A stretch of DNA of 64,000 bases. It comes from Pseudomonas fragi. GTDB lineage: Bacteria > Pseudomonadota > Gammaproteobacteria > Pseudomonadales > Pseudomonadaceae. The notes under the pieces are model-generated. The model was not told where the DNA came from, made no database searches, and saw nothing but the letters and a program-made list of their open reading frames with translations. Position 1 is the first letter of the stretch; every line of letters begins with the position of its first letter. Made by a program: the position numbers and the translations under genes. The DNA lies in NCBI RefSeq assembly GCF_900105835.1, contig NZ_LT629783.1, positions 3,618,501 to 3,682,500 of the forward strand. The letters run 5' to 3'. Of this stretch, positions 1 to 64,000 are shown piece after piece.

Positions 1-457
1 CGCCGCCCCACGGATCCTTGCCTTCACCGTTGAACGTTGCCTTGAAGGTTACAGGCTTGGTCACACCGTGCAGGGTCAGGTCGCCTGTCACGTCAGCTGT
101 ATTTTCGCCAGTCGGCACAACCTTGGTCGACTTGAAGGTTGCTTCCGGGTACTTGCTCACGTCCAGGAAATCTTTGCTGGCGATGTGCTTGTCACGTTCG
201 GCGTGGTTGGAAAACAGGCTGGCGGTTTTCAGGGTCACGTCAATCTTGCTGTCGGCAGGTTTGGCTGCATCCCACGAGAAAGTGCCGCTCCAGTCCTTGA
301 AAGTACCGTGAATGAAGCTGAAGCCCAGGTGGCTGACTTTCCAGTCGATAAAGGCGTGCTGGCCTTCCTTGTCGATGGTGTAGTCAGCAGCCATGGCCTG
401 ACCTGCGGTCAGCATTGCAGTACCGAGAGCCAGCGCAGCGAGGGTCTTTTTCAACAT
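1..457 (-). CDS. YceI family periplasmic protein (C-terminus cut by window edge)
   Basis: The visible 152 codons begin [20 protein letters not shown], a signal peptide ending about AMA/ADY, followed by the YceI lipocalin-like fold: [19 protein letters not shown], then [17 protein letters not shown] and the STKVVPTG strand region. YceI proteins are exported, bind polyisoprenoid-type lipids and are often paired with a cytochrome b561, as here 32 bp upstream. Start ATG at 455-457 is preceded by AAGGAAT. The last part of the protein lies outside the window. The lipid ligand is inferred from the family, not seen. Confidence 0.93.
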
Positions 458-489
458 GCGTTCTATTCCTTTTGAGTTGAGGTTGAGCA

Positions 490-1041
490 TCAGGCTTTGC
501 GCCCCAGCATACGAGTCAGGGTCGCATCACGATCAATAAAGTGGTGTTTCAAAGCAACCAGACCATGAAGCCCTGCAAAAATTACCACGGCCCATGCCAG
601 GTACAGATGCACGACACCCGCCACATCGGCCTGGTCAGGCAGGTTGGAAATCAGTGCAGGCACTTCAAACAGACCGAAAACCGGGATGCCCACGCCTTCA
701 GAGGTGGAAATCAGGTAACCGGCGATCATCACGGCAAACAAACCCAGATACAAAAAACCATGCCCGAGTTTGGCACCGATTCGTGTTGCCCGGCTGTAAC
801 TGGCCAGTGCCGGTGGTGCCGGGCTGAACCAGATCCATACAACGCGTAGCAGCATTACAGCGAATAGCGTCAGACCAATGCTTTTATGCAGGTCAGGCGC
901 TTCTTTGCGCCAAGGGCTGTAGTAGTCCAGACCGACCATCCACAAACCCAGTGCGAACAACCCGAACACCGCCAACGCAACAGACCAGTGCATGAAGATG
1001 CTGACGGCACCATAGCGAGAAGAAGAGTTACGTAGCTGCAT
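490..1041 (-). CDS. cytochrome b561 (YceJ-like) membrane protein
   Basis: A 183-residue membrane protein with four hydrophobic segments and the b561 layout: [12 protein letters not shown] near the N-terminus, [20 protein letters not shown] in the middle, and [24 protein letters not shown] near the end. The histidines in these segments are the usual haem b ligands. The family moves electrons in the inner membrane. I chose the ATG at 1039-1041 because AGGA lies 8 nt upstream; an upstream in-frame ATG at 1104 has no ribosome site and adds residues unlike the family. It is probably cotranscribed with the YceI gene downstream. Confidence 0.92.
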
Positions 1042-1150
1042 GACCAACATCCTGTAGGAACTTGGGCCTAAGACTAATGGTTTACCTATCGATTGAAAGC
1101 TCATTTTTTTGCTGCAAGCTATCGATAAATACGATCTGAAGCCTGAGAGT

Positions 1151-1172
1151 CAAACGTTAAGCAAACGTTAAC
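1151..1172. promoter_or_regulatory. tandem 11-bp direct repeat in the b561/bioA divergent region
   Basis: CAAACGTTAAG is followed at once by CAAACGTTAAC. Each unit contains the palindrome AACGTT, so two identical palindromes sit one helical turn apart in the 272-bp region between the divergent b561 and bioA genes. That spacing is typical of paired protein sites, but I cannot name a regulator. The rest of the region is AT-rich and has no other clear element. Confidence 0.35.
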
Positions 1173-1313
1173 AATATTTGTGTTGCCTGTGGGTGCCCAA
1201 GGCCGTCTTTGAATACGGAGTAAACGTAATAGGTTGTTACACGCCTGCGCATTGCATAGGCTTGCATTCTTGTTTGCCCGCACACGCCGGGAGCCAGCGC
1301 CAGGAGAGTGGAA

Positions 1314-2720
1314 ATGGGCCTGAATAACCAGTGGATGCAACGCGACCTTGCCGTGTTGTGGCATCCCTGCACCCAAATGAAAGATCACGAACAACTGCCC
1401 TTGATCCCGATCAAGCGCGGCGAAGGCGTGTGGCTGGAAGACTTTGAAGGCAAGCGCTACCTCGATGCCGTGAGTTCCTGGTGGGTCAACGTGTTTGGCC
1501 ACTGCAACTCGCGGATCAACCAGCGCATCAAGGATCAGGTCGATCAGTTGGAACATGTGATCCTTGCAGGTTTCAGCCACCAGCCGGTGATCGAGCTGTC
1601 CGAGCGCCTGGTCAAGATGACACCTGAAGGCCTGACCCGTTGCTTCTATGCCGATAACGGTTCGTCGTGCATCGAAGTCGCGCTGAAGATGAGCTTTCAC
1701 TACTGGCTCAACCGCGAGCAGCCGAACAAAAAACGCTTCGTGACCCTGACCAACAGCTACCACGGCGAAACCATGGCCGCGATGGCGGTGGGCGATGTGC
1801 CGCTGTTCACCGAGACTTACAAGGCGTTGCTGCTCGACACCATCAAGGTGCCGAGCCCCGACTGCTACCTGCGCCCTGAGGGCGTGAGCTGGGAAGCGCA
1901 TTCGCGCACGATGTTTTTGGCGATGGAACAGACGCTCGCCGAAAATCACGACACGGTGGCTGCGGTGATCGTCGAGCCGCTGATCCAGGGCGCGGGCGGC
2001 ATGCGCATGTACCACCCGGTGTACCTCACGCTGCTGCGTGAGGCCTGTGACCGTTACGGCGTGCACTTGATCCTCGATGAAATCGCCGTGGGCTTTGGCC
2101 GCACCGGCACTATGTTCGCCTGCGAGCAGGCGGGCATCACGCCGGACTTCCTGTGCCTGTCCAAGGCCCTGACCGGTGGCTATTTGCCGTTGGCGGCCTG
2201 CATGACCACGGACGAGGTGTACAGCGCGTTCTACGACGACTACCCGACCTTGCGCGCCTTCCTGCATTCCCACAGCTACACGGGCAATCCGCTGGCTTGT
2301 GCAGCTGCATTGGCCACGCTGGATATTTTCGAAGAAGACAACGTCATCGAAAACAACAAGGCCTTGGCTCAACGCATGGCGAGTGCGACGGCGCACCTGG
2401 CAGACCATGCCCATGTCTCGGAAGTGCGTCAGACCGGTATGGTGCTGGCCATTGAAATGGTTCAGGACAAGGCCAGCAAAACCGCCTACCCGTGGCAGGA
2501 ACGCCGCGGGCTGAAAGTCTTCCAGCACGCCCTGGAACGCGGTGCGCTGTTGCGTCCGCTGGGCAGCGTGGTGTATTTCTTGCCGCCATACGTGATCACC
2601 CCCGAGCAGATCGACTTTTTGGCCGAAGTGGCCAGTGAAGGGATCGACATCGCGACCCGCAGCGACATCAGCGTGGCCGTGCCGTCGAACTTTCACCCGG
2701 ACTTCCGCGATCCGGGTTAA
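1314..2720 (+). CDS. bioA: adenosylmethionine-8-amino-7-oxononanoate aminotransferase
   Basis: A 468-residue class III PLP aminotransferase that converts KAPA to DAPA in biotin synthesis with S-adenosylmethionine as amino donor. It starts MGLNNQWMQRDLAVLWHPCT. The substrate motif HPCTQMKDHE, SSWWVNVFGH, the PLP-phosphate motif DNGSSCIEVALKM, the cofactor aspartate in LILDEIAVGFGRTG and the Schiff-base lysine in LSKALTGGYLPLA are all present. The ATG at 1314 is 7 nt after AGGAG (1302-1306); the in-frame GTG at 1308 is too close to it. bioA is 40 kb from bioBFHCD. rsmE follows across one REPIN. Confidence 0.97.
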   Translation: MGLNNQWMQRDLAVLWHPCTQMKDHEQLPLIPIKRGEGVWLEDFEGKRYLDAVSSWWVNVFGHCNSRINQRIKDQVDQLEHVILAGFSHQPVIELSERLVKMTPEGLTRCFYADNGSSCIEVALKMSFHYWLNREQPNKKRFVTLTNSYHGETMAAMAVGDVPLFTETYKALLLDTIKVPSPDCYLRPEGVSWEAHSRTMFLAMEQTLAENHDTVAAVIVEPLIQGAGGMRMYHPVYLTLLREACDRYGVHLILDEIAVGFGRTGTMFACEQAGITPDFLCLSKALTGGYLPLAACMTTDEVYSAFYDDYPTLRAFLHSHSYTGNPLACAAALATLDIFEEDNVIENNKALAQRMASATAHLADHAHVSEVRQTGMVLAIEMVQDKASKTAYPWQERRGLKVFQHALERGALLRPLGSVVYFLPPYVITPEQIDFLAEVASEGIDIATRSDISVAVPSNFHPDFRDPG

Positions 2721-2742
2721 ACCGGGCCGTACTGTATCTCCT

Positions 2743-2827
2743 GTGGGAGCGGGCTTGCTCGCGATGCAGGCTGCGCGGTGTGTTTGAATCACCGCGTAGA
2801 TACAATCGCGAGCAAGCCCGCTCCCAC
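2743..2827. repeat. REPIN (inverted REP pair) between bioA and rsmE
   Basis: GTGGGAGCGGGCTTGCTCGC at the left is mirrored by its complement at the right (85 bp), so the unit can fold into one long hairpin. This is the major repeat of the window. Such elements are non-autonomous and depend on a RAYT transposase, which is not in this window. Confidence 0.95.
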
Positions 2828-2856
2828 ATTAGCACCCGAATTTTCAGAGAATTTAA

Positions 2857-3576
2857 ATGAGATTGTCCCGCTTCTTTATCGACGCCCCCTTGAGTCTCGG
2901 TGAGCACGAACTGCCTGAAGCCCAGGCCCACTACATTGGCCGCGTGCTGCGCATGGCCGAGGGCGATGCCCTGCAAGTGTTCGACGGCTCGGGTCAGGAA
3001 TTTCTGGGGCGTTTGCTGGAAGTCGGCAAAAAACGCGTGCGTGTGCTGCTCGACGAAACCTTTGCCGGGCAAGTCGAGTCGCCCCTGGCCATCCACCTCG
3101 GTCAGGGCCTGTCCCGTGGCGAGCGCATGGACTGGGCGATTCAGAAGGCCACCGAGCTGGGTGTGACTGAAATCACCCCGATCATGAGCGAGCGCTGCGA
3201 AGTGCGGCTCAAGGACGAACGCGCCGACAAGCGCCTGGCCCACTGGCGGCAAGTGGCGATCAGCGCCTGTGAGCAATGCGGTCGCTCGCGGGTGCCGGTG
3301 ATCCATCCGCCGGTGCTACTCGGCGACTGGATCAAAACCACCGAAGCCGACCTCAAGCTGGTACTGCACCCGGTATCAGAACCCTTGGCCAGCCACGCCA
3401 AGCCTGCGCGCCTGGCGTTCCTGATCGGCCCCGAAGGCGGTCTGACCGACAACGAAATCGATCAGGCCCAGGCCGCCGGCTACCAGCCTGCACGCCTTGG
3501 CCCACGGGTGCTGCGCACTGAAACCGCACCGGTGGTAGCCCTGGCCGTGGCGCAGCAGTTGTGGGGTGACTTTTAA
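2857..3576 (+). CDS. rsmE: 16S rRNA (uracil(1498)-N3)-methyltransferase RsmE
   Basis: A 239-residue SPOUT-class methyltransferase that methylates N3 of U1498 in 16S rRNA with SAM. It begins MRLSRFFIDAPLSLGEHELP. The N-terminal PUA-like part contains QAHYIGRVLRMAEGDALQVF. The catalytic C-terminal half contains QKATELGVTEITPIMSERCE, the SAM-binding loop FLIGPEGGLTDNEI and LGPRVLRTETAPVVAL, which forms the SPOUT knot. Length and motifs are complete for the family. The ribosome site is weak (CAGAGA, 7 nt upstream). Adjacency to bioA is common in Pseudomonas. Confidence 0.97.
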   Translation: MRLSRFFIDAPLSLGEHELPEAQAHYIGRVLRMAEGDALQVFDGSGQEFLGRLLEVGKKRVRVLLDETFAGQVESPLAIHLGQGLSRGERMDWAIQKATELGVTEITPIMSERCEVRLKDERADKRLAHWRQVAISACEQCGRSRVPVIHPPVLLGDWIKTTEADLKLVLHPVSEPLASHAKPARLAFLIGPEGGLTDNEIDQAQAAGYQPARLGPRVLRTETAPVVALAVAQQLWGDF

Positions 3577-3603
3577 GTCAGCCTTAGCCCTTTTTTTATT
3601 TTT

Positions 3604-3688
3604 GTGGGAGCGGGCTTGCTCGCGATTGGATCGACGCGGTTATCCAGACAAACCGCGGCGGCTGCATCGCGAGCAAGCCCGCTCCCAC
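3604..3688. repeat. REPIN downstream of rsmE
   Basis: Left arm GTGGGAGCGGGCTTGCTCGC and complementary right arm ending GCTCCCAC. It lies between the convergent rsmE and the solute-binding protein gene. The 70 bp after it (3689-3758) show nothing recognisable. Confidence 0.95.
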
Positions 3689-3758
3689 AAAGGCGTGGCC
3701 TTCACTCTCGTAAAGCATCCGAGAAGATTTCGCGCCCTTGCACCTTTCAGCTTCACAC

Positions 3759-4661
3759 CTACTCCACCGGGTCACTGACCGGTGTGGCGATGATCTGCTT
3801 CAGCTCGGCGGTCATCGGGAACTCCAGGTTCAGGCCATTGGGCGGGATAGGTTGTTCGAACCAGCGCTGGTAAATGCCGGTGATTTCCCCGGACTGATAC
3901 AGGTCGGCCAGGGTCTTGTTGACCACGGCCAGGAACTGCGGGTCGTCCTTGCGCACCATGCAGCTGTAGATTTCCCGGGATTGCTCATCCCCTACGACTA
4001 CCCATTTGTGCGGATCACGGGCTTTGGCCCGCTCGCCGTAGAGCAGCGCATCGTCCATATAGAACGCCACGGCGCGGCCGGTTTCGAGCATCTTGAAGGC
4101 TTCACCATGATCTTTGGCGCTGATCACGTTCATGCCCATTTTGTGGTCGGCGCTGTAGCTTTTGATAAAGCGCTCGTTGGTGGTGCCCGCTGTTGTCACC
4201 ACGTTTTTGTCGCGCAAATCATCGAAGCCCTTGATGCCGCTGTCCTTGGCGGTCAGCAGTTGGCCTTTGACGTAAATAAAGCCATAGGAAAATGCCACCT
4301 GCTTTTGCCGTTCGGCGGTCACGCCGGTTGAGCCGCATTCCAGGTCGACCGTGCCGTTCTGCACCAGCGGGATGCGGGTTTGCGAGGTTACCAGATTGTA
4401 TTTGATCTTCAGCGGCTTGCCGCCGACTTGCTGCTGGATGCGCTCGACAATCTTGTTGGCCAGTTCCACCGAATAGCCCATGGGCTTGCCGCTGTTATCG
4501 CCGACATAGGAGAACGGCACTGACGCATCGCGATAACCCAGGGTAATACTTCCCGAGTCGGCAATTTTTTTCAGCGTGCCCTGCAGCGGGGCTTCGTTGG
4601 CGTGCACGGTATGGCTGATCAACAGGCCCAGAGTACAACCGATCAAGGTCAGTTTTTTCAT
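3759..4661 (-). CDS. periplasmic amino-acid-binding protein (ABC transporter family 3, GltI/AatJ-like)
   Basis: 300 residues. The signal peptide MKKLTLIGCTLGLLISHTVH is cleaved near HAN. The two-lobed SBP_bac_3 fold follows: SITLGYRDASVPFSYV, GYSVELANKIVERI, NGTVDLECGSTGVTAERQK and VAFSYGFI. These are signatures of glutamate/aspartate binding proteins. The start is set by GAGGGG upstream of ATG 4659-4661. It is the last gene of a likely operon with the RidA-like protein (22 bp upstream) and a D-amino acid dehydrogenase. No permease or ATPase gene is adjacent, so it must share a transporter encoded elsewhere or act as a sensor; I cannot tell which. Confidence 0.88.
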   Translation of the reverse strand: MKKLTLIGCTLGLLISHTVHANEAPLQGTLKKIADSGSITLGYRDASVPFSYVGDNSGKPMGYSVELANKIVERIQQQVGGKPLKIKYNLVTSQTRIPLVQNGTVDLECGSTGVTAERQKQVAFSYGFIYVKGQLLTAKDSGIKGFDDLRDKNVVTTAGTTNERFIKSYSADHKMGMNVISAKDHGEAFKMLETGRAVAFYMDDALLYGERAKARDPHKWVVVGDEQSREIYSCMVRKDDPQFLAVVNKTLADLYQSGEITGIYQRWFEQPIPPNGLNLEFPMTAELKQIIATPVSDPVE

Positions 4662-4683
4662 TGTTGTTTTCCCCTCACTCAGG

Positions 4684-5034
4684 TTAATGACGAACTGCAA
4701 TCACGCTGATTTCCACCAATACCTCGGCCCGCGCCAGCTCCGCCTGCAGGGTGGTGCGGGTGGGTGCCTTGCCTGCCGACAGCCAGGCTGACCACACGGC
4801 ATTCATCGCCGCAAAGTCGCGCTGGATGTTTTGCAGGTAAATGGTGGCGTTAACGATGTGGTCTTTGTCGCTGCCAGTTTCGGCCAGCAGGGCGTCGATC
4901 TTGCTCAGCACTTCTTGTGTCTGTGCGGTAATGTCCTCGCTTTGCGTGGGCACCTGTCCGGACAGGAATACCAGGGCTTCAAACGTTGCGGCGGCGCTCA
5001 AACGGTCATTGCTGTTGATGCGTTGAATGGTCAT
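4684..5034 (-). CDS. RidA/YjgF/UK114 family enamine/imine deaminase
   Basis: 116 residues, single RidA domain, starting MTIQRINSNDRLSAAATFEA. Family marks are ALVFLSGQVP, VNATIYLQNIQRDFAAMNAVW and a near-terminal RTTLQAELARAEVLVEISVIA. RidA enzymes hydrolyse reactive enamine/imine intermediates to keto acids. Its place directly after a D-amino acid dehydrogenase, whose product is an imine, fits this job. In archetypal RidA the catalytic arginine is in the PxRxxxxxxxLP motif; here R and a following hydrophobic run are present but no proline follows, so a RidA-subfamily member is likely. ATG 5032-5034 follows AAGGA by 7 nt. Confidence 0.88.
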   Translation of the reverse strand: MTIQRINSNDRLSAAATFEALVFLSGQVPTQSEDITAQTQEVLSKIDALLAETGSDKDHIVNATIYLQNIQRDFAAMNAVWSAWLSAGKAPTRTTLQAELARAEVLVEISVIAVRH

Positions 5035-5064
5035 CGGGCTTTCCTTCTGGACGGGCTGGCGCAC

Positions 5065-6297
5065 TCAGGCGGCCAGGCCTTGCATGTCAATGGAGGTTTT
5101 GCGTTGTGCAATCAGCTCGCTGAGCAAGCGCCCGCTGCCACAGGCCAGGGTAAAGCCCAGGGCGCCGTGGCCCAGGTTGAGCCACAGGTTGCGATAACCG
5201 CTGGCACCCAGGATGGGCACGCCGCTGGGGGTTGCAGGGCGCATGCCAGCCCATTCGATCGCGGTTTGATAGTTGCCCGCTTCCGGGAAAGTACTGCTGG
5301 CCAGTTGGCGCATTTGCGCCAGGCGCCTGGGGTCCGGCGCGGGGTCGAAGCCGACGATGTCGACCATAGCGGCGATGCGCAGTTGTTCGCCGATACGCGC
5401 ATAGACAATTTTGCGGTCGTAGTCGGTGATGCTCACATGTGGTGCTTTTTGCGGGTCGGTCAGGGCCAACGTGAGGCTGTAACCCTTGAGCGGGTACAAC
5501 GGCAAGTGCAGCCCCGGCAGGCGCAGGGCCGGGCTGTTGTGCCCGGCGGCGAGCACCAGTTGGTCCACGGGCAGAACCTCGTTGCCCATTTCTACTGCCT
5601 CTACGGCACCGTTGGCGTGACGAAGGCGGGTAACGGTTTTACCCAGCATAAAGGTGCAACGGCCACTGGCCTGCAAGCGGGCGGCCAGTTGCTGACAGAA
5701 CGCATGGCAATCCCCGACTTCTTCGCTGGGGGTGTAGATACCGCCGACAAATGCCGAGCCTTGCAGGCCGGGTTCCAGGCTGGCGCACTCGCCGGCAGTC
5801 AGCGCCTGTTGAAATGAGCTGTGGATAACTTTTTTGCGGGCCTTTTCAAAGTTGCCGCGTTCACGGAACGCCACCAGTTTGCCGTTGCGCTGCCAGGCGA
5901 AATCGCCCAGCTGATCTTCTTCGCGCCATTGTTGCAGCGTGGCCTGGCTGAGTAACGCCAGGCGCAGCAAATGTGCTCCATTACGCTGGTTCACCGAGCC
6001 ACGGCAGGCAGCAACAAACGAGGCGAGCCAGCGCCATTGCGCCGGGTCCATGCGTGGGCGCAGCTTGAGGGGCGAGTCACCGCGCAACATCCAGCCCATC
6101 GCTTGCCACGGCACGCCGGCATCGGCCAGCGGTGCTACATAGCGGTAGGAAAGTTGGCCGCCATTGGCGAAGCTGGTCTGGCTGCCCAGGGTCGGCCGGG
6201 CCTCGATAAGCGTCACTTCAAAGCCGTCGCGCACCAGGGCATACGCTGTGGCCAGCCCGATGACGCCCCCGCCGATGATGCAAACTCGCTGTGCCAT
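5065..6297 (-). CDS. FAD-dependent D-amino acid dehydrogenase (DadA-like)
   Basis: 410 residues of the DAO superfamily. The N-terminal dinucleotide fold is VCIIGGGVIGLATAYALVRD with the acidic end TLIEARP. TSFANGGQLSYRYVAPLADA is a DadA hallmark. The C-terminal FAD part contains EWAGMRPATPSGVPILG and NLWLNLGHGALGFTLACGSG. The enzyme oxidises D-amino acids to 2-imino acids that hydrolyse to 2-oxo acids. It is first in the operon with the RidA-like and solute-binding proteins, and divergent from a LysR regulator. This is not the usual dadAX context (no alanine racemase), so the substrate may differ from D-alanine. Confidence 0.9.
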   Translation of the reverse strand: MAQRVCIIGGGVIGLATAYALVRDGFEVTLIEARPTLGSQTSFANGGQLSYRYVAPLADAGVPWQAMGWMLRGDSPLKLRPRMDPAQWRWLASFVAACRGSVNQRNGAHLLRLALLSQATLQQWREEDQLGDFAWQRNGKLVAFRERGNFEKARKKVIHSSFQQALTAGECASLEPGLQGSAFVGGIYTPSEEVGDCHAFCQQLAARLQASGRCTFMLGKTVTRLRHANGAVEAVEMGNEVLPVDQLVLAAGHNSPALRLPGLHLPLYPLKGYSLTLALTDPQKAPHVSITDYDRKIVYARIGEQLRIAAMVDIVGFDPAPDPRRLAQMRQLASSTFPEAGNYQTAIEWAGMRPATPSGVPILGASGYRNLWLNLGHGALGFTLACGSGRLLSELIAQRKTSIDMQGLAA

Positions 6298-6377
6298 GTC
6301 AGTCCTTAACCCTTGTTGTTCGGGCTTCAGAGTAGGGGCAGGTGACAGGCGGCGAACAATGAATAAAGATGGTCATC

Positions 6378-6396
6378 CCATAAACAAAGGTTATGG
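6378..6396. promoter_or_regulatory. palindromic LysR-type operator
   Basis: CCATAA-N7-TTATGG is a perfect inverted repeat containing the T-N11-A core expected of LysR sites. It lies 10 bp before the LysR start and about 80 bp before the divergent dehydrogenase start, the normal place for a site that autoregulates the LysR gene and activates the divergent operon. This assignment is by position and pattern only. Confidence 0.65.
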
Positions 6397-6405
6397 ACTG
6401 CTGCC

Positions 6406-7314
6406 ATGCGCTTGCGTCATATCGAAGTGTTCCAGGCGATTCGCCAAACCGGTTCTGTCAGTGCGGCTGCGCAGTTGCTGCATGTATCACAGCCTGCGGT
6501 GAGCAAGGTGCTGCAACACGCCGAGCAGCGCTTGGGTTTCCCTCTGTTTTTACGCGTGCGCGGTAAGTTGCAGCCCACTCCCGAGGCGCTGTTGCTGGAG
6601 CGCGAAGTCGACAAGGTGACTGAGAGCCTGCAAGGCGTGCAGCGCCTGGCGCAAAGCCTGCGCCGTGAGCCGGGCCAGCGTTTGCGGATCGGCAGTACGC
6701 CGGCGCTGGCGTTGGCGCTGTTGCCGCCGGTGATCAGTGAGTGGACGCGGCGTTACCCCGATATCAACTGTGAGCTGGCCAGTGCCCATAGTCGGGAACT
6801 GGTGCAAAACCTGTTGATGCGCGAGCTGGATGTGGCCCTGACCTTCAAGTTGCCTGATCACCCCGGGCTCAAGGCTCGGGCGTTGGCCCACGGTGTGCTG
6901 GTGGCGCTGGCCCCGCGGGGCTACTGGGCGGATGAAAGCGAAGGCCTGCCCCTCGCCCTGAATGAGTTGGCGGATGCACCGTTGATCGGGTTGAGCAGTG
7001 CCGATCCGCTGTTTGCCCGCCTGGACAATTACCTGCAGGCGGTAGAGCCGCCGCCACGCATCAGCATTGCGGTGCAGACCTATTCACTGGCGCGGGCGAT
7101 GGTGGAGTCGGGTGCGGGGCTGGCGGTGATCGATCCGTTTACCGCGTTGGGTGCATCGCGGGCGAGTACCGTGATCCGGCCCTTGAGCCCGGCGCTGCCG
7201 ATTACGCTGTATGCGCTGACCCGGGCCGATGAGGCCCCGGCGCATACGCTGGAAGGGTTGCTGCAACTGTTCGCAGAGCATGCCAGTGAACAGTTGCAGC
7301 GGTTGGCGGGTTGA
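6406..7314 (+). CDS. LysR-family transcriptional regulator of the divergent D-amino acid operon
   Basis: 302 residues. The N-terminal winged helix-turn-helix is MRLRHIEVFQAIRQTGSVSA then AAQLLHVSQPAVSKVLQHAE. The periplasmic-binding-like effector domain runs from about residue 92 (RLRIGSTPALALALLPPVI) to the end. It is divergent from the dehydrogenase/RidA/binding-protein operon with a shared 108-bp promoter, so it very probably controls that operon. The effector is unknown; a D-amino acid is the natural guess. Start ATG 6406 has only a weak ribosome site. Confidence 0.93.
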   Translation: MRLRHIEVFQAIRQTGSVSAAAQLLHVSQPAVSKVLQHAEQRLGFPLFLRVRGKLQPTPEALLLEREVDKVTESLQGVQRLAQSLRREPGQRLRIGSTPALALALLPPVISEWTRRYPDINCELASAHSRELVQNLLMRELDVALTFKLPDHPGLKARALAHGVLVALAPRGYWADESEGLPLALNELADAPLIGLSSADPLFARLDNYLQAVEPPPRISIAVQTYSLARAMVESGAGLAVIDPFTALGASRASTVIRPLSPALPITLYALTRADEAPAHTLEGLLQLFAEHASEQLQRLAG

Positions 7315-7331
7315 TAACGCGAATTAACCTC

Positions 7332-7416
7332 GTGGGAGCGGGCTTGCTCGCGATACAGACGGCGCGGTTTTATTGTTGAACCGCATCGATACCATCGCGA
7401 GCAAGCCCGCTCCCAC
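7332..7416. repeat. REPIN between convergent LysR and PQQ dehydrogenase genes
   Basis: Standard pair: GTGGGAGCGGGCTTGCTCGC at left and its complement at right. It sits between two convergent genes. Confidence 0.95.
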
Positions 7417-7430
7417 AGGTGGGGCGGGAG

Positions 7431-9422
7431 TTACTTCGGCAAGGCGTACACCACCACCTGATCGCCCACCTGATCTTTCAGGATCGAGTTGCCACCCGCC
7501 ACAAACGCCACGTACTGCCGGCCCTTGTATTCATACACGGCGGGGTTGGCGACTGCAGGGGCCATGACGATATCCGACCACAGCTCCTTGCCGTCATCCA
7601 GGGAGTAAGCGCGCACCTTGGCATCCATCGACGCACCGATAAACACCAGGCCGCCTGCGGTCACCGCAGGACCACCAATAGTCGGTGAGCCCATGCTTTC
7701 AGGCATGTACCAGCCCCACTGCTGCACGGCACCCATCGGCCGACGCCATTTCACGTCACCAGTGTTCATGTTGATGGCCACGATTTCACCGAAAGGCGGT
7801 GCCCAGCACGGCATGCCTGCCCAGTTCTGCGCATTGAGCAAACTCATGCCATACGGCGCGCCGATCTGTGGGTAGAAGCCGTTTTCGTTGCCAGAATCTT
7901 TAGGCTGTTTATCGTAGGAAGCACGATCCCACAGCTTGATCATCTGCACGATATGCGAGGTGTTGACGATCGCCACCTGGCTCACCGGGTCAAACGCTAC
8001 CCCACCCCATTGCACGCCACCGGCACTGTCCGGGTAGGCCAGTACGCCGTTGCCCTTGGTGGATGGCGGCGAGTACATGCCGTTGTATTCCAGGCCGTCC
8101 CACATTTTGCTGCACTGGCCGAAACCGACGATATCGGCGATTTTCCAGATGGCCGGTTTTTTCGACTGGTCCAGCAGCGGCGCAGGCTTGGTCGGGAACG
8201 GTTGGGTTGGCGAATACACCTCGCCGTCGGCGTCGCCTTTTGGCACCGGGCGCTCTTCGATCGGCCATACGTCTTCGCCGGTGCGGCGGTCAACGGTGAA
8301 CAGGAAGCCCATTTTGGTCGCTTGCACCAACGCCGCTACAGGCTTGCCATTGACGTTAATGTCCATCAGCGTCGGCGCGGAGTTGATATCGTAGTCCCAC
8401 AGGTCATGGTGAACCCACTGACGAGACCAGACGACCTTGCCGGTATTGATATCCAGCGCGGTGGTCGAGGTGCCCAGCGGAATCGGTTTGGCCCGGTTGC
8501 CGCCCCAGTAGTTGGGCGAAGGCGAGGACACAGGAATGTAGAGCAGGCCAAGGGCCGGGTCATAGGACATCGCGGTCCAGATATTGGCGGTACCGGTTTT
8601 GCCGGCCTCTTCATCCGGGATCGGCTTGAACTCCCACTCCAGCTCGCCGGTACGGGCATTGAGGGCAAACAGCGAGCCCGGTGATTCAACTTCGTATTCC
8701 CAGTCTTTACCGGCCCAGCCGACGATCAGCTTGTCACCGATAACAGTGGGTGGCTGCAGCTGCGACAACGGCCATTTGGCGTTGACCTTGTTCCACTGGT
8801 TGACGTCGACCACGCCGTTTTTGCCGAAGCCTTCGCAGGGTTTGCCGGTATCGGCATCCACCGCGTACAGCTGCGCGGTCATATTGCCCAGGTACACGAC
8901 CTTCTGACAGGCCACCCCCGCTTGCGGGTTTTTTTCCTGCCAGTAGGCCACGCCGCGTGACTTCAGCGCGGGCTGGGTTTCGGCCACCAGGGGCGACTTG
9001 GTGTCGTAGGTCCACTTCTCTTTGCCGGTCTCGGGCTCAAGGGCGATGATCCGGTAGAACGGCGTGCCGACGTACAGCGTGTCATTGGCAAAAATGGGCG
9101 TGGCAGACCACACCGATGGCGGGATTTTGCCGGTGCCGGTGGACATGTCGCCGGTAAAATACTGCCAGACCTTGGTCAGCTTACCGACGTTGTCCTTGTT
9201 GATTTGAGTCAGGGGCGAGTACTTCTGCGAGCTGAGCTGGCCGTGGAAGCTGTCCCATTCTTTACCGCTGGGGATCGGAATTTTGGCAGCTTCGGCAGAT
9301 ATGCTCGACGGAGCCAGCAACGGCGGCGGTACGGTGTAGGTGTCCTGGGCGTAGGCATTGGATACCCCGGCCAGCAAGCACAGCGTCGGTGCTGTCAAAA
9401 AGTGCTTCTTGATCCCGTTCAT
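7431..9422 (-). CDS. PQQ-dependent dehydrogenase, large periplasmic subunit (SldA/GDH-like)
   Basis: 663 residues. The signal peptide MNGIKKHFLTAPTLCLLAGV ends near AYA/QDTY. The eight-bladed PQQ propeller of the membrane glucose/quinate/polyol dehydrogenase family follows: GKEWDSFHGQLSSQKYSPLT, NIWTAMSYDPALGLLYIPV, the catalytic-site segment WVHHDLWDYDINSAPTL, and GGVQWGGVAFDP. Unlike glucose dehydrogenase Gcd it has no N-terminal membrane domain; that part is the separate gene upstream. This matches the two-subunit SldAB (glycerol/sorbitol/arabitol) arrangement. Electrons would pass to ubiquinone. The start has AAGGAG 6 nt upstream, and ATGA overlap with the small subunit indicates coupled translation. 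Substrate is not determined. Confidence 0.9.
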   Translation of the reverse strand: MNGIKKHFLTAPTLCLLAGVSNAYAQDTYTVPPPLLAPSSISAEAAKIPIPSGKEWDSFHGQLSSQKYSPLTQINKDNVGKLTKVWQYFTGDMSTGTGKIPPSVWSATPIFANDTLYVGTPFYRIIALEPETGKEKWTYDTKSPLVAETQPALKSRGVAYWQEKNPQAGVACQKVVYLGNMTAQLYAVDADTGKPCEGFGKNGVVDVNQWNKVNAKWPLSQLQPPTVIGDKLIVGWAGKDWEYEVESPGSLFALNARTGELEWEFKPIPDEEAGKTGTANIWTAMSYDPALGLLYIPVSSPSPNYWGGNRAKPIPLGTSTTALDINTGKVVWSRQWVHHDLWDYDINSAPTLMDINVNGKPVAALVQATKMGFLFTVDRRTGEDVWPIEERPVPKGDADGEVYSPTQPFPTKPAPLLDQSKKPAIWKIADIVGFGQCSKMWDGLEYNGMYSPPSTKGNGVLAYPDSAGGVQWGGVAFDPVSQVAIVNTSHIVQMIKLWDRASYDKQPKDSGNENGFYPQIGAPYGMSLLNAQNWAGMPCWAPPFGEIVAINMNTGDVKWRRPMGAVQQWGWYMPESMGSPTIGGPAVTAGGLVFIGASMDAKVRAYSLDDGKELWSDIVMAPAVANPAVYEYKGRQYVAFVAGGNSILKDQVGDQVVVYALPK

Positions 9423-9793
9423 AGCGCGCTCCTTGATGGCTTGGGGCCAAAGGTTTCGATGACAACACCCACGGCGTAGACCAGCAGGGCGATCACCGTC
9501 CACCAACCATGCAGCAGGCTGGCGGCAAAAAGGGTGCCGATGACCCCGGCCCAACCCAGGAACAGGATGAAGTTACGCAAGCCGCCTGCACCGGTCTTGA
9601 CCAGCAGCACGCCCAGAACGAACAACACTAATTCGGCAAACATCGTAGTCATCGCTCCGCCGGAGCCCGTCACGCCGGACAGGGGCATAAAGAATCGCCC
9701 TGCCGTAATGGCCAGGGCGGCCAGAGCCGCGATGATCATGATATGGGCGCCCAGTTGGCGCCTGGGCGGTGCGTAGGCAGCAGAAGTACTCAT
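9419..9793 (-). CDS. membrane small subunit of PQQ dehydrogenase (SldB-like)
   Basis: 124 residues, almost all hydrophobic, with four to five predicted membrane segments (IMIIAALAALAITAGRFFM, FAELVLFVLGVLLV, FILFLGWAGVIGTLFAA, WWTVIALLVYAVGVVIE). It resembles the N-terminal membrane domain of fused membrane-bound glucose dehydrogenase and the stand-alone SldB of acetic acid bacteria. It would anchor the large subunit and pass electrons to quinone. Its stop overlaps the large subunit start (ATGA, 9419-9422). ATG at 9791-9793 is preceded by TAAGGAGAAAGGG. Confidence 0.85.
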   Translation of the reverse strand: MSTSAAYAPPRRQLGAHIMIIAALAALAITAGRFFMPLSGVTGSGGAMTTMFAELVLFVLGVLLVKTGAGGLRNFILFLGWAGVIGTLFAASLLHGWWTVIALLVYAVGVVIETFGPKPSRSAL

Positions 9794-9892
9794 CCCTTTC
9801 TCCTTAGCGATACATGCCCGAGGGCATTACGGAGAGTGAGTGTAGCCAAGGCGGGGGAAATCGCCGGGATGATGCAAACCGCAGGAATCTTT

Positions 9893-9977
9893 GTGGGAGC
9901 GGGCTTGCTCGCGATACAGGCGGCTCGGTCTCTTTGACAGACCGAGTAGATGCCCTCGCGGGCAAGCCCGCTCCCAC
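9893..9977. repeat. REPIN upstream of sldB-like gene
   Basis: Left arm GTGGGAGCGGGCTTGCTCGC, right arm with the CGCGGGCAAGCCCGCTCCCAC variant. It lies between the antiporter gene stop and the dehydrogenase promoter. Confidence 0.95.
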
Positions 9978-9991
9978 AGGAAATGTGAGTG

Positions 9992-11251
9992 TCAGTGCGC
10001 CTGCTCAGCCTCCACCGGCGCATCCTTGGTCACATGCTTGACCAGTTTGCCGATGGTCAAACCCTGGAACAGGATCGAGGACAGCACCACGATATAGGTA
10101 ATACTCAGGATCAGGTCGCGTTCCGGGCCCAGTGGCAAGGCCAGGGCCAGCGCCACCGAAACACCGCCACGCAGGCCGCCCCAGGTGAGGATGCGGATGG
10201 TGCCGCGGGGCACGGTGCGCCAGCGACGCAGCAAGACAATGGCCGGTGCAACGGTCAGCAGGCGCGACAGCAAAATGGCCACGGCCAGGCCGCTGGCAGC
10301 CAGCAAATGCAGCCACGAGAACGGCAGCAGCAACAGCTCCATGCCAATCAGCGCAAACAACAGGGCATTGAGCATGTCATCGAGCAATTCCCAAAAGCCG
10401 TCCATATAGCGACGGGTCATCTCGTTCATGGCCTTGTTGCGGCCCAGGTTACCGATGATCAAACCAGCCACCACCATCGCAATCGGCGCCGAGACATGCA
10501 GCTCACTGGCCATGGCCGAGCCACCAATCACCAGGGCCAACGTCAGCATCACTTCGATCTGGTATTGCTCGATGCTCTTGATCATGCGGTACACCAGATA
10601 ACCGATCAGGCCACCGAACACCACGCCGCCAATGGCTTCATGGGCAAACAGCATGGCCGTGGCGCTCAGGCTCGGGGTTTCACCCAGCTGCACGATACCC
10701 AGCAACACGGTGAACACCACAACGGCGGTGCCGTCATTGAACAGCGACTCACCGACGATGGTGGTTTTCAGCGGCTTGGAAGCGTTGGCGGTGCGCAGCA
10801 CACCGAGCACGGCAATCGGGTCGGTGGGGGAGATCAGAGCACCGAACAGCAGGCAGTACAGGAAGCTGATATGCCAGCCGAACAGGCCGAAAATCCAGTA
10901 CGCCAGGCTGCCGATCACCGTGGTGGCGATCAATACGCCGACCGTCGCCAGCAGGCCAATAGGCCAGCGATAGCTGCGCACGTCGTTGAAATTCACATGC
11001 AGCGCGCCGGCAAACAGCAGGAACGACAGCATCCAGTTCATCAGCAGGTCGCCGAAGTCGATCTGGCCGATAAGCTCCTGCACGCGCTCTTCCAGCCCCG
11101 GGTAACCGAGGAAGCTCAAGCCTTGCAACAGCAGGGAAAACATCAGGGCGGTGACCATCACGCCAATCGTCGGCGGCAGGCCGATAAAGCGGAAGTTCAC
11201 ATAAGTCAGTAGTGAAGTCAGGCAGATAAACGCAGCAACAAGCTCAAGCAT
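9992..11251 (-). CDS. Na+(K+)/H+ antiporter, CPA1/NhaP family
   Basis: 419 residues with about twelve membrane segments. CPA1 signature regions are visible: LLFGALISPTDPIAVLGVLR (the SPTDP cation site), IVGESLFNDGTAVVVFTVLL (the NDG motif), GFWELLDDMLNALLFALIGM, and the late ILTWGGLRGGVSVALALALP. The short tail ends EAEQAH and there is no TrkA-C domain. The protein exchanges cytoplasmic sodium or potassium for protons for pH and salt homeostasis. Start ATG 11249-11251 has AGGA 6 nt upstream. Nothing in the neighbours points to a specialised role. Confidence 0.93.
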   Translation of the reverse strand: MLELVAAFICLTSLLTYVNFRFIGLPPTIGVMVTALMFSLLLQGLSFLGYPGLEERVQELIGQIDFGDLLMNWMLSFLLFAGALHVNFNDVRSYRWPIGLLATVGVLIATTVIGSLAYWIFGLFGWHISFLYCLLFGALISPTDPIAVLGVLRTANASKPLKTTIVGESLFNDGTAVVVFTVLLGIVQLGETPSLSATAMLFAHEAIGGVVFGGLIGYLVYRMIKSIEQYQIEVMLTLALVIGGSAMASELHVSAPIAMVVAGLIIGNLGRNKAMNEMTRRYMDGFWELLDDMLNALLFALIGMELLLLPFSWLHLLAASGLAVAILLSRLLTVAPAIVLLRRWRTVPRGTIRILTWGGLRGGVSVALALALPLGPERDLILSITYIVVLSSILFQGLTIGKLVKHVTKDAPVEAEQAH

Positions 11252-11450
11252 CCGGGATCCTGTGGTGGCGAGAGTGAATGGAAACCCGACGGGTTCGGGT
11301 CATGTTTGGATGCAAAAACGGGCACCAGGGGCACATCCCGGGGGTGTGGCAAAGGGACGCGAAGTGCGAGGTCATTGACCACAATGTAGCTCTGAGGTTG
11401 CATGGTGGCGCTTGCGGCTGTCGCAGGTTGATAACAATAAGGAGTCTGCG

Positions 11451-12284
11451 GTGCTGGCAACGGTATTGGTGTTGGTCGCGGCGGTGTTGCATGCGATCTG
11501 GAACACGCTGATCAAGTTCAGCGGTGAGCGTTTGCTGGTGATCGCCTGCATGGACACGGTGGCGTTGGTGGTCGTGGCGGTGCTGGTGGGTTTTGCGCAA
11601 TGGCCGCCAGCGGATATCTGGCCGTGGATTCTGGCTTCGGTGTTTTTCGAGCTGGTGTACCGGGTGCTGCTGATCCGCGCTTATCGGGTGGGCGACCTGG
11701 GGCTGGTGTACCCGTTGATGCGCGGGCTTTCGCCGCTGGTGGTGCTGGCGCTGACCCTGACCTTTGCCGGTGAAGTGCTGAGCGGGCAGCAGATCATTGG
11801 CATTCTGCTGATTCCGTGCGGCATGGCCTGCTTGTTGTGGCAGGGCGGTGGCGGTGATCGCCTGCCCTGGTCGATGTTGCCGGTGGTGGCGCTGATCGGC
11901 CTGTGCATCGGTTGCTATACCTTCCTGGACGGGCAGGCGATCCGGCGCTGGCCCCATCCGCTGGATTATCTGGTATGGGTCACATTGCTCAGTGCCTGGC
12001 CGTTTCCGCTGTTGGCCGTTACCCGCAAGCGTGCTGCGTTCCAGCTGTTCTGGCGCACGCAATGGCGCTTGGGTGTGGCGGTGGGGGTTTGCGTGCTGGC
12101 CAGCTATGCGCTGGTGCTGTGGGCCATGCAACTGGGCTCGATTGCCGAGGCGGCGGCGCTGCGTGAAGTCAGCGTGATTCTGGTGGTGCTGTTCGGTATG
12201 CGTTACCTCAAAGAACCTTTCGGCGGACCGAGGCTCTTAGCCTGTGGGCTGGTGCTGATCGGCATGCTCGTGATGAAACTCTAA
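11451..12284 (+). CDS. EamA/DMT-superfamily transporter
   Basis: 277 residues with ten predicted membrane helices in two EamA halves, starting LATVLVLVAAVLHAIWNTLI after the initiator and ending LLACGLVLIGMLVMKL. The start is a GTG at 11451, set by AAGGAG 6 nt upstream; a longer open frame from a TTG at 11412 lacks a site. The family exports metabolites or amino acids, but the substrate cannot be read from sequence. It is followed 13 bp later by a MAPEG protein and is probably cotranscribed with it. Confidence 0.88.
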   Translation: MLATVLVLVAAVLHAIWNTLIKFSGERLLVIACMDTVALVVVAVLVGFAQWPPADIWPWILASVFFELVYRVLLIRAYRVGDLGLVYPLMRGLSPLVVLALTLTFAGEVLSGQQIIGILLIPCGMACLLWQGGGGDRLPWSMLPVVALIGLCIGCYTFLDGQAIRRWPHPLDYLVWVTLLSAWPFPLLAVTRKRAAFQLFWRTQWRLGVAVGVCVLASYALVLWAMQLGSIAEAAALREVSVILVVLFGMRYLKEPFGGPRLLACGLVLIGMLVMKL

Positions 12285-12297
12285 AAAGGAAATTCCA

Positions 12298-12684
12298 ATG
12301 ACGGTTGCCTTCTGGTGTGTACTGATTGCCTTCTGCCTGACCTATGTGTGCACTGCGTTTGCCAAGTTCAGTGATGGCAAGTTCGGGCCTAAACAGAACC
12401 ATGATCCGCGTACGTTTCTCGACGGCCTGCAGGGTTTTGCCAAGCGCGCCCACAGCGCCCAGCTCAACAGCTTTGAAGTAACCCCGGCGTTTGCCGCGGC
12501 AGTGATCATTGCCGATATCGTGGGCAACGCCCAGCCGGTGACCATCGATGTGCTGGCGGTGTTGTTTGTCACCAGCCGCATGCTCTACATCATCTGTTAC
12601 CTGGCCGACTGGGCGCTGCTGCGTTCGATCGTGTGGTTTATCGGCATGGGGCTGGTAGTCAGCTTCTTTTTTGTGTCGATGTAA
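12298..12684 (+). CDS. MAPEG family membrane protein
   Basis: 128 residues, four membrane helices, starting MTVAFWCVLIAFCLTYVCTA. The internal segment FAKRAHSAQLNSFEVTPAFA followed by a hydrophobic helix and ADWALLRSIVWFIGMG matches bacterial MAPEG (membrane-associated proteins in eicosanoid and glutathione metabolism). The bacterial members have no settled reaction. AAGGAAATTCC precedes the ATG. It is probably in one operon with the EamA transporter. Confidence 0.88.
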   Translation: MTVAFWCVLIAFCLTYVCTAFAKFSDGKFGPKQNHDPRTFLDGLQGFAKRAHSAQLNSFEVTPAFAAAVIIADIVGNAQPVTIDVLAVLFVTSRMLYIICYLADWALLRSIVWFIGMGLVVSFFFVSM

Positions 12685-12704
12685 ACGCAATCTCCACACT
12701 GCCT

Positions 12705-12789
12705 GTGGGAGCGGGCTTGCTCGCGATGGCCTCGACGCGGTGCATCAGGCGAACCGCATCGTCAGCATCGCGGGCAAGCCCGCTCCCAC
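12705..12789. repeat. REPIN between convergent MAPEG and mltA genes
   Basis: Left arm GTGGGAGCGGGCTTGCTCGC and complementary right arm ending CCCGCTCCCAC, 85 bp. Confidence 0.95.
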
Positions 12790-12820
12790 AAAAGTCGGAT
12801 TCTATGGCCAGCAGGTGCTC

Positions 12821-13975
12821 TTACAACGGCAACGCCGCCCCTTTAGGCCACAGCAGCCAGATATTGCCTTTCTGTTTCATGTCGCCTGCAATTTGCCCTG
12901 CCTCGGGGCCCGTGCCTACAAAGAAGTCGGCACGCACTTCGCCGGCAATCGCGCCGCCGGTGTCCTGGGCGGCAACCGGGCGCACGATGGGCTGGCCGTT
13001 GGCCTGGGTGGTCGACAACCACAACAGGCTGCCCAGCGGGATCACCTTGCGGTCAACTGCCACGCTGTAACCGGCGGTCAGCGGCACGTTCAGCGAGCCG
13101 CGCGGGCCTTCGTTGCTGTCGGGGTTCTGAGTGAAGAACACGTAGCTCGGGTTGCTGGCCAGCATCTCGTGGACACGCTGCGGGTTGGCCATTGCCCAGG
13201 CGTGAATGGTGCCCATCGTGACGTCTTCTTTCTTCAGTTCGCCTTGCTCGACCAGCCAGCGGCCAATCGGTTTGTACGGGTGGCCGTTCTGGTCGGCGTA
13301 GCCGATGCGCAGTTGACGGCCATTGTCGAGCTGGACCCGGCCAGAACCCTGGATCTGCAGGAACTGCAGGTCCATCGGGTCGGTCAGCCACGCCAGTACC
13401 GGGGCGTCCAGGCCTTTGCTGTTGATGGTCTCGGCGGTGTCGTAAGGCTTGAGCACGCGACCTTCGAGGCGACCGCGCAGGCGCTTGCCCTTGAGTTCGG
13501 GGTAAATGCTGTCCAGGTTGACCACGATCAGGTCAGTGGGCACGCCATAGATTGGCACATTGGCCGCTTGGGTGGGTTTGAGGCTGCCCGGGTAAACGGG
13601 TTCGTAATAACCGGTGATCAGGCCCTCACTGCTGCCTTCGGCCGAGCGCAGGCTGTACACGTCGAGGTGGGTTTGCAAGAAATTGCTGATTTCAGCCACG
13701 CTCGGGCTGGCAGGCAATGCCGCAGCGTCGGTGCAGACCGGTCCCCAGTTGGCATCCGCCTTGAGGCGGGTACAGGCACTGCGCCATGAGGCGAAGCCGC
13801 TTTGCAGGTCACTGCCCGTCACTTCCGGCAGGGCACTCCAGTCGGCTTTGCTGTAGGTGGTGTGCGGCTCAGGCTTGACGGCATTCTTGTCTGCGTCCTT
13901 GTCGGTGCCGTTGCATCCGGCCAGCAACATGACAACGGGCAGCGCCCAGGCCAGTGGTTTGAAAAATCTGTTCAT
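12821..13975 (-). CDS. mltA: membrane-bound lytic murein transglycosylase A (lipoprotein)
   Basis: 384 residues. The lipobox LLAGC gives lipid-modified Cys21. The MltA domain follows (EGLITGYYEPVYPGSL about residue 118 onward; FLQIQGSGRVQLDNG about 205-219), then the 3D domain with VAAQDTGGAIAG. The catalytic aspartate is Asp338 in this motif. It cleaves the MurNAc-GlcNAc bond to 1,6-anhydromuropeptides at the inner face of the outer membrane, for wall growth and recycling. AAGGA lies 9 nt before the ATG. Complete for the family. Confidence 0.96.
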   Translation of the reverse strand: MNRFFKPLAWALPVVMLLAGCNGTDKDADKNAVKPEPHTTYSKADWSALPEVTGSDLQSGFASWRSACTRLKADANWGPVCTDAAALPASPSVAEISNFLQTHLDVYSLRSAEGSSEGLITGYYEPVYPGSLKPTQAANVPIYGVPTDLIVVNLDSIYPELKGKRLRGRLEGRVLKPYDTAETINSKGLDAPVLAWLTDPMDLQFLQIQGSGRVQLDNGRQLRIGYADQNGHPYKPIGRWLVEQGELKKEDVTMGTIHAWAMANPQRVHEMLASNPSYVFFTQNPDSNEGPRGSLNVPLTAGYSVAVDRKVIPLGSLLWLSTTQANGQPIVRPVAAQDTGGAIAGEVRADFFVGTGPEAGQIAGDMKQKGNIWLLWPKGAALPL

Positions 13976-14103
13976 TGACGCTGTTCCTTCAAGGCTGCCG
14001 AGGTCTGATGGCCGTCAAGGCAAACCGTATATTTAATAAGGGTATTGGTCTTTGCAGGTGACACGAGGATACTGGCGGCCGATTTCCGTGACCTGAAGCC
14101 ACC

Positions 14104-14553
14104 ATGACTCTTAAACGATTGACTGTTGTAGTGCTGGCCTGCCTGACGCTGACGGCGTGTGGCGGGGTTGATCCCGATTCGCCGCTGGGCCAGCGTAAAG
14201 CGATTTTCAAGCAAATGCTAAAGACCAGTGAAGACCTGGGCGGCATGTTGCGGGGTCGAATTCCGTTCGATGGCCCGCGCTTTACCGAGGGCGCGATCAA
14301 GCTGGATGCCTTGGCTTACGAACCGTGGAAGCATTTCCCTCAAGTCAAAGAGAGCGATCAAACCAGCGCTACTGATGATGTCTGGCAAAAGCAGGCACGT
14401 TTTCAGGAGCTGGCGCGCCAGTTGGAGGCTGCTACGGGTGAGCTGGTGATCGCCAGCCAGGTGCAGCCCTACAAAGCCAGCAACCTGATGCCGGCAGTGC
14501 AGAAGGTCGAAGACACCTGCAGTGCGTGCCACAAGGCATTCAGGAATCACTGA
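14104..14553 (+). CDS. cytochrome c' (class II) type lipoprotein
   Basis: 149 residues. The export signal ends in a lipobox-like LTAC with Cys19. A four-helix cytochrome c' body follows (RKAIFKQMLKTSEDLGGML, GAIKLDALAYEPWKHFP) and a single CSACH haem c motif at residues 139-143, close to the C-terminus as in this class. Roles in the family include NO binding and electron transfer; none can be assigned here. It is divergent from mltA. The ribosome site is weak (GAAGCC). Confidence 0.88.
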   Translation: MTLKRLTVVVLACLTLTACGGVDPDSPLGQRKAIFKQMLKTSEDLGGMLRGRIPFDGPRFTEGAIKLDALAYEPWKHFPQVKESDQTSATDDVWQKQARFQELARQLEAATGELVIASQVQPYKASNLMPAVQKVEDTCSACHKAFRNH

Positions 14554-14580
14554 GTAAAGTTGAGCCGGTACCCACCTGCT

Positions 14581-14665
14581 GTGGGAGCGGGCTTGCTCGC
14601 GATGCAGGCGACGCGATCTGTCAGGCAGACCGCAGCGATCCCATCGCGAGCAAGCCCGCTCCCAC
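14581..14665. repeat. REPIN plus fragment, cytochrome c'/DUF1090 junction
   Basis: A full 85-bp inverted pair. It is followed at about 14668-14684 by a second degenerate right half (CGAGCCCGCTCCTACAG), the trace of another copy. Confidence 0.94.
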
Positions 14666-14690
14666 AACGAGCCCGCTCCTACAGGGCGTA

Positions 14691-15086
14691 TTACTTGTCC
14701 AGCTGATCCAGCGCTTCCTGCAACTCTTTGCGCGATTCGGCCAGCTTGTTTTTGCGCTTGTCGATTTTTTCCGGGTCGCCTTTCTTCATGGCCTTGTCCA
14801 GGTCTGCCTGGCGCTTGCTGACTTCATGCTTGGCTTCCAGCACCTTGTTTTCGCGTTCCTTGCGCAGGCCCGCGTCGGTGCAATGGGCTTGAACTTCGCT
14901 CAGGGCTTTTTCAAGACCGGCCACCTGGTTGCTATTGCCGTGGGCACGCGCCTGCTCCAGTTGCAGGGTAATGGCCTGCTTCTTGGCCGCACAGCCGGTC
15001 AGTTCCGGGGCTGCATCAGCGGCCATCAGCGGGGCAGCCAACAGGCCGCAAACAGTAAACAGGGCGAGCGGTGAAAGTAATTTCAT
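14691..15086 (-). CDS. DUF1090 (YqjC-like) periplasmic protein
   Basis: 131 residues. A signal peptide MKLLSPLALFTVCGLLAAPL is cleaved after MAA. Mature CAAKKQAITLQLEQARAHGN and AHCTDAGLRKERE contain the paired conserved cysteines of DUF1090. The remainder is a charged helix (LEAKHEVSKRQADLDKAMKK) predicted to form a coiled coil. E. coli YqjC is its best-known relative and has no settled function. ATG 15084-15086 has GGAG 6 nt upstream; the open frame extends nine residues further but without a site. Confidence 0.9.
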   Translation of the reverse strand: MKLLSPLALFTVCGLLAAPLMAADAAPELTGCAAKKQAITLQLEQARAHGNSNQVAGLEKALSEVQAHCTDAGLRKERENKVLEAKHEVSKRQADLDKAMKKGDPEKIDKRKNKLAESRKELQEALDQLDK

Positions 15087-15224
15087 AAAAAGCTCCATGA
15101 CCAAAGATGACAATTAAATAAGGCTGAAAAAAACGCTACACAAGAGCGTTTTGGCGGATCCAAACCGTGGATGTTAGCAGCATCCGCACGCAAGCAATCC
15201 GTCGGGCGCTGCCCGCCAGCAGCA

Positions 15225-15258
15225 AAAAGCCCCGAACAGTTGCCTGTGCGGGGCTTTT
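15225..15258 (-). terminator. Rho-independent terminator of metK
   Basis: Stem AAAAGCCCCG with CGGGGCTTTT, 14-base loop. It lies 17 bp after the metK stop, with a T-run on the metK-sense strand. Confidence 0.85.
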
Positions 15259-15275
15259 GGTGCAGCAGGTTTTAC

Positions 15276-16466
15276 TTACAAACCAGCAGCGGCGCGCAGT
15301 TCTTCAGCGCGGTCGGTACGCTCCCACGTAAACGTGGTGAAGGTATCGTTGCCCACTGTCTTGGTCTGCGGCGTGCGGCCGAAGTGACCGTAAGCGGCAG
15401 TTTCCTGGTACATCGGGTGCAGCAGGTCGAGCATGGTGGTGATGGCGTATGGACGCAGGTCGAACACGTCACGCACCAGCTTGATGATCTTGTCGTCGCT
15501 GATTTTGCCAGTGCCGAAGGTGTTCAACGAAATCGAAGTCGGTTGTGCGACGCCGATAGCGTAGGAAACCTGGATCTCGCAACGATCAGCCAGGCCTGCA
15601 GCCACGATGTTTTTGGCTACATAACGACCGGCGTAGGCTGCGGAACGGTCAACCTTGGACGGATCCTTGCCCGAGAACGCGCCGCCACCGTGACGGGCCA
15701 TGCCGCCGTAGGTGTCAACGATGATCTTGCGACCGGTCAGGCCGCAGTCGCCAACCGGGCCACCGATGATGAACTGGCCAGTCGGGTTGATGTGGAACTG
15801 GGTGTCCTTGTGCAGCAGCTCGGCTGGCAGCACATGCTTGACGATCAGTTCCATCACGCCTTCGCGCAGGTCTTTGTACGACACTTCCGGGTTGTGCTGG
15901 GTCGACAGCACGATGGCGTCGATGGCCACAACCTTGCCGCCTTCGTAGCGGCAAGTGACCTGGGACTTGGCATCCGGGCGCAACCACGGCAGCAGGCCGG
16001 ACTTGCGGGCTTCGGCCTGGCGCTGCACCAACTGGTGGGAGAAGGTGATCGGTGCCGGCATCAGCACGTCGGTTTCGTTGCTGGCGTAGCCGAACATCAG
16101 GCCCTGGTCGCCGGCGCCCTGATCTTCAGGCTTGGCACGGTCAACACCCTGGTTGATGTCAGGGGACTGCTTGCCGATGATGTTCATCACGCCGCAGGTC
16201 GCGCCGTCGAAGCCGACGTCGGAGCTGGTGTAGCCGATGTCGGTGATCACGTCACGAACGATCTGCTCCAGGTCAACCCAGGCCGAAGTGGTCACTTCGC
16301 CGGCGATGATTGCTACGCCGGTTTTCACCAGAGTCTCGCACGCCACACGGGCGAACTTGTCTTCAGCAATGATGGCGTCCAGCACCGCGTCAGAAATCTG
16401 GTCGGCGATTTTGTCCGGATGCCCTTCAGACACGGACTCGGAGGTGAAAAGGGAGTATTCGCTCAT
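15276..16466 (-). CDS. metK: S-adenosylmethionine synthetase
   Basis: 396 residues. [20 protein letters not shown] carries the ATP-site [17 protein letters not shown] (about 117-128) is the methionine-adenosyltransferase signature. [20 protein letters not shown] is the second signature (P-loop-like GGGAFSGKD). It makes SAM from methionine and ATP, forming tetramers in the cytoplasm. It lies 19 bp downstream of an ArsR-methyltransferase regulator and is almost certainly cotranscribed with it, so the operator at 17522 should control metK. Confidence 0.98.
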
Positions 16467-16485
16467 CTCGACGGTTTCCTAATAT

Positions 16486-17481
16486 TTACCGATGGTGAGT
16501 GTCGCCAGCTGGCCGCTGAAAGTGGCGGACCTGAAGCTGGAAACCATTACGTAAGCCTACATAGAGGCTTTCCCCGGGAACGAGTCCCGCAGCGGTGGCC
16601 CAATGGGCCAGATCATCTTGTTCAAAACCCAGCCACAAATCCCCGCAGGCCTCGCGGGCCCACGCCTGATTATGGCTGCACAACTCTGTTACCAGCAGGC
16701 TACCGCCCGGTTGCAGCAAGGTTGCCAGTTGCTTGAGTGCCTCGGCCGGCGCGGCGAAATGGTGCAAGACCATGTTCACCACGACGCAATCGACCTGCAG
16801 CGGTGCTTCGTGCAACGCGTCGGCCAGGATCAGGCTGACGTTGTTCAGTGACTCGCGCTCACACACCTGACGGGCCAGCTCCAGCATCACCGGGCTGTTG
16901 TCCAGCGCCGTGACCTGCTGAAAGCGGCGGGCCAGGTCGGGCAAAAAGCTGCCATCGCCGGGGCCGACTTCCAGGGCCGTGGCCGCCGGACTGAAACTCA
17001 GCTTGTCGAGCAGGGTTAAAACACTGTCCCGGTATTGCGGCAAGCCGGCGATCAAATCCTGTTGAGCGCGAAATTTCTCGGCTATGCGTGAGAAAAAGTC
17101 CTGGCTGGCGGCTGCACGTTGGCCGTGTACGGCGCTGATGCGCGCCTGTACTTCAGCGGGCAAGGTCAGGTTATCGACCTCTTCCAGCAGTGCTGCATGC
17201 AATTTGCCGCCCAGTTGTTCGGTATGGGGCAGGGCGCGGCGATAAAAAATCGCGTTGCCTTCGCGCCGGGTTGCAACCAGCCGCGCCTGGGACAGCACCT
17301 TGAGGTGGTGGCTCATGCCGGACTGGCCGGTGGCGAAAATCTGCGCCAGCTCCAGCACACCAAACGAATCGTTGGCCAACGCGCGCAGCACATTGAGTCG
17401 CAGCGGATCGCCTCCAGCCTTGCACAGGGCGGAGAGCTCGTCGCAATCGTCATGGCGGATTGAAGGCACGCGTAAGTTCAT
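16486..17481 (-). CDS. ArsR-family regulator fused to a SAM methyltransferase domain (SahR-like)
   Basis: 331 residues in two domains. Residues about 14-95 are an ArsR/SmtB winged helix (DPLRLNVLRALANDSFGVLE; QSGMSHHLKVLSQARLVATR). No metal-binding cysteine pair of the ArsR type is evident in the recognition helix. Residues about 125-320 are a class I methyltransferase fold with motif I LEVGPGDGSFLPD at 170-182, ALDNSP and VVNMVLHHFAAP. Being directly upstream of metK, it is the type proposed to sense S-adenosylhomocysteine/SAM and to repress methionine-cycle genes (SahR family). Whether the methyltransferase domain is catalytic or only a ligand sensor is unknown. Confidence 0.9.
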   Translation of the reverse strand: MNLRVPSIRHDDCDELSALCKAGGDPLRLNVLRALANDSFGVLELAQIFATGQSGMSHHLKVLSQARLVATRREGNAIFYRRALPHTEQLGGKLHAALLEEVDNLTLPAEVQARISAVHGQRAAASQDFFSRIAEKFRAQQDLIAGLPQYRDSVLTLLDKLSFSPAATALEVGPGDGSFLPDLARRFQQVTALDNSPVMLELARQVCERESLNNVSLILADALHEAPLQVDCVVVNMVLHHFAAPAEALKQLATLLQPGGSLLVTELCSHNQAWAREACGDLWLGFEQDDLAHWATAAGLVPGESLYVGLRNGFQLQVRHFQRPAGDTHHR

Positions 17482-17521
17482 GGGGCCGCAGTCTAGTTAC
17501 CCGCTCAAGCCCCCGCAAGTT

Positions 17522-17545
17522 CAATATCAAAACTTTTTGATATTG
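17522..17545. promoter_or_regulatory. 24-bp perfect palindrome, operator of the SahR-like/metK operon
   Basis: Arms CAATATCAAAA and TTTTGATATTG flank a 2-bp centre. It lies 40 bp upstream of the SahR-like start and 196 bp upstream of tkt. ArsR/SmtB dimers bind AT-rich inverted repeats of this size, so this is very probably the autoregulatory site. Confidence 0.75.
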
Positions 17546-17677
17546 GTCGATAAATGGCGCGTTTGTCGGGTCAGATGTGCGTATTAACGAAATGAAATGT
17601 CCGATCCTTAACAGATTGGCCGCCTGAACAAAGGAAAAACGTTTCAGCTGACTATCTGTCATTGCCCCGAGGGGGTG

Positions 17678-17703
17678 GGTGAGGGAAAATGCTCGCCTTT
17701 TTT
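17678..17703 (+). other. terminator-like hairpin in the tkt leader
   Basis: GGTGAG, 8-base loop, CTCGCC (one G-T pair) followed by six T residues, 39 bp before the tkt start. It could be a weak attenuator, or chance in the leader. Confidence 0.3.
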
Positions 17704-17741
17704 CCGTTTCGATTTAACTTTCAATACCCAGGAGAACAGCG

Positions 17742-19739
17742 ATGCCCAGCCGTCGTGAGCGTGCCAACGCCATTCGTGCACTCAGCATGGATGCCGTGCA
17801 AAAAGCCAACAGCGGCCATCCAGGTGCCCCTATGGGTATGGCTGATATCGCCGAAGTACTGTGGCGGGATTATCTGAAGCACAACCCGAGCAATCCTTCG
17901 TTCGCTGACCGTGACCGCTTCGTGCTGTCCAACGGCCATGGTTCGATGCTGATCTACTCGTTGTTGCACCTGACCGGCTATGACCTGTCGATCGACGACC
18001 TGAAAAACTTCCGCCAGCTGCACAGCCGCACCCCGGGCCACCCGGAGCTGGGCTACACGCCGGGCGTTGAAACCACCACTGGCCCGTTGGGTCAGGGCCT
18101 GGCCAACGCCGTGGGCTTTGCCCTGGCCGAAAAAGTCATGGGCGCGCAGTTCAACCGTCCTGGCCATAATGTTGTCGATCACCACACCTATGTGTTCCTG
18201 GGTGATGGCTGCATGATGGAAGGCATTTCCCACGAAGTTGGCTCGCTGGCCGGCACCCTGGGCCTGAGCAAACTGATCGCGTTCTACGACGACAACGGCA
18301 TCTCCATCGATGGCGAAGTGGAAGGCTGGTTCACCGACGACACGCCAAAGCGTTTCGAAGCCTACAACTGGCAAGTGATCCGCAACGTTGACGGTCACGA
18401 CCCGGAAGAAATCAAGACTGCCATCGAAACCGCACGCAAAAGCGACAAACCAACGCTGATCTGCTGCAAGACCACCATCGGTTTCGGTTCGCCGAACAAG
18501 CAGGGCAAGGAAGACTGCCACGGTGCTCCGCTGGGCAACGACGAAATCGCCCTGACCCGCAAGGCCCTGAACTGGAACCACGGCCCGTTTGAAATCCCGG
18601 CTGATATCTACGCCGAATGGGATGCCAAGGAAGTCGGTGCTGCGGTTGAGTCCGAGTGGGACAAGCGCTTCGCTGCCTACGCTGCCGAGTTCCCGGAACT
18701 GGCCGCCGAGCTGTCCCGTCGCCTGAGCGGCAAGCTGCCAGCTGACTTCGATGCCAAGGCCAACGCCTACATCGCTGAAGTCGCTGCCAAAGGCGAAACC
18801 ATCGCCAGCCGCAAAGCCAGCCAGAACGCCCTGAACGCCTTTGGCCCGTTGCTGCCAGAACTGCTGGGCGGCTCTGCTGACCTGGCCGGTTCCAACCTGA
18901 CCCTCTGGAAAGGCTGCAAAGGCGTATCGGCTGAAGACGCCAGCGGCAACTACGTGTACTACGGTGTACGCGAGTTCGGCATGAGCGCCATCATGAACGG
19001 CGTTGCCCTGCACGGCGGCCTGGTGCCTTACGGCGCGACCTTCCTGATGTTCATGGAATACGCCCGCAACGCCATCCGCATGTCGGCCCTGATGAAGCAG
19101 CGCGTGATCTATGTGTTCACCCACGACTCCATCGGCCTGGGCGAAGACGGCCCGACTCACCAGCCAATCGAGCAACTGACCAGCCTGCGTACTACGCCGA
19201 ACCTGGACACCTGGCGCCCGGCCGATGCGGTGGAATCCGCAGCTGCCTGGAAATACGCCCTGGAGCGCAACGACGGCCCGTCCGCGTTGATCTTCTCGCG
19301 CCAGAACCTCAACCACCAGACCCGTGATGCCGGCCAGATTGCCGATATCAACCGTGGTGGCTACGTGCTCAAGGACTGCGCAGGCGAGCCTGAGCTGATC
19401 CTGATCTCGGCCGGTTCCGAAGTGGGCCTGGCTGTTCAGGCCTGGGAAAAACTGACCGAGCAGGGCCGCAAGGTTCGTGTGGTGTCGATGCCATGCACCA
19501 GCGTGTACGAAGCTCAGGATGCAGGCTACAAGCAGTCGGTTCTGCCGCTGCAGGTAAGCGCCCGTATCGCCATCGAAGCGTCCCACGCTGACTACTGGTA
19601 CAAGTACGTGGGCCTGGAAGGCCGCGTGATCGGCATGACCACCTACGGCGAGTCGGCGCCTGCGCCTGCCTTGTTCGAAGAGTTCGGTTTCACCCTGGAA
19701 AACATCCTGGGTCAGGCTGACGAACTGCTGGAAGACTGA
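17742..19739 (+). CDS. tkt: transketolase
   Basis: 665 residues. It starts [20 protein letters not shown]. The thiamine diphosphate-binding motif [20 protein letters not shown] begins near residue 154, with further marks [38 protein letters not shown] and, in the middle domain, [19 protein letters not shown]. It transfers two-carbon units between pentose and triose/hexose phosphates. AGGAG lies 8 nt before the ATG. Standard length, no oddities. It heads a tkt-epd-pgk-fba cluster that serves lower glycolysis/gluconeogenesis and erythrose-4-phosphate metabolism. Confidence 0.98.
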
Positions 19740-19759
19740 TTCGGCATTAGCGCTTGGCT

Positions 19760-19827
19760 CCATCGCGGGCAAGCCCGCTCCCACAGGATATGCACTGTCC
19801 ATGTGGGAGCGGGCTTGCCCGCGATGG
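19760..19827. repeat. REP pair in reversed order between tkt and epd
   Basis: Here the half ending GCTCCCAC comes first (19761-19784) and GTGGGAGCGGGCTTGCCCGC second (from 19803), the opposite order to all other pairs in this window. The two halves remain inverted copies with an 18-bp gap. Confidence 0.93.
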
Positions 19828-19884
19828 CATAAGTGGCATTGATGCTGTGGTGACTGATTCACCCGTAAAAACAAGAGAACCCCC

Positions 19885-20940
19885 ATGCCTCAACCGCGTC
19901 CCTACAAAGTTGCACTCAACGGCTACGGCCGAATTGGTCGTTGCGTCTTGCGTGCGTTGTTTGAGCGAGGGGCAGAAGCCGGGTTTGAAATTGTTGCACT
20001 CAATGACCTGGCCGATATGGCCAGTCTCGAATATTTGACGCGCTTCGACTCCACTCATGGCCGGTTCCCCGGCGAGATACGGATCGAAGGCGACTGCCTG
20101 CATATCAATGGCGACTGCGTGAAAGTGTTCCGCAGTGCCACCCCCGAAGGGATCGACTGGGCCGCGTTGGGTGTTGACCTGGTGCTGGAATGCTCCGGCG
20201 TCTACAACACCCGCGCCGACGGCCAGCGTTTCCTGGATGCCGGGGCGCCCGCCGTGCTCTTTTCGCAACCGATGGCCAGCGACGCCGATGTCGACGCCAC
20301 CATCGTTTATGGCGTCAACCAGCACAGCCTGACCGGCGAAGAACGCCTGGTCTCCAACGCCTCCTGCACCACCAACTGCGGTGTGCCGCTGTTGCGTTTG
20401 CTGGATCAGGCCCTTGGCCTTGAGTATGTGTCGATCACCACGATTCACTCGGCGATGAACGATCAGCCGGTAATCGATGCCTACCATCACGAAGATCTGC
20501 GTCGTACGCGCTCGGCCTTTCAGTCAGTGATTCCGGTGTCTACCGGCCTGGCCAAGGGCATCGAGCGCCTGTTGCCGGAACTTGCTGGCCGGATTCAGGC
20601 CAAAGCGGTACGGGTGCCGACCTTGAACGTGTCGTGCCTGGACATCACCCTGACCACGGCGCGGGACACCGATGCCGCAGAAGTGAACCGCATACTGCGC
20701 GAGGCTGCCACCAGCGGCCCGCTCAAAGGCTTGCTGGCCTATACCGAGTTGCCGCACGCCAGCTGTGATTTCAACCATGACCCGCATTCGGCCATAGTCG
20801 ATGCCAGCCAGACCCGCGTTTCCGGCCCCCGCCTGGTGAACCTGCTGGCCTGGTTCGACAACGAATGGGGTTTTGCCAATCGAATGATCGATGTGGCAGA
20901 GCACTACTTGCACGTTACCCACCCAAAATCCGTTCTCTAA
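19885..20940 (+). CDS. epd: D-erythrose-4-phosphate dehydrogenase
   Basis: 351 residues of the GAPDH superfamily. The N-terminal NAD fold is [20 protein letters not shown]; the catalytic cysteine is in [39 protein letters not shown] is typical of Epd rather than glycolytic GAPDH. The end contains [19 protein letters not shown]. It oxidises erythrose-4-phosphate to 4-phosphoerythronate, the first step of the DXP-dependent pyridoxal phosphate route. The position between tkt and pgk is the classic epd context. Start ATG 19885 follows AGAGAA. Confidence 0.94.
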
Positions 20941-20966
20941 CATTAGAAACTCAGGAATTGCGACCC

Positions 20967-22130
20967 ATGACCGTGTTGAAGATGACCGACCTCGATCTGC
21001 AAGGTAAACGCGTACTGATCCGCGAAGACCTCAACGTCCCAGTCAAGGACGGTGTAGTCACCAGCGATGCGCGTATCCTCGCTTCGCTGCCGACCATCAA
21101 GCTGGCGTTGGAAAAAGGCGCGGCGGTCATGGTCTGCTCGCACCTGGGGCGCCCGACTGAAGGCGAGTTTTCGGCTGAAAACAGCCTCAAGCCTGTAGCC
21201 GATTACCTGAGCAAGGCCCTGGGCCGTGAAGTGCCGCTGGTCAGCGATTACCTCAATGGCGTCGACGTTAAAGCCGGCGACATCGTGCTGTTTGAAAACG
21301 TGCGCTTCAACAAGGGCGAAAAGAAAAACGCCGACGAGCTGGCCAAGCAATACGCCGCCCTGTGCGACGTGTTTGTGATGGACGCTTTCGGCACCGCTCA
21401 CCGCGCCGAAGGTTCGACCCACGGCGTGGCCAAGTTTGCCAAGGTGGCAGCCGCAGGCCCTTTGCTGGCTGCTGAGCTGGAAGCACTGGGCAAGGCCCTG
21501 GGCGCCCCGGCCAAGCCAATGGCGGCGATTGTTGCCGGCTCCAAGGTATCGACCAAACTGGAAGTGCTGAACAGCTTGAGCCAGATCTGCGACCTGCTGA
21601 TCGTGGGTGGCGGCATCGCCAACACCTTCCTGGCTGCTGCCGGTCACCCGGTGGGCAAGTCGCTGTACGAACCTGATCTGCTGGAAACTGCCCGCGCCAT
21701 CGCTGCCAAGGTCAACGTGCCTTTGCCGACTGATGTGGTAGTGGCCAAGGAATTCGCTGAAAGTGCCGCTGCAACCGTCAAGCTGATTGCCGACGTGGCT
21801 GCTGACGACATGATCCTGGATATCGGCCCGCAAACCGCTGCGCATTTCGCAGAGCTGCTCAAGTCTTCGAAGACTATCCTGTGGAACGGCCCGGTCGGTG
21901 TGTTCGAGTTCGACCAGTTCGGCAACGGCACCAAGGTTCTGGCCCAGGCTATTGCTGACAGTGCAGCGTTCTCGATTGCGGGCGGTGGCGACACCCTGGC
22001 AGCGATCGACAAGTACGGCATTGCTGATCAAATCTCCTACATCTCCACCGGCGGTGGTGCATTCCTGGAGTTCGTCGAAGGCAAGGTACTGCCTGCCGTC
22101 GAGATCCTGGAAAGCCGCGCCAAAGCCTGA
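20967..22130 (+). CDS. pgk: phosphoglycerate kinase
   Basis: 387 residues. [20 protein letters not shown] followed by [49 protein letters not shown]; and C-terminal [20 protein letters not shown] with [10 protein letters not shown] are the family signatures for 3-phosphoglycerate and ATP sites. I chose ATG 20967, with AGGAA about 10 nt upstream; an open frame from 20865 overlaps epd and is not real. 26 bp after epd, hence the same transcript. Confidence 0.98.
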
Positions 22131-22162
22131 AGGTGTTTCAGGCCCTGAAAGGAAGCATGGAC

Positions 22163-22381
22163 ATGGTCAAGTTGTTACCGCTGTTGATGATCGCGGGCTT
22201 TTTGGCCGGTTGCGCCGGCTCGAGCAAGCCGGCGCCCGAGGCTGCAACCCCTGAAGAGAGTGGTTGCTACCAGGCTGACTGGCAGGCGCAAAGCGTGCCG
22301 CTGGTCAATAAACGCTCAGGGCCTGAGGCGCTGGAAAAATACGAGTCGCCCAAGGCTTCACAAGAGCGCGGGTGCCCTTGA
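22163..22381 (+). CDS. small lipoprotein between pgk and fba
   Basis: 72 residues, MVKLLPLLMIAGFLAGCAGS, with lipobox LAGC (Cys17) and a short, proline- and glutamate-rich mature part ending SQERGCP. Two further cysteines are present. AAGGA is 9 nt before ATG 22163; ATG 22157 is only 3 nt from it. I know no function. It lies 32 bp after pgk, within the pgk-fba interval. Confidence 0.75.
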   Translation: MVKLLPLLMIAGFLAGCAGSSKPAPEAATPEESGCYQADWQAQSVPLVNKRSGPEALEKYESPKASQERGCP

Positions 22382-22387
22382 TTTGAA

Positions 22388-22412
22388 ATGCGGCCCACTT
22401 GATGGGCCGCAT
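22388..22412. other. perfect hairpin after the small lipoprotein gene
   Basis: ATGCGGCCCA, loop CTTGA, TGGGCCGCAT. There is no T-run, so it is either a weak or Rho-assisted terminator or an mRNA-stabilising stem. A second, weaker hairpin (AGCTGAA...TTTCAGC) follows to about 22442. The rest of the interval to fba shows only a leader. Confidence 0.6.
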
Positions 22413-22555
22413 AGCTATAGCTGAAGCTGTAACGTTTCAGCTAAATCGAACTGGGCAAATCGGGGCAAACCCCCGATCTGCAATAACTTGAATAGCAGCC
22501 GCCGCTACGGCAGGCTTGCACGATTAACGACCCTTGTCCGGGAGAGACACACACA

Positions 22556-23620
22556 ATGGCACTTATCAGCATGCGCCAGATGTTGGACCACGCCGCCGAA
22601 TTCGGCTACGGCGTTCCAGCCTTCAACGTAAACAACCTTGAGCAGATGCGCGCCATTATGGAAGCCGCTGACAAGACCGACTCCCCGGTGATCGTTCAGG
22701 CTTCGGCCGGTGCGCGCAAGTACGCAGGTGCTCCCTTCCTGCGTCACCTGATCCTGGCTGCAATCGAAGAATTCCCGCATATCCCGGTGTGCATGCACCA
22801 GGACCACGGCACCAGCCCTGACGTGTGCCAGCGCTCGATCCAGCTGGGCTTCAGCTCGGTGATGATGGACGGCTCGCTGGGCGAAGACGGCAAAACCCCG
22901 ACTGACTACGACTACAACGTTCGCGTTACCCAGCAAACTGTTGCCCTGGCGCACGCTTGCGGTGTATCGGTTGAAGGCGAGCTGGGCTGCCTGGGTTCCC
23001 TGGAAACCGGCATGGCTGGCGAAGAAGACGGCATCGGTGCAGAAGGCGTTCTGGATCACAGCCAGATGCTGACTGACCCGGAAGAAGCGGCTGACTTCGT
23101 CAAGCGCACCCAGGTAGATGCCCTGGCCATCGCCATCGGTACTTCCCACGGCGCTTACAAGTTCACCAAGCCACCTACTGGCGACGTGCTGGCGATTGAC
23201 CGGATCAAAGAGATCCACAAGCGCATTCCGAACACTCACCTGGTGATGCACGGTTCGTCTTCGGTGCCACAAGAGTGGCTGGCGATCATCAACGAATACG
23301 GCGGCGACATCAAAGAAACCTACGGTGTGCCGGTTGAAGAAATCGTTGAAGGCATCAAGCACGGCGTGCGCAAGGTCAACATCGACACCGACCTGCGTCT
23401 GGCATCGACTGGCGCCATGCGTCGCCTGATGGCAACCAACCCGAGCGAGTTCGACCCGCGCAAGTTCTTCGGCGCCACCGTAACTGCCATGCGTGACGTG
23501 TGTATTGCTCGTTACGAAGCCTTCGGTACTGCCGGTAATGCTTCGAAGATCAAACCGATCTCCCTGGAAGCCATGTACCAGCGTTACCTCAAGGGTGAGC
23601 TGAACGCCAAGGTCAACTAA
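22556..23620 (+). CDS. fba: fructose-bisphosphate aldolase, class II
   Basis: 354 residues. It begins [20 protein letters not shown]. The zinc-site motif [21 protein letters not shown] has the conserved catalytic aspartate and histidine, and [20 protein letters not shown] is the second class II signature. [12 protein letters not shown] and [13 protein letters not shown] complete the active site. This is the Calvin-type subgroup. It cleaves or forms fructose-1,6-bisphosphate. A strong terminator follows. No unusual feature. Confidence 0.97.
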
Positions 23621-23634
23621 GACCGGCGCGTACT

Positions 23635-23663
23635 AAAAAGCCCGCAGCGATGCGGGCTTTTTT
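23635..23663 (+). terminator. Rho-independent terminator after fba
   Basis: AAAAAGCCCGCA, GCGA loop, TGCGGGCTTTTTT. It ends the tkt-epd-pgk-fba run. Confidence 0.92.
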
Positions 23664-23679
23664 GTGGGTGTCAGTTGTG

Positions 23680-23810
23680 GCCCTCTCCCGGGGGGAGAGG
23701 GGAGTGACCGAGTTGATGCAAGGTTGCACTCAATACCGCCAAATTGCGGAGATTCTGAAAAATCCCCGATCGAGCTCCCTCTCCCTCCGGGAGAGGGTTG
23801 GGGTGAGGGC
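23680..23810. repeat. CCCTCTCCC-type REP element
   Basis: CCCTCTCCCGGGGGGAGAGG on the left, CTCCCTCTCCCTCCGGGAG and GGGTTGGGGTGAGGG on the right. This is a second repeat family, also at 29381-29498 and 40329-40438. Confidence 0.85.
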
Positions 23811-23821
23811 AGCGGTCTGGC

Positions 23822-23998
23822 TCAGTGTTTGAGCAACCCGCGCACACTGATCCACACAGGAATCCCCAAGCCAATCCAGCTCAGCACATCCCAGGCGCCT
23901 TCACCCAATAGCGCACTGAACAGCCCCGTCACACTGACCAGCCCGATCGCTAACGGGATGGCAAACACCTTCCAGAAGTTCGACTGACGCGGCCTCAT
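23822..23998 (-). CDS. 58-residue membrane protein coupled to the PepSY protein
   Basis: MRPRQSNFWKVFAIPLAIGL, two membrane helices (about 10-28 and 35-53), ending VRGLLKH. Its ATG overlaps the PepSY stop (ATGA at 23995-23998), so translation is coupled. Small partner proteins of this sort follow PepSY-domain membrane proteins of iron-uptake clusters in many Pseudomonas, but I know no established function. The upstream extension of the frame to 24166 is inside the PepSY gene and not real. Confidence 0.78.
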   Translation of the reverse strand: MRPRQSNFWKVFAIPLAIGLVSVTGLFSALLGEGAWDVLSWIGLGIPVWISVRGLLKH

Positions 23999-25107
23999 CG
24001 TGCGCTCTCCTTGGCTGCGCGTCTGCGCACCCACCACAAGTACAACCCGCTGCCGAGCACCACAATGGTCAGCACGTCGAGAGCCGCCCAGAGGATTTTC
24101 ATCGGCATGCCGCCGTAGTCGCCAAAATGCAGCGGCTGCGACATGCCCATGGCGTCCATGTACCACGGTCGCCCGGCCACGGCGGTGACCTCCAGGGTGC
24201 TGGCGTCAATCAAGACTGGGGTCAGCAGGTGCGAGGTCAGGTGCGTGCTGCCTTTCATAAAGACCGCGTAATGATGTTCGCTGGAGAACCGCGTACCGGG
24301 GAAAGCGATAAAGTCCGGGCGCATGCCGGGTGCGGCCCTGGCGGCAATCTCCAGCAACTGGCTGGCCGGGGCCAGGTGGGTCAGCGGCGGGGCATCGCGG
24401 TAGGGTTCGATCATGGCGCTGAGGCTGTCATTGCGCCAGGCGGCGATGATCAGGTCGGCACAGGCGCTGATCACCCCGGTCACACCCACTACCAAGGCCC
24501 AGGTCAGGGTCACGGCGCCAATCAGGTTATGCAGGTCGAGCCAGCGCAAGCGGGTGGATTTGTCGGTGCGCACGGTGGCGAATTCATGGCGGCGCATAAA
24601 CGGCAGGTACAGCACTGTGCCGGAGATGATCGCCAGCACAAACAGCAGCCCCATAAAGGCCAATAGCAGCTTGCCGGGCAGCCCGGCGAACATGTCCACA
24701 TGCAGGCGCAGCATGACCATCATCAACCCGCCATTGGCTGACGGCACCTCAATGGCTTCGCCCGTGCGGGCATCGAGCATAAAGGTGTGGGAAGAGTTGG
24801 GTTCGGTGCCGGCGGTGGGCGCCATGATGGTCAGGACGGCATTGGGTTCGTCTTCTTCCCAGCCGAAATACTGCATGACCTCGCCCGGGCGATGGGCTTC
24901 GGCGGCGCGTACCAGTTGTTGCAGGTCGAGGGTCGGGGTATCGGCAGGCAGCGCCTTGACCTGCGGCGCATCGCCCAGCAGATGGTCGATTTCATGATGA
25001 AAAATCAACGGCAGGCCAGTGAGTGCCAGCATCAGCAAGAACGCGGTGCAAATCAGGCTGGTCCAGGTGTGGATAAAGGACCAGCGGCGGATGGTTTTGC
25101 TTTTCAT
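23995..25107 (-). CDS. PepSY-associated transmembrane protein (possible ferric-siderophore reductase)
   Basis: 370 residues. MKSKTIRRWSFIHTWTSLIC enters the first of four membrane helices. The periplasmic part carries the PepSY-like folds, e.g. GEVMQYFGWEEDEPNAVLTI and FMLDARTGEAIEVP; a helical hairpin follows (LLLAFMGLLFVLAIISGTVL) and LDLHNLIGAVTLTWALVVGV has the HN(x)G motif typical of the family. Histidines in the helices could bind haem. Members such as FpvG/PiuB-like proteins reduce or process iron-siderophore in the inner membrane; the position downstream of a TonB receptor supports this but the reaction is inferred. ATG 25105-25107 has AGGA 5 nt upstream. Confidence 0.85.
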   Translation of the reverse strand: MKSKTIRRWSFIHTWTSLICTAFLLMLALTGLPLIFHHEIDHLLGDAPQVKALPADTPTLDLQQLVRAAEAHRPGEVMQYFGWEEDEPNAVLTIMAPTAGTEPNSSHTFMLDARTGEAIEVPSANGGLMMVMLRLHVDMFAGLPGKLLLAFMGLLFVLAIISGTVLYLPFMRRHEFATVRTDKSTRLRWLDLHNLIGAVTLTWALVVGVTGVISACADLIIAAWRNDSLSAMIEPYRDAPPLTHLAPASQLLEIAARAAPGMRPDFIAFPGTRFSSEHHYAVFMKGSTHLTSHLLTPVLIDASTLEVTAVAGRPWYMDAMGMSQPLHFGDYGGMPMKILWAALDVLTIVVLGSGLYLWWVRRRAAKESAR

Positions 25108-25133
25108 GAAGATCCTGAATGCGTAAACCCCCT

Positions 25134-25219
25134 GTGGGAGCGGGCTGGCTCGCGATGCAGGCAACTCGGGGTGTCTGAAAAAACCGAGGTGATGCCATCG
25201 CGGGCAAGCCCGCTCCCAC
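25134..25219. repeat. REPIN between TonB receptor and PepSY gene
   Basis: Left arm GTGGGAGCGGGCTGGCTCGC (one base change from the main form), right arm CGGGCAAGCCCGCTCCCAC. It lies inside the iron-uptake operon. Confidence 0.94.
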
Positions 25220-25248
25220 AGGGGGAAGGTGGTGCAGCCCTTAGCGGG

Positions 25249-27684
25249 TTACCACTTGTAGTTGACGCTGGCCATGACGTTACGGCGGTCGCCGTAGTAG
25301 CAATAGAAACCGTCGCAGGTCGACAGGTATTCCTTGTCGAATACGTTGTTGGCGTTCACAGAAACCGTGGCGCCCTTGAGCGTTGTACTGACCTTGCCCA
25401 AGTCGTAATGCACCGCGGCGTCGTAGACGGTGTAAGCGTCGGTGTGGCCATAAGAAGCGTCGGGCACATAAGCCATGCTGCCGATTGCGATGTTGTCGGT
25501 CTCGCCAATATAGCGGGCACCAAAGCCGACGCCGAAGCCATCCAGTACGCCTTTGTGCCAGGTGTAGTCCGCCCAGATCGAGGCTTGATGTTCAGGTGTC
25601 AGGGGGAGTGGACGGTTCTTGTCCAGCGGGTCGGAGACCTTGGTCATCTTGGTGTTGGCATAGGTGTAGGCAGCGGTCAGTTTAAGGTTCTCGTTGACGT
25701 TGCCCACGGCCTCCAGCTCCACGCCGCGCACGTTGGCTTCACCCAGTGGCCGGCTTACACCCAGGGTGTCGCTGAGCACGATGTTTTTGCGGGTCAGGTC
25801 ATACACGGCAGCGGTGAACAGCATCTCGGTGCCGGGTGGCTGGTACTTGAGGCCCACTTCGTATTGCTTGCCGGTGCCGGGCTTGAACGCTTTGCCGCCA
25901 AAGCCACCCGGCTCGGCCTGGAACGATTCGGCATAGGACACATAAGGCGTGAAGCCGGAATCGAACACATAGCTCAGCGCGGCATTGCCAGTGAAGGCAC
26001 TGTCATCACGTTTGTCGCGTGCGTTGTTCTCGTTGTAGAACGTGGTGTCGGTGTGCAGCCAGTCCTGGCGTCCGCCCAGGGTCAGGCGCCAGTTGTCCAG
26101 CGCCATCTGGTCTTGCAGGTAGAGGCCGGTGTCACGGGTTTTCTGGTTGTAGTCGTTATAAGCGGTGTACTTGACGTTGCTGAAATCCTGCCCGTAGATC
26201 GGGTTGATGATGTTGCTGGCTGGAGCGGCGCCGTATTGCCATTTGTAGTTAGTGTTGACGCGCTGGTGGTCGAGGCCGATCAGTACCGTGTGCTTGAGGG
26301 CTCCCGTGTTGAAGTCCGCCTGGAAGTTGTTATCCACGGCGAACTGGCTGATGTCTTCGTTCACGATATTGGCGCCGCGCTGCACGGTACCGTCGTCGGC
26401 AACGGAGCCGTAGTAACCGCCTGCAGTGATGCCCTGAAACGACAGGTCGCTTTTGGTGTAGCGCAAGTTCTGACGGAACTGCCATACATCGTCAAAGCGG
26501 TGTTCGAAGGCGTAGCCGAGTGCGTAGTAGGTCTTGTCGTAGAACTCCCACTTCGGGTCACCCAGGTTCTCGTGATACTTCACCTTGCCCGCCGGTGAGT
26601 CGACCTTGGTGCCCTGGATCGGCAAGAACTGGCTGGTGATACCCGTGTCGTCACGGTTGAACTGGCTGAGGAAGGTCAGCTTGGTGTCCGGGTCGATGTT
26701 CCAGGTCAGGCTAGGCGCGAGGTTGTAGCGCTTGTCTTCGTTGTGATCGATCGCGGTGTTGCTGTCGCGTACCAGGCCGCTGATGCGGTACAGAAAGCGG
26801 CCTTCATCATCGATCGGGCCGGTGCTGTCGAAGCTGATTTGTTTGCGCTGGTAGCTGCCGACTTGTACCTGCACTTCATGGCTCGGGGTGTCTTGCGGGC
26901 GACGGCTGACCATATCCAGCAAGCCCCCGGCAGGGGTCTGGCCGTAGACCGATGACGCTGGGCCACGGAGCAGGGCTACGCGCTCCAGGTCCCAGGTTTC
27001 CAGCTTGGGCATGGTGTAGGAACCCTTGGGCAGCGGCAGGCCGTCGAGAAACTGGGTAGGTTCGAAGCCGCGTACCTTCAGCCACTCTGAGCGGCTGTCG
27101 CTGCCATAGCTGCTGGCCGTAACGCCGGGCATGTAACGAACCGCATCATCCAGGTTCTGCACCGCCCGATCCTGCATCTGGCTGCGGGTGGCCACGGAGA
27201 TGGAGCGGGGGGCTTCAGCCAGCGAGGTATCGGTTTTGGTACCCGACGCCGTACGTTGGGCGAGGTAACCATCCACCGGGCCCCAGGCACTTTCGTAAGT
27301 GCCCTGGCCGGAAATGGTCGTTGCGCCCAGGGCCAATGCGCCCTGGGGGATTTCGATCAGCGTGAAGCTGCCCGCACTGCCCGGCACCAATTGCAACCCG
27401 CTCCCCTGCAACGCTTCGCGCATCGCTGTCGTGGCTTCGAACGTGCCCTTGACCGGTGCCGAGGTTTTGCCTGCCAGCAAGGACGAGTCGATGGCCAGGG
27501 TGATGCCGGCCTGGCTGGCGATCTGGTTCAGGGTGGCCGCCAACGGACCGGCGGGCAGGTTGTAGCTGCGCGCAGAGGATGCCTGCTCGGCGGCCATCAG
27601 CGGGGTGCTGGCCAGCGGGGCGCTAAGGGCAATGGCGACAGCCAACAGGCTGGGACGCAAAAACGTGTCGAGGGTGCGGGACAT
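25249..27684 (-). CDS. TonB-dependent siderophore receptor with STN signalling domain (FecA/FpvA type)
   Basis: 811 residues. The signal peptide starts MSRTLDTFLRPSLLAVAIAL and ends near MAA. The STN secretin/TonB short domain (about 40-100: NLPAGPLAATLNQIASQAGI, AMREALQGSGLQL) shows transcription signalling through a FecR-like anti-sigma factor. The plug (SIRSV-type SQMQDRAVQNLDDAVRYMPG, RGFEPTQFLDGLPLP) and 22-strand barrel follow, ending in tryptophan (VNYKW) for outer-membrane assembly. It takes up a ferric siderophore; the ligand is unknown. The neighbouring FecR and ECF sigma genes complete the cell-surface signalling triad. Confidence 0.95.
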   Translation of the reverse strand: MSRTLDTFLRPSLLAVAIALSAPLASTPLMAAEQASSARSYNLPAGPLAATLNQIASQAGITLAIDSSLLAGKTSAPVKGTFEATTAMREALQGSGLQLVPGSAGSFTLIEIPQGALALGATTISGQGTYESAWGPVDGYLAQRTASGTKTDTSLAEAPRSISVATRSQMQDRAVQNLDDAVRYMPGVTASSYGSDSRSEWLKVRGFEPTQFLDGLPLPKGSYTMPKLETWDLERVALLRGPASSVYGQTPAGGLLDMVSRRPQDTPSHEVQVQVGSYQRKQISFDSTGPIDDEGRFLYRISGLVRDSNTAIDHNEDKRYNLAPSLTWNIDPDTKLTFLSQFNRDDTGITSQFLPIQGTKVDSPAGKVKYHENLGDPKWEFYDKTYYALGYAFEHRFDDVWQFRQNLRYTKSDLSFQGITAGGYYGSVADDGTVQRGANIVNEDISQFAVDNNFQADFNTGALKHTVLIGLDHQRVNTNYKWQYGAAPASNIINPIYGQDFSNVKYTAYNDYNQKTRDTGLYLQDQMALDNWRLTLGGRQDWLHTDTTFYNENNARDKRDDSAFTGNAALSYVFDSGFTPYVSYAESFQAEPGGFGGKAFKPGTGKQYEVGLKYQPPGTEMLFTAAVYDLTRKNIVLSDTLGVSRPLGEANVRGVELEAVGNVNENLKLTAAYTYANTKMTKVSDPLDKNRPLPLTPEHQASIWADYTWHKGVLDGFGVGFGARYIGETDNIAIGSMAYVPDASYGHTDAYTVYDAAVHYDLGKVSTTLKGATVSVNANNVFDKEYLSTCDGFYCYYGDRRNVMASVNYKW

Positions 27685-27774
27685 TCGGCGGGTTCCTGAA
27701 TGGAAATGTTTCTTAATGCCTATCTGCCGCACGAGATTGGAAAAGTGATAGGGCTGATTGAAAATAATTTAGAT

Positions 27775-28752
27775 TCAGTTCGCCGCAGGCTTGGCGCTGA
27801 CAGTGACCCACCATGGGGTACGTTGCCGGATCTCGACCGGCAAGGTCGGCAGCAGGGCGTTGAGTGCCAGCTCCACATTGTTCAGCGGGAAGCTGCCAGT
27901 GATGCGCAGGTCGGCTACTTCAGGCGCTACGCCCAGGTGGCCGCGCTGGTAGCGGTTGAGTTCACCCACCATGTCGGCCAGGCGCACGTTGTCCAGCACC
28001 AGCATGCCCCGTGTCCAGGCATCGGCTCCGGGGCTGACGGCATACATCTGGCCCAGACGGTCGCGGTGCATCAGCACTTGCTGACCTTCGCTGTAGATGG
28101 TCTGTTCGACGCTATCTTGGGGTTGGGTCTGCACCCGTGATTGCAGCACGCTCAGGCGCGTGCCGTCGTCTTCACGCTTGACCATGAAGCGCGTGCCCAG
28201 GGCCAGCAAGCTGCCATCGCGGGTTTGTACGATAAAGGGCCGAGGGTCGCCGTGGCCGGTCTCGACCATGATCTCGCCTTCTTGCAGGACGATGCGCCGG
28301 GTGCTGTCGTCAAACTGCACATCGACTGCGCTATGGGTATTGAGGTTGAGCAGCGTGCCATCGGCCAGGCGCAGTTGGCGTTGTTCGCCGGTGGCAGTGC
28401 GCTGGTCGGCCATCCAGTAATCGATGGGCAGGTAGCTTTTACCGGCGAACAGGGCCAGCCCGCACACCAGTGCGACACTCGCCAGGCCACTACCGAGCTT
28501 GCGTACCCGTTGCTGCACGCCATTGCGGGCATTGAGCAGGGCGTTGCGCGCCGGGATGCCGGTGTTGCTGAAGCGCTGGTCGAGCATGCCCAGTTGTAAC
28601 CAGGCACGGGCGTGTTCTTCGCTGGCGCTGTACCACTTGGCGAATTCGGCCTGTTCCACGGCGCTGCCGTTGCCGCAATCCAGGCACAGTTGCCAGGCAA
28701 TGGCGGCGTCCAGCACCTGGGCCGAGACCGGTTTGGTATTGGCCTGGCTCAT
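27775..28752 (-). CDS. FecR-type anti-sigma factor / sigma regulator
   Basis: 325 residues. N-terminal DUF4880 sigma-binding part (AIAWQLCLDCGNGSAVEQAE; WYSASEEHARAWLQ), one membrane helix (GSGLASVALVCGLALFAG, about 95-112), periplasmic FecR domain (QLRLADGTLLNLNTHSAVDV; REGEIM-type QEGEIMVETGHGD), and C-terminal STN-like part (LRITGSFPLNNVELALNALL) that meets the receptor. It relays ligand-bound receptor status to the sigma factor. The start overlaps the sigma stop by ATGA (28749-28752), so translation is coupled; there is no other strong ribosome site. Confidence 0.94.
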   Translation of the reverse strand: MSQANTKPVSAQVLDAAIAWQLCLDCGNGSAVEQAEFAKWYSASEEHARAWLQLGMLDQRFSNTGIPARNALLNARNGVQQRVRKLGSGLASVALVCGLALFAGKSYLPIDYWMADQRTATGEQRQLRLADGTLLNLNTHSAVDVQFDDSTRRIVLQEGEIMVETGHGDPRPFIVQTRDGSLLALGTRFMVKREDDGTRLSVLQSRVQTQPQDSVEQTIYSEGQQVLMHRDRLGQMYAVSPGADAWTRGMLVLDNVRLADMVGELNRYQRGHLGVAPEVADLRITGSFPLNNVELALNALLPTLPVEIRQRTPWWVTVSAKPAAN

Positions 28753-29273
28753 GTCGGTTCGCCATACAGGGCGATATAGCACTGGCGGATGCCCTGGGCC
28801 AGGTATTGGCGCACACGGGGCACCGACACGCCCAGGCGTTCGGCGATTTCGGCGTGGGTCATGCCGTCGAGCCGGCTGTGCAGGAAGGCGGCGCGGGCTT
28901 TGCTCGACAGCTTGGCCAGCATGCGGTCGATGGCCTTGAGGTCTTCGAGGATCAGTTGCTGGGCCTCGGGCGAAGGCTGCTCGGCCTCGGGGATCAGCAT
29001 CAATTCGTTGAGCCAGGCCTGCTCCAGTGCGGCGCGCCGAAAATAGTCAAACAGCAGGCCCTTGGCGATGGCCGCCAAAAAGGCCCGGGGCTCGCGTGGA
29101 GCTTGCAGTCCGGTGCGGCCCAGCAGGCGCACGAAGGTGTCCTGGCTGAGGTCTTCGGCCCGTTGCGGGCAGGCCACGTTGCGTCGCAACCACGCCAGCA
29201 GCCAGCCGCGATGGTCGCGATAAAGCGCTCCAACCAGCTCACTGTGGGGGTTTTGGACTGACGACAAGGGCAT
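28749..29273 (-). CDS. ECF sigma factor, FecI/PvdS-like iron-starvation type
   Basis: 174 residues. Region 2 contains LYRDHRGWLLAWLRRNVAC and AEDLSQDTFVRLL; region 4 is AAFLHSRLDGMTHAEIAERL with VSVPRVRQYLAQGIRQC. It directs RNA polymerase to the receptor operon when the FecR protein signals. Start: ATG 29271-29273; a TTG at 29283-29285 is in frame and also possible since neither has a clear ribosome site. A Fur-type box lies upstream at 29292. The sequence of sigma, FecR and receptor genes is the standard order. Confidence 0.94.
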   Translation of the reverse strand: MPLSSVQNPHSELVGALYRDHRGWLLAWLRRNVACPQRAEDLSQDTFVRLLGRTGLQAPREPRAFLAAIAKGLLFDYFRRAALEQAWLNELMLIPEAEQPSPEAQQLILEDLKAIDRMLAKLSSKARAAFLHSRLDGMTHAEIAERLGVSVPRVRQYLAQGIRQCYIALYGEPT

Positions 29274-29291
29274 CACCGACTGCAAGTTTTA

Positions 29292-29310
29292 ACTAACGAT
29301 AATTATTCGC
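29292..29310 (-). promoter_or_regulatory. Fur box upstream of the ECF sigma gene
   Basis: ACTAACGATAATTATTCGC matches 13 of 19 positions of the GATAATGATAATCATTATC consensus. It lies 19 bp before the sigma ATG, so Fe-Fur would repress sigma and thus the whole unit. Assigned by match and position only. Confidence 0.65.
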
Positions 29311-29380
29311 GATTGTGGCAGAGGGAATGGTCCTACGCAATTGACGCTCATCGGATGACTTTTGGACGTTGTTGTCTGTT

Positions 29381-29498
29381 GCCCTCACCCCAACCCCAAC
29401 CCTCTCCCGGAGGGAGAGGGGGCTAAAGGCAAAAGCAATTTTGCGCAACAACACAAGTCAGTCCCCTCTCCCTCCGGGAGAGGGTTAGGGTGAGGGGG
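29381..29498. repeat. CCCTCTCCC-type REP element
   Basis: GCCCTCACCCCAACCCCAAC plus CCTCTCCCGGAGGGAGAGGG at the left, with the inverted copy CCTCTCCCTCCGGGAGAGGG and TTAGGGTGAGGG at the right. Confidence 0.88.
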
Positions 29499-29501
29499 CT
29501 C

Positions 29502-30212
29502 TTAAAAACCGTGCATCTGCTTGCGCCGCTGCCACTGGTTGAGCCGCTGTTGCAAGGCCAGGGGACTGTCGATGCCCTGTGCCCGGGCGCGGCTGAACAG
29601 GATCAGCGCCAGCTCGGCAGTGGCCAAGGCGTCGGCGCTGGCGTTGTGGCGGTCTTCGACCTGCAGGTTGAAGTGATTGATCCACTGGTCGAGCCCGGCT
29701 TCGCGCTGATGCACCTGCGGGCACAGCATCGGAGCCAGTGCCGCCACATCCATAAACGGGTGCTGCAAGCGGTAGCCCAGGCTGTCCTTGAGCGCACGGG
29801 TGAGCATGTGCTGGTCAAACGGCGCATGGAACGCCAGCACCGGGCTATCACCCACAAAGTCCATGAATTCGAGCAGGGCATCCACCGGGTCACTGCCTGC
29901 AGCAATGGCCGCAGGCCCCAGGCCATGCAGCAATATGCTGGGGCTCAGAGCGCTGTCGGGACGCTGCAGGGTACGTTCAAACGCCTGGCCCAGGTCGATC
30001 GCACCGTCTTCAATGACCACTGCACCCATCGACAGCACCTGATCGCGGTTAAGGTTCAGGCCGCTGGTCTCCAGGTCCACCACGACCCAGCGTTGCGTGC
30101 GCAATGGCGCCTCGCTCAACGCCGGGGCGGGCGCCAGTTGCTGCAGGCGTTGCTGCTGTTCAAGGCTCAGCAGCGGCTTTTTGCGCGGCAACAACCAGGA
30201 CAACAGGCTCAT
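29502..30212 (-). CDS. 3'-5' exonuclease, DnaQ/PolIII-epsilon-like
   Basis: 236 residues. After a basic N-terminus (LLPRKKPLLSLEQQQRLQQL), the DEDDh exonuclease fold shows ExoI VVVDLETSGLNLNRDQVLSM, ExoII (VLAFHAPFDQHMLTRAL) and ExoIII HNASADALATAELALIL. It is not the replicative epsilon: there is no polymerase-binding tail and the gene lies next to the CBS/DUF294 gene, a pairing conserved in Pseudomonas. The ATG overlaps that gene's stop by ATGA (30209-30212), so the two are translated together. Confidence 0.9.
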   Translation of the reverse strand: MSLLSWLLPRKKPLLSLEQQQRLQQLAPAPALSEAPLRTQRWVVVDLETSGLNLNRDQVLSMGAVVIEDGAIDLGQAFERTLQRPDSALSPSILLHGLGPAAIAAGSDPVDALLEFMDFVGDSPVLAFHAPFDQHMLTRALKDSLGYRLQHPFMDVAALAPMLCPQVHQREAGLDQWINHFNLQVEDRHNASADALATAELALILFSRARAQGIDSPLALQQRLNQWQRRKQMHGF

Positions 30213-32143
30213 AGCTGATACCGCAGGGCCAGGCTGCTTTGCAGACGCTGGGCCTGACGCAGCGCTTCACGCAGGATACGGCGGTCCAGCTGGTTGAGGC
30301 TGTCGGGGTCGACACGGTTGGAGTACGGGCGGTTTTCCCGGGTTTGCAACTGGTGCTGTTGCATGCGGGTTTGCTGGATAAAGTGATACGCCTCCTCGTA
30401 GGCCGCGCCGTCCAGCGCTTCAATCACGTCCAGAGCGACCAGTTGGCGCAAGCGTTCCAGGGTGTTGTTGGCTTCGACACCGTTGGCCAGCGCCAGCAGG
30501 CGCGCACCGTCGACAAAAGGCGTGAGGCCCTGGACCTTGAGGTCGAGGGTGGCCTTGTCGCTGCCTTTGCGCTCCAGCACAAATTCGCGAAAACGCCCCA
30601 CCGGCGGGCGGTGACGCAACGCGTTGTCGGCCATCATGCGCTGGAACAGGCGGTTGTCGGCCACTTGCTCAAGGATGCCGCGGCGCAGCTGCGCGCAGCC
30701 CTGTTCATCGCCCCAGACCACGCGCAGGTCGAAATAGATGGTGCTGGCCAGCAGGTTTTCCGGAGTGGCCTCGCGGATAAAGGCGCCAAAGCGGCGCGCC
30801 CATTCAGCACGGGACAGGCACAGCTCGGGGTTGCCGGCCATGATATTGCCCTTGCACAGGGTAAAACCGCAGGCCGCCAGGTGCTGGTTGATCTGCTGGG
30901 CGATGGGCAGCAGGCGTTGGCGAATATTGGCGGCCTCTGCAGCGTCCCTGGCCTCGAACAGGATGCCGTTGTCCTGGTCAGTGTGCAGGGTTTGCTCGCG
31001 TCGTCCTTCGCTGCCAAAGCACAGCCAGGTAAACGGCACGCCGGGGTCACCCTTGTCGGCCAGCACCAGCTCGATCACCCGGCAGACGGTGTGATCGTTG
31101 AGCTGGGTGATGATATGGGTGATCTGCGTGGAAGACGCGCCATGGGCCAGCATGCGCTCAACCAACTGGCCGATTTCGCCGCGCAGGTTGATCAGGGTGT
31201 CCAGCCGGGGAGCATGGCGGATGGTACGCGCCAGGTGCACCAGGTCGACCCTTTGCAGGGAGAACAGATCGCGCTCGGAAACAACGCCACACAAGCGTTG
31301 ATCTTTAACCAGGCACACGTGGGCAATATGCCGCTCGGTCATGGCGATGGCGGCGTCGAAAGCGCTGTGGTCGGGGCTCAGGTAGAACGGCTCGGGGGTC
31401 ATGTGCTGATCGATGGCCTGCGCGAAGTCCTCAATGCCATTGGCCACCACCTGCCGCAGGTCGCGCAGGGTGAAAATCCCCAGCGGGGCCTTGTGCTCGT
31501 CGACCACAACAATGCTGCCCACTTGCTGTTCGTGCATCAGCCGAACGGCTTCGCGCAGGGCAACGTCCGGGGCGCAGGTCACGGGATGGCGCATGGCCAG
31601 TTCGCCCAGGCGGGTATTGAGCGAGTATTGCGTGCCGAGGGTTTGCGCGGCTTTTTGCTGCACTTGCTGATTGACCTTGTCGAGCAGGCTGCTGACGCCG
31701 CGCAGGGCAAAGTCGCGGAACTCGTCAGACAGGGCAAACAGCTTGATAAATGCGGGCTTGTTCAGTTGCAGGCAGAACGTATCTTCGGCGGCGCGGTGTT
31801 CGGTGCGGGTGGCGCGCTCGCCCAGCAGCGCGGCCAGGGGGAAGCACTCGCCAGCGGTGATCTCGAAGGTGGTCTGGGCCTCTTCACGGCCTTCGTGGGT
31901 ACGCTCGCCGACCACGCGGCCCTGCTTGACGATATAGAAATGTTCCACCGGCCCGTCAGTCGGTCGGATGATGCTTTCGCCCGGGGCATAGAAGCGCAGT
32001 TGGCACTGCTCGACCAGGTACGCCAGGTGAGTGTTTTCCATTTGGTTGAACGGCGGGAATCGCTGCAAAAACTGCATGGTGCCGTGAATGTTCTGCAACA
32101 CCGCGGTTTTCCCTGCCTGGAGAAACGCATCCGATTTACTCAT
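30209..32143 (-). CDS. cNMP-binding, CBS-pair, DUF294 nucleotidyltransferase-like protein
   Basis: 644 residues in four parts. About 20-140 is a cyclic-nucleotide-binding fold (FPPFNQMENTHLAYLVEQCQ, FYIVKQGRVVGERT). About 170-290 holds two CBS motifs (AVRLMHEQQVGSIVVVDEHK; AIAMTERHIAHVCLVKDQRL). About 320-480 is the DUF294 nucleotidyltransferase region with FGSEGRREQTLHTDQDNGIL, whose G-S and D-x-D residues are intact. The rest is the DUF294 C-terminal substrate-binding part. The combination suggests a nucleotide-sensing regulator or uridylyltransferase-like enzyme. The actual activity is not established. It overlaps the exonuclease gene. Confidence 0.9.
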   Translation of the reverse strand: MSKSDAFLQAGKTAVLQNIHGTMQFLQRFPPFNQMENTHLAYLVEQCQLRFYAPGESIIRPTDGPVEHFYIVKQGRVVGERTHEGREEAQTTFEITAGECFPLAALLGERATRTEHRAAEDTFCLQLNKPAFIKLFALSDEFRDFALRGVSSLLDKVNQQVQQKAAQTLGTQYSLNTRLGELAMRHPVTCAPDVALREAVRLMHEQQVGSIVVVDEHKAPLGIFTLRDLRQVVANGIEDFAQAIDQHMTPEPFYLSPDHSAFDAAIAMTERHIAHVCLVKDQRLCGVVSERDLFSLQRVDLVHLARTIRHAPRLDTLINLRGEIGQLVERMLAHGASSTQITHIITQLNDHTVCRVIELVLADKGDPGVPFTWLCFGSEGRREQTLHTDQDNGILFEARDAAEAANIRQRLLPIAQQINQHLAACGFTLCKGNIMAGNPELCLSRAEWARRFGAFIREATPENLLASTIYFDLRVVWGDEQGCAQLRRGILEQVADNRLFQRMMADNALRHRPPVGRFREFVLERKGSDKATLDLKVQGLTPFVDGARLLALANGVEANNTLERLRQLVALDVIEALDGAAYEEAYHFIQQTRMQQHQLQTRENRPYSNRVDPDSLNQLDRRILREALRQAQRLQSSLALRYQL

Positions 32144-32437
32144 TACTGATACCGCGTGGTGGGTTGTGAACCGTTGTTGTTATGACCGGCCAGGGCTGCG
32201 CCCTGTGGTGTTTTTCTATCCCTCATGCTCGGCGGTCTGCGTCCGGGTGCCCATTGGACGTAAGTCTAGGGGGCATCAGGCCATGACTGTTTTAGAAAAT
32301 TCGTACAGGTTTTTTGTGTGTTTCTTGTTCTTATAGGCTTGGAAATACCTACGGCTGAGCGCACATTGGCATTCTGTAATGGATAACCGACTACGCTGTT
32401 AGGATATTTCGCCTGCAAGTCCGCTTCCGGGAAGCCT

Positions 32438-32878
32438 ATGACTGAACACGACATTTTGACTGACGCCGAAAAAGAGGCCTTGCAAGAGGTCATGCAGACA
32501 CCTGCTTCGGCCTCGTCATGTGTGTTGATTGTTGAAGACGACCCCGTGGCGCGGGAGTTGTTGGCCGAGTTTCTGGAGCTCAACGCGATTGAGTGCCTCA
32601 AGGCCAGTAATGAAGAGGAAGCGCTGGCGCTGCTGGCAGCGGGCCAGCCGATCAACCTGATGCTCACCGATTTGCGCATGCTGCCCCACGACGGTTTGCA
32701 TCTGATCCGCAAGGTGCGTGAGTCCGAGCGGGCGGCCTTGCCGATCATCATCATGTCGGGTGACGCCAATGTGCGTGACGCCATCGATGCCATGCACCTG
32801 AGCGTGGTGGACTTTCTGCTCAAGCCCATTGATACCGACAAGTTGCTCAAGCTGATCCGCCAGGAGCTGGGCATCTAG
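32438..32878 (+). CDS. single-domain response regulator
   Basis: 146 residues. A 27-residue N-terminal extension (MTEHDILTDAEKEALQEVMQ) precedes a complete receiver: acidic pocket VLIVEDDPVA (Glu33-Asp35), phospho-acceptor Asp78 in LMLTDLRM, switch Ser in IIIMSGDANV, and conserved lysine in LLKPID. There is no output domain and no histidine kinase nearby, so it is an orphan regulator acting through protein contacts. ATG 32438 follows GGGAAG closely. 294 bp of mostly AT-rich, otherwise featureless sequence precede it. Confidence 0.92.
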   Translation: MTEHDILTDAEKEALQEVMQTPASASSCVLIVEDDPVARELLAEFLELNAIECLKASNEEEALALLAAGQPINLMLTDLRMLPHDGLHLIRKVRESERAALPIIIMSGDANVRDAIDAMHLSVVDFLLKPIDTDKLLKLIRQELGI

Positions 32879-32897
32879 GGCTTGTTCCTGCAGGCAT

Positions 32898-32928
32898 AAA
32901 AAAGCCCCGAATATTCGGGGCTTTTTTT
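32898..32928. terminator. bidirectional terminator between response regulator and glcB
   Basis: AAAAAAGCCCCGAAT with ATTCGGGGCTTTTTTT, a perfect stem with A and T runs on both sides, serving both convergent genes. Confidence 0.93.
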
Positions 32929-32939
32929 ATTGCTGCGGG

Positions 32940-35117
32940 TTACAGGCCGTTTTTGGCCTTGAACTCGCGACGACGACGGTGCAGTACCGGCTCGGTATAG
33001 CCGTTAGGCTGCTTGGTGCCTTCGATCACCAGTTCGACTGCCGCCTGGAAGGCGATGTTGCTGTCGAAGTTCGGTGCCAGCGGGCGGTACTGCGCATCGT
33101 TGGCGTTCTGGCGGTCAACCACCGGTGCCATGCGCTTGAGGCTTGCCATGACCTGGTCTTCATTGACGATGCCATGACGCAGCCAGTTGGCGATGTGCTG
33201 GCTGGAAATACGCAGCGTGGCACGGTCTTCCATCAGGCCGATGTCATTGATGTCCGGCACCTTCGAACAACCCACGCCCTGGTCGATCCAGCGCACAACG
33301 TAGCCCAGGATGCCCTGGGAGTTGTTGTCCAGTTCGTTCTGGATCTGTTCCGGAGTCCACTGCGGGTTCACCGCCAGGGGGATGGTCAGGATATCGTCCA
33401 CCGAGGCCGGTGCGCGCTTGGCCAGTTCGGCCTGACGGGCGAACACGTCAACCTTGTGGTAATGCAGTGCGTGCAGGGCGGCGGCGGTCGGCGACGGCAC
33501 CCAGGCAGTGTTGGCGCCGGCCAGCGGGTGGGCGATTTTCTGCTCCAGCATGGCGGCCATCAGATCGGGCATGGCCCACATGCCTTTACCGATTTGCGCA
33601 CGACCTTGCAGGCCAGTGCTCAAGCCGACATCGACGTTGTTGTTTTCGTAGGCCGAAATCCACTTCTGGGCTTTCATGTCGGCCTTGCGTACTACCGGGC
33701 CGGCTTCCATCGAGGTGTGAATTTCGTCGCCAGTGCGGTCCAGGAAGCCGGTGTTGATAAACACCACGCGCTCGCTGGCGGCTTTGATACAGGCCTTGAG
33801 GTTGACCGTGGTGCGGCGCTCTTCGTCCATGATCCCGACTTTGAGCGTATTGCGTGGCAGCTTGAGCACGTCTTCGATGCGGCCGAACAGCTCGTTGGTG
33901 AACGCGGCCTCTTCAGCACCGTGCATCTTCGGCTTGACGATGTACACCGAGCCGGTGCGGCTGTTGCTGCGCGTGGCCTTGCCGTTGAGGCTGTGGATCG
34001 CCGCCAGGCTGGTGAGCAGGCCGTCGAGGATGCCTTCAGGCACTTCGTTGCCGTCTTTGTCGAGGATCGCGTCGATGGTCATCAGGTGACCGACGTTGCG
34101 CACGAACAGCAGCGAACGGCCATGCAGGCTGACGGTGCCGCCGTTGGGTGCGGTGTACTCGCGGTCCGGGTTCATGGTGCGGGTGAAGGTCGTGCCGCCC
34201 TTGGACACTTGCTCGCTGAGGTCGCCTTTCATCAGGCCTAGCCAGTTGCGGTAGATCACCACCTTGTCATCGGCATCGACGGCGGCAACCGAGTCTTCGC
34301 AGTCCATGATGGTGGTCAGGGCGGCTTCCATCAGCACGTCCTTGACCCCGGCGGCATCGGTCTGGCCGACAGGGCTGGAGGCGTCGATCTGGATTTCGAA
34401 GTGCAGGCCGTTGTGCTTGAGCAGCACAGCCGTCGGCGCTGCGGCCGAACCGTGGTAACCGATCAGCTGTGCGGTGTCACGCAGGCCGCTGCTGGCGCCG
34501 CCCTTGAGGGTCACCTGCAGGGCACCGCCGACGATGGCGTAGCCGGTGGCATCAGTATGCGAGGCACCGGTCAGGGGCGCGGCCTCGTCGAGGAAGGCGC
34601 GGGCGAAGGCAATGACCTTGTCGCCGCGAACCTTGTTGTAGCCTTTGCCCTTTTCGGCGCCGTCGGCTTCGCTGATGGCATCGGTGCCATACAGTGCGTC
34701 GTAGAGCGAGCCCCAGCGGGCGTTCGAAGCATTGAGGGCAAAGCGCGCATTCATCACCGGCACCACCAGCTGCGGGCCGGCCATGCGGGCGATTTCGTCA
34801 TCGACGTTTTGCGTCGTTGCCTGGAAATCTGCCGCTTCTGGCTGCAGATACCCGATGTCCTGGAGGAAGGCCTTATAAGCCACGGCGTCATGGGCCTTGC
34901 CGGCCTGGGCCTGGTGCCAGGCGTCGATGCGCGCCTGCAAATCATCGCGTTTGGCGAGCAGTGCTTTGTTCTTGGGTGCCAGGTCATTGATGACCTTGTC
35001 GGCACCGGCCCAGAACTGATCGGCGGTGAGGCCGGTACCGGGGATAGCTTCGTTGTTGACGAAGTCGAACAGGACTTTGGCGACCTGCAGGCCACCGACG
35101 TGAACGTGTTCAGTCAT
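32940..35117 (-). CDS. glcB: malate synthase G
   Basis: 725 residues. [20 protein letters not shown] starts the G isoform. Signatures include [60 protein letters not shown], and the acid/base-bearing [20 protein letters not shown]. It condenses glyoxylate and acetyl-CoA to malate in the glyoxylate shunt. ATG 35115-35117 has GAGG 6 nt upstream. A palindrome (35225-35252), about 110 bp upstream, resembles a carbon-flux regulator site. The gene shares a terminator with the preceding response regulator. Confidence 0.97.
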
Positions 35118-35224
35118 TGCTTGCCTCACTCATTTTTATTTAAAGCCTGGAGCGCTTCTCAAAACACCGCCAGAGCGGGTTTGTACGGGGATTGCAGACG
35201 CCTTGGCAGACCATGTTGCAAATT

Positions 35225-35252
35225 ATGTAGTGGTTGCCGAGGCATACTACAT
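35225..35252 (-). promoter_or_regulatory. ATGTAGT-N14-ACTACAT operator upstream of glcB
   Basis: Two perfect 7-bp arms flank a 14-bp centre that itself contains TGCC-GA-GGCA. The pattern fits my memory of sites for the RpiR-family regulator RccR, which controls glcB, aceA and pyruvate genes in Pseudomonas through KDPG; that link is recalled, not shown. Confidence 0.6.
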
Positions 35253-35409
35253 GATCAATTGCAGATGTGAAAATCAGACTGATCACGTCGTTCTGCGACC
35301 GTTTTTACGCTAACGGTCACACGCAAGAACAGGATGTTCTCAAGAAACAGGCAGGTTGTTCCAGATAATTCTAAAAACAGTACACAATTTGTGATTTGCA
35401 ATGGCTTCT

Positions 35410-35494
35410 GTGGGAGCGGGCTTGCTCGCGATTCGGGCGACGTGGTCTGTCAGGCTAACCGTGGCGAGACTATCGCGAGCAAGCCCGCTCCCAC
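35410..35494. repeat. REPIN upstream of gcvR
   Basis: Left arm GTGGGAGCGGGCTTGCTCGC, complementary right arm ending GCTCCCAC, 55 bp before the gcvR start. Confidence 0.95.
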
Positions 35495-35548
35495 AAAGGA
35501 GGGTGTTGCCTATACTCATTCGACCCCCCTAATAAGAGAGCCCCCACC

Positions 35549-36067
35549 ATGAACCATCTTGTGATTACGGTGTTTGCCCAGGACAAGGCCGGGCAGGTCG
35601 AGCGTATTGCCCAGTGCATCGCCGAGCATGGTGGTAACTGGCTGGAGAGCCGCATGTCGCGCATGGCCGGGCAATTTGCCGGGATCCTGCGTGTGGGTGT
35701 GCCCGCCGAAGCCCACGATGAGTTGGTGGACGCGTTGCAGCGCCTGGGCAAGGAAGGGATTCGGGTATTGATTGCCGAGAGCGGCATCGAGCAGTCCTGC
35801 ACCTGGAAGCCCATTGCAATGGAACTGGTGGGCAATGACCGCCCGGGTATTGTGCGCGACATTACCCGGGTGCTGACGGAGCAGGGGGTGAGCCTGGAGC
35901 GGCTGGTGACCGATGTGCGGCCCGCGCCCATGAGCAACGAGCCGCTGTTTCATGCCGAGGCGATTCTGGCCGTGCCCCTGACCCTGTCCCTGGATGTGTT
36001 GCAAAAGCGCCTGGAAACCCTGGCCGACGAACTGCTGGTGGACCTCAAGTTCAGTACCGAGGAGTAA
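35549..36067 (+). CDS. gcvR: glycine cleavage system transcriptional repressor GcvR (two ACT domains)
   Basis: 172 residues with two ACT domains: LVITVFAQDKAGQVERIAQC (about 4-23) and MELVGNDRPGIVRDITRVLT (about 91-110). There is no DNA-binding part; E. coli GcvR acts by binding the activator GcvA in the absence of glycine. The Pseudomonas relatives are annotated the same way but less studied. TAAGAGAG is upstream of the ATG. It is convergent with rarD, whose stop lies 3 bp away. Confidence 0.9.
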   Translation: MNHLVITVFAQDKAGQVERIAQCIAEHGGNWLESRMSRMAGQFAGILRVGVPAEAHDELVDALQRLGKEGIRVLIAESGIEQSCTWKPIAMELVGNDRPGIVRDITRVLTEQGVSLERLVTDVRPAPMSNEPLFHAEAILAVPLTLSLDVLQKRLETLADELLVDLKFSTEE

Positions 36068-36070
36068 GCC

Positions 36071-36958
36071 TCAACCGCGCTGGCGCATGCTGAACCAGGC
36101 ATCGAGGCTGTACACCACCAGCCCGGCCCAGATAAATGCAAAGGCGATCAAGGTACTTTCGGACAAGTGCTCGCCGTATACCCACACCGCCAGCATCAAT
36201 ACCAGCGTCGGCGCGATGTACTGCATAAAGCCCAGGGTGGTGTAGGGCAGATGCCGTGCGGCGGCGTTGAAACTGACCAAGGGAATCAGCGTGGCCGGCC
36301 CGGCCAGTACCAGCAACCAGGCTTCTGAGGTGCTCCAGAAATCAACATGAGCACTGTTGGCCTCGGGGTGCAGCAGCAACCAGCCAATAGCCACGGGTAC
36401 CAGAATCCAGGTTTCGACCACCAGCCCCGGCAGCGCCTTGACCGGCGCCTGTTTGCGGATCAGCCCGTAAAAGCCGAAGGTCAGTGCCAGCACCAACGAC
36501 ACCCACGGCAGGCTGCCCACTTGCCACACTTGCTGGGCCACACCGGCAGCGGCCAGGCCTACGGCAATCCACTGCAGGCGACGCAGGCGCTCGCCCAGCA
36601 GCAACATGCCGAGCAGCACGTTGACCAGCGGGTTGATGTAGTAGCCCAGGCTGGCTTCGACCATGCGGTCGTTGTTGACCGCCCACACGTAGGTCAGCCA
36701 GTTGGCGGCAATCAGCAGGCCGCTGATGGTCAGCACGCCAAGGCGCTTGGGGTTGTCGCGCAGCTCCTGCCACCAGCCGGGGTGCTTCCACACCAGCAGC
36801 AACAGTGAGCCGAACAAGGCCGACCAGAGCACCCGGTTAACGATGATTTCGGCAGCCGGAACACTGGCCAGCAGTTTGAAGTAGAGCGGGAAAATACCCC
36901 AGATGACATAGGCCGTGAGGCCTAAAATATACCCGCGACGCGGGTTGGCGGCTTGCAT
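36071..36958 (-). CDS. rarD: RarD family EamA transporter
   Basis: 295 residues, ten membrane helices. RRGYILGLTAYVIWGIFPLY is the RarD/chloramphenicol-sensitive subgroup signature, followed by LLASVPAAEIIVNRVLWSAL. The C-terminal half is the second EamA repeat, ending LDAWFSMRQRG. Substrate is unknown. ATG 36956-36958 has AAGGA 6 nt upstream; a longer frame has no site. This is the second DMT-superfamily gene in the window; it differs in subgroup from the one at 11451. Confidence 0.92.
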   Translation of the reverse strand: MQAANPRRGYILGLTAYVIWGIFPLYFKLLASVPAAEIIVNRVLWSALFGSLLLLVWKHPGWWQELRDNPKRLGVLTISGLLIAANWLTYVWAVNNDRMVEASLGYYINPLVNVLLGMLLLGERLRRLQWIAVGLAAAGVAQQVWQVGSLPWVSLVLALTFGFYGLIRKQAPVKALPGLVVETWILVPVAIGWLLLHPEANSAHVDFWSTSEAWLLVLAGPATLIPLVSFNAAARHLPYTTLGFMQYIAPTLVLMLAVWVYGEHLSESTLIAFAFIWAGLVVYSLDAWFSMRQRG

Positions 36959-37090
36959 GCAGAATCCTTGCTCAGGCAACTAACAGACACGGAAGAAGCC
37001 AAGAGTGTAAGCAGGTTTTGCAGGCGTGTCGTGCAGGAGATCTGCAAGGCGGACATGTTTTTTTGCACCAGCAGCGGCCCCGGTTTTTCT

Positions 37091-37176
37091 GTGGGAGCGG
37101 GCTTGCTCGCGATGCAGGCGCTGCGGTCTGTCAGTTAAACCGCATTCGACCCGATCGCGAGCAAGCCCGCTCCCAC
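37091..37176. repeat. REPIN between rarD and srkA
   Basis: Left arm GTGGGAGCGGGCTTGCTCGC and complementary right arm. Internal segment (GCGCTGCGGTCTGTCAGTTA) is nearly identical to the copy at 38254, so these two copies are close relatives flanking srkA. Confidence 0.95.
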
Positions 37177-37195
37177 AAGAGCCACATAGATGGGG

Positions 37196-38170
37196 TCAGA
37201 ACAGCTTCAGCGGCTCTTCATTGAGTGCCGACAGCTGTTCGCGCAACGCCAGGATCTGGTCGCCCCAATAACGCTCGCTGCCAAACCACGGGAAGCTGTG
37301 GGGGAACGCCGGGTCGTCCCAGCGCCGGGCCAGCCAGGCGCTGTAATGCATCAGGCGCAAAGCGCGCAGCGGTTCGATCAGCGCCAGTTCGCGGGGGTTG
37401 AAGTCATGGAACTCGCTGTAACCGTCCATCAGTTCCGACAACTGCCCCAGACATTCCTGACGGTCACCGGCCAGCATCATCCACAAGTCCTGCACCGCAG
37501 GGCCCATGCGGCAATCATCGAGGTCGACGATATGGAACACTTCGTCGCGGCACATCATGTTGCCGGGGTGGCAATCGCCATGCATGCGGATATTGGTGTG
37601 CGGGGTGGCGGCGTAGACGTCTTCAACCCGCTTGAGCAGGTCGCGGGCGACGGACTCGTAGGCCGGGAGCAGGCTGCGCGGTATGAAGTTGCCTTCAAGC
37701 AGGGTGGTCAGCGAGTCGTGACCGAAATTTTTCACCCCCAGCGCTTCACGGTGTTCGAACGGTTTGGTCGCACCTACGGCATGCAGGCGGCCCAGCAGTT
37801 GCCCGAGACGATACAACTGGTCGAGGTTGCCCGGTTCTGGCGCCCGGCCACCCCGGCGCGGGAACAGGGTAAAGCGGAAACCCTGGTGTTCGAACAGGCT
37901 TTGGCCGTTGTGAATCATCGGCGCCACAACCGGGACGTCGCATTCGGCCAGTTCGAAGGTGAAGCGGTGCTCTTCGAGGATCGCTTCGTTGGTCCAGCGC
38001 TGAGGGCGATAGAACTTGGCGATCAGCGGCTGCGAGTCTTCTATGCCGACCTGGTACACACGGTTTTCGTAGCTGTTGAGCGCCAGCACGCGGGCATCGC
38101 TCAGGAAACCGATGCTTTCGACGGCGTCGAGCACCAGATCAGGGGTAAGTGTTGCAAACGGATGAGACAT
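37196..38170 (-). CDS. srkA: stress response serine/threonine kinase SrkA (YihE family)
   Basis: 324 residues of the APH-like kinase fold. It starts MSHPFATLTPDLVLDAVESI. Key segments: NSYENRVYQVGIEDSQPLIA with KFYRPQRW (ATP lysine), the catalytic loop HGDCHPGNMM and the metal motif IVDLDDCRMGPAVQDLW. E. coli SrkA counters MazF-mediated death under stress. AGGAG is 5 nt before ATG 38168-38170. It is flanked by two closely related REPINs. Confidence 0.93.
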   Translation of the reverse strand: MSHPFATLTPDLVLDAVESIGFLSDARVLALNSYENRVYQVGIEDSQPLIAKFYRPQRWTNEAILEEHRFTFELAECDVPVVAPMIHNGQSLFEHQGFRFTLFPRRGGRAPEPGNLDQLYRLGQLLGRLHAVGATKPFEHREALGVKNFGHDSLTTLLEGNFIPRSLLPAYESVARDLLKRVEDVYAATPHTNIRMHGDCHPGNMMCRDEVFHIVDLDDCRMGPAVQDLWMMLAGDRQECLGQLSELMDGYSEFHDFNPRELALIEPLRALRLMHYSAWLARRWDDPAFPHSFPWFGSERYWGDQILALREQLSALNEEPLKLF

Positions 38171-38253
38171 GCTGACTCCTGCGCGCAGCAGGCTGCCGCG
38201 TCCGGCCATGCATGTTAACGCAGACCGGGACCTGGAAGGCGACTTAATCCTGT

Positions 38254-38338
38254 GTGGGAGCGGGCTTGCTCGCGATGCAGGCGCTGCGGTCTGTCAGTTA
38301 AACCCCATCGACCCGATCGCGAGCAAGCCCGCTCCCAC
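38254..38338. repeat. REPIN between phoX and srkA
   Basis: Left arm GTGGGAGCGGGCTTGCTCGC, inner segment matching the copy at 37091, complementary right arm. Confidence 0.95.
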
Positions 38339-38347
38339 AAGGAAAGG

Positions 38348-40249
38348 TCAGGCGCCGACGATGCCACCGTCTTCACGGCTGATGGCCATGACCGAGGAGC
38401 GCGGTTTGCCGTTGGGCAGGTGCTCGGGGAAGGTGGAACCGCCATTTTCGCCGGGGTGTTGAATGCCCACGAACAGGGTCTTGTGGTCGGGCGAGAAGCT
38501 GATGCCGGTGACTTCACAGCCAATCGGCCCGACCATGAAGCGGCGGATCTCACCGCTGGCCGGGTCGGCGCAGAGCATCTGGTTATTGCCCATGCCAGCG
38601 AAGTCGCCCGCGTTGCTGACATCACCGTCGGTCAGGATCCACAGGCGCCCGGCGGCGTCAAAACCCAGGCCGTCTGGGCTGTTGAACATGTTCTGCGCGG
38701 TGATGTTGGCCGAACCGCCCTTGGCCTGCTGGCCGTGAACGGCCGGGTTGCCGGCGACGACGAAAAGGTCCCAGTCGAAGGTGTCCGCGCCGTGATCACC
38801 CTTGTGGGCGTTCCAGCGCAGGATTTGCCCGTAGACGTTTTTCTCCCGGGGGTTGGGCCCGCCCACCGGCTGACCGTCTTCGCCGCGTTTGACGTTGTTG
38901 GTCAGGGTGCAATAGACCTGGCCGTCCTTGGGGCTGACCACAATCCACTCCGGGCGGTCCATGCGTGTGGCCCCGACGGCGCTGGCTGCCATGCGAGCAT
39001 GAATCAACACTTCGGCCTGATTGGCAAAACCCTTGGTCGCATCGACGCCGTTTTTGCCGTGGCTCAGTTCAACCCACTGGCCGTGGCCCTTGGGGCGATC
39101 GGGGTTGCTGTCACCACCGTCAAAGCGCGCCACATAAAGCGTGCCGTGGTCGAGCAGGTCGCGGTTGGCCTTGGGGTTCTGGTGGTCGATCCTGTCGCGG
39201 CTGATGAATTTATAGATGAACTCGCCACGCTCATCGTCGCCCATGTAGACCACGGCACGGCCGTCGCCGGTTTCGGCAAGCGCGGCATTTTCGTGTTTGA
39301 AGCGGCCCAGGGCGGTGCGTTTGACGGGCGTGGAAAGCGGGTCGAACGGGTCGATTTCCACCACCCAGCCGTGGCGGTTGAGCTCGTTGGGGTTGAGTGC
39401 CAGGTCGAAACGCGGGTCGTGCTGGTGCCAGTTGATGTCTTTGCTGGCAGCTACGGCACCGTAGCGTTTTTGCGCAGCGTCGAAGGCCTGCTTGGGATCA
39501 GAGCTGCCAAAGCAGTCCGTGAAGTTTTCCTCGCACGTCAGGTAGGTGCCCCATGGCGTTTTGCCGTTGGCGCAGTTCTGGAATGTGCCCAGGGCGTGGG
39601 TGCCCGTGGCGTCGGCCTGGGTGCGCAGCAGTTCGTGGCCAGCAGCAGGGCCACTGAGTCGGATAGGGGTGTTGCCGTGAATGCGGCGGTTGAAAGGCGA
39701 GCCCTGGACAAACTGCCAGCCATTGCCCTTGCGCTGAATCTCAATCACCGACACGCCTTCCGAGGCCTGGGCCTTGCGCACTTCTTCGGCGCTGGCAGGC
39801 GTGCCCCCGTGGGGGTAGAGGTAGCGATAGTTGGTGTATTCGTTGTTGATTGCCATCAGGGCCCGGTTGGGGTCATCGGGGAAGGCGAACAGGCTCATGC
39901 CGTCGTTGTTGTCGCCAAATTGCACTTCCTGCTCGCTGGCCGTGCCGTTGCCGGCCGGGTCGAACGCCGGGCCTGCGGCTTGCAGCGGCTGGCCCCAGCT
40001 GATGAGAACCGAAGCGCGGTAGCCAGGTGGCAGGCTGATGGTGTCGGTGGTGGCTGCGTTGATGCTGTCAAAGCCCAGCAAGTTACTGTTGGCAGCGCTG
40101 ACACCCGCCGCCAGTGCGCTGCGCCCGAGCAGGCCGCCGCCGAGGAACATCGCCGCGCCGCACAAGGCGCCAGCGCTGATAAAGCCACGTCGACTAAGGC
40201 CAACCATCTGCTCAAGGTCGGTGGGTTGGTGTTCTTCTAATAGGCTCAT
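38348..40249 (-). CDS. Tat-exported PhoX/DUF839 family phosphatase
   Basis: 633 residues. The twin-arginine motif SRRGFISAG (residues 19-27) leads a hydrophobic stretch ending LAAG. The DUF839/PhoX beta-propeller follows: LPPGYRASVLISWGQPL, INNEYTNYRYLYPHG, GTYLTCEENFTDCFG, DRPEWIVVSPKDGQVYCTLT, and FNSPDGLGFDAAGRLWILTD. PhoX enzymes are Ca2+/Fe3+ alkaline phosphatases that fold in the cytoplasm and are Tat-exported. Not every DUF839 protein is proven active. No Pho box is evident. Start ATG 40247-40249 has a weak site (GAGCC). Confidence 0.9.
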   Translation of the reverse strand: MSLLEEHQPTDLEQMVGLSRRGFISAGALCGAAMFLGGGLLGRSALAAGVSAANSNLLGFDSINAATTDTISLPPGYRASVLISWGQPLQAAGPAFDPAGNGTASEQEVQFGDNNDGMSLFAFPDDPNRALMAINNEYTNYRYLYPHGGTPASAEEVRKAQASEGVSVIEIQRKGNGWQFVQGSPFNRRIHGNTPIRLSGPAAGHELLRTQADATGTHALGTFQNCANGKTPWGTYLTCEENFTDCFGSSDPKQAFDAAQKRYGAVAASKDINWHQHDPRFDLALNPNELNRHGWVVEIDPFDPLSTPVKRTALGRFKHENAALAETGDGRAVVYMGDDERGEFIYKFISRDRIDHQNPKANRDLLDHGTLYVARFDGGDSNPDRPKGHGQWVELSHGKNGVDATKGFANQAEVLIHARMAASAVGATRMDRPEWIVVSPKDGQVYCTLTNNVKRGEDGQPVGGPNPREKNVYGQILRWNAHKGDHGADTFDWDLFVVAGNPAVHGQQAKGGSANITAQNMFNSPDGLGFDAAGRLWILTDGDVSNAGDFAGMGNNQMLCADPASGEIRRFMVGPIGCEVTGISFSPDHKTLFVGIQHPGENGGSTFPEHLPNGKPRSSVMAISREDGGIVGA

Positions 40250-40328
40250 GGCTGGCTCGGCTCTGACGGTTTTGGCAGACACCATAAGCAGCGGGTATGA
40301 CAGGGATGTTTCAGTGTTTGTTTGAAAA

Positions 40329-40438
40329 GCCCCTCACCCTAGCCCTCTCCCAAAGGGAGAGGGGACTGACCGCACGCGGATTCAAGAACTGCGCAAATCA
40401 GCCCCCTCTCCCGATGGGAGAGGGTTGGGGTGAGGGGC
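40329..40438. repeat. CCCTCTCCC-type REP element between phoX and modE
   Basis: CCCCTCACCCTAGCCCTCTC at left and AGAGGGTTGGGGTGAGGGGC at right, with inner CCCAAAGGGAGAGGGG and CCCCCTCTCCCGATGGGAG arms. Confidence 0.88.
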
Positions 40439-40442
40439 CGGA

Positions 40443-41207
40443 CTAGAGCGCTGTCCCCAGCAACACCAGCGACGGCGCGAACTGCACCTGCGCCGCGCTG
40501 CCCACGACCAACTTGAGTGTTTCAAGGTGTTGCGGTTCGCTCAGCGCACACAGGGTCTGGCCACCGGGCAGGTTGATGCGCACTTCGCTGGGGCCGTCTT
40601 CGGTGTGCAGGATCTGTTCGATGTGCCCTTGCAGGTGGTTGTATTCCGGGCCGGGCGGCTGGGTGGCGTCGATCAGTTGCAGCCAGCCCGCTTTGATCAA
40701 CGCCACCGCCGGGCTGCCGATGGCCAGTTCCAGGCGCTGGGTGCTGTCGCGGGTAATTTGCGCGCGCAGGCTCAGGCCGCCGGGCAACTCAAGTTCGATC
40801 AGGTCGTTGTGGCCATGAGGGTGAATGGCGATAACGCTGCCGTGCAACTGGTTGCGGGCGCTGGTGCGCAACATCAGGCGGCCCAGCAGGTCGAGATCCC
40901 GGGCGTCTTCGGCAGCGTCCAGGACCTGGGCCTGTATTGCCTGCAAGCGCTGATAAAGGCGCAGCACCCGCAAGCCTGCCACGGACAACCGGGCGCCACC
41001 TCCGCCCTTGCCGCCGATGCTGCGCTCCACCAAGGGGGTTTGCGCCAGGTTATTCAGCTCGTCGATGGCATCCCACGCTGCCTTGTAGCTGATGCCTGCA
41101 CTTTTGGCGGCGGCGGTGATCGAGCCTTGTTCGGCGATGTGTTGCAACAGGGCGATACGTTGCGGGCGGCGGACGATATGTTGGGCAAGCAGGGCAGGCA
41201 GGTGCAT
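40443..41207 (-). CDS. modE: molybdate-responsive regulator ModE
   Basis: 254 residues, full ModE layout. Residues about 1-110 are the LysR-like winged helix (QGSITAAAKSAGISYKAAWD). Two Mop/TOBE molybdate-binding domains follow: SARNQLHGSVIAIHPHGHND (from about 115) and YNHLQGHIEQILHTEDGPSE (from about 189). With molybdate bound it represses uptake genes. No modABC or molybdoenzyme gene is adjacent, so its targets are elsewhere. It is 57 bp downstream of comF and could be cotranscribed with it. Confidence 0.93.
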   Translation of the reverse strand: MHLPALLAQHIVRRPQRIALLQHIAEQGSITAAAKSAGISYKAAWDAIDELNNLAQTPLVERSIGGKGGGGARLSVAGLRVLRLYQRLQAIQAQVLDAAEDARDLDLLGRLMLRTSARNQLHGSVIAIHPHGHNDLIELELPGGLSLRAQITRDSTQRLELAIGSPAVALIKAGWLQLIDATQPPGPEYNHLQGHIEQILHTEDGPSEVRINLPGGQTLCALSEPQHLETLKLVVGSAAQVQFAPSLVLLGTAL

Positions 41208-41264
41208 GAAGGCAGGTTCGCAAAGCGGGGCGTGCCCGAAAAGTGCCTGCTGCGCGGGTTGGCG

Positions 41265-42005
41265 TCAAGCAAGCCCGTCGGGTTTTGGTGTGCGTGCCAG
41301 GCAATACACATCAACCCGTCGTGCCCCGGCCTTGAGTAGCAGGAGTGCCAGGCTTTGTGCCGTGGCGCCGGTGGTCAGCACGTCATCGATCAGGGCCAGG
41401 TGCAAGCCATGCACCTGCACCCCGGATGCGAGGCGAAAGGCGTGGCGCAGGTTGCGTTTGCGGGTTTTGGCGTCCAGACCCTGTTGCGCGGCGGTGTCCA
41501 GGGTACGCAGCAGCCAGTGCGGTTGGCAGGGGATACTCAGTTGCTTGCCGAGCCAGTCCCCCAGCATGCCTGCCTGGTTGTACCCACGCTCACGCAAGCG
41601 CTTGCGGGACAGGGGGACTGGCAACAGGAAGGCCGGTCGAGGCTCTCCCGAATTGAAGCCATCAAGCAACGATTGGCCAAGAATTTCGGCTAAAAGCCGG
41701 CCATAAGGCCATTTACTGTGGTGCTTGAAGTGCACGATCAGGCTGTCTATAGGGAAACCATATACCCAGGGTGCATGCACCCGCGCAAAGGCGGGCGGCT
41801 GCCTGATGCAATGGCCGCAAATCAACCCCGCCATCGGCAACGGCAAAGCGCAGCGCTGGCAGCAGTCACCCAGCCAGGGCAGTTCCAGCTCGCAGGCCAC
41901 GCACAGGGCCAGCCCGGTGTCGGCGCGCAGGTCGCACAACAAACACGATTGATCAGATAATAACCAGTTGTAAACCCGCTTTATCCATTGTGGTTGACAG
42001 TTCAT
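41265..42005 (-). CDS. ComF family phosphoribosyltransferase-like protein
   Basis: 246 residues. The N-terminal half has paired cysteines of a zinc site (CLLC, CVAC, CCQRC, CGHC within the first 75 residues). The PRPP-binding motif is LALIDDVLTTGATAQSLALL. ComF proteins are tied to DNA uptake in competent bacteria, but most gamma-proteobacterial members (GntX) have no proven role. It diverges from bioB; the BirA-type operator overlaps its first codons. Confidence 0.92.
   Translation of the reverse strand: MNCQPQWIKRVYNWLLSDQSCLLCDLRADTGLALCVACELELPWLGDCCQRCALPLPMAGLICGHCIRQPPAFARVHAPWVYGFPIDSLIVHFKHHSKWPYGRLLAEILGQSLLDGFNSGEPRPAFLLPVPLSRKRLRERGYNQAGMLGDWLGKQLSIPCQPHWLLRTLDTAAQQGLDAKTRKRNLRHAFRLASGVQVHGLHLALIDDVLTTGATAQSLALLLLKAGARRVDVYCLARTPKPDGLA
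41968..42000. promoter_or_regulatory. BirA-type biotin operator between comF and bioB
   Basis: TTGTAAACC-N15-GGTTGACAG: the left half is identical to the known BirA half site and the right half matches GGTTTACAA at 7 of 9. The right half includes a TTGACA (41994-41999) that can serve as the bioB -35 box. It overlaps the comF coding start (42005). Confidence 0.85.
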
Positions 42006-42092
42006 GTCACATCCTTAAACATGCCGACATCCGTGCCGTGCCTGAGGATCCGCCCTCAGGTTCTAGTCAAAGCATAAACAAGAGAAACGCCG

Positions 42093-43148
42093 ATGAGCGC
42101 CAGCAGCCTTGCCAACTTGCGACATGATTGGTCATTAGCCGAAGTCCGGGCGATGTTCACCCAGCCGTTCAACGACCTGCTTTTCGAGGCGCAGACCGTT
42201 CACCGCAGGCATTTCAACGCCAACCGGGTCCAGGTTTCGACGCTGCTGTCGATCAAGACCGGTGCTTGTCCGGAAGATTGCAAATATTGTCCGCAGTCGG
42301 GTCACTACAACACCGGCCTGGCCAAAGAGAAGCTGATGCAGGTGCAGAAGGTGCTTGAAGAGGCCCAGCGGGCCAAGGCCATCGGTGCCACCCGGTTTTG
42401 CATGGGTGCGGCCTGGAAGCATCCGTCGGCCAAAGACATGCCCTATGTGCTGGAAATGGTCAAAGGCGTGAAGGCCATGGGCCTGGAAACCTGCATGACC
42501 CTGGGCAAGCTCGATCAGGAGCAAACCGCCGCGCTGGCCCACGCCGGCCTCGATTACTACAACCACAACCTCGACACCTCCCCTGAGTTTTACACCAGCA
42601 TCATCACCACCCGTACTTACAGCGAGCGCCTGCAAACCCTGAGCTATGTGCGCGATAGCGGGATGAAAATCTGCTCCGGTGGCATCCTGGGCATGGGCGA
42701 GTCGCTGGACGATCGCGCCAATCTGCTGATCCAGCTGGCCAACCTGCCCGAGCACCCGGAATCGGTGCCGATCAACATGTTGGTGAAAGTGGCCGGTACG
42801 CCGATGGAAAACGCCGAAGACATCGACCCGTTTGATTTCATCCGCATGCTGGCGGTAGCGCGAATCATGATGCCTTTGAGCCATGTGCGCCTGTCGGCAG
42901 GTCGTGAGGCAATGAACGAGCAAATGCAGGCGCTGGCGTTTTTTGCCGGGGCCAACTCGATTTTCTACGGTGACAAACTGCTCACTACCGCCAACCCGCA
43001 GGCGGACAAGGACATGCAGCTGTTCAGTCGTCTGGGCATCCTGCCGGAAGAACGTGAAGACCACGCCGACGAGGTGCATCAGGCGGTGATCGAGCATGCA
43101 CTGCGGGATCAGAAGTCCAGCGAGCAGTTCTATAACGCGGTGGTTTAA
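42093..43148 (+). CDS. bioB: biotin synthase
   Basis: 351 residues. The radical-SAM cluster motif is CPEDCKYC (Cys59, Cys63, Cys66). [20 protein letters not shown] and the SAM segments ([40 protein letters not shown]) are present, with the auxiliary [2Fe-2S] arginine region [20 protein letters not shown]. It inserts sulfur into dethiobiotin. First gene of bioBFHCD, behind the BirA operator. Complete. Confidence 0.98.
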
Positions 43149-43162
43149 CCACCGCGTAGACC

Positions 43163-43266
43163 TGTAGTCGCTGCCGCAGGCTGCGATAAGGTCCGCAGGA
43201 CCTTCGCTTTCAATACCGAAGCCGGGGCCGCTTCGCTGCCCATCGCAGCCTGCGGCAGCGGCTACA
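43163..43266. repeat. GTAG(C/T)CGCTGCCGCAGGCTGCGA-type REP pair between bioB and bioF
   Basis: TGTAGTCGCTGCCGCAGGCT at left, and CAGCCTGCGGCAGCGGCTAC at right. A third repeat family, lying inside the bio operon. Confidence 0.88.
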
Positions 43267-43282
43267 AGGGATTATAGCCAGC

Positions 43283-44455
43283 ATGTCATTTGATCTAAAC
43301 GCCCGCCTGGCCGTTCGCCGTGCCGAAAATCTTTACCGCCAGCGGCCCTTGCTGCAAAGCCCGCAAGGCCCGCAGGTGCTGGTCGATGGCCAGCCTCTGC
43401 TCGCTTTCTGCAATAACGACTATCTCGGCCTGGCCAACCACCCGCAGGTGATCGAAGCCTGGCAGGCCGGTGCGTCGCGCTGGGGGGTGGGCGGCGGTGC
43501 ATCACACCTGGTCATTGGCCACAGCACCCCCCATCACGCACTGGAAGAAGCCCTGGCCGAGTTCACCGGTCGCCCGCGGGCGCTGCTGTTCAGCAACGGT
43601 TACATGGCCAATATGGGCGCCGTCACCGCGCTGGTGGGGCAGGGTGATACGGTGCTCGAAGACCGTCTCAACCATGCCTCCCTGCTGGATGCCGGCTTGC
43701 TCAGCGGGGCGCGCTTCAACCGCTATTTGCACAACGATGCAACCAGCCTGGCCAAGCGCCTAGAGAAGGCCAGCGGCAGTACGCTGGTGGTCACCGATGG
43801 CGTATTCAGCATGGACGGTGATCTTGCCGATCTGCCCGCGCTGGCCCGTGAAACCAAGGCCAAAGGGGCCTGGCTGATGGTCGACGATGCCCACGGTTTT
43901 GGCCCATTGGGTGCCACTGGCGGCGGAATTGCCGAGCACTTTGGCCTGGGCATGGACGATGTGCCGGTGCTGGTGGGCACGCTGGGCAAGGCCTTTGGTA
44001 CCAGCGGCGCTTTTGTGGCGGGCAGCGAAGAGCTGATTGAAAGCCTGATCCAGTTCGCCCGGCCTTATATCTACACCACCAGCCAGCCGCCGGCACTGGC
44101 CTGTGCGACGCTCAAAAGCCTTGAGCTGCTGCGCACCGAGCATTGGCGCCGTGAGCACCTCAACAGCCTGATCGGTCAATTTCGCCGGGGTGCCGAACAG
44201 ATCGGCCTGCAGTTGATGGACAGCTTCACGCCGATCCAGCCGATCATGATCGGTGACAGTGGCCAGGCCATTCGTCTGTCGCAGATGTTGCGCGAGCGCG
44301 GCCTGTTGGTGACCGCAATCCGCCCGCCCACGGTGCCCGCGGGCAGCGCCCGGCTGCGCGTGACCCTGTCGGCGGCCCACACAGAAGCACAGGTGCAGCT
44401 ATTGTTAACAGCACTTGATGACTGTTGGCGCACGTTGGAGGCCGATCATGCGTGA
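43283..44455 (+). CDS. bioF: 8-amino-7-oxononanoate synthase
   Basis: 390 residues of the alpha-oxoamine synthase family. [40 protein letters not shown], the PLP ring motif [18 protein letters not shown] and the Schiff-base lysine in [20 protein letters not shown] are intact. It joins pimeloyl-ACP and alanine to KAPA. Start ATG 43283. Its stop overlaps bioH by 8 bp, a sign of coupled translation. Confidence 0.97.
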
Positions 44456-45179
44456 TCGCTTGGTTTTGCTGCCGGGCTGGGGCCTGGGGGTGTCACCTCT
44501 GGAACCGCTGGCCGTGGCATTGCGTGGGCTGGACGAGCACCTGCGGGTTGAAATCGAACCGTTGCCGGTGTTGTTGTCCGCCGACCTTGACGACTGGCTC
44601 GACGAACTCGACGCCACCTTGCCTGACAACATCTGGCTGGGCGGCTGGTCGCTGGGCGGGATGCTCGCCAGCGAGCTGGCTGCGCGCCGCGGCGATCGCT
44701 GCTGCGGGCTGGTGACCCTGGCCAGCAACCCGAGCTTTGTCAGCCGCGAGGACTGGCCAAGCGCCATGCCGGTATCCACATTCGAACCGTTCCTCAGCGG
44801 TTTTCGCGATGCTCCCAACACCACCCTGAAACGCTTTTGCCTGCTGTGCAGCCAGGGCTCAGCCGAAGCCCGGGCAATGGCCGGGTTGCTGCTGGGCGGC
44901 GCGCCAAAAGCCCAACCCGATACCCTGCTGGCCGGCCTTGAACTGCTGGGCAAGCTGGATACGCGGGCAGCCTTGCAGCGTTTCAACGGGCCGCAATTGC
45001 ACCTGTTCGCGGGGCTGGATGCCCTGGTGCCGGTGCAGGCGGCGAGCGATGTGCTGGCGCTGTTACCCGATGTCGAAGTGGGCCTGATTGAACAGGCCTG
45101 TCATGCTTTTTTACTGGAAGCCCCCCACGAGCTGGCGGCGGCAATCCAGGCTTTTTTACACGAGTCGGGCGATGAATGA
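44448..45179 (+). CDS. bioH: pimeloyl-ACP methyl ester esterase
   Basis: 243 residues, alpha/beta hydrolase. It starts [20 protein letters not shown]. The nucleophile is Ser68 in GGWSLGGM, the acid Asp191 (FAGLDALVP) and the base His219 ([14 protein letters not shown]). It removes the methyl ester that BioC put on the precursor, ending pimeloyl-ACP synthesis. Start at 44448 follows GGAGG by 6 nt, inside the end of bioF. Confidence 0.95.
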
Positions 45180-45984
45180 TTTGAGTATTGCGCTGCTGGC
45201 AGCCGGTTTGCCGGACAAGCGTCAGGTGGCGGTCTCGTTTTCCCGGGCGGCCGCCAGTTATGACAGCGTCGCCGAGCTGCAACGGGCGGTCGGCCATGAG
45301 TTGCTGGCCCGCCTGCCCCAGGATCTGAACCCGCAGCGCTGGCTGGACCTGGGCAGCGGCACCGGGTATTTCAGCCGTGAGCTGGGCCAGCGCTATGCCC
45401 ACAGCCAGGGGCTGGCGCTGGATATTGCCCAGGGCATGCTGGCGTATGCCCGGCCCTTGGGCGGAGCGCAGCATTTTATTGCCGGGGATGCCGAAAGCCT
45501 GCCGCTGCAATCGAACAGCTGCGATGTGATTTTCTCCAGCCTGGCGCTGCAATGGTGTGCAGATTTTCGTGGGGTGCTCAGCGAGGCCCGGCGGGTGCTC
45601 AAGCCTGGCGGCGTGCTGGCATTTGCCAGCCTGTGCGTGGGCACCTTGCATGAGCTGCGAGACAGCTGGCAGGCCGTGGACGGTCAGGTGCATGTCAATC
45701 GCTTCCGTGAGTTCCACGCCTATCAGCAACTGTGTGCCGACAGCGGCTTGCAGGTGCTCAGCTTGCACAATCAGCCCCATGTGCTGCACTACCCGCAGGT
45801 TCGCCAACTGACCCATGAGCTTAAGGCGCTGGGTGCGCACAACCTTAACCCCGGGCGGCCTGAAGGGCTGACGGGCAGGGCACGGATTCAGGGGCTGGTG
45901 GCTGCCTATGAAGCGTATCGTCAGCCGCTCGGGCTACCGGCGACCTATCAGGTGGTCTACGGCATTCTGGAGAAAACGCGATGA
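45172..45984 (+). CDS. bioC: malonyl-[ACP] O-methyltransferase
   Basis: 270 residues. The SAM motif I is [58 protein letters not shown] and the [21 protein letters not shown]-terminal region are characteristic of BioC. It methylates malonyl-ACP to start pimeloyl synthesis by the fatty acid system. Its ATG is 8 bp inside bioH (45172 versus stop 45179). Confidence 0.95.
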
Positions 45985-46661
45985 ACCCTGCGTACTTCAT
46001 CACCGGTACGGATACCGATGTAGGCAAAACCACTGTAGCGGCGGGCTTTTTATATGCTGCCCGCGCGGCCGGCTTGAGCACGGCGGCAGGCAAGCCGGTG
46101 GCCTCGGGCTGTGAGGTCACCCCGCAGGGGCTGCGCAATGCCGATGCACTGGCGTTGATGGCCGAAAGCTCGATCAGGTTGAGTTATGACGAGGTCAATC
46201 CGGTGGCATTTGAACCGGCCATTGCCCCGCATATTGCCGCGCGCGAAGCCGGGGTGGTGCTGACGGTGCGCTCGCTGTTGGGGCCGATGCAGCACATCCT
46301 GAGTAAACAAGCCGACTTCACCCTGATTGAAGGCGCTGGCGGCTGGCGCGTGCCGTTATCGGGGCAAGACAGCTTGTCGGATCTGGCCCAGGCGCTGGAT
46401 TTGCCGGTGATTCTGGTGGTGGGCGTGCGCCTGGGCTGTATCAGCCATGCCCTGCTCACAGCCGAGGCGATTGCCCGTGATGGCCTGCAACTGGCGGGTT
46501 GGGTGGCCAATATCATCGGCCCGAAAACCTCGCGCCTGGAAGAAAACCTCGCCACCCTGGCCGAGCGCTTGCCTGCACCCTGCCTGGGGCGGGTGCCAAA
46601 ACTTAAATCGGCGTCGGCACAGTCCGTGGCGCAATACCTGCAACTGGATTTGCTGGACTGA
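45981..46661 (+). CDS. bioD: dethiobiotin synthetase
   Basis: 226 residues. P-loop [10 protein letters not shown] (residues 9-18), [40 protein letters not shown] and [20 protein letters not shown] are standard. It carboxylates DAPA to dethiobiotin with ATP. Its ATG overlaps the bioC stop (ATGA 45981-45984). It is the last gene of the operon; a REPIN follows rather than an obvious terminator. Confidence 0.97.
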
Positions 46662-46677
46662 GACACGGCTAAAACCT

Positions 46678-46751
46678 GTGGGAGCGGGCTTGCTCGCGAT
46701 GGTCTACCTGACTGTCCGCGCCGCCTTTATCGCGAGCAAGCCCGCTCCCAC
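46678..46751. repeat. REPIN (short spacer) after bioD
   Basis: Left arm GTGGGAGCGGGCTTGCTCGC, right arm CGCGAGCAAGCCCGCTCCCAC. The inner segment is about 11 bp shorter than usual. Confidence 0.94.
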
Positions 46752-46811
46752 CCATCACCCCTTCCCCTATCAGAAAAAATCCGACCCAAGACGAACGGAC
46801 GCTTCGCGCTG

Positions 46812-46840
46812 CTTGACAATAAATAGGCGTAAACGTATGT
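46812..46840 (+). promoter_or_regulatory. sigma-70 promoter of the first acyl-CoA dehydrogenase gene
   Basis: TTGACA (46812-46817), 17-bp spacer, TATGTT (46835-46840). A near-consensus promoter; transcription should start a few bases later, inside the PsrA-type operator. Confidence 0.75.
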
Positions 46841-46856
46841 TTCAAACACCTGTTTG
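46841..46856 (+). promoter_or_regulatory. PsrA-type operator
   Basis: TCAAACACCTGTTTGA contains CAAAC-N4-GTTTG, which matches the published PsrA motif G/CAAAC-N2-4-GTTTG/C. It abuts the -10 box, so bound PsrA would block initiation; long-chain acyl ligands release PsrA. Confidence 0.8.
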
Positions 46857-46917
46857 ACCGCCATAACAAATCCACGCGGTTGTTCATCCCCGGTTTCATC
46901 AGCAGAGGTTTATCGCT

Positions 46918-48723
46918 ATGCCTGACTACAAGGCCCCCTTGCGTGATATTCGCTTCGTTCGTGACGAACTGCTCGGTTACGAAGCGCACTATCAGAGCCT
47001 GCCGGCTTGCCAGGACGCCACTCCAGATATGGTTGACGCCATTCTTGAAGAAGGCGCCAAGTTTTGTGAGCAGGTGCTGGCACCTCTGAACCGTGTGGGT
47101 GACATTGAAGGCTGCACCTGGAGCGAGTCCGGGGTTAAAACTCCGACTGGTTTTAAAGAAGCCTACAAACAATTCGTTGAAGGCGGCTGGCCAAGCCTGG
47201 CTCACGACGTGGAGCACGGTGGCCAGGGCCTGCCGGAATCTCTGGGGCTGGCGGTAAGCGAAATGGTCGGTGCGGCCAACTGGTCGTGGGGCATGTACCC
47301 GGGCCTGTCCCACGGTGCGATGAACACCATCTCCGAGCACGGCACCCCCGAGCAGCAAGAGACCTACCTGACCAAGCTGGTGACCGGCGAATGGACCGGC
47401 ACCATGTGCCTGACCGAATCGCACTGCGGTACCGACCTGGGCCTGCTGCGCACCAAGGCTGAACCCCAGGCTGACGGTTCGTACAAGATTTCCGGCACCA
47501 AGATCTTTATCTCGGCCGGTGAACACGACATGGCCGACAACATCGTGCATATCGTGCTGGCTCGCCTGCCGGATGCACCGGCTGGCACCAAAGGCATTTC
47601 GCTGTTTATCGTGCCCAAGTTCAAGGCCAACGCCGATGGCAGCATCGGTGAGCGCAACGCCGTGTCCTGTGGTTCGCTAGAGCACAAAATGGGCATCCAC
47701 GGTAACGCCACCTGCGTGATGAACTTCGACGGCGCCACCGGTTTCCTGATCGGCCCGCCGAACAAAGGCCTGAACTGCATGTTCACCTTTATGAACACCG
47801 CACGCCTGGGTACCGCGCTGCAGGGCTTGTCCCACGCTGAAATCGCCTTCCAGGGCGGCCTGAAATACGCCCGTGACCGTCTGCAAATGCGTTCGCTGAC
47901 CGGCCCGAAAGCCCCTGAAAAGGCGGCTGACCCGATCATCGTTCACCCGGACGTACGTCGCATGCTGTTGACCACCAAGGCATTCGCCGAAGGCAACCGT
48001 GCGATGGTGTACTTCACCGCCAAGCAAGTCGACATCGTCAAATACGGCGTTGATGAAGAAGAGAAGAAGAAAGCCGACGCACTGCTGGCCTTCATGACTC
48101 CGATCGCCAAGGCCTTTATGACCGAAGTCGGTTTTGAGTCGGCCAACCACGGCGTGCAAATCTACGGCGGCCACGGCTTTATCGCCGAGTGGGGCATGGA
48201 GCAGAACGTTCGCGACAGCCGCATTTCGATGCTGTACGAAGGCACCACCGGTATCCAGGCACTCGACCTGCTGGGCCGTAAAGTGCTGATGACTCAAGGC
48301 GAAGCGCTCAAGGGCTTTACCAAGATCGTGCACAAGTTCTGCCAGAGCAACGAAGGCAACGAAACCCTTAACGAGTTCGTCACGCCACTGGCAGCACTGA
48401 ACAAGGAATGGGGCGAGTTGACCATGAAGGTCGGTATGGCCGCCATGAAAGACCGTGAAGAAGTGGGTGCGGCTTCGGTCGATTACCTGATGTATTCCGG
48501 TTATGCCTGCCTGGCTTACTTCTGGGCTGACATGGCGCGCCTGGCCGCTGAAAAGCTGGCAGAAGGCACGTCTGAAGAAGCGTTCTACAAAGCCAAGCTG
48601 CAAACGGCACGCTTCTACTTCCAGCGCATCCTGCCGCGCACCCGCGCGCACGTTGCCACCATGCTGTCGGGCGCTGCCAACCTGATGGACATGAAAGAAG
48701 AAGACTTCGACCTGGGCTACTAA
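46918..48723 (+). CDS. long acyl-CoA dehydrogenase (FadE1/PA0506-type), PsrA-regulated
   Basis: 601 residues, about half longer than classical medium-chain enzymes. The order is N-terminal helical domain, [20 protein letters not shown] (FAD/substrate loop), [15 protein letters not shown], the linker region [35 protein letters not shown] and [20 protein letters not shown]. The catalytic glutamate of this family sits in the YEGTTGIQ region. It introduces the trans-2 double bond in beta-oxidation. P. aeruginosa FadE1/FadE2 (PA0506/PA0508) are the best-known relatives. It has its own promoter and operator and a terminator. Confidence 0.94.
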
Positions 48724-48743
48724 GCCTCGGCGGGTCATCTTGC

Positions 48744-48779
48744 AAAGCCGCTTCTCCTTTGGGGAAGCGGCTTTTTTTT
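48744..48779 (+). terminator. Rho-independent terminator after the first acyl-CoA dehydrogenase
   Basis: AAAGCCGCTTC, 9-base loop, GAAGCGGCTTT with eight T residues. Confidence 0.93.
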
Positions 48780-48792
48780 GGATTGGCCACAT

Positions 48793-48877
48793 GTGGGAGC
48801 GGGCTTGCTCGCGATGGCATCACCACGGTCTTCCTGGAACACCGCATCGCCTGAATCGCGGGCAAGCCCGCTCCCAC
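48793..48877. repeat. REPIN between the two acyl-CoA dehydrogenases
   Basis: Left arm GTGGGAGCGGGCTTGCTCGC, right arm CGCGGGCAAGCCCGCTCCCAC. Confidence 0.95.
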
Positions 48878-48889
48878 AAAAAAATCACA

Positions 48890-48924
48890 GTGACCTAATT
48901 TGTATCTTTGGTCACGCAATGACC
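48890..48924 (+). promoter_or_regulatory. GGTCA inverted repeats upstream of the second acyl-CoA dehydrogenase
   Basis: GTGACC-N14-GGTCAC and, overlapping it, GGTCA-N5-TGACC. It lies 74 bp before the start codon. No regulator known to me fits; no PsrA motif is present here. Confidence 0.4.
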
Positions 48925-48997
48925 CTATGTATCGCTATCGTCGTTAAGCTAGACTGGGTTCTACATAAATCGCCGTTTACAGATTACGAGGTTTGCC

Positions 48998-50776
48998 ATG
49001 GCTGACTACAAAGCGCCCCTGCGCGATATGCGCTTCGTCCTCAATGAAGTCTTCGAGGTCGCTACACTTTGGGCGCAATTGCCTGCGTTGGCAGAGACCG
49101 TCGATGCTGAAACGGTTGAAGCCATTCTTGAAGAAGCGGGCAAGGTCACGGCCAAAAGCATCGCGCCGCTGAGCCGCAGTGGTGATGAGGAAGGCTGCCA
49201 CTGGGACAATGGCGCAGTGACCACCCCGGCCGGTTTTGTCGATGCCTATCGCACCTACGCCGAAGGCGGCTGGGTCGGTGTAGGCGGCGACCCGCAGTTC
49301 GGCGGTATGGGCATGCCCAAGGCCGTATCGGCGCAGGTCGAAGAGATGATCAACTCCTCCAGCCTGTCGTTTGGCCTGTACCCGATGCTGACTGCCGGGG
49401 CCTGTGTATCGATCAACGCCCACGCCAGCGACGAACTGAAAGCCACCTATTTGCCGAACATGTACTCGGGTGTGTGGGCTGGCTCCATGTGTTTGACCGA
49501 GCCCCATGCCGGTACTGATCTGGGGATTATTCGGACAAAAGCCGAGCCTCAGGTAGATGGTTCCTACAAAGTCAGTGGCACCAAAATCTTCATCACCGGT
49601 GGTGAACACGACCTGACCGAGAACATCATCCATCTGGTACTGGCCAAACTGCCGGATGCACCTGCGGGGCCGAAAGGTATTTCGCTGTTTCTGGTGCCCA
49701 AGTTCATGGTCAATGCCGATGGCAGCCTGGGCGAGCGCAACCCGGTGACTTGCGGCTCCATTGAACACAAGATGGGTATCCAGGCCTCGGCCACCTGCGT
49801 GATGAATTTCGACGAGGCAGTTGGCTACCTGGTAGGCGAGCCCAACCGTGGCCTGGCCGCGATGTTCACCATGATGAACTACGAGCGTCTTGGGGTTGGC
49901 ATTCAGGGCCTGGCTTCGGGCGAGCGTTCGTACCAGAACGCCGTCGAATATGCCCGCGACCGCCTGCAGGGGCGCGCAGCAACCGGCGCGGTGGCCAAGG
50001 ATAAAGTGGCTGATCCGATCATCGTCCACGCCGACGTGCGGCGCATGTTGCTGACCATGAAAGCCTCGAACGAAGGCGGTCGGGCGTTTTCGACTTACGT
50101 TGCCAACCAGCTGGACATTGCCAAGTTCAGTGAAGACCCCGCCGCCCGCGAGCGCGCTGATGGCCTGGTGGCCTTGCTGACCCCGGTGGCCAAAGCCTTC
50201 CTCACCGACCTGGGCCTGGAAACCACCGTGCATGGCCAGCAAGTGTTTGGTGGACATGGCTACATTCGTGAATGGGGCCAGGAACAACTGGTGCGCGATG
50301 TGCGCATCACCCAGATCTACGAAGGCACCAACGGTATCCAGGCGCTGGATCTGGTGGGGCGCAAGATCGTGGGCAACCAGGGTGCTTACTACCGTCAGTT
50401 TGCCGACGAGATTCGTCAGTTTATTGCCGGGGCCGGCAGTGACCTGAACGAGTTTACCCAGCCACTGGCTGCAGCTTTGGACACACTTGATCAGTTGACA
50501 GCCTGGGTACTGGACCGCTCGCAAAACAACCCGAACGAGATCGGTGCTGCCTCTGTCGAGTACCTGCAGGTTTTTGGTTACACAACGTATGCGTACATGT
50601 GGGCGTTGATGGCCAGGGCCGCGTTGGGCAAAGAGGCCGATGAAGCCTTCTATGCCAGCAAACTGGGCACGGCACGCTTCTATTTCGCCCGTTTGCTGCC
50701 GCGTATCCACTCGCTGAGCGCTTCGGTCAAGGCGGGTAGCGAGTCGCTTTACCTGCTGGACGAAGCACACTTTTAA
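48998..50776 (+). CDS. long acyl-CoA dehydrogenase (FadE2/PA0508-type)
   Basis: 592 residues, paralogue of the gene at 46918 and of similar design: [20 protein letters not shown] at the start (compare [20 protein letters not shown]), MCLTEPHAGTDLGIIRTKAE, VSGTKIFITGGEHDLTENII, HGQQVFGGHGYIREWGQEQL and RITQIYEGTNGIQALDLVGR. Beta-oxidation first step. It has its own leader with GGTCA repeats. The next element downstream is the rsmY gene, not a protein gene. Confidence 0.93.
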   Translation: MADYKAPLRDMRFVLNEVFEVATLWAQLPALAETVDAETVEAILEEAGKVTAKSIAPLSRSGDEEGCHWDNGAVTTPAGFVDAYRTYAEGGWVGVGGDPQFGGMGMPKAVSAQVEEMINSSSLSFGLYPMLTAGACVSINAHASDELKATYLPNMYSGVWAGSMCLTEPHAGTDLGIIRTKAEPQVDGSYKVSGTKIFITGGEHDLTENIIHLVLAKLPDAPAGPKGISLFLVPKFMVNADGSLGERNPVTCGSIEHKMGIQASATCVMNFDEAVGYLVGEPNRGLAAMFTMMNYERLGVGIQGLASGERSYQNAVEYARDRLQGRAATGAVAKDKVADPIIVHADVRRMLLTMKASNEGGRAFSTYVANQLDIAKFSEDPAARERADGLVALLTPVAKAFLTDLGLETTVHGQQVFGGHGYIREWGQEQLVRDVRITQIYEGTNGIQALDLVGRKIVGNQGAYYRQFADEIRQFIAGAGSDLNEFTQPLAAALDTLDQLTAWVLDRSQNNPNEIGAASVEYLQVFGYTTYAYMWALMARAALGKEADEAFYASKLGTARFYFARLLPRIHSLSASVKAGSESLYLLDEAHF

Positions 50777-50790
50777 GCTGTTTAGTGTTT

Positions 50791-50808
50791 TGTAAGCATT
50801 TGCTTACA
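50791..50808 (+). promoter_or_regulatory. GacA upstream activating sequence (GacA box)
   Basis: TGTAAGCATTTGCTTACA, an 18-bp perfect palindrome with the TGTAAG-N6-CTTACA form required by GacA for rsmX/Y/Z genes. Its centre is about 65 bp before the inferred RNA start, as in known rsm genes. Confidence 0.9.
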
Positions 50809-50864
50809 TTACATGCTGACAATCTCCCATATCGGCAGATTGGATCCAGGGGTAATCTACTTTC

Positions 50865-50990
50865 CATGGACGTAGAGCAGGAAGCTCAAAGCAACAACAC
50901 GGACACGTAGGATTCTGCCAGGATGGCGGAGTGAAAAGGATGTCAGGGAAACAGTCTGCAAAACCCCGCCTCGGCGGGGTTTTCTTTTTT
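50865..50990 (+). ncRNA. rsmY: RsmX/Y/Z-type regulatory RNA (best fit RsmY)
   Basis: About 126 nt inferred from a weak -10 (TAATCT, 50853-50858) to the terminator. It holds eight GGA motifs before the terminator. Two are in hairpin loops: GAGC-AGGAA-GCTC (50875-50887) and TCTGCC-AGGAT-GGCGGA (50914-50930), the classic RsmA/RsmE (CsrA) binding design. A strong terminator stem (CCCCGC/GCGGGG, 50960-50990) ends it, and a GacA box precedes it. The RNA would sequester RsmA/RsmE to free target mRNAs under GacS/GacA control. The flanking LysR and class III aminotransferase genes match the rsmY neighbourhood in other pseudomonads. Family call is firm; the Y subtype rests on synteny and the GCAGGAAGC hairpin. 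Confidence 0.85.
50960..50990 (+). terminator. Rho-independent terminator of rsmY
   Basis: AAAACCCCGC-CTCG-GCGGGGTTTT followed by CTTTTTT. Confidence 0.93.
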
Positions 50991-51023
50991 GTGCGTCAGA
51001 ATTTTCTCGATTTCCCAGCTCCT

Positions 51024-51108
51024 GTGGGAGCGGGCTTGCCCGCGATCGCATCACCACGGTGTGCCTGAAGCTCCGCGTCGCCTGAATCGCGAGCAAGCCC
51101 GCTCCCAC
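51024..51108. repeat. REPIN between rsmY and the LysR gene
   Basis: Left arm GTGGGAGCGGGCTTGCCCGC and right arm CGCGAGCAAGCCCGCTCCCAC. Confidence 0.95.
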
Positions 51109-51119
51109 AAGGTGGTCAG

Positions 51120-52019
51120 CTACAACGCCCCTTCATCGCTCTGCATCACATCCTCAAGCAAGGTGCGCAACAGCCCCAAAGTGGCTTGCTGACGCTGCAC
51201 ATCGCGGCACACCAACCCCACCTTCAGCGGCACACGGGGCTCGCTCAGCGGCTTCCACAGCAGCGCCTTGTCGTCGTGCTGATGGCGCGAGCGCCCAGGC
51301 AATACGGTGGCCAGCTTGCTGTGGGGCAGGCTGTCGAGAATCCCCGCCATGGTGTTTAGTTCGGCTTGTACCTGCGGGCGCCGCCCCAGGTTGGCGAGCT
51401 GGGTTTGCCAGATCTGGCGTACCTGAAACTCTTCTCCCAGTAGCAGCATCGGCAGCTCTGCCGCCTGGCTTACAGACACCTTCTTGAATTCGCGCAGTGG
51501 ATGATCTGCCGGGATTACCAGTTGCAGTTCGTCTTCATACAGCAGCATGCCGTGCAGCCCGGGCTGGCGTGGCGGCAGGTAGCTGATGCCAATGTCGAGC
51601 GAACCATTAAGCAGGCGCCGTTCGATCTCGATGCCGGTGAGCTCGTAGATCTGCACCACCAAATGGGGTTGGGCCTGGCGCACCCGCTCCAGCATCTGCG
51701 GCACCAGGCTGGTATGTACGGTTTGCAACACGCCGATGGCGATGGTGCGCAGGGCCTGGCCCTGAAAATTGTGCAAAGCCTCTTTGGCCCGTTGCAGCCC
51801 GTCGAGCAGCGGCAGCGCGTGGTTGTAGAGCGTATGCGCTGCCAGGGTTGGCAGCAGGCGCTTGCTGCTGCGCTCGAACAGGCTCACATCGAGGTTGTGT
51901 TCGAGCTGGCGGATCTGCTGCGACAGGGCTGGCTGCGAGATGCAAAGACGCTCGGCGGCACGGCCCACATGGCCTTCTTCATACACCGCGACGAAATAAC
52001 GCAGTTGCTTGAAATCCAT
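51120..52019 (-). CDS. LysR-family transcriptional regulator
   Basis: 299 residues. The winged helix is MDFKQLRYFVAVYEEGHVGR with ERLCISQPALSQQIRQLEHN. The effector domain runs from about residue 90 (TIAIGVLQTVHTSLVPQMLE) and resembles CynR/CbbR-type members in its YELTGIEIERRLLNGSLDIG segment. It is divergent from the class III aminotransferase gene, which it may control. A perfect palindrome overlaps its start. Function otherwise unknown. Confidence 0.92.
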   Translation of the reverse strand: MDFKQLRYFVAVYEEGHVGRAAERLCISQPALSQQIRQLEHNLDVSLFERSSKRLLPTLAAHTLYNHALPLLDGLQRAKEALHNFQGQALRTIAIGVLQTVHTSLVPQMLERVRQAQPHLVVQIYELTGIEIERRLLNGSLDIGISYLPPRQPGLHGMLLYEDELQLVIPADHPLREFKKVSVSQAAELPMLLLGEEFQVRQIWQTQLANLGRRPQVQAELNTMAGILDSLPHSKLATVLPGRSRHQHDDKALLWKPLSEPRVPLKVGLVCRDVQRQQATLGLLRTLLEDVMQSDEGAL

Positions 52020-52032
52020 AAGTAATACTTAT
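52018..52032. promoter_or_regulatory. ATAAGT-AAT-ACTTAT palindrome at the LysR start
   Basis: Perfect 6-3-6 inverted repeat with T-N11-A core (52019 to 52031). It overlaps the LysR start codon, so it could be an autoregulatory site, though the position is unusually close for one. Confidence 0.5.
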
Positions 52033-52236
52033 CGAAATTGCTTAAAAAACGAAATGGCTCAACGGCCTGCTGGCGCCTAGTCTACGCGCATTCCACAAGG
52101 CTCATCGAGCCAGAGATGCTGATAGGCAGTGGCGTTTTACATAGGCAGGGCAATAAACCCAATCAGAGGTTTACCTTCTGTAAGAACCGCCGGCAGTTGC
52201 AAATCAAATCTGTTTATGGTCACAAGGTCCGCGTGC

Positions 52237-53520
52237 ATGAACCTGTTTAACCTGCGTCGCCATTCCCCCAGTCTTGAAGAGATGGCTGCGCATTCTGCGC
52301 CATCCAAGGCTGGCAACCCTCCTTCCCGGGACTGCCTGATGCCCTGCGTTGAGCGTGAGAGCCAAGTGTTTGTGCGAGGTCAGGGATCGTGGATGTGGGA
52401 CAGCGACAGCCGGGCGTATCTGGACTTTACCCAGGGCAGTGCGGCCAACAGCCTGGGCCACAGCCCGGCAGTGCTGGTCAAGGCGATGACCGAGCAGGCG
52501 CAATCTTTGCTGAACCCGGGCGCAGGCTTTTTAAACCGCGGAATGTTGAACCTGGCGCAGCGCTTGTGTGAAAGCACCGGTAGCGATCAGGTGCACTTGC
52601 TCAACACCGGGGCCGAGGCCAATGAGGGGGCGATCAAGCTGGCGCGCAAGTGGGGCCAGCTGCATCGCGGTGGCGCGCACCGGATTATCACCGCGAGCCG
52701 CAGCTGTCACGGTCGCAGCTTTGGCGCGATGTCAGCCTCGGGCAGCGCCACCCCGGATAACCGCTTCGAGCCGCAGTTACCGGGCTTTATCAATGTGCCG
52801 TTCAACGATCTGCCGGCGCTGCATGCAGCAGTCGATGCGCAGACCGTGGCCATCATGCTGGAGCCGGTACAAAGTGAAGCCGGGGTGATTCCGGCGACCG
52901 AACATTACCTCAAGGGTGTTGAGCGTTTGTGCCGTGAGCTGGGCATTTTGCTGATCCTGGATGAAGTCCAGACCGGCATGGGGCGTTGCGGCACATTGCT
53001 GGCAGAGCAGAATTACGGCATCCGCGCCGACATCATCACCTTGGGCAAAGGCCTGGGCGGCGGTGTGCCACTGGCGGCGCTGCTGGCTCGGGGCAAAGCC
53101 TGCTGCCTGGAGCCCGGTGAGCTGGGCGGCACCCATCATGGCAACGCCCTGATGAGCACCGCGGGGTTGGCGGTGCTGGACACCGTGCTGGAAAAAGGCT
53201 TTTTGCAGCAGGTTCGCGACGCGGGGCAACACCTGCGCGAGGGCTTGGGCCGGCTGGCCAATAGTTATGCACAGGGTGAATTGCGCGGCCAGGGTCTGCT
53301 TTGGGGCCTGACATTGTCGGATAACTCGGCAGATGCTGTGGTCAAGGCGGCCTTGTATGAGGGTTTGCTGATCAGTGCGCCACAGCCTGACTGCCTGCGT
53401 TTCACCCCGGCCCTGTGCGTGAGCAAAGGCAATATCGATGAAATGCTGCTGCGTCTGGCCCGGGCGTTTGCCCGTGTGCGCACGGCCCAGTTGCAGTGCC
53501 GTCGCGGGGTTGCGGTCTGA
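52237..53520 (+). CDS. class III PLP-dependent aminotransferase (acetylornithine aminotransferase-like)
   Basis: 427 residues. Motifs: SAANSLGHSPAVLVKAMTEQ, the phosphate-binding NTGAEANEGAIKLARKWGQ, cofactor aspartate in ILLILDEVQTGMGRCGTLLA, and Schiff-base lysine in IITLGKGLGGGVPLAALLA. It resembles ArgD/AstC, but the N-terminal extension (first ~30 residues) and context differ from arginine genes, so the substrate is not assigned. ATG 52237 follows AAGG by 9 nt; the open frame from 52129 has no site. A terminator follows. Confidence 0.9.
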   Translation: MNLFNLRRHSPSLEEMAAHSAPSKAGNPPSRDCLMPCVERESQVFVRGQGSWMWDSDSRAYLDFTQGSAANSLGHSPAVLVKAMTEQAQSLLNPGAGFLNRGMLNLAQRLCESTGSDQVHLLNTGAEANEGAIKLARKWGQLHRGGAHRIITASRSCHGRSFGAMSASGSATPDNRFEPQLPGFINVPFNDLPALHAAVDAQTVAIMLEPVQSEAGVIPATEHYLKGVERLCRELGILLILDEVQTGMGRCGTLLAEQNYGIRADIITLGKGLGGGVPLAALLARGKACCLEPGELGGTHHGNALMSTAGLAVLDTVLEKGFLQQVRDAGQHLREGLGRLANSYAQGELRGQGLLWGLTLSDNSADAVVKAALYEGLLISAPQPDCLRFTPALCVSKGNIDEMLLRLARAFARVRTAQLQCRRGVAV

Positions 53521-53569
53521 CTGCAGCGCTCACACCGAATTTTAAGAACCGTCTCGCGGTATAACGCAT

Positions 53570-53610
53570 CGCCCTGTGCCTGTTTTCTTCGGCACGGGGC
53601 GTTTTTTTTT
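53570..53610 (+). terminator. Rho-independent terminator after the aminotransferase
   Basis: CGCCCTGTGCC, 10-base loop, GGCACGGGGCG and nine T residues. Confidence 0.93.
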
Positions 53611-53706
53611 GCCTGTGGATAAGTTTGCGCTGAACCTTTGGCTTGCGCCTGGAGTCGATTAGAAGCAGGGCCGGTTCTGGCCCGCCACTTTCAGGGAGCT
53701 GCGCAT

Positions 53707-53868
53707 ATGGATCTTATTAAAATCATCTTTGCCATTCTGCTTCCGCCGCTGGGCGTGTTTATGCAAGTGGGTTTTGCCGGGGCTTTCTGGCTGAATATTC
53801 TGCTGACCCTGTGCGGTTATATTCCAGGGATCGTGCATGCGGTGTGGATTATCGCCAAGCGTTCGTAA
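53707..53868 (+). CDS. YqaE/Pmp3 family membrane peptide
   Basis: 53 residues, MDLIKIIFAILLPPLGVFMQ followed by VGFAGAFWLNILLTLCGYIP and GIVHAVWIIAKRS. This is the complete Pmp3/UPF0057 pattern (PP-G-V-x..., L-T-x-x-G-Y-x-P-G-x-x-H-A). Two membrane helices. Relatives are stress-induced membrane proteins that affect membrane potential. Start ATG 53707 has GGGAG 8 nt upstream; a longer reading from 53638 is spurious. Confidence 0.93.
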   Translation: MDLIKIIFAILLPPLGVFMQVGFAGAFWLNILLTLCGYIPGIVHAVWIIAKRS

Positions 53869-53909
53869 TGTCGGGAAGATGCCTGTGTGGGACAGGCATC
53901 AGCTGCGAT

Positions 53910-53994
53910 GTGGGAGCGGGCTTGCTCGCGATTGCATCACCGCGTTAATCCAGACGGACCGCGTGGCATGCATCGCGAGCAAGCCCGCTCACAC
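53910..53994. repeat. REPIN between yqaE-like gene and pqqM
   Basis: Left arm GTGGGAGCGGGCTTGCTCGC; the right arm has one substitution (GCTCACAC for GCTCCCAC). Confidence 0.93.
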
Positions 53995-53999
53995 AGTTT

Positions 54000-55832
54000 T
54001 TAAGGCGTCTTTGTCAGCAAGTCGCTGTAAAACAACCATTCCTGTTCCAGCGCGTGGGCCTGGTTACTGGCCTTGCGAAAGCCGTGGCGTTCGTCCGGGT
54101 AGTAATGGGCCTGGGCCGGGATGCCGTTGTATTGCAGGGCCTGGAGCATGTCGCGGGTTTGTTGCGGCACCACTACGGCGTCCAGCTCGCCCTGGAAGAA
54201 GATCACCGGCACGCTGATCTGGTTGGCATACAGCAACGGAGTGCGCGCCGCATAACGGTCAGCGTCCCGTTGCGGGTCACCAATCAACCAGTCCAGATAG
54301 TCACCTTCAAACTTGTGGGTGGCTCGCGCCAGCGCAATCGGATCGCTGACTCCGTACAGGCTGGCACCCGCCCGGAATACGTTATGGAATGCCAGCGCGC
54401 ACAAGGTGGTGTAGCCCCCTGCGCTGCCGCCACGAATAAACGCAGTGCGGGGAGCAATCAGTTCTTGCTCGGTGAGATAACTGACAACCGCGCAAGCATC
54501 TTCGACATCCGCAACGCCCCAATTCAGATGCAAGGCCTGACGATAGTCACGGCCATAGCCGGTGCTGCCGCGATAGTTGAGGTCGGCCACGGCAAAGCCG
54601 CGCTGGGTCCAGTATTGAATGCGCGGGTCGAGCATCGGGTAACAGGCTGAAGTCGGACCACCGTGGATAAAGACCAGCAGTGGCGGTTTTTTCTCGCCAT
54701 TCATCGCCGGGTAGAAAAAGCCGTGAGCATGGCCCTCGCCAGAAGGATAGCGCAGGGTTCTCGGGCGGCTGATACGTTCAGGGGGCAGCGGCGCAACGCC
54801 TCCAGCCAGTACCTCGACCTTATGGTTGGCGCGACAGATGCGGATCACGGCTGAAGGGCGTATCGGTGATGCGGCGATGCAATAGATAAAGGCCTCATCC
54901 AGTGCCAGGCTGCGAAAGTGGCTGTAGTCACCGGTGAAGTCTTCGAGGTTGCCGTCAGCTGTGCGGATGCCCAGGCGACCGAAGCCGTCTTCGGTCCAAC
55001 TGGCCAGCCAGGCTTGTTCGCCAAGCGGCACAAAGGTGGTGGTGCCCAGTTGCCAGGGGGCCGGGGCGTGATCGGCGCGCGGGCTGGGTGCGGGTACCAG
55101 GCCTTCGCCGGACTCGGCCCAGGGCTGCCAGAAACCTGCGCGGTCGGTCAGGCAATGCAGGCGGTTATCTGCGTCGAAGCGAGGCTGTTGCAGCGACTCC
55201 TCTTCAAGATCACCGGCCAGGCACTGCGCGGTATTCCAGCGTCCGGCCGTTTGGCCTTCGGCCAGCATCAGGCGGGTAGATGTCCACGGCTGGTGCGGAC
55301 GGCTCCATTCAATCCAGGCCAGGCGCTGGCCGTCGGGGCTCAGTGCCGGTGCGCCATAGAAGTCGGCACCTTCGGCCAGGATCTGACGTGCAAGCGTGTC
55401 GAGGTCGATGCTGACCAGTCGATGTTGATCGCCGGTTTCCTCGACCGCCAGCACCTGCCCGCTGGCAAACTGCACGCCACCGTAACGGCAAGTGCCCTGG
55501 GTCAGCACTTGTGGTGCCGAGCCGTCCAGGGGTTGCAGGTACAACTGTTGATCGGCTTCGTTGACGAATACCACCGCGTCATCGCTCAGGCAAAAACTGC
55601 CACCGCCATACTCGTAGACCCGGCTGCGCACGCTGAAACCAGCGGGTGTCAGGCATTGAGCCTGGCCTTCGCGCCAGTGCCAGATACGCGAGGCGGCGTC
55701 CTGGGGGCGATATTCGTTCCAGAACAGGCCCCGTGGACCGACCCGCAATTCTGCGAAATCGACTCCGGCGGCAACGGCGAGTGCAGCGCTGAAGGGTTCA
55801 GCTTTTGGCGATAAGGCGTGAGTTTCGTTCAT
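54000..55832 (-). CDS. pqqM: prolyl oligopeptidase (S9) family peptidase of the pqq cluster
   Basis: 610 residues: an N-terminal beta-propeller to about 370 and a C-terminal alpha/beta hydrolase. The catalytic triad is Ser470 (RGGSAGGY), Asp551 (FQGELDAVV) and His583 (PDERHGF). It ends the pqq run of Pseudomonas (pqqFABCDE plus this gene, named PqqM in P. fluorescens) and overlaps pqqE by 35 bp. Proteases of this type may help process PqqA, but PqqF is the better candidate and this gene is not always essential. Start ATG 55830-55832 lacks a strong site. Confidence 0.85.
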
Positions 55833-56964
55833 TTCGGAAGGCCAATTGTTCGATGGTCTGAGTGGCGTGCTCGGCTTCTTCGCGCGCCTTGAGAATCAGG
55901 TCGTGCTGGGGCGATTTACTGCACACCGGGTCCGCATTGCTGGCGTCCCCGGTGAGCATAAAGGCCTGGCAACGGCAGCCGCCGAAGTCCTTTTCTTTCT
56001 CGTCGCACGAACGGCAGGGCTCGGGCATCCAGTCATAACCGCGAAAACGATTGAAGCCAAACGAGTCATACCAGATGTGCTGCATGCTGTGGTCGCGCAC
56101 ATTGGGGAACTCGACCGGCATTTGCCGGGCACCATGACACGGCAGGGCCGTACCGTCAGGTGTTACGGTCAAAAAGATGCTGCCCCAGCCGTTCATGCAG
56201 GCTTTTGGGCGTTCTTCGTAGTAATCCGGGGTCACGAAAATCAGCTTGCAGGGGTGGCCTTCAGCCTCAAGTTTGGCCCGGTACTCATTGGTGATGCGCT
56301 CAGCCCGCACCAGCTGCTCCTTGGTTGGCAGCAGGCCGACACGGTTGAGCTGGGCCCAGCCGTAGAACTGGCAGGTGGCCAGCTCGACAAAGTCGGCTTC
56401 AAGGGCGATGCACAGCTCGATAATGCGGTCGATCTTGTCGATATTGTGCCGGTGGGTGACGAAGTTCAGCACCATCGGATAGCCGTGGGCCTTGACGGCC
56501 CGGGCCATTTCGAGCTTTTGCGCGAAGGCTTTTTTCGAGCCGGCCAGCAGGTTGTTCACTTGCTCGTCGCTGGCCTGGAAGCTGATCTGGATATGGTCCA
56601 GCCCGGCTTTCTTGAAGTCGCTGATCTTTTGCTCGGTCAGGCCTATCCCTGAGGTGATCAGGTTGGTATAGAAGCCCAGCTTGCGTGCTTCGCCAATCAA
56701 CTCGGCCAGATCCTGGCGCACCAGCGGCTCGCCACCGGAGAAACCCAGTTGCGCTGCACCCATCTCCCGCGCCTCGCGAAATACCTTGATCCACTGTTCG
56801 GTGCTCAGTTCTTTGCCCTGCTGGGCGAAGTCCAGCGGGTTTGAGCAGTAGGGGCATTGCAGCGGGCAGCGGTAGGTCAATTCGGCGAGCAGCCACAGCG
56901 GCAGGCCAACTTCAGGTTTGGGCGGGATACGGCTGTCAGGCAAGTTCGATCCAGTGCTCTGCAC
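55798..56964 (-). CDS. pqqE: PqqA peptide cyclase, radical SAM
   Basis: 388 residues from a GTG at 56962-56964. GGAGG lies 6 nt before it, so I prefer it to an ATG at 57039 that would sit deep in pqqD. The radical SAM motif is Cys33, Cys37, Cys40 (CPLQCPYC). The auxiliary iron-sulfur cluster cysteines follow in [31 protein letters not shown] and [11 protein letters not shown]. It cross-links the conserved glutamate and tyrosine of PqqA. The gene overlaps pqqD by 29 bp and pqqM by 35 bp. Confidence 0.97.
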
Positions 56965-57211
56965 GAGCGACCTCCATAAATTGCTCGATATCTGCGCCGA
57001 GCTCGGGTACGCCGGGGAACTGTTGGTCCAGTTCGCCAATAATGGCCGCGACGTCGCGCTGGCCGTCGATCAGGCCGCCGATCAGGGCTGCGCTGTCATT
57101 GAGCTTGATCATGCCTTCGGGGTACAGCAGCACATGGCCTTTTTGCGCGGGCTCGTACTGGTAACGATAGCCGGTGCGCCAGGTCGGGATTTTGCTGCGA
57201 TCGAAGCTCAT
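56936..57211 (-). CDS. pqqD: PqqA-binding chaperone PqqD
   Basis: 91 residues, starting [20 protein letters not shown], with [20 protein letters not shown] and [17 protein letters not shown]. It binds PqqA and presents it to PqqE. Its start overlaps pqqC by ATGA. Complete. Confidence 0.96.
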
Positions 57212-57960
57212 AGGGTGATTCCTTTATGCCAGACACGTTGGCTGGTCACGCTGTGATAGGGCGGGCGGTCCAGTTCGTAGGCCATGGTCATGGCATCGAG
57301 CATGCTCCACAGGATATCGAGCTTGAACTGGAGGATTTCCAGCATGCGCTGCTGGCCTTCATAAGTAGTGTAGTGCTGCAGGGTAATTGCCAGCCCGTGT
57401 TCCACGTCGCGTCGGGCCTGGCCCAGGCGGGTGCGGAAGTATTCATAGCCGGCCGGGTCGATCCACGGGTAATGCTGGGGCCAGCTGTCCAGGCGTGACT
57501 GGTGGATTTGCGGTGCAAACATCTCGGTCAGCGAGCTGCTGGCGGCCTCTTCCCATGTGGCGCGGCGGGCGAAGTTGACGTAAGCGTCCACGGCAAAACG
57601 AACGCCGGGCAGGACCAGCTCCTGGGAGCGCAACTGGTCCGGGTCCAGGCCCACGGCCTGGCCAAGGCGCAGCCAGGCCTCGATACCGCCGTCTTCACCG
57701 GGCGCGCCGTCGTGGTCGATCATGCGTTGAATCCACTCGCGGCGCACTTCACGGTCAGGGCAGTTGGCCAGGATCGCGGCATCTTTAAGCGGAATATTGA
57801 CCTGATAGTAGTAACGGTTGGCGACCCAGCCCTGAATCTGCTCGCGGGTGGCGCGGCCTTCGTACATTGCCACCTGGTAGGGGTGGTAGATGTGGTAATA
57901 AGCGCCTTTGGCCCGCAGGGCGGCCTCGAATTCGGCGGTGGAGAGTGGGGCTTGGGTCAT
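57208..57960 (-). CDS. pqqC: pyrroloquinoline-quinone synthase PqqC
   Basis: 250 residues, cofactorless oxidase of the TenA-like helical fold. [60 protein letters not shown] and [19 protein letters not shown] are present; conserved His and Tyr/Arg residues of the active site lie in these. It oxidises and closes AHQQ to PQQ. It is separated from pqqB by a 180-bp gap that contains a REP element. Confidence 0.97.
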
Positions 57961-57990
57961 CAGATGCCTCCGAAAATAATGTGATGCCTT

Positions 57991-58130
57991 TGTAGCAGCT
58001 GCCGAAGGCTGCGTTCGATGGCGAAGCCGTCGTAAAACCTATATCCCGGTTTTACCTGACACAACAAGGTGCCTGGCTTTACGACGGCTGCGCCGCCGAA
58101 CGCAGCCTCGTTCCTTCGGCAGCTGCTACA
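57991..58130. repeat. TGTAGCAGCTGCCGAAGGCT-type REP pair within the pqq operon
   Basis: TGTAGCAGCTGCCGAAGGCT with its inverted copy at right (TTCGGCAGCTGCTACA). A fourth repeat family, found only once here. Confidence 0.9.
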
Positions 58131-58140
58131 GATTCAGCGT

Positions 58141-59052
58141 TTACAACTCGATACTCATGCCATCAAAGGCCACTTCAACACCCCGGCGTGCCAGTTCGGC
58201 GCGCTCGGCAGAGTCTTCGTCGAGGATCGGGTTGGTGTTGTTGATGTGGATAAGTACTTTGCGCTGCTGGGGCAATTGCTCAAGCACTTCGAGCATGCCG
58301 CCGGGGCCGTTTTGCGCCAGGTGGCCCATCTCGCGGCCAGTACGGGTGCCCACGCCCCGACGCTGCATTTCGTCGTCGTCCCACATCGTGCCGTCCACCA
58401 GCAGGCAGTCGCTGCCCGCCATGATTTCCAGCAAGGGCGCGTCAACCTTGCCCAAACCCGGGGCATAGAACAGTTTGCCGCCCGTGCGCAGGTCTTCGAC
58501 GATCAGGCCGATGTTGTCGCCCGGGTGCGGGTCGAAACGGTGCGGCGAATACGGCGGTGCCGCACTGCGCAGGGGCAGCGGGCTGAAGCGCAGGTTGGGG
58601 CAGGCGGGGATGGTGAATGATCCCTCCAGCTCGATGCGGTGCCAGTTCAGGCCGCCATTCCAGTGCTTGAGCATGGTGAACAGCGGGAAACCGGTGCTCA
58701 GGTCTTCGTGGACCATGTCGGTGCACCACACATCATGGGGGCAGCCTTCGCGCAGGCTCAGCAGGCCGGTGGTGTGGTCGATCTGGCTGTCCATCAGGAT
58801 AATGGCACTGATCCCGGTATCACGCAGGGCACGACCCGGTTGCATCGGGGCGAAGTCCTGGAGTTGCGCACGGATATCGGGCGAGGTGTTGCACAGCACC
58901 CAGTTCACACCGTCGTCGGAGATCGCAATCGACGATTGGGTACGCGCCTTGGCGTTTAACGAACCATCACGAAAACCCGCGCAGTTGACGCAGTTGCAGT
59001 TCCACTGCGGGAAACCGCCGCCAGCGGAGGAACCTAGAATCTGGACAAACAT
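58141..59052 (-). CDS. pqqB: PqqB, metallo-beta-lactamase-fold hydroxylase
   Basis: 303 residues. It starts [84 protein letters not shown] and [12 protein letters not shown] are typical. It hydroxylates the tyrosine-derived ring before closure by PqqC. The ATG at 59050-59052 follows the pqqA terminator-like hairpin by 21 bp. Confidence 0.97.
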
Positions 59053-59073
59053 GGCGTGTTCTCTTGCAAATCT

Positions 59074-59106
59074 GAAAATAAAAACGCCCCGGCGAACCGA
59101 GGCGTT
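59074..59106 (-). terminator. terminator-like hairpin between pqqA and pqqB
   Basis: On the pqq-sense strand AACGCCTCGG-TTCG-CCGGGGCGTT then TTTATTTT; a UUCG tetraloop closes the stem. It probably ends most transcripts after pqqA, leaving a minority to continue into pqqB. Confidence 0.85.
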
Positions 59107-59134
59107 GGGTTGCTCTGCTCAGTGAAGACGCAGA

Positions 59135-59209
59135 TCAACGGCTAGCGAAGTACATGGTGACTTCAAAGCCAATACGCAGGTCGGTGTAAGCAGGTTTAGT
59201 CCAAGCCAT
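59135..59209 (-). CDS. pqqA: PQQ precursor peptide PqqA
   Basis: Only 24 residues, so easily missed: MAWTKPAYTDLRIG...TMYFASR, stop at 59135-59137. The conserved glutamate and tyrosine (Glu16 and Tyr20, in EVTMY) are the two residues cross-linked by PqqE to make PQQ. AAGGAG lies about 8 nt before the ATG. pqqF lies on the same strand upstream. Followed by a terminator-like hairpin, then pqqB. Confidence 0.97.
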   Translation of the reverse strand: MAWTKPAYTDLRIGFEVTMYFASR

Positions 59210-59361
59210 AACGTGACTCCTTCAGCGGGTGGGTGAGTGGTGTCTCTTAATTAGTCCAGCTCCCGGAGGAGATGTTCAAACGCTTAGGTGGCTATGTTAC
59301 TAAATTTGACGCTTTTTGAACGCCCGAAGTCGAAGAAAGCTCATTGCACGGTTGGTAACGA

Positions 59362-61791
59362 TCAGCTTCTCCCGGGATAAAACGTTTCAGTTGGCGGGCT
59401 TGTGGCCACACACAACCAGCGGCTGTCGGCCTGGCTGATTTGCCGTGCAGCCTTGAGTGTAGTGCCTTGGTCCAGCGCCATAAGGGCGGGATAGAGGGCT
59501 GTGAGGTAATCCGACGGGTGGCCGGCCAACGTGGCTTGCCACAGCAATTCACTGGCTTGAGACACGCCCAGGGCCTCGATCGAGAATTGTTGTGCCAGGG
59601 CAGCGCGGGCCTGGGTGAAAGATATTTCATCCAGCTCCGACACCAGGTCTGGCAAATGCGCGAGGAAATCCTGAATGTGTTCGAAGATTTGCGTCGTTGA
59701 AGTGTGGGGTGATTGCACACCCAATAGCAGGCCGGTTTGACCGTTGATTTGGCGCAGACCGCTGAACACCGCGTAGCCCAGTTGCAGTTCAACCCGCAGG
59801 CGTTGATAGAACGGGGTTTGCGCAATGTGGGCGAGCAGGCGCCAGGCCGCTTCGTCGGCCAGTGTTGCCTCGGGAGCCGGGCAAAACAGGAGCAATGCGT
59901 GTTCGCTGGAGTCGCAAGGCTCGGTGTACCACTGGCTTTGGGCCGGGAGCCGGGTTTGCTGGGCCAGTTGTGCGTCCGCGGTGCCGGGTACCTTGTTCAG
60001 AACGGGGGTGATCAGGGCCTGGGTGGCGCCGGGCAAACCCACTGCCAAACCGTCCCAGCGAGCATTGGCCCAGTCGTGTGGCAGGGTTGCTTCCTCCACC
60101 GGCTGGACCAGTTCAGGCAGGCGCTTGAGCAGTTGGCGAATCGGCATCAATGTAGCGTCAGCTGGCGGGGTGGACGGCTCGACGGGAGCGCTGAGTGTGC
60201 GCAAGGCCTGCTCTAGAATCGCGGGCATCGGCGCGTGGTAGCCGTGCATTTTCAGCAGCCAGTCATTGCCCAGTGCGTTGAGTGACAGCTCGACGCCGGC
60301 ATGGCGAGCATCCAGGATCAGTGCACGCAGGCTGTTTTCCAGTGCAGGCAGCGGATTGTTTGCAGGCTTTGCGGGGAAACGCCAACGCAGGTAAACCGCG
60401 GCTTCGCCGCCCAGGCTTGGCAGCGCGGTGCTAAAACGCATCGCTGAAAGGTCGCGACGGCTGCGCAAGCGGTCCTGGGCAAAGGTGCGCAAACCTCGGT
60501 GAGCGCTGGTTTGCCCACGAATCAGGCCGGCACTGGCGGGCTCCTTCGGCGGTTGCAGAAACGGGTTGGGCGCAGGCAGTTGCCAGACATGTTGCGATGG
60601 CTGCAACGCCTCTGGCTGCAGCTGTGCAAGCACGGTCTTGAGGGTTGTTACACCTTGATCCGACAAGCCGGGTACATATTGCTTACAGTCACTTCGAGCC
60701 AGCTCCAGAGCGCTGCAGGTATCTTGCTGACGTTGCTGCAGCAGGCGCAATTCCTCGCGTAGCGCCGGCCAATCCTGCTGTGCCCGAAAAAACCCCAGCC
60801 AGTCATGGAAGGTGTCGCTGATGAGTGTGGCGTGCGGGGCAATATCAGTGGCTGCGGTGAACTCAACGTGCAGCAGTGCCTGGCCGTTGAAGTGGTAGAG
60901 CGGCGTGGCCTTGAGAGTGTCAATCAGCTGCTGCTGGCTTAACTGTGCGTACAGGCCACCGGCTTTGTCGGCATTGATCCAGTGGCACAGGAATTCCAGC
61001 GCCTTTTCAGACTCTGCTGGCAAATGTTCCAGGGCAAACACCAGGCTCAGGCGCGGGCCGTCGATATGTTGATAGTGCTGCTGGCCGGTCATCAAGGCAG
61101 GCGCATCGGCTTGGGGCACGGCTTTGCCGGGGCGTAACACCGCGCTGCAGTGCTCGGCCAGGGTGATCAGCTCAGAGGGGGCTGACGGGCCGCTCAGGCT
61201 TAAGGTCATTTGCCCGGCCTGATAGAACCTTTGGTAGAAATCTTTCAGGGCTTGCTGAAAATTCGCCCGCGGTACGGGCAGGCTGTAACGGTTGCCGGCA
61301 TGGAATGCCCGAATCGGATGGGTCGGGTTCAATGCCTGGAACAGTTTGATCTCGCGCTGCGCCAAAGGCTCACGGGCCCAGGCGATAAATTCGGCGTGCA
61401 GCACTTCACGTTCACGCAGTTGGTCAGCCAGGTTCATGCGCGGGTGGGCGAGCATGTCGCACAAGCGCTCAAGGCCGCCTGCAAAGACGCCCGGTGGCAG
61501 TTCGAAAAAGAAGTCGGTATGGCGCTCGCAGGTTTTCGCATTTACCTGCCCGCCGTGGCGCTGCACCCAGGCCATCAGGTTGTCTGCCGCCGCAAAGCGT
61601 TCAGTGCCCAGAAACAGCAAGTGTTCCAGGAAGTGCGCGAGGCCGGGCCAGGCAGCGGGCACGTCGTGGCTGCCTGCGGCGACCCGTAGAACGGCCGCGC
61701 AGCGCTTGAGGCGCGGCTCATGGCGCACGCAGAGGGTCAGACCGTTTTCAAGCGTCAGACGTTGGGTGTGAGGGTGATTCAGCGCAGGCAT
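59362..61791 (-). CDS. pqqF: PqqF, M16 family zinc peptidase
   Basis: 809 residues. The inverted zinc motif HFLEH is His53, Glu56, His57, with the downstream conserved glutamate region NAKTCERHTDFFFELPP, as in the insulysin family. The C-terminal half is a second, inactive M16 fold (SIEALGVSQASELLWQ). It is thought to cut the cross-linked PqqA to release the PQQ backbone. ATG 61789-61791 has GGAAG 5 nt upstream; a GTG two codons earlier is also in frame. Place upstream of pqqA is typical of Pseudomonas. Confidence 0.95.
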   Translation of the reverse strand: MPALNHPHTQRLTLENGLTLCVRHEPRLKRCAAVLRVAAGSHDVPAAWPGLAHFLEHLLFLGTERFAAADNLMAWVQRHGGQVNAKTCERHTDFFFELPPGVFAGGLERLCDMLAHPRMNLADQLREREVLHAEFIAWAREPLAQREIKLFQALNPTHPIRAFHAGNRYSLPVPRANFQQALKDFYQRFYQAGQMTLSLSGPSAPSELITLAEHCSAVLRPGKAVPQADAPALMTGQQHYQHIDGPRLSLVFALEHLPAESEKALEFLCHWINADKAGGLYAQLSQQQLIDTLKATPLYHFNGQALLHVEFTAATDIAPHATLISDTFHDWLGFFRAQQDWPALREELRLLQQRQQDTCSALELARSDCKQYVPGLSDQGVTTLKTVLAQLQPEALQPSQHVWQLPAPNPFLQPPKEPASAGLIRGQTSAHRGLRTFAQDRLRSRRDLSAMRFSTALPSLGGEAAVYLRWRFPAKPANNPLPALENSLRALILDARHAGVELSLNALGNDWLLKMHGYHAPMPAILEQALRTLSAPVEPSTPPADATLMPIRQLLKRLPELVQPVEEATLPHDWANARWDGLAVGLPGATQALITPVLNKVPGTADAQLAQQTRLPAQSQWYTEPCDSSEHALLLFCPAPEATLADEAAWRLLAHIAQTPFYQRLRVELQLGYAVFSGLRQINGQTGLLLGVQSPHTSTTQIFEHIQDFLAHLPDLVSELDEISFTQARAALAQQFSIEALGVSQASELLWQATLAGHPSDYLTALYPALMALDQGTTLKAARQISQADSRWLCVATSPPTETFYPGRS

Positions 61792-61830
61792 GGGCACTTC
61801 CGGAAGAGAGAAGCGCTCATGCTAGCGGAT

Positions 61831-62625
61831 TTAACGCTTGCTCAGCTCGCCATATAGCTCGGGGCGACGGTCTGCGAGGTAGAAATTGCCGGTTTTGGCA
61901 TCAGCCAGCTGTTGGCGTTGCAGCGTTGCAACCAGCAGGGTCTCGTCCTGGCCGGCCAACGCAATCTGCTTGCCGTTGGGTGCAGCGATGCTGCTTTGGC
62001 CGCAGTAATGGATCTCGTCTTCATGGCCACAGTAGTTGGCATAGGCCACATAGCACTGATTTTCGAAGGCGCGGCAACGCACGGTGACATCAGCGATAAA
62101 GTCGTAGGGCGCCATGTTGGCGGTGGGCACCACAATCACTTCAGCTCCGGCGAGGGCCAGCCGGCGGGTGTTTTCCGGGAATTCGAGGTCGTAGCAGATC
62201 AGCAGCCCGAGCTTCCAGCCATTGAGTTCAATGACCGGGAATGAGTCGGGGCCTTTGCTGAACATCGAATGATCAAGTTCGCCGAACAGGTGGGTTTTGC
62301 GGTAGTTGCACAGGCTTTGGCCGTGGCCGTCGATCAACTGTGCACTGTTGTAGATATGCCCGTCTGCACCGCGCTCGGGGTAGCCGTAGACGATGGCCAT
62401 GCCAGTGGCTTTGGCCAGTTGGGCAATCTGCTGTGCGGCGTCGCCGTCGTGGGCTTGTGCGAGTTCGGCTACGGCCTGGGCGCCGATGTTGTAGCCGGTC
62501 AGGAACATTTCGGGTAGCACCAGCAGGTCGATGCCTTCGGCTTGTCGGGCGATGTCACGCAAGCGTTGCAGATTGCCCGCAACATCCAATGGCAGAGGCC
62601 GGCATTGGTAAAGGGCGACGCGCAT
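61831..62625 (-). CDS. davA: 5-aminovaleramide amidohydrolase (delta-aminovaleramidase)
   Basis: 264 residues, nitrilase/CN-hydrolase fold. Catalytic triad: Glu39 (LLVLPEMFLTGYN), Lys110 (NYRKTHLF), Cys144 (LLICYDLEFPE). It converts 5-aminovaleramide to 5-aminovalerate in lysine breakdown, the step after DavB, whose gene lies just upstream. The order pqqF-davA-davB is kept in P. putida. ATG 62623-62625 has AGGAG 6 nt upstream; the frame beyond it has no site. Confidence 0.92.
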   Translation of the reverse strand: MRVALYQCRPLPLDVAGNLQRLRDIARQAEGIDLLVLPEMFLTGYNIGAQAVAELAQAHDGDAAQQIAQLAKATGMAIVYGYPERGADGHIYNSAQLIDGHGQSLCNYRKTHLFGELDHSMFSKGPDSFPVIELNGWKLGLLICYDLEFPENTRRLALAGAEVIVVPTANMAPYDFIADVTVRCRAFENQCYVAYANYCGHEDEIHYCGQSSIAAPNGKQIALAGQDETLLVATLQRQQLADAKTGNFYLADRRPELYGELSKR

Positions 62626-62689
62626 GGGGTTCTCCTGGTGTTGACTGTTTGTGTGGCAGGCTGTGAACTCTGCTGGCAACGCATTGCCT

Positions 62690-62774
62690 GTGGGAGCTGG
62701 CTTGCCTGCGATGCAGGCGACGCGGTCTGTCAGATAAACCTCAGCGCTACCATCGCGAGCAAGCCCGCTCCCAC
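62690..62774. repeat. REPIN between davB and davA
   Basis: A diverged left arm (GTGGGAGCTGGCTTGCCTGC) and a regular right arm (GCGAGCAAGCCCGCTCCCAC). It interrupts what is otherwise a lysine catabolism pair. Confidence 0.92.
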
Positions 62775-62797
62775 TGGAATTAATTCACCCTCCGGCG

Positions 62798-64000
62798 TCA
62801 ATCCGGCAGGGCAATCGGACCGATTTCGTGAAACACATCGCCTGGCCCCGGGTTGTCGGCATGGGTGCTGCCGCCAAAGTGCGTCATGATCCCCCACACT
62901 GCGTTCAATGAAGTCTGCACTGCGCCTTCGACCCAGGCCGGGGTCCACGACACATCATCACCGGCAATAAAAATACCGCGCTGTTCGCCGGGCATGTCCT
63001 GCTGCATGAAATGCGCGTACATCCGCTGGTTGTAGCGGTAATGCCCCGGCAGGGCGCCCTTGAAGGCCCCCAGGAAATGCGGGTCGGCTTCCCACGAAAT
63101 GGTGATCGGGTCGCCGATGATTCGGCTGGCGATATCCACCTTCGGATAAATCTTTTTCAGCGAGTCGAGGGCCAGCTTCACGCGCTTTTCCACAGGGTGC
63201 GGGAGCATTTTCAGCGCATCGCTCATCCACGAGTACGACAGGCAAATAACCCCCGGCTTGTCGTCACCGTTGTCGAACAGGTAAGTGCCGCGGGTCAGGC
63301 GATCGGTGAGGGTCATGCTCATCAGGTCGCGGCCGGTTTCCGGGTCTTTGTCTTTCCAGAACGGGCGGTCGACCATAACGAAGGTTTTCGACGATTGCAT
63401 GTAGCGCGTCCGGTCCAGGGCCATCCACAGTTTTTGCGAGAACAGCGACTCTTCGCATTCGATCTGGGTGGTCAGCAACCAGCTTTGGCAGGTAACCAGC
63501 ACGGCCTCGTAGGGGCGTGTGACACCAAGAATGTCAGTGACGGAAAACATCCCGTCCGCTGCACGAGAGATGGCCTTGACCCCGGTACGCGGCGCGCCGT
63601 TGTGCAGCGAACTCAGGCTGGTGCCTGCAGGCCAGTGGGCACAGCGCTCGGGGGCATGACGCCAGATCCCCAGTGGCACCTGCTCGACACCGCCCACCAC
63701 CAGATGCTGATGGTCGTCGCAGTTGGTCATCACCACGCGGAAGATTTCCAGCATCGAGTTGGGGAAGTCCGAGTCCCATCCGCCGGTGCCAAAACCGACC
63801 TGGCCAAACACTTCGCGATGCTGGAACGACAGCTTGGCGAAGGCCTTGGAGGTGGCGACGAAGTCGTAGAACGTGCGGTCGTCCCACAGTGGAACCAGGG
63901 TGTTCCACAGCTCTTTGAGGCGAGGGACGTCACGGTCACGGATGGCTTGCTGAATATCGCCAAAGCGCGAACCTTCCTCCAGAGCGTCAGCCCAGGCGTC
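62798..64000 (-). CDS. davB: lysine 2-monooxygenase, C-terminal part (N-terminus outside window)
   Basis: 400 codons in frame from the window edge to the stop at 62798, flavin amine-oxidase family. Visible: VFGQVGFGTGGWDSDFPNSM, YEAVLVTCQSWLLTTQIECE, FDNGDDKPGVICLSYSWMSD and the C-terminal FAD clasp PGEQRGIFIAGDDVSWTPAW, AWVEGAVQTSLNAVWGI, GPIALPD. It oxidises L-lysine to 5-aminovaleramide, CO2 and water. The N-terminal FAD-binding part lies beyond 64000. Neighbour davA gives the pathway. Confidence 0.88.
   Translation of the reverse strand, partial: DAWADALEEGSRFGDIQQAIRDRDVPRLKELWNTLVPLWDDRTFYDFVATSKAFAKLSFQHREVFGQVGFGTGGWDSDFPNSMLEIFRVVMTNCDDHQHLVVGGVEQVPLGIWRHAPERCAHWPAGTSLSSLHNGAPRTGVKAISRAADGMFSVTDILGVTRPYEAVLVTCQSWLLTTQIECEESLFSQKLWMALDRTRYMQSSKTFVMVDRPFWKDKDPETGRDLMSMTLTDRLTRGTYLFDNGDDKPGVICLSYSWMSDALKMLPHPVEKRVKLALDSLKKIYPKVDIASRIIGDPITISWEADPHFLGAFKGALPGHYRYNQRMYAHFMQQDMPGEQRGIFIAGDDVSWTPAWVEGAVQTSLNAVWGIMTHFGGSTHADNPGPGDVFHEIGPIALPD

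Follow-up and report, generated by a model that had tools for sequence, protein, structure and literature searches.

The window analysed in our study, a stretch of 64 000 nt from a P. fragi-like genome, harbours an rsmY gene within a 343 bp gap between two ORFs, an acyl-CoA dehydrogenase ORF whose end is at 50776 and a LysR ORF, on the opposite strand, whose end is at 51120 (Table 1). The first-pass annotation had placed an Rsm-type regulatory RNA here, between a beta-oxidation gene and a LysR gene, and both the length of the gap and the two neighbours were confirmed. Searching the window with the Rfam covariance models identified the RNA as RsmY: the match to family RF00195 spans the whole model and scores 122.5 bits (E 4.2e-29) against a gathering score of 57 bits, and RF00195 was the only Rfam family to exceed its gathering score in the window. 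This search had itself been put forward as the means of refuting the annotation, and its outcome was strongly in favour of RsmY.

Table 1. Features of the rsmY locus (coordinates are positions within the window)
Feature	Coordinates	Strand	Basis
Acyl-CoA dehydrogenase ORF	48998-50776	+	Assignment backed by Pfam
GacA box (palindromic upstream activating sequence), TGTAAG-N6-CTTACA	50791-50808	.	Exact match
Conserved block ATTGGATCCA, between GacA box and -10	50839-50848	+	Alignment of rsmY promoters on the -10
-10 hexamer TAATCT	50853-50858	+	Read from sequence; -13 to -8 of predicted start 50866
RsmY small RNA, 118 nt	50866-50983	+	Rfam RF00195, model 1-121 of 121
Hairpin 1, GAGC-AGGAA-GCUC, GGA in loop	50875-50887	+	Minimum-energy fold
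Hairpin 2, GGA 50921-50923 as loop	50912-50932	+	Minimum-energy fold
Intrinsic terminator, 10-pair stem then T run	50960-50983	+	Terminator scan and covariance match
LysR ORF	51120-52019	-	Assignment backed by Pfam

RsmY scored above the cut-off in 146 of the 149 genomes of a genus sample that included our own. The three genomes below it were G042, with a sub-cut-off match of 55.2 bits that spans the model, and G014 and G133, with best E-values of 1.2e-6 and 2.9e-7, respectively. Synteny was tested at 91 of the 146 loci, comprising our own, the 30 best-scoring and the 60 lowest-scoring; by tblastn, a match to the dehydrogenase lay within 1.5 kb of rsmY at 75 of the 91 and a match to the LysR protein at 51. 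To judge from these neighbours, the gene sits where rsmY often lies in Pseudomonas.

The gap also contains a REP-type element at 51026-51106, one of 16 such places in the window. With up to 3 mismatches allowed, the repeat GGGAGCGGGCTTGCCCGCGA and its relatives number 32 in the window versus 0 expected, and they form 16 inverted pairs, mostly ~60 bp apart.

Structure of the RsmY RNA

The RNA carries eight GGA motifs (50868, 50880, 50901, 50910, 50921, 50928, 50938 and 50947), a count that was reached by only 17 of 5000 shuffles of positions 50866-50959. The minimum-energy fold placed two of them, at 50880 and 50921, in hairpin loops, so that the first-pass counts of eight motifs and two loop sites were both reproduced, as was its strong terminator, which consists of a 10-pair stem followed by T residues. 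The folding energy of positions 50866-50985, terminator included, gave a z-score of -2.92. Of the 146 rsmY loci, 77 have eight GGA motifs, and the extremes are 6 and 11; counting stopped at the first TTTT past base 90.

A consensus fold of 50 sequences drawn from the 91 synteny-tested loci contained 22 pairs, 3 of which showed changes on both sides. One such pair lies in hairpin 1, where it was changed in 4 of the 50 sequences, and one in hairpin 2, changed in 6. The hairpins of rsmY are therefore conserved with thin covariation support, which is due to many of the stem pairs being invariant.

One congener, at locus L193 (G102:C3:554541-554814), appears to encode an RsmY that is longer at its 5' end: upstream of the covariance match, the first hairpin region seems to be present a second time.

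GacA box and -10 hexamer

A perfect GacA box, claimed by the first-pass annotation, is present as TGTAAGCATTTGCTTACA with zero mismatches, and its 5' end lies at -75 from the predicted RNA start. Boxes with up to 2 mismatches are expected by chance 0.79 times per window, and 53 of 100 shuffles contained one, so only an exact box is telling. Two exact boxes were found in the 5.07-Mb genome, one upstream of rsmY and the other upstream of RsmZ; allowing 1 mismatch gave three places genome-wide, compared with 2 forward and 2 reverse for a reversed control pattern. The promoters at all 146 above-cut-off rsmY loci were examined, and at 145 of these the 5' end of the box lay between -74 and -76, with 0, 1 and 2 mismatches in 104, 38 and 3 loci, respectively. 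The remaining locus was L193, whose box falls beyond the fetched stretch and whose positions are shifted because the RNA seems to be longer and to begin before the covariance match does.

The -10 of the first-pass annotation was likewise found, as the hexamer TAATCT. Described there as weak, it is the usual -10 of rsmY and is exact in 120 of the 146 loci. A promoter scan found no sigma-70 promoter pair at rsmY. PMC3684763 describes TAATCT as the -10 conserved among these genes, and the P. chlororaphis 30-84 promoters share it with our own; the same paper reports rsmY to be the most strongly expressed of the three Rsm RNAs in that strain.

A conserved block in the linker

Aligning the rsmY promoters on the -10 revealed a ten-base block, ATTGGATCCA, that stands out from an otherwise variable linker between the GacA box and the -10. 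TGGATCC was present in 108 of the 146 promoters, always starting at -25 or -24, and TTGGATCC in 101. The 38 loci without TGGATCC were counted as lacking the block, although L193, one of them, has TTGGATCC at a shifted -72; as some rsmY promoters do without it, the block is lineage-limited. In our genome, block and TAATCT at the same spacing occur once, at rsmY, with one other place at 2 mismatches. The plain nine-mer of the block has 8 sites on the plus and 7 on the minus strand, compared with 4 and 4 for a reversed control, and at six other nine-mer sites the bases that follow match TAATCT at no more than 3 of 6 positions. An exact 32-base stretch of the linker was also found in one P. fragi and one P. 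bubulae record among the genome contigs searched, and the organism is close to these two species.

Congeners yielded 71 rsmX matches above the cut-off, and the promoters of 27 of these were examined. In 12 of the 27, TTGGATCC lies at exactly -26, as in most rsmY promoters; it was at -8 in five and at -7 in one (L101), and nine were without it. In these six cases (L100, L101, L114, L119, L120 and L131) the motif is right at the point where the rsmX RNA is predicted to start, and this argues against a single fixed function for the block. GGATCC was absent from the rsmZ promoter of our genome.

The most economical reading of the block is that of a putative clade-specific promoter element; alternatively, the rsmX and rsmY promoters may resemble each other here through common descent. 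We tentatively suggest, as a possibility less probable than not, that activation of these genes by GacA depends on the block as the binding site of an auxiliary factor or as a special contact for the polymerase. Humair et al. are said to have found, in 2010, that the GacA box is necessary and insufficient and that the linker is essential, and such an auxiliary site or contact would explain both observations. The block was not plainly described in the literature searched, and no claim to novelty is made; PMC3684763 shows the three promoters aligned in a figure.

A perfect inverted repeat in the same linker, CAATCT-N11-AGATTG (50820-50842), lies near the LysR gene and resembles a LysR site of the T-N11-A type. 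It was rejected as a LysR operator. A perfect dyad of the 6-N11-6 form occurs in 3 of 91 linkers, our own included, and a perfect 6 bp repeat with a loop of 3-20 occurs in 16 of 91 linkers compared with 507 of 5000 shuffles of our own linker.

Partner genes, related RNAs and predicted function

The same genome encodes the expected partners of rsmY. One ORF exceeded the 280-bit cut-off of NF007018 (PRK09483), presumably a model for UvrY/GacA, scoring 311.4 bits where the next best scored 166.7; this GacA-type response regulator is encoded by an uninterrupted frame of 228 aa. A TGA within the family match raised the question of a broken gacA, which was dismissed: the lower boundary of the match coincides with the end of the 228-aa frame, and these coordinates indicate that the TGA is the ordinary gacA stop. 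Three CsrA-family proteins are also encoded.

RsmZ was found at a locus of its own (G000:C1:1994983-1995115, 128.2 bits). Like rsmY, RsmZ (RF00166) is GGA-rich, with eight GGA motifs in our genome's copy, and has a GacA box, but it is a separate gene whose box lies ~170 bp upstream of the RNA, compared with ~58 bp for rsmY. The rsmX model (RF02144) found nothing in this genome, an absence that carries some weight because the same model exceeded its cut-off in 39 of 59 genomes sampled from the genus. Rsm RNAs have GacA boxes and GGA hairpins in common (PMC2375449), and a reading of the locus as RsmZ, RsmX or a GGA-rich look-alike could draw on this. Such a reading is nevertheless very improbable, as RsmY alone rose above its gathering score, a full-length match refutes assignment to another family, RsmZ is accounted for elsewhere and RsmX left no match.

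A second copy of RsmY was considered at G000:C1:3857002-3857088 and rejected. It scored 26.1 bits, below the cut-off, and Rfam reported nothing there at the gathering score. Of 14 unrelated control genomes, two also gave matches to this model below the cut-off. A search for GacA boxes allowing up to 2 mismatches found none at this place, one site having 3, and by inspection the part that resembles RsmY is a strong terminator. No copies were found in the plasmid collection.

The closest described counterpart considered was the rsmY of P. fluorescens SS101, for which PMC4353343 gives a length of 118 bp, eight GGA motifs, the box TGTAAGCATTCTCTTACA and an expression that drops when gacS or gacA is mutated. 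Our RNA agrees in length (118 nt) and in GGA count, and the perfect GacA box in front of it matches in form; it differs in having two GGA motifs in predicted loops versus three, which were predicted with another folding program, and otherwise the two show ordinary sequence divergence.

The locus is, with near certainty, an rsmY gene for a GacA-activated small RNA of ~118 nt that would sequester proteins of the CsrA/RsmA family. Its family membership, architecture and conservation and the presence of its partner genes were observed directly, and no evidence against rsmY was found in this analysis. GacA binding and dependence, the transcript ends and the sequestration of RsmA are attributed to it by analogy with the family. 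Phosphorylated GacA would bind the box at 50791-50808 and drive transcription from the TAATCT hexamer, and the RNA would end at the terminator. The GGA motifs, eight in all with two in loops, would then bind and sequester the CsrA/RsmA-family proteins, whose genes lie elsewhere in the genome, and the target mRNAs of these proteins would thereby become free for translation. A decayed rsmY, no longer transcribed, is most improbable on sequence grounds, given that every element from the box and the -10 through the GGA motifs and hairpins to the terminator is intact and in agreement with relatives, and that the GacA-type gene has an open frame.

In summary, the first-pass annotation identified the RNA correctly, and the gene is an ordinary rsmY orthologue, standard for the genus. 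RsmY is one output RNA of the Gac/Rsm switch, which governs exoproducts, secondary metabolites and biofilm in Pseudomonas, and its location in this P. fragi-like genome is a useful annotation rather than news. As a defined stretch of ten bases, the linker block lends itself to probing what the rsmX and rsmY promoters require in addition to GacA.
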